From contig OY997592.1 in assembly GCA_963921825.1 (NCBI GenBank), positions 51,790,336 through 51,854,335 on the forward strand: DNA of 64,000 nt, written 5' to 3'. The notes beneath the pieces were generated by a model. That model saw only the letters and a program-made list of their open reading frames with translations, was not told the origin of the DNA and made no database searches. Every line of letters begins with the position of its first letter. The first letter of the stretch is position 1. Source of the stretch: Erodium maritimum. Lineage: Eukaryota; Streptophyta; Magnoliopsida; Geraniales; Geraniaceae. The translations under genes were made by a program, and so were the position numbers. Positions 1 to 64,000 of this stretch are shown one piece after another.

Positions 1-1
1 C

Positions 2-886
2 GGCAACACATTCTGGTGCGAAGTTACGAGAAAATACAACTCGAAGGGAGGTCTCCCAGAGCGCCGCTGGCCAGCTATCAAGAAATGTTGGCTCAGATGT
101 TCCTCTCAGACAAGGAGGTTCCTCGGCTATTTGAAGAGGTCCAAGGACGAGAATCCGAGCGGCGCCAACCCGGAAGATCACATGAAACGTGCGAAGGAAA
201 TGTGGTGGGAGGCAGGAAAAGTGGGTGACCACCCACTAAAGTTCGACCTGGATCATTGGGTGATGAGGCTCGAGGGCGTCGTGAAGTTCACTATCGAGGA
301 GGGCACAATGGGAAATGTCCCCCGTCAAGTACGCCAACAACGACAGCGGTTGGATGAGGCTGGGGCTTACAGCTCAACCCCACCCACAAGCACAAGGGAG
401 GAGTGCACACCTCTCAGTGGTGAGTCCCAACCACCAGAATGGGGAGCAAGAGACAACTACGAGGGGACTCAGGTTCCTCTAAGCGACACACCCCCATCCC
501 CTGAGGCCGCTCCAAGTCCCCCTCGCCGAACCCGACCGCAAGGGAAGAAGGCAGCGAAGGCCTCAAACAAGTCGACCGTCCTCACTGCCCAAATGTTTGT
601 ATTCGCCGACCTGGAACGTACACGGCTGGAGGCTGAACGTACAAGGGAGGCACGCTTGGCAGAAAGGACCCGCTCGCTAGAGAAGATACACGAAAAGTGG
701 GAAGCAAGCATGGCCTTCTACATGACTTTGTATAAGACTGATACCTACAGTTTCAACGAAGAACATTTGGCAGAGCACAATGCATTGAAGAGACGAACGC
801 GAAGAGTCTTGGATGCCCTTGAAGATGAACTTGAGGCTCTTCGACGACAACCACCACCACCATCGGGGGATGCTTCCACCTCATAG
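2..886 (+). CDS. PIF/Harbinger-type ORF1 (Myb/SANT-like, NAM-associated C-terminal type), 5' partial
   Basis: The frame starting at base 2 is open from the window edge to the TAG at 884-886, giving 294 codons without a stop; the 5' part lies outside the window. The opening residues GNTFW, followed by a conserved W and basic block, match the trihelix/Myb-like ORF1 of plant PIF/Harbinger transposons, which helps the transposase bind DNA. A second copy of the same block occurs at 27747 in the window. The C-terminal half is proline/serine rich, then an R/E-rich probable coiled coil (about residues 195-285) of the kind annotated as the NAM-associated C-terminal domain. No transposase is adjacent here. 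It could also be a domesticated host gene of this family, but the foldback directly downstream favours a transposon. The first in-window ATG (131) is internal and should not be taken as the start. Confidence 0.65.
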   Translation, partial: GNTFWCEVTRKYNSKGGLPERRWPAIKKCWLRCSSQTRRFLGYLKRSKDENPSGANPEDHMKRAKEMWWEAGKVGDHPLKFDLDHWVMRLEGVVKFTIEEGTMGNVPRQVRQQRQRLDEAGAYSSTPPTSTREECTPLSGESQPPEWGARDNYEGTQVPLSDTPPSPEAAPSPPRRTRPQGKKAAKASNKSTVLTAQMFVFADLERTRLEAERTREARLAERTRSLEKIHEKWEASMAFYMTLYKTDTYSFNEEHLAEHNALKRRTRRVLDALEDELEALRRQPPPPSGDASTS

Positions 887-930
887 ACTTTTTTGTGGGT
901 TGTATTAAACGGTGTTGAATAAAATTAGAA

Positions 931-1452
931 GTTCATTTATATTCGTGTTAAATTTATTTATGAATTATTTATTTCCAAAATTGTTTAAATTACAAATAAC
1001 TTAAACGGTTTCTGATAAAGAATTAAATAAAACAGCAAAATATCAATTAATAATCCAGTCAGCATCCAGTCAGCACTGCTCTGCACTCCTAGGACCTCAG
1101 AGGTCCTTTTTGTTGCAAAACACCCACTATTCTGCACTCCCAGGACCTCACTTTTGTCCAGTCAGCACAAGTTCTGCACTCCCAGGACCTTGGTCAGGGA
1201 GTGGGAGTGCAGAACTTGTGCTGACTGGACAAAAGTCAGGGAGTGGGAGTGCATAAAAGTGGGTGTTTTGCAACAAAAAGGACCTTGAGGTCCTGGGAGT
1301 GCAGAACAATGCTGACTGGATTATTAATTGATATTTTGCTGTTTTATTTAATTATTTATCAGAAACCGTTTAAATTATATAAACAAATGTGAAAAAAATA
1401 ATTAATGACAATAAATATATAATAAATAAATTTAACACGAATAAAAATGAAC
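931..1452. repeat. 522-bp foldback (near-perfect inverted repeat, MITE-like)
   Basis: The left arm beginning GTTCATTTATATTCGTGTTA reappears inverted at 1433-1452, and the arms can be followed inward through the AAACGGTTTCTGATAAAG, CAGCAAAATATCAATTAATAA and CCAGTCAGCA blocks to a centre near 1191. The centre holds repeated GGGAGTGCAGA and AGGACCT motifs in both orientations, so smaller foldbacks may be nested in larger ones. The subterminal block (GACTGGAT..AATTGATATTTT.CTG) is shared with the Harbinger MITE at 8026-8726, which suggests the same superfamily. It starts 45 bp after the ORF1 stop. Confidence 0.8.
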
Positions 1453-1758
1453 TTTTTAATAATGGAAAAGAAATCAATAAAATATGTGTATAGAATAATA
1501 TGGTCAACTATATAATATTCATAGTAGTTGCTATAACGAAAAATCTTTGAGTCAGACCGGATATAAATACACACAAAAACGATAATATGGTCAAATATAT
1601 ATTACATAAAAATGTTATTTTATTTGAAATATCATCCAACACTAAATTATATAATATATAATCTATTAAAAAGAAGATTTGATTTTAAATTTTAATATGC
1701 ATTTCATTCCAAAATTAAAAGTGTATCATATTGATTATAATGAAACATAATAACAAAA
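1453..1758. other. AT-rich spacer, no gene seen
   Basis: Very AT-rich sequence with no credible reading frame, terminal repeat or RNA gene. Confidence 0.6.
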
Positions 1759-1829
1759 GCCTATCTAGCTCAATGGTAGAACACAAGGCTTTAAGTTGTG
1801 AGGTTGGGGGTTCGAATCCCACAATTGAC
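1759..1829 (+). pseudogene. tRNA-Lys-like sequence (tRNA pseudogene or SINE head)
   Basis: The 71-bp stretch follows the tRNA pattern: an acceptor-like GCCTATC, the A-box-like TAGCTCAATGGTAGA, an anticodon loop region with CTTTAA, and the B box GGTTCGAATCC. It resembles nuclear tRNA-Lys. The 3' acceptor strand (AATTGAC) pairs poorly with the 5' strand, the anticodon stem is disrupted and the D stem has a C-A mismatch, so it is unlikely to be a working tRNA. An A-rich run (1830-1860) and a GC-rich tract follow, which would fit the head of a tRNA-derived SINE. Confidence 0.55.
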
Positions 1830-2732
1830 AAAAAAATTTGTTCAAAAAAAAAACAAAAAGTCAACCTGGGTGGAAGCCAGGTGTCGGCCCAAGAGAGGCC
1901 CAGCGTGGCCAGGGAGCGAGGAGTGCGGGCCGGCCCGCGATCGAGGAGCGCTGGCTGAGGAGCGAGGAGCGAGCCCAGTGTTTCTGGGGCGCGGACCGCG
2001 AAAAAAGAAGCCCACACCGGAGTGGGGCACGGGCACGCTCCGTTGTTCTTGCTCTTATAAGCTCTTTTTGGAAGGTCAAACAATTATCGGACATAAGTCA
2101 AATGCATATCGTTCAAAAATTTAAGCAAAATGAGTTACAAGTTACAACAAAACGAGTGGAAATTGAGAACAATTATGTTTTTAATCGTTGAAGAACGTGA
2201 CTTACATTAGAAATTAAAGGAAAGTTTAGAATCACAAATACGAACAGTAGATGCGTTGATGAAACACGATGTCTTTGGTGTATATGTCGTGAGTCTTTTA
2301 TAGAATATATAATCTCTTGTCCGGAAAGAACATGTGGTCATCGGACCGGTTAACCGGACCATGATCACCTTTGATCGTAACAGCATCATAACGTGTAAGT
2401 CAAGTTAAATCAAAATCGATTACAAACTCGTTACATTCATCAAAATCGTTAGTCAATAACATGGTGTCATGTTATTTTAATTTTCAATCATTAGTGAACA
2501 GTACACAAAAAAAATCACTCGTTGAAAATACTATCGAACATGCATTTGATGCATTTTATTTTTCGTGTAAATCAATAAATTTGAAATTACATTATACTGT
2601 ATATTGAAAGTACATTTGAATTAATATTTGATTACATTAACTAAATATCAAATTTGCACGCCCTGTTCTGCAGTTTGCTTGTTTGTGCAATGGCACACCA
2701 CTATTTTTCTTTTGAGGAAATATGAGATTTTA
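1830..2732. other. Intergenic; GC-rich island 1860-2040, otherwise nothing recognised
   Basis: A poly-A-like run is followed by about 180 bp of GC-rich sequence with repeated GAGCGAGGAG motifs, then AT-rich sequence. The reading frames here overlap on both strands and match no family that I recognise. Confidence 0.5.
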
Positions 2733-3060
2733 TTTAAATATCGGCAAGGATGATATTTTGAAGAGGCTCGGGGATATGACCCTCTTGCCTATTACAGACA
2801 GGGGAAGAACAAGCGCCTTGGCAAGCCAATGAGCTATTTTGTTCGCTGTCCGTTTTACAAAATCCAGTTGCACGCACTCGAGTTTAGCTAAAAGGGAAAT
2901 ACAATCTGTGACAATTGTTCCCAAATGAGCTAGCAACCGCCCTCCTTTCCTGATCATATCCATTATGACCTTGCAATCGCTTCGTACCGACGCCCTTTGC
3001 ATTGGATATTACAGTAGCCACGTCAACGCGTCACGAATCGCATATGCCTCCAATTTGATT
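2733..3060 (-). pseudogene. RNase H-like domain fragment (RVT_3 type), non-LTR retrotransposon relic
   Basis: Read on the minus strand, the translation contains LEAYAIRDALTWLL, then an in-frame stop, then SDCKVIMDMI and VKRTANKIAHWLAK. These are the helix and C-terminal signatures of the RNase H-like domain found at the end of plant L1-type pol proteins and in related host RNase H proteins. The frame has a premature stop at the junction and no reverse transcriptase lies upstream. Just past the reading frame the minus strand reads AATAAAATCTCATATTTCC and then an A-rich stretch, consistent with a LINE 3' end. It is a short, broken relic. Confidence 0.6.
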
Positions 3061-3151
3061 TTTCATTCAAAATTTAGTAAGATATAACTTCTTACTCATA
3101 TAATCCAAAAATGAAATATTTTTGTCAGAGAACAATTACACATTTATCAAG

Positions 3152-3819
3152 GTTCTAAAAACGTTAGGCGCTTGTCGAGCGGTTAGAGACTTCGGAGATT
3201 AATCGGATTCGTATATTTTATTTTTTTCAAATTTATTTTAACAAAATATGAATTTTATTATGAAAAAATAGTAGCAAACATTTAAAAAATAAAAAAATTA
3301 TGTAATTGTTACGTACTTATCCTTAAATGACTAAAAAGTCCACATAAACAACATTAATATCGTTATATAAGAAATAAAACTAGCGATAAAAATTGTAAAT
3401 TAATATGATATTTTCTTAAAAATATTATTAAACAAATAAATAATATAAACATCCATAATTATTTAAGATGTAAGTATATATAATCTATGATTATTAATTT
3501 TATAATTAACTTTATAAATAAAATTATATACATTTAATATATATTTTTATAATAATAATAGAAAATATATAAACGATTAATAACAAATATTTAAGATAAA
3601 ACCATAAGAATCGGATAAATATCGTAAAAATCCCGCCTAGGCACCGATTAATCCTCGCTTAGGCACTGATTAATCCCCGCCTAGGTGGCGATTAAACCGA
3701 TTTTTCCAAATCCGCCTAGAGCCATCCAACTTGTTAAAATCGAGTCAGTGTTCTAAAAGTGTTCTAAAAATCTCCGTCTAGACGTCGATTAATCCCCACC
3801 TAGGCTCGATGTTTAGAAC
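3152..3819. mobile_element. MITE-like element with GTTCTAAA terminal repeats and GCCTAGGC repeats
   Basis: The block begins GTTCTAAAAACG and ends with CGATGTTTAGAAC, an imperfect terminal inverted repeat. The right part carries at least four imperfect copies of a unit like GATTAATCCCCGCCTAGG (3640-3810), and the left end has an inverted relative (GGAGATTAATCGG). The interior is AT-rich and non-coding. I could not find a clean target-site duplication, so the superfamily is open. Confidence 0.5.
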
Positions 3820-4232
3820 ATTAATAAATGATAATTATGCACGCCGGTCACAGAATTCAAACACATGACATTAAAGCTGAATAGCATATGAGTATCATTT
3901 TGAAACATTAACCTGCATATTTCCTGAAGACGAATTCATTATAGGGAATTGTCTCAAGCAAAAGAATAAATCAAACCCGGACGATAAAGTAACACATCCA
4001 TCTTCTAATCCATATTAGTGAGGACAAAAGAACAATTCACGGATTACTCAAGATATCCAGAAAGGAGACTGGTAGATTTGTCAGTTCATTTCAAAAAAAA
4101 GTAGCCATAATTTAGCTGCACCTATCTATCTATCTATCCACACAGCTAATCTAAGAAACAAGAGCTGGTCTTGACCAAAATGTACACATTTCACTTATCT
4201 ACGATTGACTCTTGAAACATGTGTCAATTCAT
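3820..4232. other. 3' flank of NSE1, no other gene seen
   Basis: AT-rich sequence downstream of the NSE1 stop codon. Part of it is presumably the 3' untranslated region. No ORF or repeat could be supported. Confidence 0.5.
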
Positions 4233-7137
4233 CTACCTTAGACGAGCAGATTTTCGAGTCACTCTTCTGGTAAGAGAATCAGGTTGAGATGAACCAGGTC
4301 TACTCACATCATCAGCATCAGCAATCCTAGTAGCTCTCCGCTTCATTTTCTTGGATCCTGAAGGTGGCTGGCTCTGGACAGGCACACTGGGTTCAACCTC
4401 TTCCTCCACAGCTTCTGCTTTTGTCACTTGATAAGGCCACTCAGTGCCACAAGAGGAACAAACTTTTTCAGCCTGAAACTCTTTTAAGTTAGCATACTAT
4501 TTGGTTCACATTAAATTATATAGAGTGAAATATGATATGAAAGCATCAAAGTTAATACCCTTTTTTGTGAAAATTTCTTCGCTAGGCAGTACCGATGAAT
4601 TCGAACCCTGCATCCTTCATTTGGGCACAGCTCCGCCTATCAAACATATTCATAATAAATATTCAAAGAGAAACCATGCCAAGAAAAAGATAGAAATACA
4701 ATACATTGCTAAAACTCCTTAAGTCTTTCAGAAGTTGAGAGATTTGCACATGCAATAAAATGCTATATACTGATCCTCTGATCAAGAGATACTCATACCC
4801 CAATCTTCTACCAACCTTGTGGTTTCTAAAAAACAATGCAAAAATGTAGAGAAAATCTTCAATAGTGTGGCAAAGCAACAGTTATACACAACCTTAACCC
4901 CAGCTTCATTGCATACTTCACATGAAGTAACATCATTACTACGAAACCAGCTTCGAAGATCAAGAAAAGATCTGACACCAAGTCCAATGTTACCATCTGG
5001 GGTGGAATAAAGCCATTGATCCCTGACCAGATCATCAAGTGCCTTTTCTTTCTGAGACATTGAGAAATTCCGGAATGCAGCCGGAACAGAAACTGGAGCA
5101 TCCTGAGATTGTGATGCCATCCCAGTCTGTTGGACACAAGACCAGTCAAACGTAAGACTGAGTGTTAGTGAAATTAAACATTCACAAAAAGGAATATATG
5201 CAGCAAAGGTCAAATGTGCTCAAGGAGACTTGTGAGACATTCATCATACAGTAAATTTCATCTAGTGTTAAATCTGCTATTAAGGAATAAAGTTACGGGT
5301 AAAGAAAAAAAATAACTTTATCATCACCATTTAGTAAATTCTACTACACAAGAAACCTGGATTTTGAGATTAAAAGAAGGGATGATTGCTAAAAACTACC
5401 TTATGTATTTCCATGCTTTTAAACTACCCTATATTTTGACCACAGTTGTCTGTTGGTTTAGTCAACAATATAACTACCTTTATGTATTGTCCACGTGCGA
5501 AAACTACCCTTATGTATTGTTCATGTCCCTAATTTTAACAGAATATTCCAAAATTTGTCAGTAAACGACCGTGGTCAAAAGATATGGTAGTTTAAAAGCA
5601 TGGCCAATAAATAAGGTAGTTTTTAACAATTAACCCTAAAAAAATTCTGTTCTGCTTTCATAGTGGTAAAAAACAAATTAATTGTACTTGTTTCTAGCTC
5701 TTCTTCCATTTTAAATGCAGAGAAGGAAACTGAAATCAGCATCTTACTGGCCAGTATTGATTGTACATATAACAGAATTTGCATATCAGAAAAGGTTGCA
5801 AAACCTGATTCTCCAATTGAATGTTGAGAGCATCAGTGTTGGTTATGTAACCCGTACCAGAGGGATCTTGTGCAATCGCTTCTATCTGATATTTAAAAGC
5901 ATACAAGAGAATAAACATAAGTATTACTCCATCCGCCCTAAAATGGGTGCCCATTTTGACTATTTGCAAAAATTAAGTATTCTATATTTACTATTTGACT
6001 TTACACACTTTACCACCATGTACTCCCACATGGCTCCGCTACTCAAATTGTTATAACTAATGTATCACGGGAGCATTGACTTCTATTTTCTAATGTTACC
6101 GGGTCTTGTCTTCTCACTCTCATATCCCAAATTCCCAATATACAGTTTCTCAGTCTTGGATGTACTCGTCTGGAAATACTTTGAAATCATCATCGAGTGG
6201 ATATCCAAGACGCCTGAACAACAGGGTGAACTGGCCACGGATATTGATGTTTCTAGGCATGGTTGAGGGAGAATTCATAAAGAAATTGAGTGATGATTGG
6301 ATTTGAGAGAGAACTGAAGGGAAATGTGTCGAGGGTTGTGTGCAGTAGTACTTATGGGAAATCATTTTATTTATTTTTTAGAAACTTTAATTTTCCTCAA
6401 AATAGGCTGGCCCGTGTAAGCTTAGTATTTGCCGAAACGGGAAGAGGCCCGACATCAAGGCATCGGCCTCAGTCAACGAATGCTTCCACCCGTGATCGAT
6501 CGATTCCGTCAAAGAGGCTGACCTCTGCACTGATAATGGGTGCTCCAATAGCAGTGAATCATGGCAAATTTCTTCTTTTCCAGTGTATAAAATAACCGGC
6601 CCTTGTATCAAACTAGCATCATATATTAACAACTACATAGGACAATTTAGGTAGTAAACAACACAATGGCATTGAAACTTACAATTCCCTTGTAGAAAGC
6701 AATTTGAGGAACCTGATACTTAGTCCCGAGCTTAGATTGTTCATCACATACATTATTGACCACTCCATAGAAAACCATGCCATTATACTGGTTTCTGCAG
6801 GCCCGTAACTCAAACTGAACATAAGAAAGTTCTTTGTTTATCATCAGAAGATAATCATTGAACAGCTGTTGATGAGCACCTGGAACAAGGTAAAGGAAAT
6901 AAATAAAAACCGCCACAATTTCTCATGTATTCTCGATGCTTCCGAGAAACCAAACACGTAAAACCACGGATCAAATTTCCCCCAAAACCTGGTACCAAAA
7001 GAAAATAAACTATGAAGCAGACCTGGGTTTTTTCCGGTGAGGCCTTGGAAGATTTTGTGGAAGTCCTCCTTCTGAAGTGGGCCACGAGAGAGCAAGGCTT
7101 GAATGAGCGCATGGTGTCTGGGGCTTAATTCTGGCAT
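4233..7137 (-). CDS. NSE1: NSE1, RING-like subunit of the SMC5/6 complex (six exons)
   Basis: Exons on the minus strand: 7137-7023, 6879-6683, 5885-5805, 5126-4893, 4636-4559 and 4472-4233 (stop TAG). All introns are GT-AG; the sum is 945 nt, 314 aa, close to the usual family length. The N-terminal two thirds are the winged-helix region that binds NSE3. The C-terminal variant RING is complete and C4HC3: C200, C203, C213, C218, H223, C226, C240, C243. It spans exons 4-6, and exon 5, only 26 codons, supplies four ligands. The tail is basic and ends KSARLR. The NSE1-NSE3-NSE4 module binds DNA and assists SMC5/6 in recombinational repair and replication-fork stability in the nucleus. Intron 2 (797 bp) and intron 3 (678 bp) carry repeats. 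The start is the first ATG of the conserved MPELSPRHH N-terminus. No disabling change is seen. Confidence 0.93.
5379..5636. mobile_element. MITE in NSE1 intron 3
   Basis: The 258-bp segment has long terminal inverted repeats: the left end reads GGGATGATTGCTAAAAACTA and the right end is its inverted relative (GGGTTAATTGTTAAAAACTA on the other strand). The similarity continues for about 60 bp with shared CATGCTTTTAAACTACC and TTTTGACCAC blocks. It is wholly intronic and does not touch the splice sites. Confidence 0.75.
5927..6000. repeat. Possible Stowaway/mariner-like terminus in NSE1 intron 2
   Basis: TA followed by CTCCATCCGCCCTAAAATG resembles the common plant Stowaway/mariner end (CTCCxTCCGTCCCAAAAT type). 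I could not find the matching opposite end in the intron, so this may be a truncated copy or chance. Confidence 0.3.
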
Positions 7138-8022
7138 TGCTCCAGTAAACCCTAATTAGGGTTTTGAGGGGAATGCAGAGATTTTTAGGGCATTACTTCA
7201 GTATATAGAAATTCAGGATAGACTGAAGACGAAGAGGTGTTTGGATAGTCAGAAATACTTTCCCGGAAAAAAAATATTTAGAGGAAGAACTCGCAAAAAT
7301 AAATAAAAATGACAGCACCAAGGAGCCACTTTAGTACAGCTTACAAAAAGCGCGGGAAAATGAGGTTCAGACAAAAAAATTGGGTTTTCGATTCTGAAAA
7401 TCAGTAGGTTTAAATTGTTTACTGAAAACAAAATTTTGAACCCTAAATGTTAGAAATCGGTTCTTACCTGGGTTTTGATTTCTGAGGCAAGGAACGTCAA
7501 TTCATCCTTGTTTGGATCTTGGTGTGGAGGTTGAAGGAGCTGATTCAATACGCGGCTGAACAAGGGTTTTAGTGTTCCGCTTATTTTTGTTTGGGCTATA
7601 TGTTTATGGTTTGTGTTCAAGCCCAAAATGAAGATCCGAACCCATTTAAAATCAAATTAGCCCAACAACACGATCAAAGGAGCAAAGGCACGCCACGTGG
7701 ATCATGCGCGGGTCAGGGGCGGACCAGGTGCGGGCTGTGGAGGCGAGCCATGGAGCCAGACCGGGTTAACACAGCGGGTCAGATCGGAAATTGAAATTAT
7801 TTCCTAAACGGTTTTCTATTTTCCAAAAAGTAATTTGAAACATTTCCTAAGAAAAATGTTTATGGGAAAATTGATCGATCTTGTTTCTTGGAAACACGTT
7901 AAGACAATCAAATGCACAGATTCATGTGAAATCTGAAATATTCATCTAATTCGGATTTAAACGTTGAACACGTACAAACAAATTAAAATAGAACGTGGTT
8001 TCAACGACTGAAAGCTATTTGA
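7138..8022. other. NSE1 5' flank and intergenic, no further gene seen
   Basis: Contains the presumed NSE1 promoter and 5' leader just upstream of 7137. The reading frame at 7591-7794 has no recognisable family. A block near 7870 (TTGATCGATCTTGTTTCTTG) recurs in diverged form near 8790 and 9050. Confidence 0.45.
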
Positions 8023-8025
8023 TTA

Positions 8026-8726
8026 GAGCATGTACAGTGGGTCAAACCAGGTGATCAAACCGTATGCCAACTGTACAAAATTAAGGTTTGAAATCCTTAA
8101 AATAAACTATGTTCTACAGTGGTACAAACCGGATGATCAAACCGTATTGTGAGTAGATGTTGACTGGATGTTGAATTGATATTTTACTGATTTAATTAAA
8201 TGTTTTATTAAAACAGTAAACGTTTTATAAAATTGAAATAAATTTTGGTAAAAATAATTATAATAAAATAAATTAATTGCATTGTATGTTTAATTTCATT
8301 GCTCGGGAGCCCGATTCGACCCGAAGAATACTAAGATTTCGTCGGAAACAGACACTGACGAGTTTTACATTTTAGATAAAAATATTGGGTCTGTTTTAAA
8401 TGTTGCCTAATATTTGTTATAGTGTAAAATTATCTATTTATAATTTAATTTTGGACTTGTCCTACTTAGTTAATATGATTTTACGTATTTTTTTTAAAAA
8501 AGAAATCGGGATGGCCATGTGTCGCAACACGGATGGCTGGCGCACGAATCGGATCGAACGACCCGCAAACCAGAAATACGGTTCGCGGATCGCACAACTC
8601 CCCGCGAACATATTTATTCGGTTCGCACAATCGGTGCCCCACAGCGGGTCGAACCACGACCCGCAAACCTTAAACACACGGTTCGATGCACAGGAACGGA
8701 TACAAGTCGCTGCAATGTGCATGCTC
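8026..8726. mobile_element. PIF/Harbinger MITE, TTA target duplication
   Basis: The left end GAGCATGTACAGTGG is matched by the right end, which on the opposite strand reads GAGCATGCACATTGCAGCG. Both ends are flanked by TTA (8023-8025 and 8727-8729), the 3-bp target duplication typical of PIF/Harbinger. The element is 701 bp, non-coding, and contains a duplicated CAAACC.G.TGATCAAACCGTA block (near 8045 and 8125). A subterminal block is shared with the foldback at 931-1452. Confidence 0.8.
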
Positions 8727-8729
8727 TTA

Positions 8730-9266
8730 GAATTGACGAATTGAATGGTTTCAATTACTTTGAAACATGCAAGATTTGGAAAGTTAATTAATCGATTTCG
8801 TTCCATTGTGAAACACGTTATAACAATGAAGTTTTTAACTAAAATTTATATGTAAGAGTTTAAGTTCAATATCGAATATCTTCTTTAAAGAACACGTACG
8901 AACAACTTGATTTTACTTGAAAATGTGTGAACAAATTTTTACCGTTTATTCTATATACGAACCTTGTGTTTTAAATGGTGAACCACTTGTTCAATTATTT
9001 ATTTACGAAACAAGTAAATTCAATTTCTTATATATTTGATAAAACTGATTTAATCGATCTTGTTTCTTTTGAAACACAAACGACGACTCGGTAGATTTTT
9101 AAGTTGAATTAAATAGTTTCAACTCGTTTGAAACATATAAAAGATCAACGTGGATCTAAAAATAAATTTGATTATATTTTTATTAAGAATGCATAAAGAT
9201 AAATTGAATAGGTTCAATTTTGTCTCAAAATTGGAATAAACTATATAAGAACAAGACAAAAAAGTT
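8730..9266. repeat. Decayed dispersed repeat units, no gene
   Basis: Two stretches starting near 8740 and 9020 share diverged blocks such as TTAATCGAT.TTGTT, GAAACACGTT and GTTTCAA..CGTTTGAAACAT. They look like old repeat copies; one further relative lies near 7870, on the other side of the Harbinger MITE. Confidence 0.4.
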
Positions 9267-9271
9267 GAATA

Positions 9272-9526
9272 TGTTATGAAAGTAAGAACGATACTTGTGG
9301 ATAGAAGAACAAATACTAGAGAGAACAAGAGAATATGGAGAGAGTAGAGAATCGAATATTATTGATGAATTCATCCTTTACAATGACCTCTATTTATAGG
9401 CTCATAATCATAGAGTCATAACCTTGATAAACTACATAAATGATAGAGTCCAAAATACGAAAGTCTTCTGACTCCCACTCCTATCTAGAATATTCCATGT
9501 AGTCATCCAATCAAAAATTCATAACA
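9272..9526 (-). repeat. Copia 3' LTR
   Basis: 255 bp, TG..CA ends, about four differences from the partner at 15060-15314. It contains a TATAAATAG box on the minus strand (9390-9398), like the other LTR. Confidence 0.95.
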
Positions 9527-9750
9527 CTTCCCCTTTGGATGACATGTACAAATGTTATTATGCCTTATTAAAACCTTTCTAGGAAAAACCCAATGGGAAA
9601 AATACTAGAAGGAAAAAGAGTACATAATTTGTACAATACGTATAGTAGTTACCTCATTAAAAACCTTGTTAGGAAAACCCATTGGGATAAAACCTAAAGC
9701 AAGGGAAAAAGAGTGTAACACGTATTTCTCCCCCTGATTACAACATCTCC

Positions 9751-12700
9751 TCATAAATCACGGAGTTTTCTCATGCCGATCTTGTAGACCAACTTTTCAA
9801 AGGAAGCTGTAGGAAGCGCCTTAGTGAACAAATCTGCAAGATTGTCACAGGAACGAATTTGACATACATCGATATCTCCCTTTTTCTGAAGTTCATGAGT
9901 AGAGTAGAACTTAGGAGAAATGTGTTTCGTTCTATCTCCTTTGATGTAGCCTCCTTTGATCTGAGCTATACAAGATGTGTTATCTTCGTATAGGACAGTT
10001 GGACTTCCTTTATTTATTGAAAGATCGCATGATTCTCGGATATGATGGATCAAGGACCTTAGCCATATACATTCACGACTTGCTTCATGAAGAGCTATCA
10101 ATTCAGCGTGATTTGAAGAAGTGGTTGTAAGTGTCTGTTTTGTTGAGCGCCAAGATATAGCGGTGTCACCATATGTAAATACATACCCAGTTTGTGACCG
10201 CGCTTTGTGGGGATCAGATAAATATCCGGCGTCAGCATATCCAATCAATTCAGACTTCGAGTCTTTTGAGTAAAATAACCCCATATCTAATGTTCCTCGA
10301 AGATATCTAAAAATTTGTTTAACACCAGTCCAGTGTCTTCGAGTCGGAGAGGAACTAAATCTTGCTAGCAAATTAACAGAGAATGCTATATCAGGACGGG
10401 TGCAATTAGCAAGATACATTAGTGCCCCAATGACACTAAGATATGGTACTTCTGGACCAAGGAGTTCTTCTCCTTCTTCTTGGGGGCGAAATGGATCCTT
10501 TTTCACATCAAGTGATCGAACAACCATGGGGGAACTCAAAGGATGTGAATTATCCATATTGAATCTTTTAAGAATCTTTTCAATGTATGATGACTGGTGA
10601 ACAAAAATCCCCTTCGACAAATGTTCAATCTGAAGGCCGAGACAAAATTTTGTTTTCCCCAAGTCTTTCATTTCGAATTCACTTTTCAAGTATTCCATCG
10701 TCTCTACAAGTTCATCATGTGTTCCAATGATGTTTAGATCATCAACATAGACCGCGATGATGGAAAATCCGGTTTTCGTCCGTTTAATAAAAACACATGG
10801 ACATATTTTATTGTTGATGTATCCTTCTTTCAAAAGGTATTCACTGAGACGATTATACCACATTCGACCAGATTGTTTTAGCCCATACAAAGATCTTTGG
10901 AGCTTTATTGAGTACATTTCTTGAGGTTTTGAGATGAATGCTTCTGGCATTTTTAGTCCTTCAGGGACTTTCATGTAAATGTCATTATCAAGCGACCCAT
11001 ATAAATATGCGGTCACGACATCCATCAAGTTCATTTGGAGTCCTTCTAAAATTGACATGCTAAGTAAAAATCTGAAAGTGATTGCATCCATGACCGGTGA
11101 ATACGTCTCTTCATAATCAATTCCTGGTCGTTGTGAAAATCCTTGTGCGACGAGTCGAGCTTTGTATCTTACGACCTCGTTTTTCTCATTTCTTTTGCGC
11201 ACAAATACCCATTTATATCCTACGGGTTTGACACCTTCAGGTGTCTGGACTACGGGTCCGAATACTTGGCGTTTATTGAGTGAATTCAATTCTGTCTCAA
11301 TGGCATTTTTCCATTTTGGCCAATCATTTCTTCGTCGGCATTCACTGACCGATCTTGGTTCATGATCCTCATTTTCTTTTGAAATATCTAATGCAACTGT
11401 ATGTGCAAATACATCATCCACTATAATTTCTTTTCTATTCCATCTTTCACCTGAAGTGACATAGTTAATCGAGATCTCTTCATTGTCAACATTTTCAGGT
11501 GTTTTATCATCTTCTGAAGACGTCTCTTCATTTCTCACATTTATTTCTTTAGGAATTGTGACATCGTTTGATGTACCAACTTGCTGAACTTGTTCCTTTC
11601 TTTTTCTTGGGTTTTTGTCTTTGGATCCAATAGGTCTACCACGCTTCTGGCGTGCTTTAGATTCATTTGCTAGCATATTTCCCATTTCTTCATCAGGAAG
11701 AGTAATTTTACAAGGAACATTAGCAACTGGTATATGTGATTTTGTCACAGTCTTAACATCCGTAAATGCGTCAGGCAATGTGTTTGCTACCTTTTGTAAG
11801 TGGATAATCTTCTGAACTTCTAGTTCACATTGATTCGTACGAGGATCAAAATGAGACAATGTCAATGCATTCCATGAAATTTCTTGTCTTTCTTTTTTAG
11901 ACGTTCTTCTATCTCCCCCTAATGCAGGGAAAATTGTCTCATCAAACTGACAGTCGGTAAATCGTGTCGTGAACATATCACCTGTCATGGGTTCCAAATA
12001 TTTAATGATTGATGGAGACTCGAACCCAATATAAATTCCCAATCTTCTTTGGGGTCCCATTTTGCTACGTTGAGGAGGAGATATGGGGACATAAACTGCA
12101 CACCCAAACACTCTCAAATGAGAGATATTTGGTTCTTGGCCAGTGACAAGCTGCATCGGGGGAAATTTATGATATGCAGTCGGCCTTACTCGTATTAACG
12201 ATGCAGCATGAAATATTGTATGTCCCCAAGCAGAATTCGGTAACTTTGTTTTCATAAGTAAGAGCCTAGCGATCAATTTTAGTCTCTTAATAAATGATTC
12301 TGCTAACCCGTTTTGGGTATGAGTATGGGCCACAGGGTTTTCAATCATGATTCCAATTGACATACAATAATCGTTAAATGATTGAGATGTAAATTCTGCG
12401 GCATTATCCAGACGGATATTCTTTATCGCATGGTCTGGAAACTGTGCTCTTAATCGAATTATTTGAGCAAGGAGCCTTGCAAACGCAACATTACGAGTGG
12501 ACAATAAGAAACATGTGACCAACGTGTCGATGCATCAATAAGTACCATAAAATACTGAAATGGCCCGCTTTTCGGGGTAATAGGTCCACATATATCTCCT
12601 TGAATTCTTTCTAAAAATGTTGGACATTCAGTCGCAACTTTCATCGGGGATGGTCTTGTAATCAATTTTCCTTGAAAACAAGCAACACATGGGTATTCTT

Positions 12701-13274
12701 TTGGCAAAAGGACATTTTTACTCTTCAAGGTATGTCCATGTGAATTTTCTATGATTCTTCGCATCATTATGGAACCCGGATGGCCTAAACGATCATGCCA
12801 TATCATAAAATTTGATGGGTCCATTGGTTTTTGGTTAATCACCATATTGGATTCAATTGGATTAATGAAAGTATAGTATAATCCAGATTTATATGAAGGG
12901 AGTTTTTCCATAATTTCTTTTCTCCCCGAGACTATGGACGTGATGTGTAAATATTCAACGTCATTTTCATTAGTTGTCTCAATGTGATAACCATTTCGGC
13001 GAATATCCTTGAAACTTAACAAGTTTCTTTTTGATCTAGTTGAGAACATTGCATCATTGATAATAAAATGTGTACCATTTGGTAACATTACATTGGCTCT
13101 TCCGGAGCCTTCAATAAGATCTGATGGCCCAGATATTGTGTTCACTTTAGCTTTAGCTAACACGAGATGTGAAAAATATTTTCTATCTCTCAAAATTGTA
13201 TGTGTTGTCGCACTATCCACCAAGCAAAGTGATTCCTCGTTGCTTTTAATATAATTAGATAGACTTTTGTCCAT
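9751..13274 (-). pseudogene. Copia pol (protease, integrase, RT, RNase H) with a frameshift
   Basis: Two overlapping minus-strand frames, 13274-12459 and 12522-9751, together form one pol. The first carries the retropepsin-like LVDSATTHTIL site, the pre-integrase zinc region (WHDRLGHP, then CVAC) and the first integrase Asp (GDICGP). The second continues with the integrase D and E (RLDNAAEF, NGLAESF), the reverse transcriptase (KARLVAQGFSQ and the YVDD box) and RNase H (YADAGYLSD, SSNHAE). The 923-codon second frame has no stop. A small indel in the overlap around 12500-12520 breaks integrase between its first two acidic residues. A further stop/frame change separates gag from pol at 13275-13432, although copia elements normally use one gag-pol frame. 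Confidence 0.92.
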
Positions 13275-13432
13275 AGTTCTTCATAAGACAAATAGATAAA
13301 ATTAGAAATAAGACACTCCAAATATTTTATTGATGAAAGATACCAAATTACGAAACACACTTGAACATATAAAAACTTAAACATAAACTCAAACACTTAA
13401 ACAATTCTAAGAAACATAAAATCATCATTTTC

Positions 13433-14476
13433 TCAAGCCATCTTTCCATCACTGATTAATTTGTCGAATTCTCCATTGGTATCTTCAAAGAAATCTCCAA
13501 CCTCCAAATGGGTAAAATCCATAGGATCCTTTTGTTCAGTAAAGTTTGTCTCGACACCTTTAAGCGAGGCTTGATAAAGCTCAACAAGGTGTTTTGGAGT
13601 ACGAAAAGTACGACTCCAATGGCCTTTTCCTCCACATCTATGACAAGTACTATCAGTCTTCTTGAATGGCATGTTTTCTTTTGGTTTCCACTTCAGGTGG
13701 TTGTGGGATTTATTCTTGAGATTCGACCGATGTTGATTATGATGATCGCGGTCACGTCCATAAATTTCTCCACGACCACGTCCATAACTTTGTCCACGAC
13801 CACGTCCGCGACCACGACCACGACCACGTCCGCGGAAATGTTGTTGATTAGGCTCAAACTCATTACTAGTTACAACATTCGCTTCAGGGAATGGTGTTGA
13901 TCCAGTTGGGCGAGAGTTGTGATTTTTCATCAAGAGCTCATTATTTTGTTCAGCAACAAGTAGACATGAAATTAGCTCAGAATATTTTGTAAAACCTTTT
14001 TCACGATATTGCTGCTGCAGGAGCATATTCGAGGCATGAAATGTGGAAAAAGTCTTTTCCAACATATCTTTATCAGTGATATTTTCTCCGCACAATTTCA
14101 TTTGAGAAGTAATTCTAAACATTGCGGAATTATAATCACATACGCTTTTAAAGTCTTGCAAACGTAAGTGTAGCCAATCAAAACGAGCTTTAGGAAGTAT
14201 CACCGTTTTTTGGTGGTCGTACCTTTCCTTTAAATCTTTCCAAAGGATTGCAGGATCCTTAACCGTCAAGTATTCAGTTTTCAATCCCTCGTGGATATGA
14301 TGACGGAGGAATATCATGGCCTTTGCTTTATTTTGTTTAGATGATGTATTTTCCTCTTTTATGGTATCTCCAAGGTTCATGGCATTGAGGTGGATTTCAG
14401 CATCATGAATCCAAGCCAAATAATTTTTTCCAGAAATGTCCAAGGCGTTGAACTCTAGTTTTGTAAGGTTCGACAT
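13433..14476 (-). CDS. Copia gag (UBN2-type) with altered zinc knuckle
   Basis: I choose the ATG at 14476 (MSNLTKLEF) because the typical copia gag N-terminus starts there; the frame extends upstream to 14575 without similarity. The middle is the UBN2-type capsid region. Next comes an RG-rich, RNA-binding stretch with about seven tandem RG pairs, encoded by near-perfect CCACGTC/CCACGAC repeats. The zinc knuckle reads CHRCGGKGHWSRTF, so the fourth ligand of the C-x2-C-x4-H-x4-C pattern is Phe instead of Cys. That should weaken zinc binding and RNA packaging. Confidence 0.88.
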   Translation of the reverse strand: MSNLTKLEFNALDISGKNYLAWIHDAEIHLNAMNLGDTIKEENTSSKQNKAKAMIFLRHHIHEGLKTEYLTVKDPAILWKDLKERYDHQKTVILPKARFDWLHLRLQDFKSVCDYNSAMFRITSQMKLCGENITDKDMLEKTFSTFHASNMLLQQQYREKGFTKYSELISCLLVAEQNNELLMKNHNSRPTGSTPFPEANVVTSNEFEPNQQHFRGRGRGRGRGRGRGQSYGRGRGEIYGRDRDHHNQHRSNLKNKSHNHLKWKPKENMPFKKTDSTCHRCGGKGHWSRTFRTPKHLVELYQASLKGVETNFTEQKDPMDFTHLEVGDFFEDTNGEFDKLISDGKMA

Positions 14477-15059
14477 TGTAAAGCTATAAATAAATATAAA
14501 CTGTATTAGTTTCATACTATAAACATATGCATCTTGGAACTTCAGGTTCAAATGCTCGGTTTCAACAAACCTCAAATTCCATTATCAACAATAAAATACA
14601 AGTATATAATAAACATCGAATTTCTGATGTGAAAGATCCAATGTTTCATTGGCGATCACAGAGCATACTTATCGAAGTTGTAAACGAATTTGTATTCTCG
14701 AAAATGTTACTTCAGGAACATAATATATAGAAAAAATATAGAGAAGAGAATTATCGATTATAAATAGTATGATGAAGCTTGAAAATAGTTTCTTTGATTT
14801 TATCCTGCAGGGATCATCAATTTAGAACTTCAGGTCTTTATGTGAGCTTCGGGTCACAATTTTAACACAACTTGAACGACGGGTTCAAGAGATTCGTTTC
14901 TTGACGATTATAAAACTTTATGTTCAAAGTATCATGATTTGTGTAAACTTCAGGTTACACAAATCTAATATACATAAACACGAAATAAACACAAATAAAC
15001 TTGAAAGAAATAAAGTAGGCTTAAATACTTACAAAAGTTGAGCGTTCGTGCTGATAACG

Positions 15060-15314
15060 TGTTATGAAAGTAAGAACGATACTTGTGAATAGAAGAACAA
15101 ATACTAGAGAGAACAAGAGAATATGGAGAGAGTAGAGAATCGAATATTATTGATGAATTCATCCTTTACAATGACCTCTATTTATAGGCTCATAATCATA
15201 GAGTCATAACCTTGATAAACTACATAAATGATAGAGTCCAAAATACGAAAGTCTTATAACTCCCACTCCTATCTAGAATATTCCATGTAGTCATCCAATC
15301 AAATATTCATAACA
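15060..15314 (-). repeat. Copia 5' LTR with TATA box
   Basis: 255 bp with TG..CA ends. The minus-strand TATAAATAG at 15178-15186 is the likely promoter TATA box for element transcription. Target duplication GAATA follows at 15315-15319. Confidence 0.95.
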
Positions 15315-15319
15315 GAATA

Positions 15320-16512
15320 GTTTTAATTTTGTATAATTATAAAAAGGGAAACTCTCTTTGCATAATTACTTGTAAATGTGTGTGTAAGGGGTGAGGGGGG
15401 AGATCCCACTATCAAAGGGAAATTCATGACAGAAAATTCTCGACACACTAACTAAGATCTGTGTCCAAAATATGCATGCATAATCAAGCAGTGACTAATA
15501 AGGCACATAACTGGAGTTGACGCAATAATTGATCTCAAACGACTGTTATTGCTTTTGAATTTTCAAAGGATAACACTACGGATCCATTAACCTAAACATT
15601 AAATCGAGATCTAGTTGAGAAATGACATCCAAAAGAATGTTTCTAAACATATATAAAGGTGTTATGTGAAGGAAAACTCAACTTAGTTGACTGGAGATCC
15701 CAAGATTTAGGTTCAATGGACAACCTAATTGCATAAACCGTGTAAGGTCATTGTTGGGGTCCAACCTCGAGTCCATTCTTATGATGTAAAAGCAGTGATA
15801 TAAAACATGTAAAGGATTAATGGTTTCTTGTGCATCAAGAATATTGAGCAACGAAATCATTTGTGTGAGAGTGAAGAGGGGTTGTTTCAAGGGTGATTAA
15901 TGGGACTAGTCATCTTAAACTTTTGCACAACCAACCGAATGTTCATGACCATAAAGAACATAACCATGAAAACCAAAACCATGTTTGTTGGTATTTATGT
16001 GGAGTATATCATCATTTGCACAAACGACAGAATAGTTCAAGGACATCGTGTACACTAGTCAGTCAGTAAAGTAAATATACTTTCACAACATAAGGTTCAA
16101 GGATGTTATCTACCTGATCTTATGCATGTGTCGACGTTGAGCAGTCACAACTTCCTCGTTTTCATCTTCGTACCCATCACATTTTGTGGGGGGTTTATTG
16201 GATAATTTATTAAGAAAATGTGATTTTTTTTATTTAAATTGTTTTTTTGTTAGCTTTAACTAAGATGTGATGGTTATGACAATGACCAACTTGGGGATGA
16301 TTTCATGGGATTGTCCCCTCACAAAATGACTATAATACCCATAACTGAGAGCTATTTAAGCCACCTCATTGGTCATTCTAAACGTGCTCAAACACACATC
16401 AAAAATCATTTACTCTCTTCCGTTCACCTTTTCATTCTCTCTCGTTCTTGGTGATTTCTTTGCACGGTTAAAGTTCGACTACAAAAGTCTTTGTATCTTG
16501 GGAGACCCTTGC
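15320..16512. other. Intergenic, no gene supported
   Basis: No domain was recognised. A 70-codon minus-strand frame (15890-15678) has no family match I can name. The stretch after about 16180 may be the body of the Harbinger relic whose transposase begins at 16513. Confidence 0.4.
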
Positions 16513-16888
16513 CAAGAAGGTGCTCGAAAAGATATTGAATGAGCTTTAGAATTCCTCCAAGCACGGTGGCACATAATATCCCGGCCCGCTTGTGTTTGGA
16601 GTTGGAGGACTTTGGTTGATATCATGCACACTTGTATCATTCTACACAACATGATTGTAGAGGATGAACACGACCGGTATGAACGAGAAGCTAAAGAATG
16701 TTATTACGATGCCTCTCCGGTCATACTTGATTGGACACGGTGGTACCAAGGAGGGCCCTTATCCTACCAATAATACATGGCCTCTCAAACAAGGTAAGAA
16801 ATGATAACACCCACCGGAAACTCCAAGCTGACATTGTTGAGCACATATGAGAACTCTTTGAAGCGAATTATGAATCAGACGAGTGACA
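16513..16888 (+). pseudogene. PIF/Harbinger transposase C-terminal (DDE) fragment
   Basis: The frame 16513-16773 reads QEGARKDIE, one in-frame TGA, then ALEFLQARWHII and LVDIMHTCIILHNMIVEDE, which is the C-terminal block of plant HARBI1-like nucleases. The ILHNMIVEDE motif is diagnostic. The E in the RKDIE block corresponds to the last acidic residue of the DDE triad by family knowledge. After the stop at 16773, another frame (about 16798-16888) gives DIVEHI, a stop, and ELFEANYESDE, the usual end of the protein. The N-terminal and central parts are absent. A Harbinger-type terminus lies downstream at 17133-17146. Confidence 0.85.
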
Positions 16889-17132
16889 AAGCTTCACCCT
16901 CCATGGTTTATTATTAATCTATTTTATTATTAATGTAGTTAATTTATTTTATGTTAATGTGCTTTATTATTAATCTATTTTATTTTTCTTTAATATTTAG
17001 TGTTTTAAATTGATATTTAATAAATTCAATAAACACTATTAAATATATAATCAACACTATGATCCCAAACTATAAACCCCAATTTGAACTTCTACGGTGT
17101 AATGAATTTGTACCACATCATATGAACCTTTA

Positions 17133-17146
17133 CATTGTACATGCTC
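17133..17146. repeat. Right terminal inverted repeat of the Harbinger relic
   Basis: On the opposite strand it reads GAGCATGTACAATG, nearly identical to the 8026 terminus (GAGCATGTACAGTG), and it is followed by TTA (17147-17149). I did not find the matching left end, so that end is probably lost or too diverged. Confidence 0.65.
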
Positions 17147-17234
17147 TTAGAGTCATCAATTTTAGAAATGGAAATAGAGCCCCCGACCACGAATGATTTG
17201 GTGCTACATCGACATTACGATTCCAGGAGAAGAA

Positions 17235-18480
17235 ATTTGTTTAACAAAAAGATTCATTAATAATGAATAATTACAAACCGAACAACACATCGATCAACAT
17301 AAGCGTTGCATCCACCGATCGTTCTCGAGAACCCGAGGGACGATCAGCGTGATGAATAGATCTCAAAAAGGACGACGTGACGCCTAGACACATGACAACT
17401 ACCAAGCCGGTCTTTCTTATCGACTCTCCGGGGAGATCCGTCGAAAGAAATATTCGACTAGACACGCCACTAGAGGCAGTAGTCACAGCTACCGGGGATC
17501 CGGTAGTGGGAACAACAAAATACAAACAACATAAACAAAAGCGATGACTAAAAACTACTCACGTCCGTCCTCCGAGGTTTGGGGTAGGGAGGGCGACGTC
17601 TTCGGTTGCAGATCTGATCCGTTGAGGGCTGATGCACGGATTTGGCAAAGCAGCAGAATTCCTGAAGGAAGTAGTATTGGACCCCAAAAAAGACCATCAC
17701 ACCAAACGACGAATTTGAAAACACGCTGCCACGAACCTTGATCTTAATTACCATAATCGTTTATTCACCGCCAAAACTGAAACTGGAAACCGGAAACGAC
17801 ACAGCCAAACCATACGATGACACACGCCAACCCTTCAGCAACAATTGAGAAAGACCTCGGGCAAGTTCACGACCATGGTCTGCCACTCTCGCTCAGTCCT
17901 AATTACCAAAACCGCTAACGACCTCCGACTAACACCAGGAGGTAACCCAACAGGGAGGACCAGTATCAAGAATGATACTGAACAAAAACAGTTAGTGACG
18001 ACCGACCGGTGAAGAAGAACCGGCCGAGATAAATCTTTTTCCATACATTCCATCAACGAATTTGAGGAGAACTGAAGTAAGCAAAAACACGGAGCTGAAA
18101 CCCCCACCACGGAGCCCACGACCATCAGAACTCAAGAAATCAGTCATCACGACCACAACCTAGGACCTCTGGACCCAGCACAATCATACCCTCAAAAAAT
18201 GACAACCGAAACGGTTGAAACAAACAAGCCAGGGACAACGCCTACACACGACAGCGAAACCAAAAACAGAAAATAGAAAGTGCTAGAGCATAAGGAAACC
18301 GGAGCAAAATTGGCCAGGCAACAAAATCCCAAAGAAAATCATATCAGACATAAGCACAACACACCGAGGCTAGAAGGAAAAAGGAGAAGAAGGGTCAGGA
18401 TAGAACAAGCCCACTAGTGACAATCGTGGTTATACTCCACGATTATCACATGCGACGATAGATGACATCACGAGAGTTTT
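17235..18480 (-). other. Unclassified repeat-like block, possibly LINE-derived
   Basis: The minus strand ends in TTTGTAATTATTCATTATTA and then TGAATCTTTTTG, which resembles the 3' tail of plant L1-type elements. The rest is of moderate GC content with short frames on both strands and no recognisable domain. I found no target duplication. Its composition differs from the AT-rich flanks. Confidence 0.3.
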
Positions 18481-19036
18481 TTTTCAAACTAAAATTTTGT
18501 TCCTTAGAGGCATCTTAGATGACCATGGTTTCCAGATGATATCTTCTTCCCCGTATTTCTTTTTGTAATACATGATTCTTTTAATGAAATCATAATTTAT
18601 CACAATAAATAAATAAATGTTGCATTTTTATTTATTTACCTACCATTATATATACAAGTGAGCTTCCTATCTTCGAGGATGATGACATAAGAACATGAGA
18701 GAAAATAAATAACTACTCCAATCTCTAAAGATGGAGTGTAGATGAGAACATGCAATATGCCCACAAACACTAACACTAGTTGCTATAATTTAAATGGTTG
18801 TGCATCAATAGTCCCTCCTTTCCATTATAACAAAGAATTCTTTTGAAATATAAGGGGTTGGTAAAGGAATATAATTACATTAAGTTTGAAATAAACTAAA
18901 AGTCTCTTTTAATAATCATCCCCGTGCCCGTATATTATAGAGAAACAAACAAAATACAAGGACAAGTAGAAGTGTAAAAATGTAGTGTGATACATACTCT
19001 TGGCCCATGTTGAGCCAGCGGAGCATGGATAGGATA
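18481..19036. other. LHCA6 upstream region
   Basis: AT-rich upstream sequence with no gene or element that I can support. It presumably includes distal promoter elements of LHCA6. Confidence 0.4.
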
Positions 19037-19042
19037 GATAAG
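19037..19042 (+). promoter_or_regulatory. I-box (GATAAG) upstream of LHCA6
   Basis: GATAAG preceded by two further GATA cores (GGATAGGATA) lies about 90 bp upstream of the LHCA6 start codon. GATA/I-box clusters are a known feature of light-regulated nuclear photosynthesis promoters; functional use here is inferred. Confidence 0.45.
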
Positions 19043-19128
19043 CCTTGCTTCACTTGGTCTTGGGGCTATAACACATAACACACCACGAGTCGACCAGCTT
19101 GTTCATCATCATCCATATCATCATATCC

Positions 19129-20280
19129 ATGGCTCTGCCCACTACTTCTACAGCACTCTCCGGCATTGCATACAGACAAATACCCACAAAGTTGTGCACA
19201 CCGCCAAGCCTAAGCCTAAGCCTGCGCCCATCCGGCACTCGCTTGGCTGCAGGCAAAGGTGTTTCAAGCGTCTGCGAGCCTCTCCCTCCCAACAGACCAG
19301 TGTGGTTTCCAGGTACCCAGCCTCCCCAGTGGCTCGATGGCAGGTACTTAATCTTACTCTATGCTTGTCTGGTCTTCTAAACAATTCATCTTCAAATCTG
19401 TAAACGGGTTTATCCGTAGAGGTATCGGTTAGAATATAATTATAATTGAGTCTTCAGTTGAATTGGTCTTTTAATACATATAACTTGTTTCTTTGCTATT
19501 TGTAGCCTTCCCGGGGACTTTGGTTTTGACCCGCTTGGCCTAGGTACGGTGTAGCCTATATCTTGATTATATTCAAGTGGAGAAATGTAGTATATAAAAA
19601 GTATTGCGTGGTGAAACTTAACAGGGTCCGATCCAGAGTTACTGAAATGGTTTGCTCAAGCCGAGCTGATGCACGGGAGATGGGCAATGCTGGCTGTATT
19701 CGGAATCCTGGTGCCGGAGTGGCTCGAAGGGCTAGGGTACATCGACAACTTCTCGTGGTACGATGCTGGTTCACGAGAGTACTTCACAGACACCACGACC
19801 TTGTTTGTGGTGCAGATGGTGTTGATGGGGTGGGTGGAGGGAAGGAGGTGGGCTGATATGTTGAAGCCAGGGTGTGTGGACATCGAGTTGAAGCTCCCGC
19901 ACAAGAAGAACCCCAAGATGGATGTAGGGTACCCTGGCGGGTTCTGGTTCGATCCCCTGTTTTGGGGCAGAGGCACTCCGGAGCCTGTGATGGTGCTCAG
20001 GACCAAGGAGATCAAGAACGGGCGCCTTGCTATGCTCGCTTTTGTTGGTTTCTTGTTTCAGGCCATTTACGTCGGGGAAGGCCCTATCGAGAACCTCATG
20101 GCTCACATTGCTGATCCTGGCCACTGCAACATTTTCTCGGTACAAAACTTACTTTAAAGCATTGGTCACACACGTTGTGCTACCTAATGTTTAAAAAACA
20201 TATAAGTTAATGTCTTTTGGTTTTTATAGGATGTATTGGCTAATGACAACTTATGTTTGCAGGCTTTCACGTCACACTGA
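19129..20280 (+). CDS. LHCA6: LHCA6, photosystem I chlorophyll a/b-binding protein (four exons)
   Basis: Exons 19129-19343, 19506-19543, 19625-20139 and 20263-20280; all introns GT-AG, total 786 nt, 261 aa. Residues 1 to about 50 are a Ser/Thr-rich chloroplast transit peptide, and the mature part starts near VCEPLPPNRPVWFPG. Helix 1 holds the LHC motif AELMHGRWAML (E98, H101, R103), helix 2 spans about 140-160, and helix 3 holds KEIKNGRLAML (E213, N216, R218): these bind chlorophyll and form the E-R cross pairs. The protein ends AFTSH, encoded by the 6-codon last exon. The sequence fits LHCA6, which in Arabidopsis links photosystem I to the NDH complex in thylakoids, better than LHCA2, its closest relative. 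An upstream in-frame ATG at 19099 is disfavoured because the transit peptide begins at MALPTT. No defects are seen. Confidence 0.93.
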
Positions 20281-20587
20281 CGAAAGGAGAAGAAGAAAGA
20301 AGAACATGTAACCTTGTATGTAATATATGTTCTCTTGTTATTAGTATTACCACATAGAAAAGAAGCAATTATGTGTGACTTTTGCTCCTCTTCTTTACTA
20401 ATCAAATGGCTTCCTCTTGATTTGTTATTTTATAAGCACAAATATATACATATTTGACATGAATGCGTACCGAAGCTGTTTGGACTGGAACCAGCAAATG
20501 TATGAGAGTTAGTGTGTTTGGTTTCTTCTCCCCTCAGTATTGGCTCTGCAAGTTTATTACTACTTATTAGAAGAGGAGCAACATCAT

Positions 20588-23500
20588 ATCATAATTTTCT
20601 ATTTCAATAAATAACAGCGCCCTATCCCTTTTCTCTCTCTTTCGCACAACGCCGTCTCCTTGCAGAAACCTCACTTTGTCGCCGCTGCCGGCAGCTTCCA
20701 GGGGCTGCCACCTTGGTAGTCGCTGCCCCGTGTCCTTCCCCTTCCTTCCCTTCCACCCCATCACCTCCTCGCTGCCTTAACTGTCTACACCTCTCATGAA
20801 GCCCGCCGTCAAACCGGATCCGGATACACAGTGGCTTCTTCTCTGGCGCTGCCATGGGATGCGAGGTTTGCTCTCCTCCTTGCTGCTGTTGCGTGGGAGT
20901 GAAACCAGCCACTGTCGCTGGTTGTGGAGGTGCAAAACCTACCGTTGGTCGTCGCCGTTAGCCCGTTGCCGATCCCGCTGGCATGCTGACGGCGACCCCC
21001 TCAATTCAACCCGTCGGCTTCTCCTTCGCGAGGTCAGGGCGTCGGTCCTCTGCCGTGTATTGTGCCGGCGAAGGTGGGATTCTTAACCCAAACCGGTTGT
21101 CGTCTTCGGTCCGTTGCTGTGTGCTTCGCCGGTAGGTGGAGGGGTGTCTCGTACCCCAGCCGGAGCCGACCTCCTCGAGCTCCAAAGTTTGTTGCTGTTG
21201 TGGTTCCGTCCCGAGGGTGGTGGTCTTTGTCGACGTGTGCTGACTGTGTACATGGCAGCCACCGTTCATTCTCACCATGTGTGGGTTTGAGTTTCGTTGG
21301 TCTTGGTGTTGGCCACCAATGGATCGGTGAAGTCTTTCTCTATGGGTATGGTTGTTCGAGGTTGGTTCTTTTCCAGTTCTGTTGGACTCCTGTCATTGTT
21401 GTCTTTGTAGGTTTGTTGGTGTTGGCGTGGGTCAGGACGATTTACAGTTGCTAGGGTTCGTGTCGGGGTATGGTGTTGGCCACCGACGATACTCGTCCCC
21501 TACAATGTTGAAGGTTGGCCGAAGGAGCTGGACACCGTAGTACATTCATACCATCTGAGTGGTGTTGGCCATGTTAGTCTTAGTGCCCGTAGTTCAATCC
21601 TAAATGTCCAAATGTATATATCATCGTTAGCAATAAAATTAAAGCGGCTTTATATTACTTATGTGTTGGAGTAATATATCGATGTGTGCTCTGATCTATG
21701 CCCACCATGCGAATAGAACCATAGATCGAGATAGATCACACTCGATGGGTCCCTAGTCAACAAAGCTTCACTAGAAGCGACTAGTATGAAAGATGGCTCT
21801 TTATGGCTTACGTTCTGTTAGTCATTGGAATGGGATTCTGGAGTCTGATCATAGATATCATGTGGGACATGATATTGGACGACCCGCCCTGAATATGTGC
21901 CATAGATTAAGTCATGAACATATTCAGTGTCGTAGCTTGACATGTATCCTTAGACCAAAGAGTCTTTGTGATCGCTATGTAGTCAACAACTGAGTTTGAC
22001 CTGAGCCTAACGTTGTCCGTAACAGGGCTTCCATAACGGCCAGGATTGGCTTGGGGACGGGCTACATGAGTGACACGAAAGACGGCTAAGGGATTTATCC
22101 CTCGTACTAAGGTATGGGAAGGATATCGGTTCTCGGCCGCTTGATCGAGAGTGACTGGAAGAATAGCATGGCCATGCACATGATACTGGGTATCATATCT
22201 TCAGTCATCTCACATATCAAGGAACGGTGATTGAGAATAATAAGGATGACGGCTCTATGCCTTATCTCAATCAGGATATCGGAGATAAAAGGATAATGAC
22301 AGGGACGACGGAAAGGTTAGAATCGACAGGGTCGATTCGTTATGCAGTGTCAGGCAATACTAAAGTCTCGTTAGTTGCCACTTAAATAGGATCAAGTAAA
22401 ATGGGATTTTACGTTGATCTATTGACATGCATAAACCTAAGGGTCACACCGGAGGATGAAACTCATTGACACATTTATGGAGAATGGCCAAAAGGGAGTT
22501 GTCTCGGGACATGACCAAAACTGGGTTTTGGGTCATGTGCTCGTACGTGAATAGGACTTTACGGATCGAGACAAGGCTTGGAGTCTTGGGATTGATCGCG
22601 TCGGATAATGTTGGACATTTCCGGTATGGAAGGCTTGGAGGCGATGAGCGAATCACGGGACCTCGTTAGAAATGGCCACGGGCCATGTTCTAAGAGGCCC
22701 ATGAAAGTCCCATGCAACCAAGGCCCATGGAACTAATTAATCAAGTCTTGATTAATTAGTACTAAGTAAGCAAGACAAGGATTAAGGTGTTGGTGATTCA
22801 CCACCTAACCCAATCTTGTCTTGCCATACTTTGTCCTATTTACACCTTACTTGACACCATACTTGTCCCATGCCTTTAGTTGGACAAGTATGGGTTTTGT
22901 TATGTTTAAGTCATCTTTTTTCAACATAACAAACACAAGACAAGAATAGGAAACACATTTTCTCTCCCTCTTCCATGGCCATTTCGGGTTTGGCTAGTTT
23001 CCTCCTCCATTTTTGTGTTCTTGAGTCCTCAAAGAGAAGAACTACGTGGCTTTGATTCCCATGTGGATACGTAGGCGTCTTGGAGACTCAAGCCAATCAT
23101 TCGTTAACCGGTGTTCTTGTTTTGGTAAGAGATAGTGCTGAATTTTTCTCTTGTGAATCCATTCTTTGTTAGTTGTTTCATGGTTTTAATCGTCTCTTGG
23201 TTTTTATTGATTTTCCGCTGCGAGTTGGTTCATCTCCAACCCTACCTCGAGACCCAACAGGCCATTGATGTATTGGATGTAGTTCAGGGTGGAGCCATGT
23301 TGGCACAGTGTTCGCTGGTCTGATGGTTATTGGCGGGTTGGCATTGACGATTCCTTGTGGCATTGGTTGCCACTCGCCTGGGGCGGATGCTGGGGTGTTT
23401 TTTCGTTGGTGTGTTTAGGCGGTTTGGCCTCTTAGGATGTCTGGTTAGGCCCTTTGTGTAGGTGTTGGGGTTTGTGTTTTCGTGTTTTCTTTTTGTGTTT

Positions 23501-23590
23501 TTTTGTTGGACTCGTTGGTTTGTGACTCCTTTTTCGGGATTCACGGATCTTTTTTATGCAATTTTTTCTCTCAGATCAAAAAAAAAAAAA
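20588..23590 (+). mobile_element. Non-LTR insertion with poly(A), split by a solo LTR
   Basis: A 17-bp direct repeat, AAGAGGAGCAACATCAT, lies at 20571-20587 and again at 23589-23605, immediately after a run of about 12 A (23579-23590). A long target duplication plus a poly(A) tail is the hallmark of L1-machinery retroposition. Without the nested solo LTR (21572-23259) and its duplicated 5 bp, the body is about 1.3 kb, GC-rich in its 5' part and T/G-rich towards the tail. No reverse transcriptase or ORF1 domain is visible, so it is a truncated or non-autonomous LINE, or a retroposed transcript. It inserted about 290 bp beyond the LHCA6 stop codon. Confidence 0.75.
21572..23259. mobile_element. 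Solo LTR, 1688 bp (copy 1)
   Basis: Begins TGTTAGTCTTAGTGCC, ends GAGACCCAACA, and is flanked by the 5-bp duplication GGCCA (21567-21571 and 23260-23264). It has no internal coding region, primer site or second repeat, so a solo LTR is the simplest reading. It is almost identical to the copy at 28874-30561. Confidence 0.9.
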
Positions 23591-23605
23591 GAGGAGCAAC
23601 ATCAT

Positions 23606-23785
23606 GTCTATTCCTTTGTCTTTTTGTTGCCTCCCTTTTCCTCAAGTAAATTTGGACAGGTACATGGGTGCTGGATAATCGATTTAAGGATGCTTTTGAT
23701 AGATCATTAATTTTCCCAATACCCTTTAATATGCATGATTTGTTTTGAGGCTTATTACCTATGTTTATACTTCAGTTGCAGCTTT
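23606..23785. other. Short spacer between two elements
   Basis: No feature recognised; this is original flank of the poly(A)-bearing insertion. Confidence 0.5.
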
Positions 23786-24130
23786 GAGCATCTACATCAA
23801 TGGGGTTTGATGACGAGGCCGGGGCGGGAGCAGAAGGGGATTGAGGTTCAGCCTCGGGGTTCGGTCGGTGTGGAGAGAGGGGCGTGCGGGGCTTGAGGGG
23901 CGCGGGGCTAACAGGAGGGGCTTCGGGTTCGGGGGGCCGAGGCGCGAGGCCTTTTTCAGCCCCGCAGCCCCGAGACCCTCTGCCTCTCCTCTGGCCAATA
24001 GGCCGGTGACACGTGGCCTGGATGAAGAAATATTTTTTTACCGTTGCTAAGAGCAACGGTCGGCAACGACTATATCAATTTTTTTAAAAATTAAATACAA
24101 AATACATTAAAAAAACACTACTTCAACCAC

Positions 24131-24138
24131 TATAAATA
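24131..24138 (+). promoter_or_regulatory. TATA box of the Harbinger ORF1
   Basis: TATAAATA in a context of CACTATAAATACCTCCC, about 100 bp upstream of the ORF1 start codon at 24241. Confidence 0.5.
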
Positions 24139-24925
24139 CCTCCCACCCTTTTTCATCAAATTCACGCAACAAACTTCTATAAATTCTCTCAAACCTCACA
24201 ATCTCAAATTCATATCGTCTTTGCAAAATCCGATTGACAATGTCTGACGACGATTTCACTCAACCGTCGGAACACCAAGTTTTCAATACGGGGGAGGAGG
24301 ACAACACCAATCAACAAGGTGCGACCACCAATCAACCCGGGTCGACCTGCCTACAGATTTTGCAAACCGGTTTCACCCCAACCGGTGGTTGGAACCCTGA
24401 GGCGTTCAACCAATACATGGCCTCTATTTGGGGCCAAGGTAATTTTATGAATTATAATTTTATTCATTTCATTAGATTAAATTTTATGTATGTTCAATTG
24501 TAGTTAAATTATATGTTTAATTTTAATTATGTATGATCAAAGTTTGAATTATCCATTTTTAATTGTAATTAAAATTTAAATGTCAACGTAGGTGGAATAG
24601 GACAACCGGCCTACATAGCGGGACAACCGCCCAATGCAATGGGACAACCGCCCAATCCAATTGGACAACCGCCAAACATGACTGTGGTATTCAATCGCCC
24701 AATATTCGACCCTTACAACATGGGGGCAACTATTTCGGCCAACAACAATTCTCGATGTCGGCCGCCACCGGAACCCGCATGTCGTCTATTTCATCATCCG
24801 TGGGACCAAGGACCCGGGAGACAGTAGAAAGGCGAACCAAATGGCCCCCTGAAGTGGATATGATCCTTATCTACGCCTGGCTACGCACAACACACGACTC
24901 CGTCACCGGAACCTCCCAAGACGGG

Positions 24926-27741
24926 TGTAAGAACCGCCCCCGGTCGAATCGGTGAATTCTGGCAAAGTTTGACTTTCAGGCGAAAAAGTCAACCGATGAC
25001 TCTGGGAGTCGTTCGGGACCTTTCCGGGGCCCAAAAAGCTTAGCCGTCATCACGGTTAGCTTATTTGGGCCATTTCCTTTCGTTTGACTGTAATATTGGA
25101 AAAGTCAATTTTTGGTCAACCAGGACTTTATATCGACAAATCCTAATTAATTAAGGTGCTGGAGTTTTTAGCAAAGGACAAGTGGTCCCTACTTGGACAC
25201 TTGTCCATGCTAGCTTGGAGGGGAAGAAATGAGACCAAAAAGACCATCTTACCCTCACTAGTTGTCCTTAAGTGGTTAAATGCTAAGGGGCTTTTTGGCT
25301 TTACCACTTTTAGGTCTTTTAAAAGCAAGAGAAGCAACAATTTCAGCTCATAACTACTAGTGGTGGCCGAAATCTTAGAGAGGAGATGAGAAGAGGAAGA
25401 ACAACTTGACTTGGAGAAGAAGCTAGTGAGAAAAGGAAGCATCTTTCGAAGGATTTCTTCACCAAACCTCTCCAAAACCATATCTCCTTCATCCCCTCTC
25501 AATTACCAAGGTAAGTAGCTTCTCAAATCATTCTTACAATCCAATTCAAGTTGTGGGTTTTGTGGGTTTTTGCTAGAACTTGTTGAGTTTTGGTGTTAGT
25601 GTTGTTAGATGTTGTTGTTGGTAAAAAAATTAGTGAAGTTAGGTTGATTTTGTTGTGTTTGTTGAAGCTTTGATGAAACCCATTGTGGGTATTGAAGTTT
25701 GTGGGTTTTTGATGACTGTTTTGGAGCTTGATGTTGGTAAAAATGAAGTTTTTGGAATGATTTGTCGTGGAAACGAAGTTGGGGAAGAAGGGTTGGGGGC
25801 TGCCCAGATCTGACGCGGAATACGGCGCGGGAAAGACTCGGTGTCGGCCCTCTGGGCGGCACGGAACGGGCTCGGTGCCGGCCCTCTGTGCGGCACGGTC
25901 CGGTCCTGGCTCCGGTCCTCTGAGAGGCATGGTCCGGACTTGGTTCCGGGCCTTTGAGAGGCACGGTCCGGGTCGGTTACCGGGCCGGTCTGTGGCACGG
26001 GCCGGGTCGGATCCTGGGCCGGATTCCAAATCCGTGGGTTGTCCGATTTGGGCCTAGTTTGCGCCCAATTTACCTTTGACCCAAGTTTTTATCGTTAAGG
26101 GTAATTTGGGGTTTTCGCTTCAAAACCGTCTTTGTTTATTTATTAATTATAGCTTTAATTGTGCTCCAAGACCGTGGACCCGAGCCCGAGGAAGGAGGAA
26201 GACTTTGGGACCCCGTTAGAGGACGAGGAGGAAGTTAGCCGGGACGTCAACAGCTAGGAGTATTTGAGCGTTGGAGATTTCAAGGTAGGGAAAAGTATTA
26301 AACTCCTCTATTAATTTAAAGAACAGTAATAGTATGCCTATAGGATAATAATAACCGGAAAGGTCCTAGTTTGCATATAGGATGTGATTCACTAGAATAA
26401 CTGCTTTTCAATTATAATAATAACCGGACGAGTCTTAGTATGCATGTAGGATGTGATTCACTAGTTAACCGCTTTCAATACTTTGGGAAATTGCTGTGCT
26501 GGTAGAATGGCCATGTCGAGCCTTAGGATTGCTTGTGAATGTAGTGCTTGATGATTGTTCGTCCTTAGTATTGATGCATGCTCCGTCTTAGGGTTAATAT
26601 AAGAGTCACACTAAACTAGAAGAATTATGATGATTGTATGTGAATGGTTGATCCGTGTTATGATTAATTGAGTGATTGTTGATTGTGAATTGATTGTGCC
26701 AAATGGTATGATCGGGTGAGTGATAGACCGATGGAACGTGGTTGGTAAGTCATGTCGGTAAGCGTGCTTGTTATTATGAGTTCTTTGAGCGTGTTGTGGT
26801 AAGATTGTTGAATTGCTAAGTTGTGGTTGTATTATGACTTTATGCTGCGTGCTATTTCCTTGAGGTGTGTTCTAAGATGAGTTGTGTTCTGGTATGGTAC
26901 CTACACCGAGGGGAATGCCGGTGTAGGGTAGTACCTAGGCCGATGGATTGTGATAACCCTGATGCGAATTCCGGGAAGACCGATGCGAATTTCGATATTG
27001 TGTTACCCCGATGTGAATCCCAGGAAGACGTCCAGGCCGAAGGGAATTCTGGTATGACGTGAGGTTGTTCACCTTGAGGGGATTGTTTACTTGTTGCTTC
27101 ATCCCGAGGGTATGCGTTCCTGCGGGAGCGTTTCCGGGAGAACATCTTACTTCACCCGATGATCTATGGTCCTTTGGGGACATTTCCGAGAGCTCCGATG
27201 ATATGTGTCCCCTTAGGGATGTTTCCGGTAATTGTATTTATTAAAGAATAAACTGCCTCTCCTTTGATTTCCTTGAGTTACTGTTTTATTAATCATTACA
27301 ATTCTTGTTGATATTTGATTGTGGCGTTTTCTTTGGTTAATCGTACTAATCGGAACCTTTGATAATTGTACAAACTGTATTTTCTTTCCAAGCGGGGGTG
27401 TCTTTTCCTTTACCACTTTTTCCTACTGAGCGTAAGCTCACCCCACTTCATGTTTACTGTTTGTACAGGTTTCCCTGGTGAGTAGACGTAGATTTTGCTT
27501 CGGGACTCGGGAATTCCGGGAGGATCCGGGTGGCTTATTGTAGTTGGACGTACTTTCCACCTTGTATCGAACTACTTTTCTTACGTGTTTGGACTTAGCA
27601 TTCGACTTATTTTCATCATAATCTTTATTTGGAATTTTAAAGGTTTGGAGTTGTTTTCCAATCACTTTAACTTTATTTATATTTCATTACAATTCCTAGC
27701 TCACGTCTCGACTCCGATCGAAACCGAATTTGGGGATGACA
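24926..27741 (+). mobile_element. Large solo LTR, 2816 bp, probable Ty3/gypsy (family TGTAAGAACC)
   Basis: Starts TGTAAGAACCGCC, ends GGGGATGACA, and is flanked by ACGGG at 24921-24925 and 27742-27746. Removing the element and one ACGGG restores the Harbinger ORF1 frame across the junction. It carries no gag or pol. An imperfect repeat of about 35-45 bp with GATGCGAATTCC.GGAAGAC motifs lies at 26900-27060. Related copies lie at 35867-39042 (minus) and 56930-58573 (truncated). Confidence 0.85.
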
Positions 27742-28185
27742 ACGGGAACACGTTCTGGAGCACGGTGAAAAGGAGCTTTTGCAAAGCTGGGAATTACCCA
27801 AACAATCAGTGGACGTTGCAAGCCGTCAAGAGCCATTTCAACAAAAGAGCTGCAAGAGTCAGGCGGTATATCACACTGATGAGGAAGGAGAGGGCCCAGG
27901 TAGGTCATAGCGGCTGGAACGAAGAAAAGTTTAGGGAGCGGGTGATGGACCTCTATCGAATCCACACCATGCCTCTCAAACACGAGCCGAATATTTTCAA
28001 GTTCCACCATTGGATACTTCCTTTGGAAAATGACGATAAGTTATGGGCAGATGAAGGCGAATCCGGGGTAATTTGACGATGATTGGACGAGGCCGACAGT
28101 TATAACAGCATAACCCCGCCCACTTCACTCCCCACCGAAGATGATAATTCCACACATTTAAGTGGTGACGAGCAACCAGTCGGAG

Positions 28186-28290
28186 GGTCAAGTTCCCCAA
28201 TCGGTCCAAGTTCCCCATACGGAGGTACAAGTTCCCCTACCGGACGTCCAAGTTCCCCAACCGGGGGTTTAAGTTCCCCAATTAGCATGC
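28186..28290 (+). repeat. Short tandem repeat inside Harbinger ORF1 remnant
   Basis: Five imperfect copies of a 21-22 bp unit with the core AAGTTCCCC, encoding SSP(I/Y/T)G-type repeats. Confidence 0.75.
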
Positions 28291-28749
28291 CGCCTCCACG
28301 AGAACGCCCAATTGGCAATAAGGCTGCGAAGAGGAAGGGGAAGTGTATGGCGGACAGAGCATCGTATCTCGTCCAAATGGATCAGGGGAGGTGTGAGAAG
28401 GCGAAGCTTACCGTGACTCTTGACCAAAATATCGATAAATATATGCAGGAAGTTAAAGATATGAAGGCTACGGACACGTGATTTTAAAAGTACATAACTT
28501 TAAAAAAATTACATAACTAAAAAAACTTACATAATTAGACATCCCCATTAATGTGGTCGATTTGTTTCTGAAGTTTTCGAATTTGAGGTATGTTTGACAA
28601 ACGACATACCTTTTTTTATTGAGGTAGACTGTTGTTTGTGATAATCAATAAAAATTAAATTAATATTTGTTTGTTTAGTTTAGTTTGATCTAAGTCAATA
28701 TATAAAACCAGACCAACTCTGAAAAACATCTAATGCAGTGCATCCTCTC

Positions 28750-31700
28750 TCTAACCTAGAGGTTTTGCGAACGACAATCATGGCTTTGTTTTCTTCACCA
28801 ACAGACCATCATCGTCTTCATGGGAGCGATGGGGGAGATTAGAGGTGAACCTGCGGCATCCGACCGATCAAGATGTTAGTCTTAGTGCCCATAGTTCAAT
28901 CCTAAATGTCCAAATGTATATATCATCGTTAGCAATAAAATCAAAACGGCTTTATATTACTTATGTGTTGGAGTAATATATCGATGTGTGCTCTGATCTA
29001 TGCCCACCATGCGAATAGAACCATAGATCGAGATAGATCACACTCGATGGGTCCCTAGTCAACAAAGCTTCACTAGAAGCGACTAGTATGAAAGATGGCT
29101 CTTTATGGCTTACGTTCTGTTAGTCATTGGAATGGGATTCTGGAGTCTGATCATAGATATCATGTGGGACATGATATTGGACGACCCGCCCTGAATATGT
29201 GCCATAGATTAAGTCATGAACATATTCAGTGTCGTAGCTTGACATGTATCCTTAGACCAAAGAGTCTTTGTGATCGCTATGTAGTCAACAACTGAGTTTG
29301 ACCTGAGCCTAACGTTGTCCGTAACAGGGCTTCCATAACGGCCAGGATTGGCTTGGGGACGGGCTACATGAGTGACACGAAAGACGGCTAAGGGATTTAT
29401 CCCTCGTACTAAGGTATGGGAAGGATATCGGTTCTCGGCCGCTTGATCGAGAGTGACTGGAAGAATAGCATGGCCATGCACATGATACTGGGTATCATAT
29501 CTTCAGTCATCTCACATATCAAGGAACGGTGATTGAGAATAATAAGGATGACGGCTCTATGCCTTATCTCAATCAGGATATCGGAGATAAAAGGATAATG
29601 ACAGGGACGACGGAAAGGTTAGAATCGACAGGGTCGATTCGTTATGCAGTGTCAGGCAATACTAAAGTCTCGTTAGTTGCCACTTAAATAGGATCAAGTA
29701 AAATGGGATTTTACGTTGATCTATTGACATGCATAAACCTAAGGGTCACACCGGAGGATGAAACTCATTGACACATTTATGGAGAATGGCCAAAAGGGAG
29801 TTGTCTCGGGACATGACCAAAACTGGGTTTTGGGTCATGTGCTCGTACGTGAATAGGACTTTACGGATCGAGACAAGGCTTGGAGTCTTGGGATTGATCG
29901 CGTCGGATAATGTTGGACATTTCCGGTATGGAAGGCTTGGAGGCGATGAGCGAATCACGGGACCTCGTTAGAAATGGCCACGGGCCATGTTCTAAGAGGC
30001 CCATGAAAGTCCCATGCAACCAAGGCCCATGGAACTAATTAATCAAGTCTTGATTAATTAGTACTAAGTAAGCAAGACAAGGATTAAGGTGTTGGTGATT
30101 CACCACCTAACCCAATCTTGTCTTGCCATACTTTGTCCTATTTACACCTTACTTGACACCATACTTGTCCCATGCCTTTAGTTGGACAAGTATGGGTTTT
30201 GTTATGTTTAAGTCATCTTTTTTCAACATAACAAACACAAGACAAGAATAGGAAACACATTTTCTCTCCCTCTTCCATGGCCATTTCGGGTTTGGCTAGT
30301 TTCCTCCTCCATTTTTGTGTTCTTGAGTCCTCAAAGAGAAGAACTACGTGGCTTTGATTCCCATGTGGATACGTAGGCGTCTTGGAGACTCAAGCCAATC
30401 ATTCGTTAACCGGTGTTCTTGTTTTGGTAAGAGATAGTGCTGAATTTTTCTCTTGTGAATCCATTCTTTGTTAGTTGTTTCATGGTTTTAATCGTCTCTT
30501 GGTTTTCCTTGATTTTCCGCTGCGAGTTGGTTCATCTCCAACCCTACCTCGAGACCCAACACAAGACCCATCAACCCATATGCTCGTGAATTCACTCGTC
30601 CCGTCTCGACGACTCTGATCTTGACTGTGGTCGAGGTGGAGAGCGACTGGCTCATGCTTGTTGCACGTAGGGAGGATGAAGGTCGATCATCGAGGGTACG
30701 AGGATTGAGTGGTCAGAAAACTCAAGGGTATCTCTTGGAATATCGGAGGAGTTTGTTTCGACGAACCCCAGCGGCGGGGCTGCGGTTTCGTGCGGACCAG
30801 AGGGAGCAACTGGGATCCCGGCAACCGAGATTGGTCTTAAAGGAGACGGTGGCTCTTTCACCGGATAATAGGGAGAAAAGGGAGGCGGGGACCTGGAAGT
30901 GGCGGCGGGGAAAGGAGGCCGTTAGGGTTTCACAGGAGGAGCCGGTTGAGTTGGGCCAGAGCATGCGAACCGAGGCCTTTTGGGTGCGACAAGGAGGGCA
31001 TGGACAAATGGGCCGAGCTATAAGGACGGGTTGTGGAATGGACCAGAGCTGGGTCTAGCGGTCCGAGGAAGAACTGGACCGGTCAATTGCTCTTGGCCCC
31101 GGGTCCGGACGAATCAATGCTCCTGGGCTTGGCCGGGTCGGATTAGATGGGTGGACCAACTGGGGTCCACATCCGGTTCGGGTCCACTAGGTCCCGTGGT
31201 TCGGGCCCAATTGGGCATGCAGACGGGTCGGGTCAGGTTCCGAACTTTGGGGTGGGGAGGCCCAAGGCTTCGCTGAACCAGGAGGCCGGGTTATCCACAA
31301 TCGAATCAGTGTCGGGTGGGACTCATCCACACGATCAGGAGGGATTTCATTTGCAGCGGCGGGGGGCCCTAAACACCCTCACCTCGCGGAATGAGTCCAA
31401 AGTGGTCCAGAGGGGGTCAGTCAGCTATATCGCCCCTCTGGATGTAGGATGGTAGTGGTACCATCAAGATCCTCCACAAGGTTCCCCTACCAGTTCATGG
31501 GTCAACAATCCCGCGCTCTGGAGCTCCATCTCTATCAAGCAGGAGAGGACGGCGCACGCTGACAACCTAGGGGATTCTTAGTCCACGAGTATGAGAAGTT
31601 ACAACATGCCTGCTTGGTCATTGAAAGCCTGTTTGGAGTCGCTGCATTGGTGATCTTAGAACGTTGTCGCGACACTACCTTCCGAACATCAAAGGATTCC

Positions 31701-31837
31701 ACAAGAGCATGTTTACTCTTTACCCAGTTTTCTATTTCTGTACTTTCATTTTCTGCTTTAGTATGTTCGGTTGTGTTAAACATTTTAAAGTTATAATATC
31801 CATCGTTAATTCTAAAAAAAGTCAATATATAATTTTT
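28750..31837 (+). mobile_element. Degenerate LINE-like element (ORF1 family), split by a solo LTR
   Basis: Outside the solo LTR at 28874-30561, the stretch 30567-31600 is homologous to 43300-43560 of the DUF4283-bearing element: both have GCAGCGGCGGGGGGCC, then AATGAGTC, GGTGGTCCAG-like blocks, GGTACCATCAA and GACG.CGCACGCTGAC. The 3' end runs through a T-rich segment to a short A run near 31815-31822. The 5' boundary (about 28750) is inferred from the LINE-like leader around 28770. Frames are broken, and no reverse transcriptase is present. Confidence 0.5.
28874..30561. mobile_element. Solo LTR, 1688 bp (copy 2)
   Basis: Same length and ends as 21572-23259 (TGTTAGTCTTAG to GACCCAACA), but with its own target duplication CAAGA (28869-28873 and 30562-30566). 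I count about five base differences between the two copies. The different duplications show two independent insertions, not a segmental duplication. Confidence 0.92.
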
Positions 31838-31857
31838 TTTACCTACTTCATGCCCTC

Positions 31858-33300
31858 GTGTGCTCTCTAGATTTTTTAGCCCTAACCCCACCCATGCCGA
31901 TGCCAACTTACTCTACATCCTCGACTGCTTTATCGTCGTTCTCCCTACCTATGATGCTCACCAAGTTGCCTTTTTCATCTTCAGTGGATGCCTTCCTGAC
32001 TCCATTGATAATACCCCACGACCATCATCGGTGGTCATCTGCCCGAAGAAGGTCAGAAAGAAGAGGAACCCTAAGACACCCTCTCCTACCTTACCGATCA
32101 CTCCATCGCCGTTACTGTTGCCTCCACCTGACCAGCCGACCACGGAGGACTCGGCTCCGACCAAACCTAACGAGGTCGCCCGACCAAGACCCCCTCTCAT
32201 ACGCTTCCACAACCCTACGTGCCACCACCAACCACAGAAGGTCCTAATTTTGTGGTCCTAGAGGCATCTCGGTTCCAGGGCTTCTCTTCCCCGTTGCCTC
32301 CTAGGGACCCGTTGCCATTGATGGGGACTCTTCAAGCTGGCCTCTCGACGTGTTCCCTCGCTGATGAGGATGCCATGGAGGTCATGATGCCCTACACCCT
32401 GGCGGACCCTATGATCCTCGTCCGCCGATAGTTTTGCATGGTGGGTAGACTACTTTCGCCAAAACCACCCCAAAAGAACTTCATGCTCACGTTCATCACG
32501 CGAGCATGAGGGAGATCGACATTGGAATTGGTGGTCAAGGAGCTAGAACCTGGGACATATGGCTTTTACTTCACGTCTCAAGAGGTGAGGGCATGGGTTC
32601 GCCACAACAAGCCTTGGTGCTTCAATGGCTATCCGATGATGTTGGGATAAATAATGGACCTGTTGACTAAGGACCTCGCCAAGTTAGATCAGATCCAATT
32701 ATGGGTGCATACACGGGGATCTCCCGCCTTTGGTCCATACAAAGGTCACCGTGAAATTCATTGGAGCCACGCTAGGGGAGTGCGTGGATATCCCTAATGA
32801 TTAGTGGGGCTTGTGTTGGGGCGGGACTGTCAAAGTCTGGATCTGGATGGAGCTACACCGTCCCCTTCACTGGACTATGTTCATGAGATTTCAGGAATTA
32901 CCAGAGCCAATTAGGGCCACCCTAACCTATGATCGACTTCCTACTTTCTGCTAGAGCAGCGGTCGGATTGGCCATGTTCTATGGATTGGGGGACGATGGC
33001 ATCAGGACCGCCCCTGGTTTGTCCTATCTGTGACGCTGCATGTCACATTTGTGACACTGCTTGGCCCATCTGTTAGCTTAGGCCACAAGAGGGACACGAT
33101 AGGGGAGCCTCGTGAAGGCCAGGCGAGAGCTGAAAAACATCCCCGTCAGAAGGAATGTTAGACACCTAGGGCTTCAAGGACCTACCTAGGGGACGGGTCC
33201 CTGGATGAAGCCTCACCTCCCATTAAAATTGTCGAGTTCAAGTTCGGTCGCTCTCCTCATGACAAAAAGAGTCATCTCCATGAGATCAAGCAGCGTTTAG
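31858..33300 (+). pseudogene. LINE ORF1-like remnant (DUF4283 type)
   Basis: Plus-strand fragments give LELVVKELEPGTYGFYFTS and QEVRAWVRHNKPWCFNGYP, then, after stops, a region ending RLPTFC and SGRIGHV. This order is the RNA-binding ORF1 domain (DUF4283) followed by a zinc-knuckle-like motif of plant L1 elements. Several stops and frame changes make it a pseudogene. Upstream (31880-32430) is a Pro/Thr/Ser-rich segment typical of the N-terminal part. No ORF2 follows; 33300-33740 is AT-rich. Confidence 0.55.
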
Positions 33301-33752
33301 GCACCACCTTGAGCGGCTCTCCTCAGTTTATGCGCTTCAATTTCATCAAGCTATCATGCTTTTTCAAAACCGTATCCTACGATCAATACGTTTTAGAGTT
33401 TTTTGATCAGGAACTTTTTAGGGATTTGTTCATTATAATGACTCTTCTTTCTATTATTAATAAAAGTTTGCACCTTTTGTTTAAAAAAGTCAAATATAAA
33501 AATCAGTAATGAAAAGTAAAGAAAAAAGATATTTCCTTTAAAAAATTGAAAGATAACAAAAAGTAGTATAATCATTCGATATGAAAACTCACAACTTCGA
33601 CTATGGTATTACAATTTAAAATTTAAAATATCATATAAGCGAATACTGCATAATGAAAAATGTGTATACTTTTAGGTTATGTGATGGAGGTAATTACATT
33701 GAACTACCAAAACCTATACACATTTCTAGGATATCTATCCTTGCCTAAAAAC

Positions 33753-34669
33753 TAGGGGTGGGTAAAAGATCCGCGGACCCGAACCCGTCCGCAAATCCGA
33801 CCGACCCGCAATCCGAATTTAACATATCCGCATGTTCTTGGGTCGGATGCGGATCGAAAACACAATGGTCCGCAAAAAATCGGGTGGATAACGGATGCTG
33901 AGCAAATCACCCGCAGTTGTCCGACCCGCCCGAAGTTAAACTATAAATTAGAATATTTTAATGTATTAATCACAACCATTCCGTGAACCAATGATTTTTT
34001 CAAATATGTGCACCTGATTAACCCATGCGTACTCCACTTACTCAACCAAACCTTATCCTAATCTATTCACCACCGTTCAAACTTCAGCCTTATCCATACT
34101 TACAAAAACCAAGCCTTATCCCCAAAGAAATAATTGCAATCAGTCCAGAATCAACCGATTCTCTTCTCTATGTCCTCTCTCACGGGTATAGTATCCTCTC
34201 TCTCACCTGAATTTGTATCCTACCTCTTCAAACTATGTTGACGTCTTTGATGTCCACTTCAACACCGCCGGATCTCCACTGTAACGTCGTCGATCTTCAC
34301 TAGAATGCGGCCATGAACGCTCAAGTGCCCTTCGTCTCCGACGACGAACAGTTCCGCATCACAGACTGTCTGATCTTCACTACAACGTTGCCTTGATGTG
34401 GTGAGCCTCCGTTTCCAGCGGGTCGATCTCCACTCAAAGGGACGACAAAGGGTCAAGGGCGGCTAGGTTTTGAGAGTATCTTTTTTTTGAAGACACGAAG
34501 AGTCGAGGGTATTGTATACGCGGGTTTTCGGGTTCAAATCCGATCCGCACGCAATTTGATCGGATGGACCCGTATCCGAAGTTTTGGATCGTTGGGCGGA
34601 TTTGAGAATAGATGTATCCAATCCGCAACTGTGCGGGTCGGGCCGGATATCCGCCCATGCACAACCCTA
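33753..34669. mobile_element. hAT-type non-autonomous element, 917 bp
   Basis: The left end is TAGGGGTGGGTAAA and the right end on the opposite strand is TAGGGTTGTGCATGG. The 8-bp duplication CTAAAAAC flanks it at 33745-33752 and 34670-34677. An 8-bp duplication is the hAT hallmark. Both subterminal regions carry CGGATCCG/ACCCGTCCGC-like repeats, and no transposase is present. Confidence 0.88.
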
Positions 34670-34880
34670 CTAAAAACGTAACAAATACATATCTTAACTT
34701 ACCAACTTGTAACGATATCCTTTTTTTCATCCATTTACTGTTCATTATTTCTGAAGTGCCAAAAAACCCTTAACTAGTGTTCAAAATTACTATACTATGA
34801 TTTTCCAACCCCAACCTTGATCTTATATTTTGTTTATTTTTAATATATCTACATATATTTCAATTAATTATTAAAATTAA

Positions 34881-35360
34881 GGGGAAACCTCAAAAACATG
34901 CCTTCGAACGACCTTTGTTAACTTAAACATACTGTGATGATCTTTTTTTTTAATCAAAAACATGCTTATATCTTTCGTTTATTATCAAAAAGTAGCGACT
35001 AATGTTTTTTTATTTTTTATTTTTTCGTTACTTTGGATGGTTAAAGGAACATGTGCTTCGCACATGGTCTTTATATTTATCATAAATACCAAAATTGTCG
35101 CTATTTCTCTTATCTAAATGACATCCGAAGAAAAAAATTGAACACTCAATATGACCATATCCAATAATTAGACTAGAGGATGACCATATCCAATATTTAG
35201 ACATCCGAAGAAAAAAAATTGAACACTGTGTGTCGAGCACTGTGTGTCGCTACTTTTTGATAATAAATGAAAGGTATAAGCATGTTTTTGAGAAATAAAG
35301 GTAATCACACATGTTTATGCTCACAAAGGTCATTTGAGGGCATGCTTGTGAGGTTTCCCC
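34881..35360. mobile_element. Mutator-type MITE, 480 bp
   Basis: Terminal inverted repeats start GGGGAAACCTCA and continue for about 100 bp in imperfect form (ACATGCC..CGAA.GACCTTTGT, CTACTTTTTGATAATAAA). The 9-bp duplication TAAAATTAA at 34872-34880 and 35361-35369 is the length expected for Mutator-like elements. Inner CCATATCCAATA.TTAGAC and ACATCCGAAGAAAAAAATTG repeats lie near 35110-35220. Confidence 0.88.
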
Positions 35361-35483
35361 TAAAATTAAAAACACTTAATAAATCCTTTTATTTGATTTA
35401 AAATTTTAATATTATATTTTAATTTCAAAAAAATAAATATAAATTTTAGATATATCTAAATAGATTTTAAAAGCTTTTCGAAA

Positions 35484-38400
35484 AAACCTTCCTAAAAGCC
35501 TTTCGAAATCTAGGGTTTCTTTCCACTCCTTCCTTCATTTTTTCGATTGGAACATTGTTGCTTTCGACTTTGTCATCTTCCCCGTACCCGGACACCATCC
35601 ACCATAACTCACGATGGAACCCCTCCCACAAGGAATGCTAACCCCTATTGCTTCCCACCTACCAACCCGCCAACCTGTCCTCGATCAGTCTAGTACGTTG
35701 GGGACCATGAATCTTAACGAGGGACGAGCCTAAAGCCACCACCAAGTACGACCATAAGATCCCACATGAAATGATGCACAACCAGCACAAGGATCAACCA
35801 ACCGTGGCGGACTTCCGCCGCCTACCGTCACGCTAGAAAACGATAGAAGATGGTGACCTTTAATCTTATCAAGCCCCAAATCCGGTTTTGACCGGACTCG
35901 AGACGTGAACCAGAAATTTAAAAGGAAACTATTTCACAAGCCGAAAAATATTAACGGAAAAGCATTTTGAAATCCAAATTTCATAAAATAATCCAGAACC
36001 GATAAATAACAACAAATGAGTCCAAAGCTCGAGTTCCAAAATCAACATGTTCAAGACAAAAGGAGTACGTCTCTACTAGGTAAATGACACCCGGAATCTC
36101 GCTAAACTGCCAAGCTCCGAGACGTCCTCTAAACCAAATCATGATCAAAATCTATAGGAACAGTAGTGAAGGGGATGAGCGTTTCGCTCAGTAGGAAAAA
36201 GTAGTAAAAGGGATGAGCATTTCGCTCGCCACCACGGATACCCGTCCAAATATGGCATACTAGTAAAGCAATAACAACTAACGAAATCAAACAGGAAAAC
36301 ACAAATATCGACACTTGATCCAAGTCAAAGAAACACACATACAACGGAAATATCTACAGCGACACCAGTTGCAAACACAACAGTTGAAAACGGAGGAACC
36401 GGTCACACCTCATACCTGACACCAAACCGTCACGAGGACGGTTCTTAACAACCAAACCTGCACCACCTATTTCACACAAGAACTCATCAAACACAACTCA
36501 TACCCGATGTCATACAGTCATACGGTCCATTACCAAACACCCATAATGTTATCACCCAAGTCAAACAAGAATCACATAACATGCATAAATAACCACAACG
36601 AACCAAAACTAGATAACACACACAGTAACAACCGAACAATACATAAGGCATCCAAACACAAACATTAAACCACCTCCTGCTCGGTTTCCGGTAGCAACCT
36701 GGCTGGGCCTAGCGATAACCCACACACTTACCACGACACACAGTCTGGACAGCGGTCGACCTCCTCGCGGGACCCATCGCACATTTTCCCGATAGCTAGT
36801 CGGAGGCTGGCAACCAATTCATCGCGGAACGATTGCAACACTTTACCGACCCGTGGTCGGAAGGTGGGCCTACCTCATCACGAACGATCAGTCACACGCA
36901 CAACCACGTATCACCGTATCAATCACACACGACCAAACAAATCATACGTTACTCATCGCCCACTCGATCTCAACATCTCCAGCGTACAACCAGTCAATCA
37001 TTCTCAGAAAAACACACAATCACAATCACAATCATAACCAACCTCACATAACCACAACATCGCTTTATCACAAATACTTACCCAATAACCACACTTAACG
37101 TGTGAAATCAACCTTACTCAACAATCAACGATTACTCAATATTCACACTCAAACCATATCTCAAATGAATCACCGAGTAAATACACACAGTAAAACAATA
37201 GCAACACACACAGTAAGTATCCAATAATACGCCGGATCACACAACACGACTTAAACATATCATGCCGGAACACACAACATCGACCTAGATATCATCCCGG
37301 AACACACAACATCGGGGTACAAATTATACCGGAACACACAACATCGGTTTATAAATCATCCCAACCAACCATAAAACCACCAATAATACTGCACTTATTA
37401 CCACTACTTACTCATAACACGATTCACATAGCATGCCATCTTAATCATCAATTCACATAACGCACGAAGCTCACCCACATACAGCGCCTCAAACATGTCA
37501 CAAGGCAATAGTTCAACAATAACATTCACACATGTAAAGCACAACCATCACACAATCCTACGGGCACGACATGGCCCACATGCAATTCTACAGCACGACA
37601 AGTCATAAACCTACGGGTACGACATGACCCGCAAGTGATTCCACATTTTAAACAACTACACTAGTTATTCACATCCTACATGTGATTCTACAATTATTCC
37701 GGTTACTCATATCCTATGCAATTCTAGTAACTTTCCTTAATTGAACAAGTAACCGATACTTTTCCCTACCTCAAAAGCAATCCAATACAGCAGTGACGAC
37801 CTGGCTAGCTTCCTCCTTCTCCACGAACAAGTCGGACTCTAAGTTAACAACGTAACACAAAAACTCAATACTAGTCCAAAGTCGATCAAAGCGGAAGGAC
37901 ACCCAACCGGGCACCACACACAATGAAACCCGAGGCACGGTTCGGAACCCGAGGCACGGTCCGAATCCCGAGTCAAGGCTCGGATCTCGATGTCCCCGCC
38001 ACCGGTCCACCGTGGCCGGACCTCCGGTGACCGGTCGGAGCTCCGGCGAGCCTCCGATCGCCGGAAAACTTCACATTTTCTTCCAAAAACGTCCTAAACG
38101 AGCTCTAGGTCCTTAATCCATCATGTTTCAACTAAAAACATTCAAGATTAGCTCCAATTTCACATTTCCCCCAATTCCAAAATTAGGGTTTCATCCAATT
38201 CTTCTAATTTCACCTATTTCTTTCTATTACTACTCAATTCCACTAAGGATTTCTCATTTCCAACAAGACCCAATCTAATTTCATCTAAATCCTACAAGAC
38301 CCATAAACTAAAGTTCATCAAAATGGAAAAAAGTTGGGTTCTTACCTTTGGGAATGAGAAGAAGATGAAGAATACGAAGAAATTGGAAGGTTTTGGTGTT

Positions 38401-40103
38401 AGAATCCATGGAAGATGACCCATTTTCCTCTTCTTCTTCTTCTTCAACAATGAAAGCTCTCCTTCTCCCTCTAACTTCAAATTTTCGTCCGTCAATGAAA
38501 AGTGCTGAAATTTGGGTTCAAAAAGTAGGTTTAAAGGCTCCTTTTTCCCTATTTCGTCTTCTAGTGATAAAGTAAGGTCAAAAGTGTCATTTCTCACACA
38601 CTTTTCTCTCTTACAAGGAGTAAGGGACAAGTGTCCAAGCTTTACCACTCATAAATATCTCAGCCCAACAATTTAAAATCCGATAAACTCCAATTTTGAA
38701 CCCGTTCGACCCGAAATTTACTTTTTCATGAAAACCCTTATTTGCAAGGAAATGAACCAATTAAGATAGACGTAATGACGGCTAAGCTTTTTGGGTCCCG
38801 AATAAGTCCCGGGCGACCCAAACGTCACCGGTTGACTTTTTCGACGAAAAGTCTAACTTTCCCAGATTCGTCCCAAAATTGCCCTAAGCTTTCCCGAACC
38901 TAACTTGATCGCTTTAGAGTTCTCTTAAGGTCCGAGATGACCCTTGGGGTCAAGCCTGTGCTTATTTGAATAAATAACAGAATTTGACTTTAATTTTGTT
39001 TCCTGCCGGTTTGACCAGCGTTGACCGGACGTGGTTCTTACAAATCTGCCCTTCAATGGCCCTCGTTTGATCGGCTTCTAACATACAGTCTTCGGGGACC
39101 TATTAGGGCACGACCGTTGGCTTGTGTCCCGCCCCACCCATACCACCGAGAACTAACCACTACATGAGACTCCCGATGAGACCAGGACACCAAGAATCCA
39201 ACAGGGATTAAGGAGGACAACCCTAACCCATAGGCGCAACCCCCATCGGACCGATGATCCCGATCCAACGAAGCCTACCCATGCAATCTGATCCACCTCC
39301 ACGAACATATTCTTCATGGTCTAATTGGCACGACCCAAAAGGAAGAGAAGAGGCCCACCCGATCACCACAGAGGGCTACAACAATGTTGCGAGTTCGTGT
39401 GGCAAATGGAAATCTATACGATGACGGACCCCACGGGAGAGGATCGCGCCCTCTCACCGGATAACCGACGGGATGCAAACTACTTCCCCAATCCGGTACC
39501 CCATCACCCTCAAACCACTACAATAAGGATCCTCGATGGTATCCATCCCCTCCGAGGTCGGAAGGTTCCCCCAAAGATACCCATCGGGCCTCGAAGACCC
39601 GGTGGCACTTCTCCTCCTCGGGGACGGATGAGTCCGACACTTCAACCCATAACAACATGAACTCCACGGACAACATAGAGGAGACCTCTACCGACAGGAT
39701 TGCAGCGAGGGAAGATGACTTGCCTCACATGTCACCATGAATTGGTCAGGGGCTCATGAGATGCCATTAAGGAGCTACATCCCGACCCTCGTGAATCAGC
39801 AATCTACTAAATTCCAGCCTTCTCATTTCCCTAGCATACTCCTTGATCGTCTATTACGACATAACATGTCCGATCAACTCGAGACGGGAAAAGTATCATG
39901 GATAAATTGCGCCAAGCACGGTTGGAATAAGAAACCACCCCCTAGTATCTCCCTGGTATTTACCGGGTTTTTTAAAATAGGATCAGTGTTTCGGTTGTCA
40001 CCGAAACTGTACATCTTCATATTAATTCATTTCCATTCTTATATGGTCTTTGTGACCTCTCTATTTTTACATCAATAAATTTTCATCTGTATGTTAAAAA
40101 AAA
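35484..40103 (+). mobile_element. Non-autonomous LINE-like element A, split by a solo LTR
   Basis: Flanked by the 10-bp direct repeat CTTTTCGAAA at 35474-35483 and 40104-40113, with an eight-A tail just before the second copy. Without the LTR at 35867-39042 the body is about 1.44 kb. Its 5' end (CTTTCGAAATCTAGGGTTTC) is similar to the start of element B directly downstream (CTTTTCGAAACCTAGGGCTTC), and its 3' end is similar to 44150-44696. It has no reverse transcriptase, and its frames are short. Confidence 0.7.
35867..39042 (-). mobile_element. Large solo LTR, 3176 bp, minus orientation (family TGTAAGAACC)
   Basis: Read on the minus strand it starts TGTAAGAACCACGTCC and ends GGGGCTTGATA, with the 5-bp duplication AATCT (plus-strand reading) at 35862-35866 and 39043-39047. 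Its ends and internal blocks match 24926-27741 (for example the GAATTTGGGG/GGATTTGGGG end and the AAGCTTAGCCGTCAT block). The final CA has become TA. Around 37230-37350 there are four imperfect copies of a unit containing CCGGAACACACAACATCG. There is no coding capacity. Confidence 0.85.
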
Positions 40104-41095
40104 CTTTTCGAAACCTAGGGCTTCTCTCTCGTTTTTTCAAATTCCTCTCCCAAACCAACAACCCCATTCCTGATCTCCTTCACTGCTCGTCGTTGCTCAC
40201 CATGTCTGCACGATCACCAAGCCCGACAACACCACCCACCAAATCCCACCTACCGATCCAGTGATCGACGATGGCTTTCCCAACGTATTGGGGTCCATGG
40301 ATCACCTAGCGGGATGAAGTCGCTTCCCCTGATACTACTCATCACCGCCTTCCCCATAAGATGGTATGCATGCATCATGGGGATTGTCGCCCCCATTCAA
40401 TCTCCCGAATCTAGCCATGCCACCGAAGGATTGACACGGAAGAGGAAGATGGAGATCCCGCCCACAATGGATCACTCGAGAAGTGACACAATACCATGAA
40501 GCCCGATTCTTGAGATCCGAACCTTGTGACCGACCGAGGCGTCGCCGGATCGACACAGAGGAAGATGGGCCTTATGCCCCTCGATGGTGGAATAGAGAGG
40601 AGGCGTTGGAAGTAGGAGCTCAGGACCCTCGGCAGCCTATTAGGGCAACACCGATATCGATAGTGTCGTTCCACTCCTTTGGTAGGTCCTCCGGCATGAA
40701 TTCAACCCCAAGATGACCCCAAGCCCTTAGAAATCCTCCTCGCCAGTGGGACACACTACCCGCTTCCCCAGAACAGGAAATGATGGACCGGGGATCACAA
40801 ACACAAATATCCTCCCATTGACACCTGATTCACCACCATTAGATGGTCATTTTCGAACCGATCGGGGATGAAGGGGGTGATCGGGAATCCAACATACCCC
40901 CTCGCCCGACGTCCATGCTCCTCGTCATCCAGGTAACCCTTGACACCCATCCACACCATAACCGCTCGGGACCCGGACAACACCCATCCGATCCCTCTCA
41001 TAGTACGGAGAACCGCGAACTACGCCTGATCACGAAGGAAGGCCTAGGGCACGTGCCCCCCTCAATTCTCTCTAAAACTACTTACCGTTAATGTT
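40104..41095 (+). mobile_element. Non-autonomous LINE-like element B, 5' portion
   Basis: Starts CTTTTCGAAACCTAGGGC and runs in parallel with element A (leader, CATGT/GATGG start region, CGTTGGGGACC/ATTGGGGTCC block). Its own 3' part seems to be 44150-44696, displaced by later insertions. A inserted into the first bases of B. Frames are short and broken, with no domain that I recognise. Confidence 0.5.
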
Positions 41096-41379
41096 TATCC
41101 ACTTTTTTTATACTATTTATCTATTTGTGCCCCTCCTGACTTTCTTAATTTATTACATTTTGTTCTAATTAGAAGTAGAACTAACCTGTGATTGTTCAAT
41201 ATTTATTAAAAAAAGTAATATTTCGTATTTATCCAAAACATCAACTGTTCAATAAATAATTGTTTACTTAATGTTCTATATTTTTATTTCCCATCTTCAT
41301 GTTTTCTTTTGCTTTTTAGAAGTAACTAATAAATATTTTTTTATTTTTTTTCGTAGCCGCCCTCTCTTTGCTCTCTCTA

Positions 41380-43800
41380 CAAACCAGGGTTAGGTTTTTT
41401 TCTTCTTCTGAGAATCGATGGCGACTTCGACGGTTCGACTCTCTAGTATCTCCGGTGACCCTTCACTATGGTGTAATGAACCTGAGGAGGTCGAGGGGGA
41501 GGTGGCCGGCGGCAGGGTCGGTGTGGGCGTCGTGGACGCGAGGAAGACGGCGGCACTAAAGGTCGTCAGATTGAATGAGGAAGATGGTATGGTGGTCGGG
41601 ATGGGGGCGATTCTGGGTGACGAGCCTGGGCTGACCTCGACGACACTAGAGGACGAGGCGGCGGAGACGGAGGCGTCCGACACGGAGCTGGAGCCGTTGA
41701 CGCCGTGGGATGGGAGGTCCTCTCCCTTGCGATTCTCAGCCACAAAGGGTGGCGGGTCTCCACTGCTGGGGGGAGGCTGGTCGCACACTGCGGCGGGGCG
41801 GATTCGCCGGACGCCGGCGAGAGGTCCACGTCCTCGGATTGCGAGGGGCGTGGGATCGGGATTGGCTAGGGCCGTCGAGACAAAACCGCGGGAGTCGCTG
41901 GGAGCGGTGCCAGGGACGGCGGCACTTGTGCCGGTGGTGGAGGTATCCTCGGACACGGAGGCTACGGCAGAGGAGTCGTCGGCGGCGGTAGCTTGGCGAA
42001 GAAGCAAGGGCAAAGGGGTGATGCAATAGAACCCTACTGGGCCGGATCTGGGCCTTAGGGATGGGTTGGGCTGTACGACTGGGTTCATGCACGATGCGCG
42101 AAAGGAGATGCGGGGGAGACTAGGCCGAGAGGACTGGACTCCGAGGGCGGGGCGTGGAGGACAGGGCCATAGACCGAGAGTTGGACAGGGTGACATTGCT
42201 GCATGGGCTAGCAGATATGAGGCGGGTACTGATCGAGTGGGGATCGGACCGTCTAACCGGGTGGGTCGGGCTGACCGAGACACTCGTACTGGGGTGGAGC
42301 CGGATCGGGATGGGCTGCAAACCGAGGCGGAGGGTGTGGGGAACCTTGGTTCGCGTCTGCCATCGATGTGTATCAAGGAAGTAGTGGTCCCAACTGGGGC
42401 GGTGGCCAATGCAGGGGGTCAGTTCCAATTTGCACTAGCTGCAAAGGTGCTGACTTCGAGGCGATTTTTCTGGAAATCCCTAGTGGATAGGATGGAGGAC
42501 CTGTGGGGCATGAAAGTGGAGGCCCGGCCGCTGGAAGGGGACCTGGTGGCGTTTTTCTTTCATACAACTAGGGAGAGGGCAAAGGTACTAGCTGGAGAAC
42601 CATGGACGTTCTGGGAGTCTCTGGTGATGTTCACGGACCTCAGGGCTCACATGAAGGTGGGGGACCTAAGTTTTCACCACTTTTCGGTGTGGGGTCGGGT
42701 ATCTAACCTTCTGGTGTGGGCTTGGAATAAGGAGGTAGGGTTCCGGCTGGGGAATGGGTTGGGGACATGTCTAGTAGTGGACGTGGACCAATCGGGGTAC
42801 TGCTGGGGCGACTTTATGCGGATTAGGATCTGAGCTGATATACGCGTCCCTTTGCAGAGTCAACTATGGTTCCGATTGTCGGAATCACAGGTACGTACTC
42901 TCCTTCAGGTGTCGTACGAACATTTACCATATCATTGCTATGGGTGTAGCTGTGCGGGGCATCTGTTCCCCTCATGTTCGGTGGTAGGGGGAGTTAGGGG
43001 TCACTCTCTGCGAGCGCCCAGTGACCCGCGATCTTCCTTGGAGAAGGCAAAACACGGGAAGGCGGTCCCCGGGACGAATTGGAGTTATATTGGGAGTAAG
43101 GGCAATGGCAGTATCCGGGGCCCAGGAACGCCTACCCGACCGGTTCCATGATCTAGGGAGGAGCCGTCATATGCGACAGGGACGGAGGACATTCCCTCGG
43201 AGTGGGTTGCTAAGGAAGTGGGACCGACGCTGTCGGGGAAAAAGCGCCTGGGCAGAGAGGAGGACCCAGAAGAATCAGAGGGATCGACAGGGTCCGATGG
43301 TCGATCACATGTAGCAGCGGCGGGGGGCCACAAGCACCCCCGCCTCTAGGAATGAGTCTGAGGTGGTCCAGGAAGGGGGTGGTCGACTGTGACCCCTTCC
43401 TGGCGAGCAGATGGCGATGGTACCATCAACAGTCGTTATCTGTCTCCCCTACCAGTCCGGTGTCAGCATTCCCGCGTTCAGGAGGCCTAACATTATCAGT
43501 CAAGGGAGGACGACGCACGCTGACTCACCGGGGGAGATGGCAGTCCACCGGTATTCCCCTCTCACTCGGCTGGCTCGGCCAGTGTCATATGGTAGAAGCA
43601 TGCTGTATCGGTATTCAGGGTTCCACTGGATGCTACCGCAGATATCCCCCTTCAACCGCCCCTAAGCATCGAGCAACTTTTACTTTCTGTTATTGCAATC
43701 TGTTATTTAGTTGGATTCTATCCTGTACGATGGGTACAATTATGTACTCGTCAAACTATCTCTTTTTTCAGTAATAATATTCTCTGTTCTTCTAAAAATA
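41380..43800 (+). mobile_element. LINE-like element with ORF1 but no ORF2
   Basis: A leader with AACCAGGGTTAGGTTTTTTT precedes an ORF1. After ORF1 there is only about 600 bp of non-coding sequence, ending in a T-rich stretch and an A-rich simple tail (TCTAAAAATAAAAATAAAA). Endonuclease and reverse transcriptase are absent, so the element would depend on a partner. Part of its 3' region is shared with 31350-31560. Confidence 0.65.
41418..43151 (+). pseudogene. LINE ORF1 (DUF4283 plus CCHC zinc knuckle) with two in-frame stops
   Basis: One frame runs from the ATG at 41418 to 43151, interrupted by stops at 42027-42029 and 42831-42833 but with no frameshift. Residues 1-200 are low-complexity Gly/Ala/Glu-rich sequence. 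The DUF4283 RNA-binding domain follows (KVLTSRRFFWKSL, EPWTFWESLVMF, FSVWGRVSNL), then the zinc knuckle CYGCSCAGHLFPSC (C-x2-C-x4-H-x4-C, all ligands present). In plant L1 elements this protein coats the RNA. A 339-codon frame lies on the opposite strand but is a by-product of the GC-rich composition. Confidence 0.75.
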
Positions 43801-44149
43801 AAAATAAAATAAATAAATAATTTTTTTTATTTTCAAAAAAATAAGTAATTGTTTAATAGTATAATATGTTTTTGTATTTTTTATTATATTTTTTAATTTA
43901 ATTGTTTGGTACTTCTACTTGTTTTAATTTTCTAACTTTAAACAGTTTTAATTGTTTATTCTTATTTAATACCTGGTAGATTTAAGTTTGAGTTTCATTT
44001 TCAATAAAATTTAAATTTAAAATTTAAAATTTTGTTACTTAATTTTAAAAAATTCTAAAAATTCCCTTTTAGTTTCTTTCGATTTCTTAGTTGTGTCCCG
44101 TAAAATATGTTTAACGTTACTAAATATCATCAAAAAAATTTGGTGCCCC
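43801..44149. other. AT-rich spacer
   Basis: AT-rich sequence after the simple tail of the ORF1-only LINE, with no feature recognised. Confidence 0.5.
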
Positions 44150-44700
44150 CTCAATAGAAAAGCTGGCTCCCCCACTGGAACCAGGTCTCCCACAATAGAG
44201 AATGAAGGACCCTCGCTGGTACGTCTCCTCCCCGGAGACGGATGAGTCTACCACCCTACTCAAGAAAACTCGGTGCCCACATACACCATTGAGCAAGTTG
44301 GCCCCGTTTAGGAAGGATCAAGGAGCGTTGAACTGCCTCGCAGGTCACCATGAGTAACTCAGGGCACCTCAGAGTATTTATGAGGAGCCACACCCCCGCC
44401 ACTATGATTCGCTTGCCTGATTCCCAGCCTCCTCCTTTCCCTAGCATACTCCTTGATCGACTGCTCCAACACAACAGAACGGATCCACTATACGACACAC
44501 ATTCAGATGAGGGACCCACCCCTTAGCCTCTCCCTGAGTCACACCGGATTTTTAATTCTAGGACTAGTGTCTCGGCAGTCAGCAAAGCTTTATCCCATCC
44601 TATTTAACTTGTTTACTACTATTTCTATTCCTCATTCTTACGGTTTTTACGATCTTTTTCCTTTGTATTGATAAAAATTCTCAATTACGATGCTTAAAAA
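44150..44700 (+). mobile_element. 3' end of LINE-like element (probably element B)
   Basis: Homologous to 39590-40103 of element A: GGAGACGGATGAGTC, CAGGTCACCATGA, CCCTAGCATACTCCTTGATCG and the T-rich tail, then AAAAAAA at about 44696. Its length together with 40104-41095 equals that of A (about 1.5 kb), which supports one element split by the insertions between. Confidence 0.6.
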
Positions 44701-44881
44701 AATAGATATTATTTCTGATTTTCTTTCCTTTTCCCCAAACTTTACGGGCACACCCATGTATTGATTTCATTTTCCCAATCATGCATTCAATCCGAGTTAC
44801 TTTATAGTCGTTTCAGTTTCAGTCTCCGATAAACAAAACCCAGAACCTCAGTGGCATCACCAGGCTCTGAGAAAAGCAAAA

Positions 44882-47800
44882 ATGAAGAAAATTCCCATGA
44901 TTTTGATGGGTTGTGGAGGTGTTGGACGCCAGCTCCTCCACCACATTGTCTCTTGCCGATCTCTTCACTCTAAACTGGTAAATCCTCCTATTTTTCCTCT
45001 TTCATATTTGTAGTTTTTTCTGGATTCGATTTGACAATCTCTTTGCCGATGATTTGTACTCCTTTCACCTTTTTGAATCCGATTGTTACTTCAGTTATGA
45101 CTCATAGGTGATACCCAAATAGGGTTGTACCCAAAATCTGTTTTTTTTTTTTGTTTTGTTGAACAATGAACATTTATTTGTCTTTATGCTCGGCTAGTAC
45201 TGAATATGGTCGATTCGTGATTGCACACAACTGAGATTGATTGGAAAAATTGTATCTTTATTGTCTGGTAGGGAGTGCACTTGCGAGTTATTGGTGTGTG
45301 TGATAGTAAATGCTCAGTTATAGCCTCTGATGTGTTTACAATGGAGTTGGATGACAAATTCCTATCAGAAGTTTGCCGGCTCAAGTCTGGTGGCTCTTCA
45401 CTGTCGAGTCTTTCTGCTTCTGGTACTATTATGATTATCCCTGTATTGTTGTAATGCTTGTATTTTTTCACATTGTTTTTCTTTCTTTGTCTTATGCTTT
45501 AATTGTTGTCTGTATAAAAAAGGCGAAAGCAAAGTGTTCACGAGTTCGGAATCCACTAGAAAGATTTTAGATATTGCTGCTCTTCTGGGTAAATCAACAG
45601 GTCCGCAACTTGTATTTGCTTCAACGTTGCCTTTGTGCACTGCCATCCTCAATTGTTAAGCCTCTCTGAAATTTGATGTTATTTTTTGTGATTTCCCTTC
45701 AAAAGGTTTGGTGTTTGCGGATTGCTCAGCCAGTTCCGAGACAGTTGGAGTGCTAACACGGGCAGTGGAGTTGAATTGTTGTGTTGTCCTGGCAAATAAG
45801 AAACCTCTCACTTCTACTATGGTAATAAACTGGGTGGTTGATTTTGCTTGCCTTTTCGTATTTACTCTGAGAAAGTAATGGTGAAGTTCATAAGATGCAT
45901 TTCTGTCAAGTTAAAGCTTCATTGTTTTTTTATTATCTGCACTAAAGTTCCATTGTTGCAGTGGGGTTGTCATGCTTTGTAAATTTTTCCTATTCAAAAT
46001 CATTGGTAACACTTGAAATGTGTGCAGTGAAAGTTTTATATTCTTTGCCTACAGGAGGATTATGACAAGCTGGTCTCACACCCACGTCACATTCGTCACG
46101 AGTCCACTGTAAGTATATTACTTCTTCTTAATGCATTGATGAAAATGGAAACAATCTTGATGCAGCCACATCTTCCTTTGACTAGAGTATATGGAAGATG
46201 CAAATTGTGCACAAATAAGAGAAGTGTGCATAAAAAGTGGACGTAGCATGCAACAAAGAACTAATTTGCGGATGTAAAATAAAATCTCACCTATTTTTTC
46301 CCCACACTTTAGCGTAGATGTAAATAGCTACCTTATTAGTTGCATACTTTTCCAAGTTACCTAGACCAGGGTACACTTCAGCATGATGATGTTGTGTATC
46401 TTTGTGTTGAAATATGAACCCACGTCGACCTAAGTAAAGAACTACTTATAAAGGTTAGAGCCACACCCAACTAACAAGGTTGACCTTTTAGTTGTGGAAG
46501 CTCGATCCGATATAAGTGGCCCGTTTGAAACAAAAATTTACTTGGTATCAGAGTTGGTTCTGCCCTTGGCCCATTTGTCACCTCCACCATGTGGTCTCCG
46601 ATTCATATGCAGATGTCCAGTCCTACACGTGAAAGGGAGTGTTGAAAATATGAACCCACATTGACTAAATAAAGAACTACTTATAAAGGTTAGGGCCACA
46701 CCCAACTAACAAGGTTGACCTCTTAGTTGTGGAATCCCGATCCAATATAAGTGACCCGTTTTAAACAAAAAATTACACTTTGCACACAAAAAGCTAGACA
46801 GGTTGTACCTAGTTTTGCACTCCTTTTACTAATACTAGGATCACATGTGTTTTTCTTATGTCAGAATGATTATTGAATATACCAAGGCGTGAAGGCTTTT
46901 ACTCTATAGCTCTACAACTTTTCAGCATATTGTTCTTTGTAGAAGATCTATGTTTCACATAGCTTTACCTTAATGATTGTCGCTGAATAATGTTTCATCA
47001 CAAAAGCGTTGAGCGAAATGAAAGTTGCGCGTTTTGTTTCTACTTCAAGTTCATCACCTTTTGTCACAATTATGGCCACTTTTTTTACACCTGCTCTGAA
47101 ACGGCAACTTCATTGGGCTGTCCATATTGACAGACTGATCATGTACCTGTTTAATACGTTTATAGATTTGGAAATGGGATTGTAAATCAAATTTGTGTTT
47201 TGGGTGCTTGATTGACTGGTAAAGTGATTCTCATCCATTCGTATTCTATGAGACTGACAGAAAAAATGCTTCACAAGATTTGCTGAGCAAAGTCGTATTC
47301 TTGTTTGTCTCATTCTGCATATGGATTTATTTATGGTGACCTAGTTAATATATTGAGTATGTGTTTCCTTGTTAGGTTGGTGCTGGTCTTCCTGTCATTG
47401 CATCCTTGAATCGCGTGCTTTCATCTGGAGATCCTGTCCATCGTATTATCGGGAGTTTGAGCGGTAAGATTTATTTTGAGCAATAATTCATTATTCAACC
47501 TTACTATTAGATCATGTTTCTTGAGGCATTCTTGCAATATGTGCAGCTCGTGTTAACTTTGATTTCAGATATTGATTTTTATGTGTTTCCCATACCATGT
47601 TTATGATAGGTACATTGGGATATGTGATGAGTGAGGTTGAAGAAGGAAAACCATTGAGCCAAGTTGTAAAGGCTGCTAAAGATCTGGGTTACACTGAGCC
47701 AGGTTCATATTACTTTTGCAGTCAAAGACACTCTTTACCCCTTATACTTACGCTCGCTTTGAATTACATTTGTTCTAGGAAATATGTTGACCACTAGTAG

Positions 47801-50800
47801 CATTCCCTACTCCCATAAGCATATTAGTAAGAGTTTAACATAAAAATTGGTTTCATCATTGATTTGTTTGAACCAACACACACACGTAGGTCGGTCATGG
47901 AGAAATATTTCCTTCATGATAAATTTTCCACGTTCCCTTGTAAATTCATTGTTTTGTTAGTTAGGTTTGCTTCATGCACTTCATTATGCTGATTTTTTTT
48001 TTGTAGTGGCACAAGGCACTATATAAATGCGTTTCTATTTCCAAATCATGCCCTATTTTGAGCACATGATGTCCACTGAGATGCGGAATTAAAGAAGTAT
48101 TGTAATTGGTTGACAGAATGCTGTTTTGTGAAACTTACTCGAGTTTCCTTGCCGCCTATAGTACTTGGAACTAAGAACTTAATATCTTAAAATTTTATTC
48201 TGATGTCTGTAGCTACTGTTGATATTTACATAATATTACCATTGCAGATCCTCGTGATGACCTCAGTGGGACAGATGTTGCAAGAAAGGTTCAAATATAA
48301 TTTTTATTTTATTTAATATTTTGTGCTTATTTGTGTTCAGTAGTTTATTTATTTGTCATCGGGCTTTCATATGTCTCATCTGGTTTAATATGGTGTCCAA
48401 TTTGTATATCATGGGATTCGTTCGTTGCTCCACCTTAATAGGCCCGTTTTTCCCAACAATGCCTTCATACTTAAGCATGCCATCTCCAAAATAGACCTTG
48501 GATATGAAGCCAATTCAAAGAGGAATGCTTGTCCTGAAGCATGATTCACATTCTCAAACTAAACATGTTTCCCTTCAATAATTCATCTCAAAGAATTTTA
48601 CCTTATTCGTCCAGTTAAATTATATTATAGTTAGAGGCATCTATATACTTTCTGGAACATGGTGTTATAAATATGAGACTAAATGCAGGTAATACATTTA
48701 GTTTGCATCAATGTAAATTTGCATGTCCAAGTTTGCTCAGTTTATGCACATTACTTACCTTGCAGTCATAAGAATGACAAAAGAAAATAATAATGGTGAT
48801 CATAGCATGCCACATGTCTCCCAGAGATTTGCCCCACTGGGTTTATTCTTTTGTTAAAAAGGCACATATGATAACCCCCAAATTAAACAAGGCTAACAGT
48901 TCGATGTTTTTTCTCAATACTAAAACAGGCTTTGATCCTTGCTCGCCTTCTTGGGTCACGGATGAACATGGATGACATTCAGGTTGGTGTTGTATCTTTT
49001 TTTATCCAGTTTCTGTTTCATAATCTAGTTATAAAACCTTGGCTGGTGCTGTCATTTGCTGGAAAATGCACATTGTTGAGGGCATGTAATTCAACTATGA
49101 ACTTGATTTTTTACTGTAAGAAATTCTGTTGTGTAGATTGAGAGCTTGTACCCCAAAGAAATGGGACCCAATGCTATGTCTGTTGAAGAATTTATGGGGA
49201 AAGGGATTCCTTTGCTTGATAAAGATATCCAAGATAGAGTTAATAAAGCATCTTTGAATGGGAATGTCCTTCGCTATGTCTGTGTGATTGAGGGCCCCAG
49301 GTATTCTTCAGTTTTCATTGCATGTCTCCTCTCTTGCTAATGTGGATATCTTGGATTTATCTATTCCAGTTAGCTGTGTTAGGATCCTTGATGAACTCCT
49401 CTGCAAGACACTTTGCAATTATGTATGCAAAATATTAATATTCCTTTACTTTAGAAGATATTTAGATTTCAGAGATGAGGACCGGCCATTCTATTTAACA
49501 GAAGGGTTCAAATGATTATAGTAAAATAAAAAGGATAATTGAATTAGTCATTTCAGATTGTCCCAATGCTTTCATTAAATAGCTATTTCTTACAATAAGT
49601 TAATATCTAATAATACTCTCACTTTTCTGAAATAAGTGCCATCTTTGAGATTTCCCAATAAAATATTTAGGATTGGTCGAGGTAGTGTTCGACTTTTCCG
49701 GCGTGTTCCCATATTTACCCCACTTGCTAAGATCCTCATGTAGTAATAAGTGATGACTAACCCATACTAGAACATGTTATGGGCCTTACGGATCGTAACG
49801 GAATGGGCTAAAACACACCACAATGGAAGAGAAATCGCGCGCAGCAAGGGGAAAGGAAGTCGCGCGCGCACATCCCTGCAGAGTCGGCTGATTCTGTTTC
49901 CTTTTTTAATTGCTTTCTTAATTTCAGTTACATTAGGATTTGGGAACTTTGGGTAATTTGGAATTATTGTTGAATTAGGAATTTGGGTTGTTTAGGAAAG
50001 CTCTCTGGTTATTTATACTAGAGAGATTCATGAATAAAGCATTGAGAATTTAGTTTACTACTTTGTTCTCTAAGAAGTAACAGGGTCCCTCTATAATATG
50101 AGCTTGTGGTTCACACACAATAGGGAGAAACAAGAACAAGGCTTCGCTTTAGCGAAACCTTGGATTGGATCTTCAGTCCTACAAAGGTGCCATAACGCAT
50201 TCGATCTCACAGGGTCGTAACAGAACATTGTTGGTGATCCATGCATAATTCACTTTCTTTAAAATGAGAGCGGACATTTGTATTGGAGCTTTCATTTTAG
50301 GGAAGTTGGCTTAAAAGGATCTATAGCAATTGATGAGTGGGTAAGGTGGGGGATTGTTAAATTAACGGGACGATAAGGGACATATTTGAAATTTCAGTGG
50401 GGACAAACCTTAAGAACTAATACAAAAAATATGATTTTTTTTAATTTAAAGAGCATATTCAGAACAAAAGATTTGGGTGGGGGTAATTGTCCCCACAACC
50501 CATGTCTTGCAGTTGCATCCATCCCCAGAATTAGGACACTTATTTTAGAATAGGAGTAATGCATGATAAAGCTGCTGAACTGCTATTTTTCAATCCATCT
50601 TTTTTTTTTTGACGAAAAACGGGAGGCATCAATTTTATATATCAATCAAAGCGATATACGTACAATCTGATGAAAACGCACAAGCAAACGATAAAATTAC
50701 AGACTCCAAACTAAAAGCCTATAATATAATATTATCGAAACTCCCTACTAGAACGTACATAGGACGCCCTAGAACGTGCAAACACGTGCACGTCAAAAGT

Positions 50801-52720
50801 GCAACAAACGTGCACACCAAACCGTCCCACATAACGGACACACCGAACAGTGCAACAAGTGCACACCAAACGTGCAACTAGTGCACAGAAACCCGTGCAA
50901 CTAGTGCACACCCAATCTGCACCAAGTGCAGTTATTAAAAAGCTGTAAAAACGAAAGGGAAAAAACCTAGCTGAATCAGAGTCGCCACCGTCTGACAAGG
51001 GACCTTGACCCGAGGAATCCAGAAAACGCGAACACCAGATCCCCGCTAAAGGTAACGTTCAGGCCGGATCTGCAGCGTGACGAGTCGCCGGAGCTGCCCA
51101 CCATCGCTCATACCCACCTTGCGAGTACGTTGGCACCAAAACAGCATCAGTTGGAGACGGACACAGACACCGGAACACGAAAATCTGGTGCTGGCCCGAC
51201 CTTGAGAGGAGAGGGGAAAAGGGGGGTACGAGGGGGGTGGGGTTTGAAGCCGGGGAAAACGGAGTAGTAGAACAAGAGGACCTACCGGCGACGACCATGG
51301 CATCGCCGGCAGGAAGCGGAGATCTCAAAAGGACGGCGGCTAGGGTTGAAGAGAGGGGGAGAGGCTGCGTGATTCCAATTTGGACTTAAAAAAAAAAAAT
51401 TCAATCCATCTAGTGATTGAGCAAATATTATGTTTTACTATGAGCTCCTCCACAACATTTTCTACATTTTCTGTCTATCTATCTATATATTTATTAATGT
51501 TATTGAGGGCAGGTGTGAAGTTGGCATTCAAGAACTTCCAAAGAATTCTGCTTTGGGAAGATTGAGAGGAAGTGATAATGTGGTAAGCCCTCTATTTTTC
51601 CTTTTTGTACTCTCCTTTTCTGCTGGTAAACGGTTAAGTTACGCCATTAACACTATCAGAAAAGGCAATTTTGTAACAACTTGGCATCAATCTAAAGACC
51701 TTAGTAAGTCATGTTCAATGAAGTTTTCATGGATGAGATCACCAAGTAGGAAAATGGGCTTGCACGGAGAGGGTTAATGTCATGCAGGTTTGCTTTGATA
51801 AATATTCCCGTGACTGCTACAAGATTTAACTTAGAACAAGAACTGAAAAGTCTCAGTCACACTTGTTGAGCATATTTTTCATTGTGATTCTAATCTAACC
51901 ACATGTATGTTTCTTTAGGACCTCATGGTAGCCTACAAGTTGGTCAAATCAACTTCAATCTCTAGGTGCTCCTAATTTTCGAAACAATAATGAGCCAACA
52001 AAAGATGTAGTTTGACCAAGAAAAATACACTTAAATCCTTGTAGATGTGGCTTATAAGCTCACCTGTTGATTAACGATGTATGCGAATTCAACGCAAGCA
52101 TCCACCTCTGTATATCTTCATTTCATTTAAAAGGACCGATGGCAAGAGAGGGCTAGCCATAGCATTAGGTTGTGTTGCAAGAGATCAGAAGATTTTAAGA
52201 AATGAAACCTTTAACTTGCATGCCAAGTGTACGAGGAATTGTAGTGGCTTAATTATTGTTCAGAAGCTGTCTGACATTAAATATTTAGCATATGCGAAAC
52301 ATATTCTAGGCATGGCCATCTTGTTCAGGCAGAAGACACTTGAAAACATCTTGCATGCTGAATAGAACCTTAATTAGGAAAAACAAGCTTTTCTTAGCAA
52401 GAACAGTAATGGGTGCTAAACTTGAGAAAGTATGCAAGAAATACGTTGTATTGGATGGCACCTGCTGGATCATCTGCATAATAGTTCAGACGATAGAATA
52501 AATTTTACTCTGCAGCGTGTAATGCATCATTTCGATTCAGCTATTCTCAGTCGTGTAAGACTAGCTTTCTTTGTAATCTCTAATGGAAATGCAGTTGGAG
52601 GTGTATAGCCGATGCTATAAGCAACAGCCACTGGTTATCCAAGGAGCTGGAGCTGGCAACGACACCACAGCAGCCGGCGTGCTCGCTGACATCCTTGATA
52701 TTCAAGATTTGTTTCCTTAA
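44882..52720 (+). CDS. Monofunctional homoserine dehydrogenase (twelve exons)
   Basis: Exons 44882-44977, 45272-45422, 45523-45600, 45706-45821, 46055-46108, 47376-47463, 47610-47702, 48248-48288, 48929-48982, 49137-49300, 51513-51582 and 52595-52720; all introns GT-AG, 1131 nt, 376 aa. It should catalyse NAD(P)-dependent interconversion of aspartate semialdehyde and homoserine, on the route to threonine, isoleucine and methionine. The nucleotide-binding loop GCGGVG is at 10-15, ANKKP at 138-142, and the catalytic block [14 protein letters not shown] at 226-239. D235 and K239 have the spacing of the catalytic Asp-Lys pair of yeast Hom6. Unlike the classic plant enzyme it has no aspartate kinase domain and no obvious transit peptide. 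It resembles the stand-alone family known from Arabidopsis (At5g21060). Introns 5 and 10 hold transposons, but every junction is in frame. Confidence 0.93.
46405..46541 (+). repeat. TRIM 5' LTR
   Basis: About 137 bp; contains ACTTATAAAGGTTAGAGCCA as does the partner. Confidence 0.93.
46640..46777 (+). repeat. TRIM 3' LTR
   Basis: About 138 bp, ending AAATTACA, with a modest number of differences from the 5' copy, so the insertion is not brand new. Confidence 0.93.
49775..50222. mobile_element. Solo LTR, 448 bp, in homoserine dehydrogenase intron 10
   Basis: Starts TGTTATGGGCCTTACGGATC and ends TCACAGGGTCGTAACA, with the 5-bp duplication GAACA at 49770-49774 and 50223-50227. It has no internal domain. 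Confidence 0.9.
50601..51399 (-). mobile_element. Antisense non-LTR retroposon in intron 10
   Basis: A 12-bp direct repeat TTCAATCCATCT flanks it at 50589-50600 and 51400-51411. On the minus strand the element starts with a GC-rich leader and ends CGTTTTTCGTC followed by about ten A, the shape of a LINE-mobilised element. It is about 800 bp and has no reverse transcriptase. Imperfect GTGCA(A/C)-rich repeats fill 50770-50930. An extra run of about 12 A (plus strand, 51388-51399) lies at its 5' boundary. Confidence 0.8.
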
Positions 52721-53586
52721 AGACATGAATTCTGTACTTCGAGGGCTGTAAACTGTAGCTTTTATGCAACAAAAAGACAAGTGTAAGTCATTTTATTTGC
52801 AATTATAGAAAAAGAGATTTAGAAGTTGCAAAAGGTGAACACCTTAGTATTTTTTTTTTTGCAATTGACCTTTTATTACAAGTGAACCAACATGAATAAC
52901 AAGAAGGAAATAAATCGGGAACACACCATATTTGTAAAATATTGTTGTAATATGTGATGTAGGGAGCTCCGTAAACACATCTTGTCCAAATTTCTCTCGT
53001 AATATTATTTACCTTTGGGTTTATTGACCCTAGAGCTACTAATCTTAATCATGAATGGAAGTTGGATTTTTGGGTTTCATGGTTGTAAAATCCGGGTTAT
53101 ATACTTTTAGTTGGTTCATGGTTGGAAAATCCGGGTACTAGATTTTTTTTTGTTTATTTGTTATGTGTTTAATGGTTGTAAAATCTGATATTAAGACTTT
53201 GGTTGAAGTTCCTTTGATAAGAATGCTTTTATTATTGTATTGGTTTGATTATTTTAGGATATGTTGTTTGGTTTGAGGTAGAGACTTGTTTAGTCCTCTG
53301 GTTTAATCTGTTCGGGTTGAAACTAGTTCGGTCTTCAAGTTTGCAAGGGCTTTACCCGTGTTTCTTGTTTTTCATCATCTGAAAGGTGAGTTTTTATAAT
53401 ACGCTTTGCTGATCAAAAAATAATAATCATGGTGCTTGCCATCAATCTTCTTTGCTAAATGTTTTCCTACAGTTACAATTATTGTCGGGTGAGATGTCAG
53501 ATATGCAAAGTAAGCTATCACACATCTTTAACTACGAGAAATAGATTTGGATTGCTCATGCATAATTGAGTTTTACGTTCCTTATT
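52721..53586. other. Downstream of homoserine dehydrogenase; probable 5'-truncated LINE tail
   Basis: At 53040-53190 three imperfect copies of TCATGGTTG.AAAATCCGGGT occur about 55-100 bp apart. The stretch ending TTTTTATAATACGCTTTGCT followed by GATCAAAAAA (53393-53420) resembles the 3' terminus of plant L1-type elements. No coding domain remains. Confidence 0.4.
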
Positions 53587-53767
53587 CAAGCTTCTTAGAA
53601 CATCCACAAAGGTAATCGTTGAGGCTCGAAGGTTAATTCTAACTTTGTCGATCAAATAGCCGACGATTGCTTGGCTAACCAGTGTAAATCCAACATTGTC
53701 TAGGCAATCATTGACACATATATATATCATCACTGAAGGAGGAGAGAATTGGCATATATGCTATCAC
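53587..53767. repeat. Direct repeat copy 1 (about 180 bp)
   Basis: Matches 54148-54326 over its length with point differences and small gaps; shared blocks include AGCCGA.GATTGCTTGGCTAA and the run CACATATATATCATCACTGA. Confidence 0.8.
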
Positions 53768-54147
53768 CGAAGTAATGATCTTGTTCGACTAAGATTGTCA
53801 ACGAAGCCACTTTATGCTCTCCTCCGTGATGCAAGATGCTGATAGATAAACGACTTATCTAGATATCTGACTTCTCAATCTCCGGGTAGAAATATTTCCC
53901 TATGTGATTTTTAATACTCATTTTTTCTTCTTGGTCCTCATTATCCTCTCGAACAGAAAGGCTCCCTCTTTGATCCCCATGAAATGAGGACCTAGTGATG
54001 ACCGACTATCTACCTCATAATCAAAATGAACTTGCAGTTCTATTTGTCCAGGCAAATGAAGAGGAAGTCCCAAATTAAAAAATAAAAGAGAATTTATTCG
54101 GAGGAGCTCCTCCTTCTACCTAGGCCTTTTAGCCCATATCAAGACTT

Positions 54148-54326
54148 ATTCAAACTTCTTAGAACCCCCAAAGGTAATCATTTAGGCTCGAACATTAATT
54201 CTGACTTTGTTAACCAAATAGCCGATGATTGCTTGGCTAATTAGTGTAAATCCTACATTGTCTAGGTAATCATCGACACATATATATCATCACTGAAGGA
54301 AGAGAAATTTGGCACATATGCTATCA
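54148..54326. repeat. Direct repeat copy 2 (about 180 bp)
   Basis: Partner of 53587-53767, about 380 bp downstream in the same orientation. Function unknown. Confidence 0.8.
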
Positions 54327-54979
54327 TTCTATCATGGTGTATGTGTTATTGGATGATTAGATATAATTTTGTGTATTTTAAGCATGAGACCCTTAACGTA
54401 GTTCAAGAACCCTTTCATGTTATGTTTATTTGGCCGAGTAATTGGTTAATCATAAGTGGGGTATATAGGAACAATATCGGCTACGACAGCATGATAGAAT
54501 GCGATCATGCGACCCACGTTCTCAATTGTGGATCGCAAACGTTAACGTGAAATCGACTATCGGAACAGTACGCCCGATATGAACTCTGTCCACAACACCC
54601 ACACGCTCTTGACTGGGGGTAAATTCATCATTCTTTCTTTGTATAAATGATTTGAATACGCTTCTGAGAACCACAATTGTCGAGTTTTTTGATACCAAGA
54701 TACAACCTTCAGATCCACTCTTCAGAAAGCGAAGATCAGGCATAACAGTCTCTTCTCAAAATCGACGACGCATAATTGCAGATAAATCGAAACTACAAGC
54801 CAGAGATCAAAATTGATCGGAGCTATCAGCTAGAGATCAATATAGTAAGTACACCAGAATACAACACAAAACACGGTGATTAGAATCTCATGATCGTATA
54901 ATTGACTGCTACTATATGCATGTGATTACTTACGAATATAAGATATAATTGATTTACAATAGCTGTGGCAAGAGTTTGT

Positions 54980-55420
54980 GACCAGAATTTAAAAACTTTG
55001 TTCTTGGATTTAAAATCATTACGACCAGGATTCAAAAAACTGTTCACCATGATTTAAAATCACTGTGAACGAGATTCACAATCTCTGTGTCCAGTGTATA
55101 TAGTATTCATCCTACTAATTCGTTGTACCTGTCGTTATCTTTGACCAGGATTAAAAGCCTATGTGTCTAGGATTTAAAATGTCTGTGTCCATAATTCAAA
55201 ATCTCTGTGTTCAAGATTCAAAATCCGTGTGACCCAGAATTAAAAGCCTCTATGTCCAGAAATTTACAATGCTAGTGCGCTAAAATCTATACCATGCATT
55301 CATAATCTCTATGGTTAGGATTTAAAATCGATGTGACCAGAATTTCAAATGCTTGTCTCCAAGGTTTAAAATCATTATGCTCAGAATTCCAAATGTCAGT
55401 GTCCAAGATTTCAAACGGTA
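54980..55420. repeat. Degenerate minisatellite (unit about 27 bp)
   Basis: About 15 diverged copies of a unit like TGTGACCAGGATTCAAAATC follow one another, with the core (A/G)GATT(T/C)AAAATC recurring every 25-30 bp. A unit-free insert of about 65 bp lies near 55090-55150. No ORF is conserved through it. Confidence 0.75.
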
Positions 55421-55765
55421 TCGTATACCAGTAATAACCCCTACGTGGCACGATTTGTTGACGTAGCGTAACCATGTTGTCTTCATATTACACGTGGAAC
55501 GATTTTAATAAATCATTAATGCATATCACCTCTTCGCCATATTTTTCTGCACAAAGAAGATACACAAAATCACGCTTAAATAATGACTGAGCATATCATC
55601 ACCATCCTCGCATGCACCATCATTTCGTATCCCGTAATCATGAATTTAAAAACAACAAGTTTTTATCTCTTTTAATAAATGACACCTATATTTTTTATAA
55701 GTGTTTTTGGGCTAAGCTCCGAATGTTTCACTTTGAATAAGATGTCTTATACATGGTTTGAGTTG

Positions 55766-56835
55766 TGATGTTGACATAAAATGCATCGGTTTTGGATGTT
55801 TTTAACCCACATTCTTGAGCTTTTTAGTCCCGGGGTTGTATATTTTGTTACATTTTTCTCTCTTTACTCGTATTTTGTCTCTCATTATGTTTTGTAGGTG
55901 CTTCGATCGAAGATTCATTTTTTTAAGAGGAAGATAGACCATTTTTCCTCTTCCTAAATCCGATTTTGAGGAGAAAACGACCACCTAAAGTCCTATAAAT
56001 AAGGGGGGAGCTAAGACAGAAGGGGAGAACTAGAAGGGGAAGATAGGCAATTTTCCTCTTCTTTGTGTTCTTCCTTCATCTCCATGAGCTAAAATTCCAT
56101 TGATCTGGGGCTAGGGGAAACAATATGATGAAATAATTCAAATGTTTCGTATTTACTCTGTGCAATTTGTGTTAGGTTATTGTTTGCATGATTTACACTT
56201 AATGCTTTGTCAAATTGATCACTTAATAGATGTTTAGGTTTTAGCATTCAACAATCGAGAGATGAGAATTGCTAATAGGACTACGGATTATGCAACTCAA
56301 GTTTAAATCTAGTCTCTAATAAAGTTAGGTTAACACGAGTGCAACAACTATAGGATTACAACCCCGAAAGTTAGAGGAATTCACGAATCTTAATGCTTTA
56401 TGTCTCTCTACACCTAGATTAGAGATAACTAGGCGGTTAGATTATAATAGGGTCATAATTCGATCGTGAGATGTTTAGGACTAGTCGAGAGAATTTCCGT
56501 TGCCTTTAAACAAACCTTGTCTGCACATGTAAATACGAATGTCTGTGAATTAGTTGCCATATTGTAACCCCGTTAAAGTCCTAGATCACCTTTTCCCCTG
56601 AATTTCACAAACACTTTCTATTTGTCTCACTTTACTTTAATTGCTTTTTCAACTTGTTATTTACATTTTCGAAACCAAAATCAAATCTTTTCAGAAACGG
56701 CTTAAGTAACGGATTTTAAATCGAGTGACTGTTTTATTGCTCCCTTGGGTACGATAACCGGACTTTAATCGAAATACTACTTGACGACCGGTGCGCTTGC
56801 CGCGCCCTTTTTGTGAGTGAATTCTCAGGACGTCA
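55766..56835 (+). mobile_element. Solo LTR, 1070 bp, Ty3/gypsy (tRNA-Asp group)
   Basis: Starts TGATGTTGACAT, ends CAGGACGTCA, and is flanked by AGTTG at 55761-55765 and 56836-56840. The 3' part (TTTTATTGCTCCCTTGGGTA, CTACTTGACGACCGGTGC) is homologous, in inverted orientation, to the LTR end at 62430-62560, so it belongs to the same group. A TATAAATA box is at 55994-56001. Confidence 0.88.
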
Positions 56836-56929
56836 AGTTGTTTTTAATTGATTATTCGAAGCTCTAGAAGGGCCTATTCTAAAAGAAATTTCGTATTTTT
56901 CAGATAATTAATCTAAGGGATGTGTTAGG

Positions 56930-58573
56930 TGTAATAACCACTCCTGCTCAACGCCAGTCAAACCTGCGAAAAACAGGAAAATTTAAAAAAAATTAAGACA
57001 AACACTTAACTTAACCTAGATTGACCCCGAGGGTCATACCGGACTTAAGTTGACCCCGATATCGACCAAAGTGAGTTCCGGGAGACTCAGGGCAACTTTC
57101 TGATCAATTTGGGAAATGTTGACTTTTCGTTGGAAAAGTCAACCGAGCGACGTTTTGGTCCATTCGAGGACCGTTTTGGATCCAAAAAGCTTAGCCGTCG
57201 TCACAGCGGTCTTAGTTGAGCCGTTTCCTTGTGACCTGTCAAGTTTCGTAATTTCTTGGGAAAAGTGCCTGTTCGGGACCCGAAAAAGGTGTGGGACCCA
57301 CCTTGCCACTTGTCAACCAAGTGGTGGTGTTAGGTGTATGGGGAAAAACAAGAAGACAAGGAGAGAAGGGGGGTTCGGCCATAAGGAGAAAATGGGGGAA
57401 AAATTGGAAAAGAGTTGTGTTTTAGAAAGAGAAAGAAGAGAGAGTTTGGAGAAGGATAAGAAGAGAGAAAAGAGAAGGAGTTGGGCTAGGGTTTGACATC
57501 TAACCCTTGGATCGTCTCAAGGCAAGGAGAAATCGACTTCCCCTCGTCCTCCTCTACGGTTAGTACTAAACCGATCGTCGATTTGTTAAATTTCAAAAGC
57601 TAGGGTTTTGTTAAAATGAATGGTTTAGGGTTGTATTGAGGTTGGGGAAGTGTTGGAGACGTTTTAGAGGTGTTTGGAGGTGAGATTGCACGTTTTCCGG
57701 TGACCGGAAGCTCGGGAGGAGCTCCAGCCACCGTGGGTGGTGGCCGGGCCGCAAAGTGAACCCTAGGGCCCACGGCCTAGCTTTTCCGGGTGGGGCCCAC
57801 GTGCTCGGGTGATCGGGTTTTGTGTTCGGGTGGTTTAGAACGTTCCCCGGACCGTTTATCCTTAATCGAATCGAAATTTGGAATTAAAATGCGAAAGTTG
57901 TAATTATCGGGTTTAGAAACTTTAAACGTTAATTAATTGACTCGGAAGTCGGAATTCGATTCCGTCAAGTGCATTGGGACCCTTGAATTATTCTAAGACC
58001 GTAGAAACGAAAACGGGAACTTTTGGAGCCCCGGAAGGGCATTTACAAAACCCGGGCAGATTCGCCATGTCGGGCGAATCAGGCCTTTCCGAGTCCTTTA
58101 TCGACAATGTCGAGTAATTGGGAAGTTTGGGAGTGATCGACATTGCCGGGGTTACGTTTGAGCGTTAAGTTTATCGAATTTCAGTTTATTCCTGCGAGTT
58201 TAAAGTACTTTAAAAATTGTGTTCTTTTAGATCGTGTTGCGGACCGAGGCAAAGGGAAGCTAGGCGAGTGACTGGGATCACGCCGGGGCTTAGTTGAGCA
58301 CTTTTGGAGAATTACTCGAGGTAGGGAAAAGTAGCCGGATCTCGGCCCTGACTGGGGAAAGTTAACAGTAGAATTGCATGTGACACCGGGGTGTCGTGGG
58401 TTAAGTAGTTTTATTAAATATTAGAAAGGCATGATACGGGAACGTAGCGATTTATTGGAAAAGCTTGTGACACTTAGTAGTGTCGTAGGAACAGAGAACT
58501 TAGCGATATTAGAATTACTGGAGGCATATGACCATGCCCGGAGGTTGACTGTTTACTTTATGTCTTGGGTGGT
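56930..58573 (+). mobile_element. Truncated large LTR of family TGTAAGAACC
   Basis: Starts TGTAATAACCACTCCTGC and contains the family blocks AAGCTTAGCCGTCGTCAC and TCGAGGTAGGGAAAAGTA. It stops abruptly at 58573 where the palindrome begins. The missing 3' part is most likely displaced beyond the right edge by the nested element. Confidence 0.65.
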
Positions 58574-59418
58574 TGATGCGGGTGCATTTTAACACATAAA
58601 AGAGCCACTTTATATCGAGTTATATAGGCTTTTGGTCCCGGTTTTCTATCATATATTTAGATTTAGTTTAAATAATTGTTTTTCTCGATGTGTTCGGTGT
58701 TTGATGCAAAACCGACACATTTTGGGTGTTTCGTGCAAGTGGATCGATAAGAGGGTCGATTTTGTTCGCTTCGAAATATATTCATGACTGGTCTTGTTTT
58801 GTAGGTCTTGAAAAGAGGAATTTTTGGGCGCAAGAACGAGATCGATCAGAGCTCAAACGAAGCCGGAGCGAGCAAAATAGCGGAAAAGGAGCAAAAATGG
58901 AGCAGCCCATTAGAGTCCGCCACGTGGCGCCGCCAGCTCAGCCGCCATTCTTCCTGCGCGCGACACGTGGCGCTGGTCAGCCGCCTCTCCTTTGTGCAGG
59001 AGGAGAGGCGGCTGACCAGCGCCACGTGTCGCGCGCAGGAAGAATGGCGGCAGAGCTGGCGGCGCCACGTGGTGGACTCTGATGGGCTGCTCCATTTTTG
59101 CTCCTTTTCCGCTATTTTGCTCGCTCCGGCTTCGTTTGAGCTCTGATCGATCTCGTTCTTGCGCCAAAAAATTCCTCTTTTCAAGACCTACAAAACAAGA
59201 CCAGTCATGAATATATTTCGAAGCGAACAAAATCGACCCTCTTATCGATCCACTTGCACGAAACACCCAAAATGTGTCGGTTTTGCATCAAACACTGAAC
59301 ACATCGAGAAAAACAATTATTTAAACTAAATCTAAATATATGATAGAAAACCGGGACCAAAAGCCTATATAACTCGATATAAAGTGGCTCTTTTATGTGT
59401 TAAAATGTACCCGCATCA
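58574..59418. repeat. 845-bp near-perfect palindrome at the 3' LTR position
   Basis: The left arm starts TGATGCGGGTGCATTTTAAC at 58574; the right arm is its inverse, ending at 59418. Paired landmarks (four CACGTG boxes at 58921, 58964, 59023 and 59066) are exactly symmetric about 58996, so there is no net indel between the arms. Translating both arms shows only a few substitutions. The right arm is in the correct place and orientation for the start of a minus-strand 3' LTR because the polypurine-like AAGTGTGGGGTGT (59419-59431) abuts it. Confidence 0.93.
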
Positions 59419-59431
59419 ACACCCCACACTT
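59419..59431 (-). other. Polypurine-like tract before the 3' LTR
   Basis: Minus strand AAGTGTGGGGTGT directly precedes the LTR start TGATG. Similar tracts lie at 60748-60760 and 60845-60856. Confidence 0.6.
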
Positions 59432-61201
59432 AGACTTTTCTCGTCCCGAGAAAACTAAACATAAATAAATATAAACTAGCTAAGATAAATGCCAAGATAA
59501 ACCCCGCGATACTATCTCCGTAGGCGGAGCTTGGCGACTCCGGGTTATTGAAAGCAGTAAATATGCATATGCTGACTCGACTAGACAAAAAAAATCCCGT
59601 GCAAATACACAAGCAAATTAAAGACCAAAAATTTAAGACTCAAAGAAGGTATGTTCTTACACTTGGATTTTATCGGCAATTTGACCTAGAGCATGCATAA
59701 GGAATAAGATCTCTCATCATTCTTTTCTACTTTTCACCAACCAATTTTTACATGTTGTAGATTAAGAGTGTATGTGTAGTGGTTTACAAGATGAAGTGCA
59801 ATAACTAGAAAGATTTCAAGCCTAATTATTGTCATTTAGCCCTTTGCTCTCTCGATTATACATAACATAGTACTAATCAAGAGCATAACGTAATCTCATT
59901 CACAAATCTTATGAGTGGGCGTTGTCATGCAATTACGCTGCCTTGGGACTATGCGAATGGTAAACCTATCTAGTTCCTTTACGAGTCAAGTGGTAGATCA
60001 AAGTTTTGCTTGGTTTTTTCGATTACGTGTAGAAAATTTGGATCATTAAGATAGGCTGGGGGTTTACCTTTTATTACGCTATGATTAACTCAGGACATGA
60101 GGGTCTCACTCTGCATAGCGTTCTGCCGCAGCCCCTCAAGCCTTTGTTAATACACATATTTTATTGGATCCCCTTTCCCCGGGACCTATACATAATTCCC
60201 CGTGCATAGTGTGTGTGATTTTGAAAAATTGGTACCACAAATGCACAATGAGACTAACCACTTGAACTCGACTAGACTTCTAATCTACCGAAACGCATAG
60301 TTCGATCCCAAGACAACAAGCATGTGAGCTCAACCTCCTCTACATGCAACGAGTGAAATAAGACTAGTATCCCTTAACTAGGGCCACTATATGCAGAAAT
60401 CAAGATAGAATCAGGCCGGTGACAATAAAAAGAATTGAAACCTAACCACACCTAACATTTGGCGTGACCGCCTTTTCGTGTTAAGGCATCTAGCATCACA
60501 AAATCATCATGAATCCATTAAGCAATATAGCACAAACACAAAATACAGCTCATTAAAACTACCAACAGTAAATCATCCAAACATTCCTCAACAAATCCTC
60601 AATGATGAAAATCTACTCCTGACTTGCTCATGTTGGCCTAAATTGCACATCCAAGGTTTACACACAAAATAAAGACCCATAAAAAAAAATTACACCAAAA
60701 ATGCATGAAGTGCAGCATAGAATGCAAACATATAAATGCAAAGCATCCCACCCCACACTTTAAACCTAAGCATTGTCCCCAATGCGACTCTAAACACATA
60801 TTTACACATAATTACAGATGCACCTTATAGATGATAACAATAAACACCCCACACTCAGAATCAGGCAACATACAAGTCAAGAAATGCTATATGCATGGTC
60901 TATCAGCACAACAATTCGGGTGCTCAGCACCCCCAAATAGCATATATGAGATATAATAGCGGTAAACAATATAAAACAAGAAGGAAAGAGATACTGCCCC
61001 TCGAAGAACCGCTACTCGACTTGTAAGCTGACGTGGGAGTCCTAGTGTGCATGGATGGATGGAAAGATCATCGCCTGTGAGAACTTCTAAGAAGCTCGGC
61101 GCCATGGCATGTGACTAAACCGCTCCTACTCTCCATCCATTGTTGGGGTGCCTCCCAACTAGCGTATTTGTTTAACGTCGTTAGCTCGACAGCTAGGAGG
61201 C
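59432..61201 (-). other. Non-coding interior of the gypsy element
   Basis: No domain is visible. The segment 61140-61190 on the minus strand reads GTCGAGCTAACGACGTTAAA, then AAATACGC and TGGGAGGCACCCCAAC, a block I associate with this group of plant elements. Two internal GTGTGGGGTG tracts are also present. Confidence 0.5.
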
Positions 61202-62310
61202 TCAATCAGGAGGCCTCCCAAGAACCTCATACTTCCATTGCGTCCTCCTCTTCAAATATGGATGTGTATGCGGGAGAAGGAACACAATGTAGCAAATGAA
61301 CCTCTTCCTTGAGTTCTGCACAAATTCCAAACTCAATGCCAATCTCATCAAGCTTGCTTTAACAGAATAATCATGATCAAAATCATCTTTGCATGGCTTG
61401 GCAGGGATTTGAATCCCATGAATCGGAAAATGCACATACCCAAAAGGGTTAGTAGCACCTACCGAAATAGAATAATAACTCACAAACGGGGAATGAGAAA
61501 TAGCACATGAATCAAAAACTTTATGCTCAACATTAAATTTATAAATCAACGGTATAGGTTGAACATAAAGAATTGATTTGCTAGAATCTAAAAATGAATC
61601 TCCCACACTAAATGGAATTTCGACATCATGCTCGATGTCTAGCAAAATAAAATCAATAAGAGATTCAAACATACCCCTCTCTTGAGAGCATCTTCTATAG
61701 TACCCCTTGGATATCTAATCGATCTATCAGCCAACTCTATGGATACTATGGAAAGATTTGGCTCATCAAGAGTTTGTGAACTATTTTCTACAACTGTGCA
61801 TTCATTATTTACATCTATAGAATTCAGTGCATCAAAACTACATGGAGAATCAATTGTCATAATAGAAGAGGGATAAGAACTTGGTACCTCACATTCCGCA
61901 CTTACCTCTAAACTCATGGGTGAATCACAAGTTTCTTCTTCTATTGTGTCACATAAGTGCTCGGAATGATCATCCTCAATGTGGACTGCTTGATCATCAA
62001 AGTTTGTCTCATTAATCAATTGCACGAGATCATTCATTTGACCTTGAAGCTCTTGGACCATGAACACTTGTTCCTCTTGTTTCCTCATCATCTCGCCCAT
62101 CTTGTCCATCTCATCATGTCGCTTTTCCTCCTCAAATCGGTTTGGAAAAGCTAGACAAAAATCCTCTTCACTAGGCAATTCAAAAGTGGAAGCATCCCCC
62201 CAATTTTGACTATAGTCCCTTGAATGCAAAAGAACCTCGCAATTGTAAAAATAATGATCATTAGCACCACATATATCACAATTCCCATTATTAGGAAACC
62301 AATTCTCCAT
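61202..62310 (-). pseudogene. gag zinc knuckle plus partial retropepsin of the gypsy element
   Basis: Two overlapping frames, 62310-61639 and 61672-61202. The first starts MENWFPNNGN and has a zinc knuckle CDICGANDHYFYNC (C-x2-C-x4-H-x4-C) at residues 10-23. An acidic, Glu/Gln-rich probable coiled coil follows (about 65-110), then LADRSIRYPRGTIEDAL. The second continues, one frame over, with DFILLDIEHDVEIPFSVGDSFL. Together these are the C-terminal half of the Athila/Tat retropepsin. The catalytic Asp block that should precede it is absent, and a frameshift breaks the rest, so no active protease can be made. Capsid sequence is also missing. Confidence 0.75.
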
Positions 62311-62404
62311 AAAAGATACGATGCAAAGAATCTACTAAAAGAAAAATATGTACAAGAATGAAACAGACGTAGCACAAACTATATAGCAAGGGTCACCTAA
62401 TTTC

Positions 62405-62422
62405 TCCCCGGCAACGGCGCCA
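62405..62422 (-). other. Primer-binding site for tRNA-Asp
   Basis: Minus strand TGGCGCCGTTGCCGGGGA, complementary to the 3' end of plant tRNA-Asp, seven bases after the LTR end at 62430. Confidence 0.88.
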
Positions 62423-62429
62423 TAAAACT

Positions 62430-64000
62430 TGACGCCCTGCGGGTTTTAATCGCAAACTTGAGCACGGCAAGTGCACCGGCCGTCAAGTAGTAATCGGATT
62501 TGAAGTCCGGAATATCGAGCCCAAAGGAGCAATAAACAAACACTTACTATTTAAAGCTTGTAGCTAAGCTATTTCTATAAAAAGTTGTTTTTATGCTTCT
62601 AAAATAAACTAACAAGTAATGCAAATCAAGTAGAGCACTCGTAGCACGAAACCGATAATTCTTAACTTCTTGAATCAAATGATGAAATTTCTAGGATATC
62701 GGGTTCATAGAGTTCATTCCATAAAGTCAAAAATACTCGATTGTTGTGATGAAGACTTGATTTAGAGGCAACGAGTCATCTCAACTCTAGTCCTAACTTC
62801 TTTCGAACGATTCGGACCCTAATGGAATCTAACCACCGAGTTCTTTCGAATCACGATGTAGGAAGACCCAAAGCGTTTAGCTCTATGACAACTTCTAACT
62901 TTCGACCAAACAAGCCTATAGCTATTGCAATTGTATTAACCCCGCTAGTTCTAGCTAGAGTTTAAATCCAATTTACGATCGACTTTAGACTAATTAGAAT
63001 TCTCCTTTTTCAAGCGTTAAATTCTAATTCGAAACAATTATCAACCCTACCCGGGAGATAAAGCGTTAAGCACAAATCGATCATAAACACTAAAACAATT
63101 CAACAATCACAACAATTTAAAGCATTCAAAACATGGAAATCCCTACTCTAATCACCCAAAACCCTAGAAATTGGGGGTTTAGTTGTTCATGATAATCAAT
63201 GACATAGAGATGAACCAACAAGTAAATGAATTCATAATAAGATTTAGAGAGAAGGTTTAGATACAATCACCACAATAAATTGACAAAATGGTGGCTCTTC
63301 CCCTTCTTCCAAACCCTAGCCTTGATCCTCTTGTGTTGGCAACAAATCCAAGAGTAGAAACACAAAGAAGCTCTCCTAAAGATGAATTTCCTCCAAGAAC
63401 AATGGCACCCTTGGCTCAAATCCCTCTCCAATCAATGAAGCTCCAACTTGTGTTCCCCAAAAATCTCTCCAATAAATTCAGAAAATAAACAACTCTCTAT
63501 AAAAATCTCCTTCAAAATTAACTATCAAGAGTGTGTCTATCTTTGTTTGTATGTAGAAAGAAAAAAAATAAATAAATATCAAAGCTTAAGAGGCTCTCCC
63601 CTTCTTCGGTTCGGCTCCCTCGCCTCTGTATTTGCTCTCTGTCAAAAAAAATCAAAACTTCCTCTCTCCTGAGTTGCGGCTGTGCAGTTGAATGGTGTAG
63701 GGTTTGAATGGGACACGCGTCAAAAAAGGAATGGATGGCTGGCTGGGGACAGGTGTCGGCACAGGAGAGGGGTAGAGGTGCTGGACCGGACAGGTGGCGG
63801 ACGCTGGGAGAGAGGCGGCTGGGAGGACAGGTGTCGCGCAGAGGGGAAGTCGGCTGGCGGCTGGAGAGGGACACGTGGCGAGACGCAGAGGCGCCACGCG
63901 CGCTGGCGGCTGAAGGCTGCGCAGCCACGTGTCGCACAGATGGGCTTGGCGGCTGTGCTTGACACGCCACGTGTCGCGTCCTGGCACAATCTCCAATTTT
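62430..64000 (-). repeat. 5' LTR of the gypsy element, incomplete at the window edge
   Basis: Ends GGGCGTCA on the minus strand next to the primer site. At least 1571 bp long. Its last 550 bp are homologous to the solo LTR at 55766-56835. The part near 63870-64000 carries CACGTG boxes and CAGCCGCC repeats like positions 340-415 of the palindrome arm, so roughly 340 bp more should lie outside the window. Confidence 0.8.

Follow-up and report, generated by a model that had tools for sequence, protein, structure and literature searches.

Inverted U3 ends at the 3' terminus of an Erodium maritimum LTR retrotransposon and at further loci of its family

An 845-bp palindrome in a short LTR element

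The window analyzed here, a 64,000-nucleotide stretch of the 763-Mb E. maritimum genome (40 contigs), corresponds to C5:51790336-51854335. It contains the palindrome, which is carried by a short minus-strand element of the Ty3/gypsy type; the 5' LTR of this element extends past the window to 64318. The following features were located.

58569 to 58573, no strand: left copy, GTGGT, of the target-site duplication (host copies have GTGGC; the right copy, GTGGC, is at 64319-64323, beyond the window)
58574 to 58991, plus strand: left (inverted) U3 arm, the outer integrated end, beginning with TGATG and differing from the right arm by 6 mismatches
58992 to 59000, no strand: 9-nt turn spacer, the exact junction having a single genomic occurrence
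59001 to 59418, minus strand: right U3 arm, the first 418 bp of a truncated 3' LTR, defined by comparison of the arms
59419 to 59431, minus strand: polypurine tract (PPT) AAGTGTGGGGTGT, directly before the 3' U3 and adjoining the right arm
60749 to 60760, minus strand: second PPT-like copy AAGTGTGGGGTG, then GGATGC, the site in the family at which an insertion on C3 starts
61642 to 62331, minus strand: 230-codon open frame in the short internal region
62406 to 62422, minus strand: primer-binding site TGGCGCCGTTGCCGGGG, directly after the 5' LTR
62423 to 64000, and on to 64318 beyond the window, minus strand: 5' LTR, ending with TGATG at the GTGGC duplication

Counted from its TGATG ends, the palindrome spans 845 bp (58574-59418). 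It is real and far beyond chance: a scan of the window for inverted repeats returned one pair at this place (58566-58991 and 59001-59426, 98% identity). The original prediction had described arms of about 422 bp with few substitutions and no net indel; the palindrome has 6 mismatches and no gaps as described, and its arms are 418 bp long. The right arm was also correctly placed against the PPT on the minus strand, AAGTGTGGGGTGT (59431-59419) lying directly before U3. A GC-rich self-complementary stretch had been proposed as the turn point. This proposal did not survive, since relatives carry GGTCAGCCGCCTCTCCTCCTGC without its inverse, and self-complementarity at the turn is thus a product of the inversion and not its cause. 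The central 92 nt have a folding energy of -64.3 kcal/mol (-20.9 ± 2.5 for 200 shuffles), which is a property of any palindrome. On the minus strand, CCTGC in the spacer is the continuation of the LTR of the relatives, and ACAA is probably filler. A genome-wide search with GCCTCTCCTCCTGCACAAAGG for a parental LTR containing the spacer did not find one, the one exact match being the window copy and a further match with 2 mismatches lying on C9. Elsewhere in the window, about 526 bp (929-1454) match their own reverse complement at 83% and resemble a MITE or fold-back element.

The 5' LTR is about 1896 bp long (62423-64318), of which 1578 bp lie in the window; it was originally given as at least 1571 bp. 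It is followed by the primer-binding site, which we take to be of the tRNA-Asp type, and by an internal region of 3 kb. At the other end, the PPT does not lead into a complete 3' LTR matching the 5' LTR; 418 bp of U3 are found, and then their inverse. The 230-codon frame had no match in Pfam at E 0.001. In longer relatives of the family, matches to Retrotrans_gag, Asp_protease_2, RVT_1, RT_RNaseH, Integrase_H2C2, and rve follow one another in this order (five pieces of a longer relative were scanned separately; four matched in order and the fifth had no match). The family thus has the order of plant Ty3/gypsy elements (gag, protease, reverse transcriptase, RNase H, integrase), with reverse transcriptase before integrase, whereas the window copy lacks gag-pol and is unlike such elements in its 3-kb internal region and its frame without a Pfam match. 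The lineage may be Athila-like. The start of the family LTR occurs at 685 genomic sites with at most 2 mismatches. The window also holds two pairs of direct repeats. The first (21571-23259 and 28873-30561; 1689 bp, 99.7% alike, 7.3 kb apart) is probably the LTR pair of a young element; the second (9272-9526 and 15060-15314; 255 bp, 98.4% alike) encloses long minus-strand open frames (9751-14581).

Target-site duplication and templates of the arms

The original prediction called for a partner of GTGGT (58569-58573) at the true 5' end of the element. It is present as GTGGC directly after the 5' LTR, GTGGT standing directly before the TGATG of the left arm. The simplest reading is a 5-bp duplication of GTGGC, with one later C-to-T change, around palindrome, body, and 5' LTR together. 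The host sequence is itself a dispersed repeat. Among its 11 best other copies (of 40 scored), ten read GTGGC-CATGAGAGCC uninterrupted at the insertion point, and in the eleventh (L059) the test used did not recognize the motif. Because the outer end and the 5' LTR have this duplication in common and the host copies are uninterrupted, the palindrome predates integration; it belonged to the molecule that integrated as one piece. Of the one-step event first proposed, a self-primed fold-back followed by integration, the insertion of an already palindromic molecule in a single step is thus retained. The alternative offered with it, separate insertion of a second LTR fragment head to head, is made unlikely by the shared duplication and the uninterrupted host site.

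The same evidence bears on two other explanations. Recombination, deletion, or breakage and repair involving a second element or LTR in the opposite orientation might have formed the palindrome after integration, in a family in which nested and tandem copies are common and one close head-to-head pair exists. We consider this improbable in view of the single duplication and the intact host copies. Duplications also accompany the cases at C1:16822928, on C4, and on C3 described below, and a deletion would need equal end positions in both LTRs. A fold-back or MITE-like DNA transposon, with long terminal inverted repeats and a short duplication, would look alike in isolation. That one should lie beside a PPT by chance is scarcely credible, since the arms represent U3 from a family whose LTR termini number in the hundreds and lie exactly at the PPT, the duplication encloses body and 5' LTR and not the palindrome alone, and the junction is single-copy. 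Regularly spaced LTR starts, which are perhaps tandem copies sharing LTRs, were observed at C1:149632240-149646807 (4849 bp, four times) and C6:17024172-17042091 (about 8.94 kb, three times).

The arms were compared with each other, with the 5' LTR, and with 22 of the 28 matched loci L003-L030; L008 and L009 (the C3 case itself) and L017, L019, L021, and L029 (start motif unmatched) were left out. In the first 380 positions the two arms differ at 6 sites, and at five of these one of the two bases is present in 0 or 1 of the 22 relatives. This is the pattern expected of later private mutations in arms that were once identical, and the two arms come from one source. That source is not the LTR of the element itself, contrary to the initial description of the arms as inverted copies of its first part: the two arms, with 6 differences over 418 positions, resemble each other far more than they resemble the 5' LTR, from which the arm departs at 45 of 339 aligned positions. 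For 22 of these 45, both variants occur in at least two of the 22 relatives, which points to a standing difference between templates. The 5' LTR of the element was thus ruled out as source of the arm. Relatives differ from one another by a median of 11.6%. Unlike U3s are not usual in the family, since the LTR pairs of two other elements differ by only 0.27% each.

No single parent for the arm was found: the nearest sequences (C4:2455187 and C5:47895876; 97-98%) match just from query base 25 on, and the last 24 arm bases before the turn resemble other family members. Module order in the GC-rich central part of U3 (about 340-600 nt from the start) varies among relatives L003-L030, as if U3 recombination were frequent. 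In ordinary reverse transcription, both U3s of an element are copies of one U3. Since those of the window copy are unlike, its 5' LTR was completed from another template, and one cDNA thus drew on two templates. Unlike U3s would also result if the 5' LTR had undergone gene conversion after insertion.

Inverted U3 joins at further loci

A search of the genome for other copies with palindromic ends, as suggested in the original prediction, yielded five further loci at which a U3 start stands tail-to-tail with an inverted U3 start. LTR termini were examined from four variant lists of the LTR start and the first 100 exact places, drawn from the 685 sites; similarity comparisons rest on the best 40 candidates per DNA query. 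Counting the window copy as case 1, the inverted arm runs as far as TGATG, the start set by the PPT, in all six cases, and the arms are unequal in four. Among the five further loci, perfect 5-bp duplications flank two; a third shows 4 of 5 bases and has a relative with an empty site, a fourth has a compatible flank, and at the fifth none was found.

Case 2 (C3:19574922-19577180) comprises a PPT followed by TGATG, two arms each about 1085 bp long (98.6%; 14 mismatches and 3 gap columns over 1082 aligned), and an exact TGATG end. Its centre of about 90 nt contains a 22-nt match to the U5 end and a small hairpin. The insertion starts at the internal PPT-like copy, which in the family is AAGTGTGGGGTG followed by GGATGC. 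At the filled site the sequence is CCCTTTGGTGTG / GGATGC ... CATCA / TGTGTTGTGATGG; the empty site, CTTTGGTGTGTTGTGATGG, is uninterrupted in two of nine host relatives (L042 and L048), with similar text in four more. The duplication, TGTG, comprises 4 of the expected 5 bases. Case 3 (C1:16822928-16824859) is a 1932-bp LTR-only insert, in which the LTR breaks off within U5, 48 nt short of its end, and gives way to 39 nt of inverted U3, with GTCAC on either side; it could be a later solo-LTR deletion derivative.

In case 4 (C1:55654021-55658607), the PPT is followed by a complete LTR with TGG of the primer-binding site and then by about 604 bp of inverted U3, with 99.8% identity between the arms over 409 bp. 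A 5' LTR flanked by CTGCT was expected but not found, nor was it present in 501 bp upstream (L076). The inverted arm contains a later insertion of about 2.1 kb (L068:1594-3709), TG...CA, with CTGTT on either side. In case 5 (C4:58362131-58365586), a complete LTR and 35 nt in all beyond it, including the primer-binding site, run into an inverted LTR with TG of the primer-binding site at its end; ACCAA lies on either side, and the arms differ at 24 of 378 positions. Case 6 (C8:23184963-23185408) has a PPT, 81 nt of U3, and 365 nt of inverted U3, the common part being identical. Upstream, at a distance of 4.9 kb, there is a 5' LTR start whose flank fits a pattern that AAGGA is among those to satisfy, a fit expected by coincidence at 16 in 1024.

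Two other loci stand outside this count. A seventh candidate (L029; C4:76477282-76480857), in which an LTR cut in U5 is joined to an inverted LTR end (L029:3200-3398), was rejected because the expected duplication was not found at its far end with at most 1 mismatch. At C1:104905537 (plus) and 104909645 (minus), a PPT-U3 faces an inverted U3 4.1 kb away (L066 and L067; 86.9% over 344 bp); fusion of two variants and two insertions are both compatible with this arrangement. The pattern GCGTCAAGTTTTATGGD gave 23 matches, 13 with T, which most simply reflect a C-to-T change in the primer-binding site, and 10 with A or G. One of the 13 (C4:2457064) is a 3' LTR followed by other DNA, and one of the 10 is case 4.

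Among 261 listed termini, LTR starts within 5 kb of each other formed five tail-to-tail pairs (cases 2-6), one head-to-head pair, and 18 same-strand pairs. The count was based on the four variant lists (261 of 262 places), the last of which allows a base outside the exact 21-mer; the window case lies outside it, owing to an altered motif base in the right arm. Random insertion predicts as many tail-to-tail as head-to-head pairs, so that five against one is weak evidence by itself. All five tail-to-tail pairs proved, when read, to be continuous inverted LTR joins. The sole head-to-head pair within 5 kb among the matches listed is C5:5403504 (minus) and 5404265 (plus), 761 bp apart.

Palindromes are a known long-read artefact, and a fold-back chimera arising in reads or assembly would resemble the window copy. 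Such an origin is very improbable: beyond the palindrome lies a different host flank with a target-site duplication, the 6 arm differences look private, and the same class occurs at independent loci with different junctions.

Origin and meaning of molecules with two U3 ends

We propose, with a probability of roughly 0.55, that the palindromic end of the window copy arose by fold-back of plus-strand DNA, which was copied to its PPT-defined end, and that the resulting molecule with two U3 ends integrated. Plus-strand DNA would start at the PPT, its 5' end being TGATG, and fail in its normal transfer to the primer-binding site. Its 3' end would then be elongated, with plus-sense U3 DNA of the same origin as template, until the 5' end set by the PPT was reached. 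The product, U3(1..n)-U3'(n..1) followed by PPT and body, would be double-stranded with a U3 end at both termini, and in the window copy the 5' LTR would have been completed from a different template. With its 3' LTR already replaced by the palindrome, the element would integrate once as linear DNA, integrase inserting both U3 ends and producing a 5-bp duplication. In this scheme the turn would be made by reverse transcriptase, in the particle, from plus-strand DNA, and the TGATG at which the inverted arm stops would correspond to the 5' end of the plus-strand template.

In cases 4 and 5, the U5-side junctions hold 2-3 nt of the primer-binding site, past AAGTTTTA(T), where normal copies end. 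Aberrant plus-strand transfer is favoured by these junctions, as U5 ends with TGG or TG are expected of unprocessed plus-strand strong-stop DNA on a tRNA-bound template. The window copy, with a failure of its own plus strand and another template for its 5' LTR, fits such a transfer. Several observations count against fold-back. In case 6 the arm next to the PPT has only 81 nt against 365 nt in the inverted arm, an arrangement that would call for priming between two strands and not a simple hairpin. Outside case 1, the 0-1 nt of microhomology or the filler of about 90 nt (C3) would arise as readily from end joining. The divergence of the case 5 arms, the lack of a confirmed duplication in case 4, the possible solo-LTR origin of case 3, and the failure of L029 are counted on the same side.

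Joining of two family cDNAs or fragments tail-to-tail by host end joining before integration, the products surviving because both outer U3 ends were intact, is a serious rival, which we judge to be less likely. Besides the filler, it would account for the unequal arms in four of the six cases, the 0-1 nt of microhomology at cases 3-6 (read by eye), and the C3 centre with its U5-end piece and small hairpin. On the other hand, the arms of the window copy stop within about 10 nt of each other, an outcome expected about once in a hundred for random breaks in a 1.9-kb LTR, and the C3 case is nearly symmetrical as well. In most cases the arms come from one template, although a median of 11.6% separates relatives. 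That every inverted end is a U3 end also speaks against end joining, but selection by integrase could be the reason. Extending the plus-strand reading from the window copy to the family, we tentatively suggest, at somewhat less than even odds, that in this family failures of plus-strand transfer have repeatedly ended up as integrated DNA with two U3 ends, by fold-back or by tail-to-tail mutual priming.

Complex LTR retrotransposons formed by template switching have been described in Triticeae, rice, and maize (Sabot and Schulman, 2007; PMC1950507). Like the window copy, they are products of aberrant reverse transcription inserted once with a 5-bp duplication, and in both the duplication argues against recombination after insertion. 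The window copy likewise is a fused element with a single flanking duplication. In contrast, it does not have their alike direct outer LTRs with a third, internal LTR: its ends are inverted, differ at the 45 of 339 positions given above, and enclose no third LTR. The elements of these authors are direct head-to-tail fusions with three LTRs and normal U3 and U5 ends, whereas the family studied here has inverted fusions, located within or between LTRs, with U3 at either outer end. For HIV-1, intermolecular second (plus) strand transfer has been proposed (Cappy et al., 2017; PMC5651808); according to the abstract, two RNA templates can supply both LTRs, as the unlike U3s of the window copy imply, and the abstract, unlike the window copy, involves no fold-back or palindrome. 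Palindromic two-LTR circle junctions, as outlined for retroviruses, also join inverted LTR ends before integration; they connect U5 and U3 ends of a circle, whereas the window holds U3 and inverted U3, joined at internal LTR positions in a linear integrated copy. In open-access titles and the openings of abstracts, we found no plant LTR ends described as palindromic or as inverted U3, and we do not claim that they are absent from print. Template-switching insertions with a single duplication have thus been known since 2007 as direct fusions, and the inverted form with two U3 ends is a variant that we did not find described.

If the proposed origin is correct, dead-end products of reverse transcription, usually inferred in the test tube, would be preserved in the genome with exact ends, and the positions at which plus strands stop and turn could be read from assemblies. 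The integrase of the family would be able to use two U3 ends at once. Some apparent solo LTRs, inverted LTR pairs, or inverted repeats would be primary insertions, and dating of such copies by LTR divergence would fail because their two U3s come from different templates. Inverted LTRs would give hairpin transcripts, hypothetically a trigger of silencing. The genome would then be a fossil record of reverse-transcription intermediates, LTR-only inserts included.
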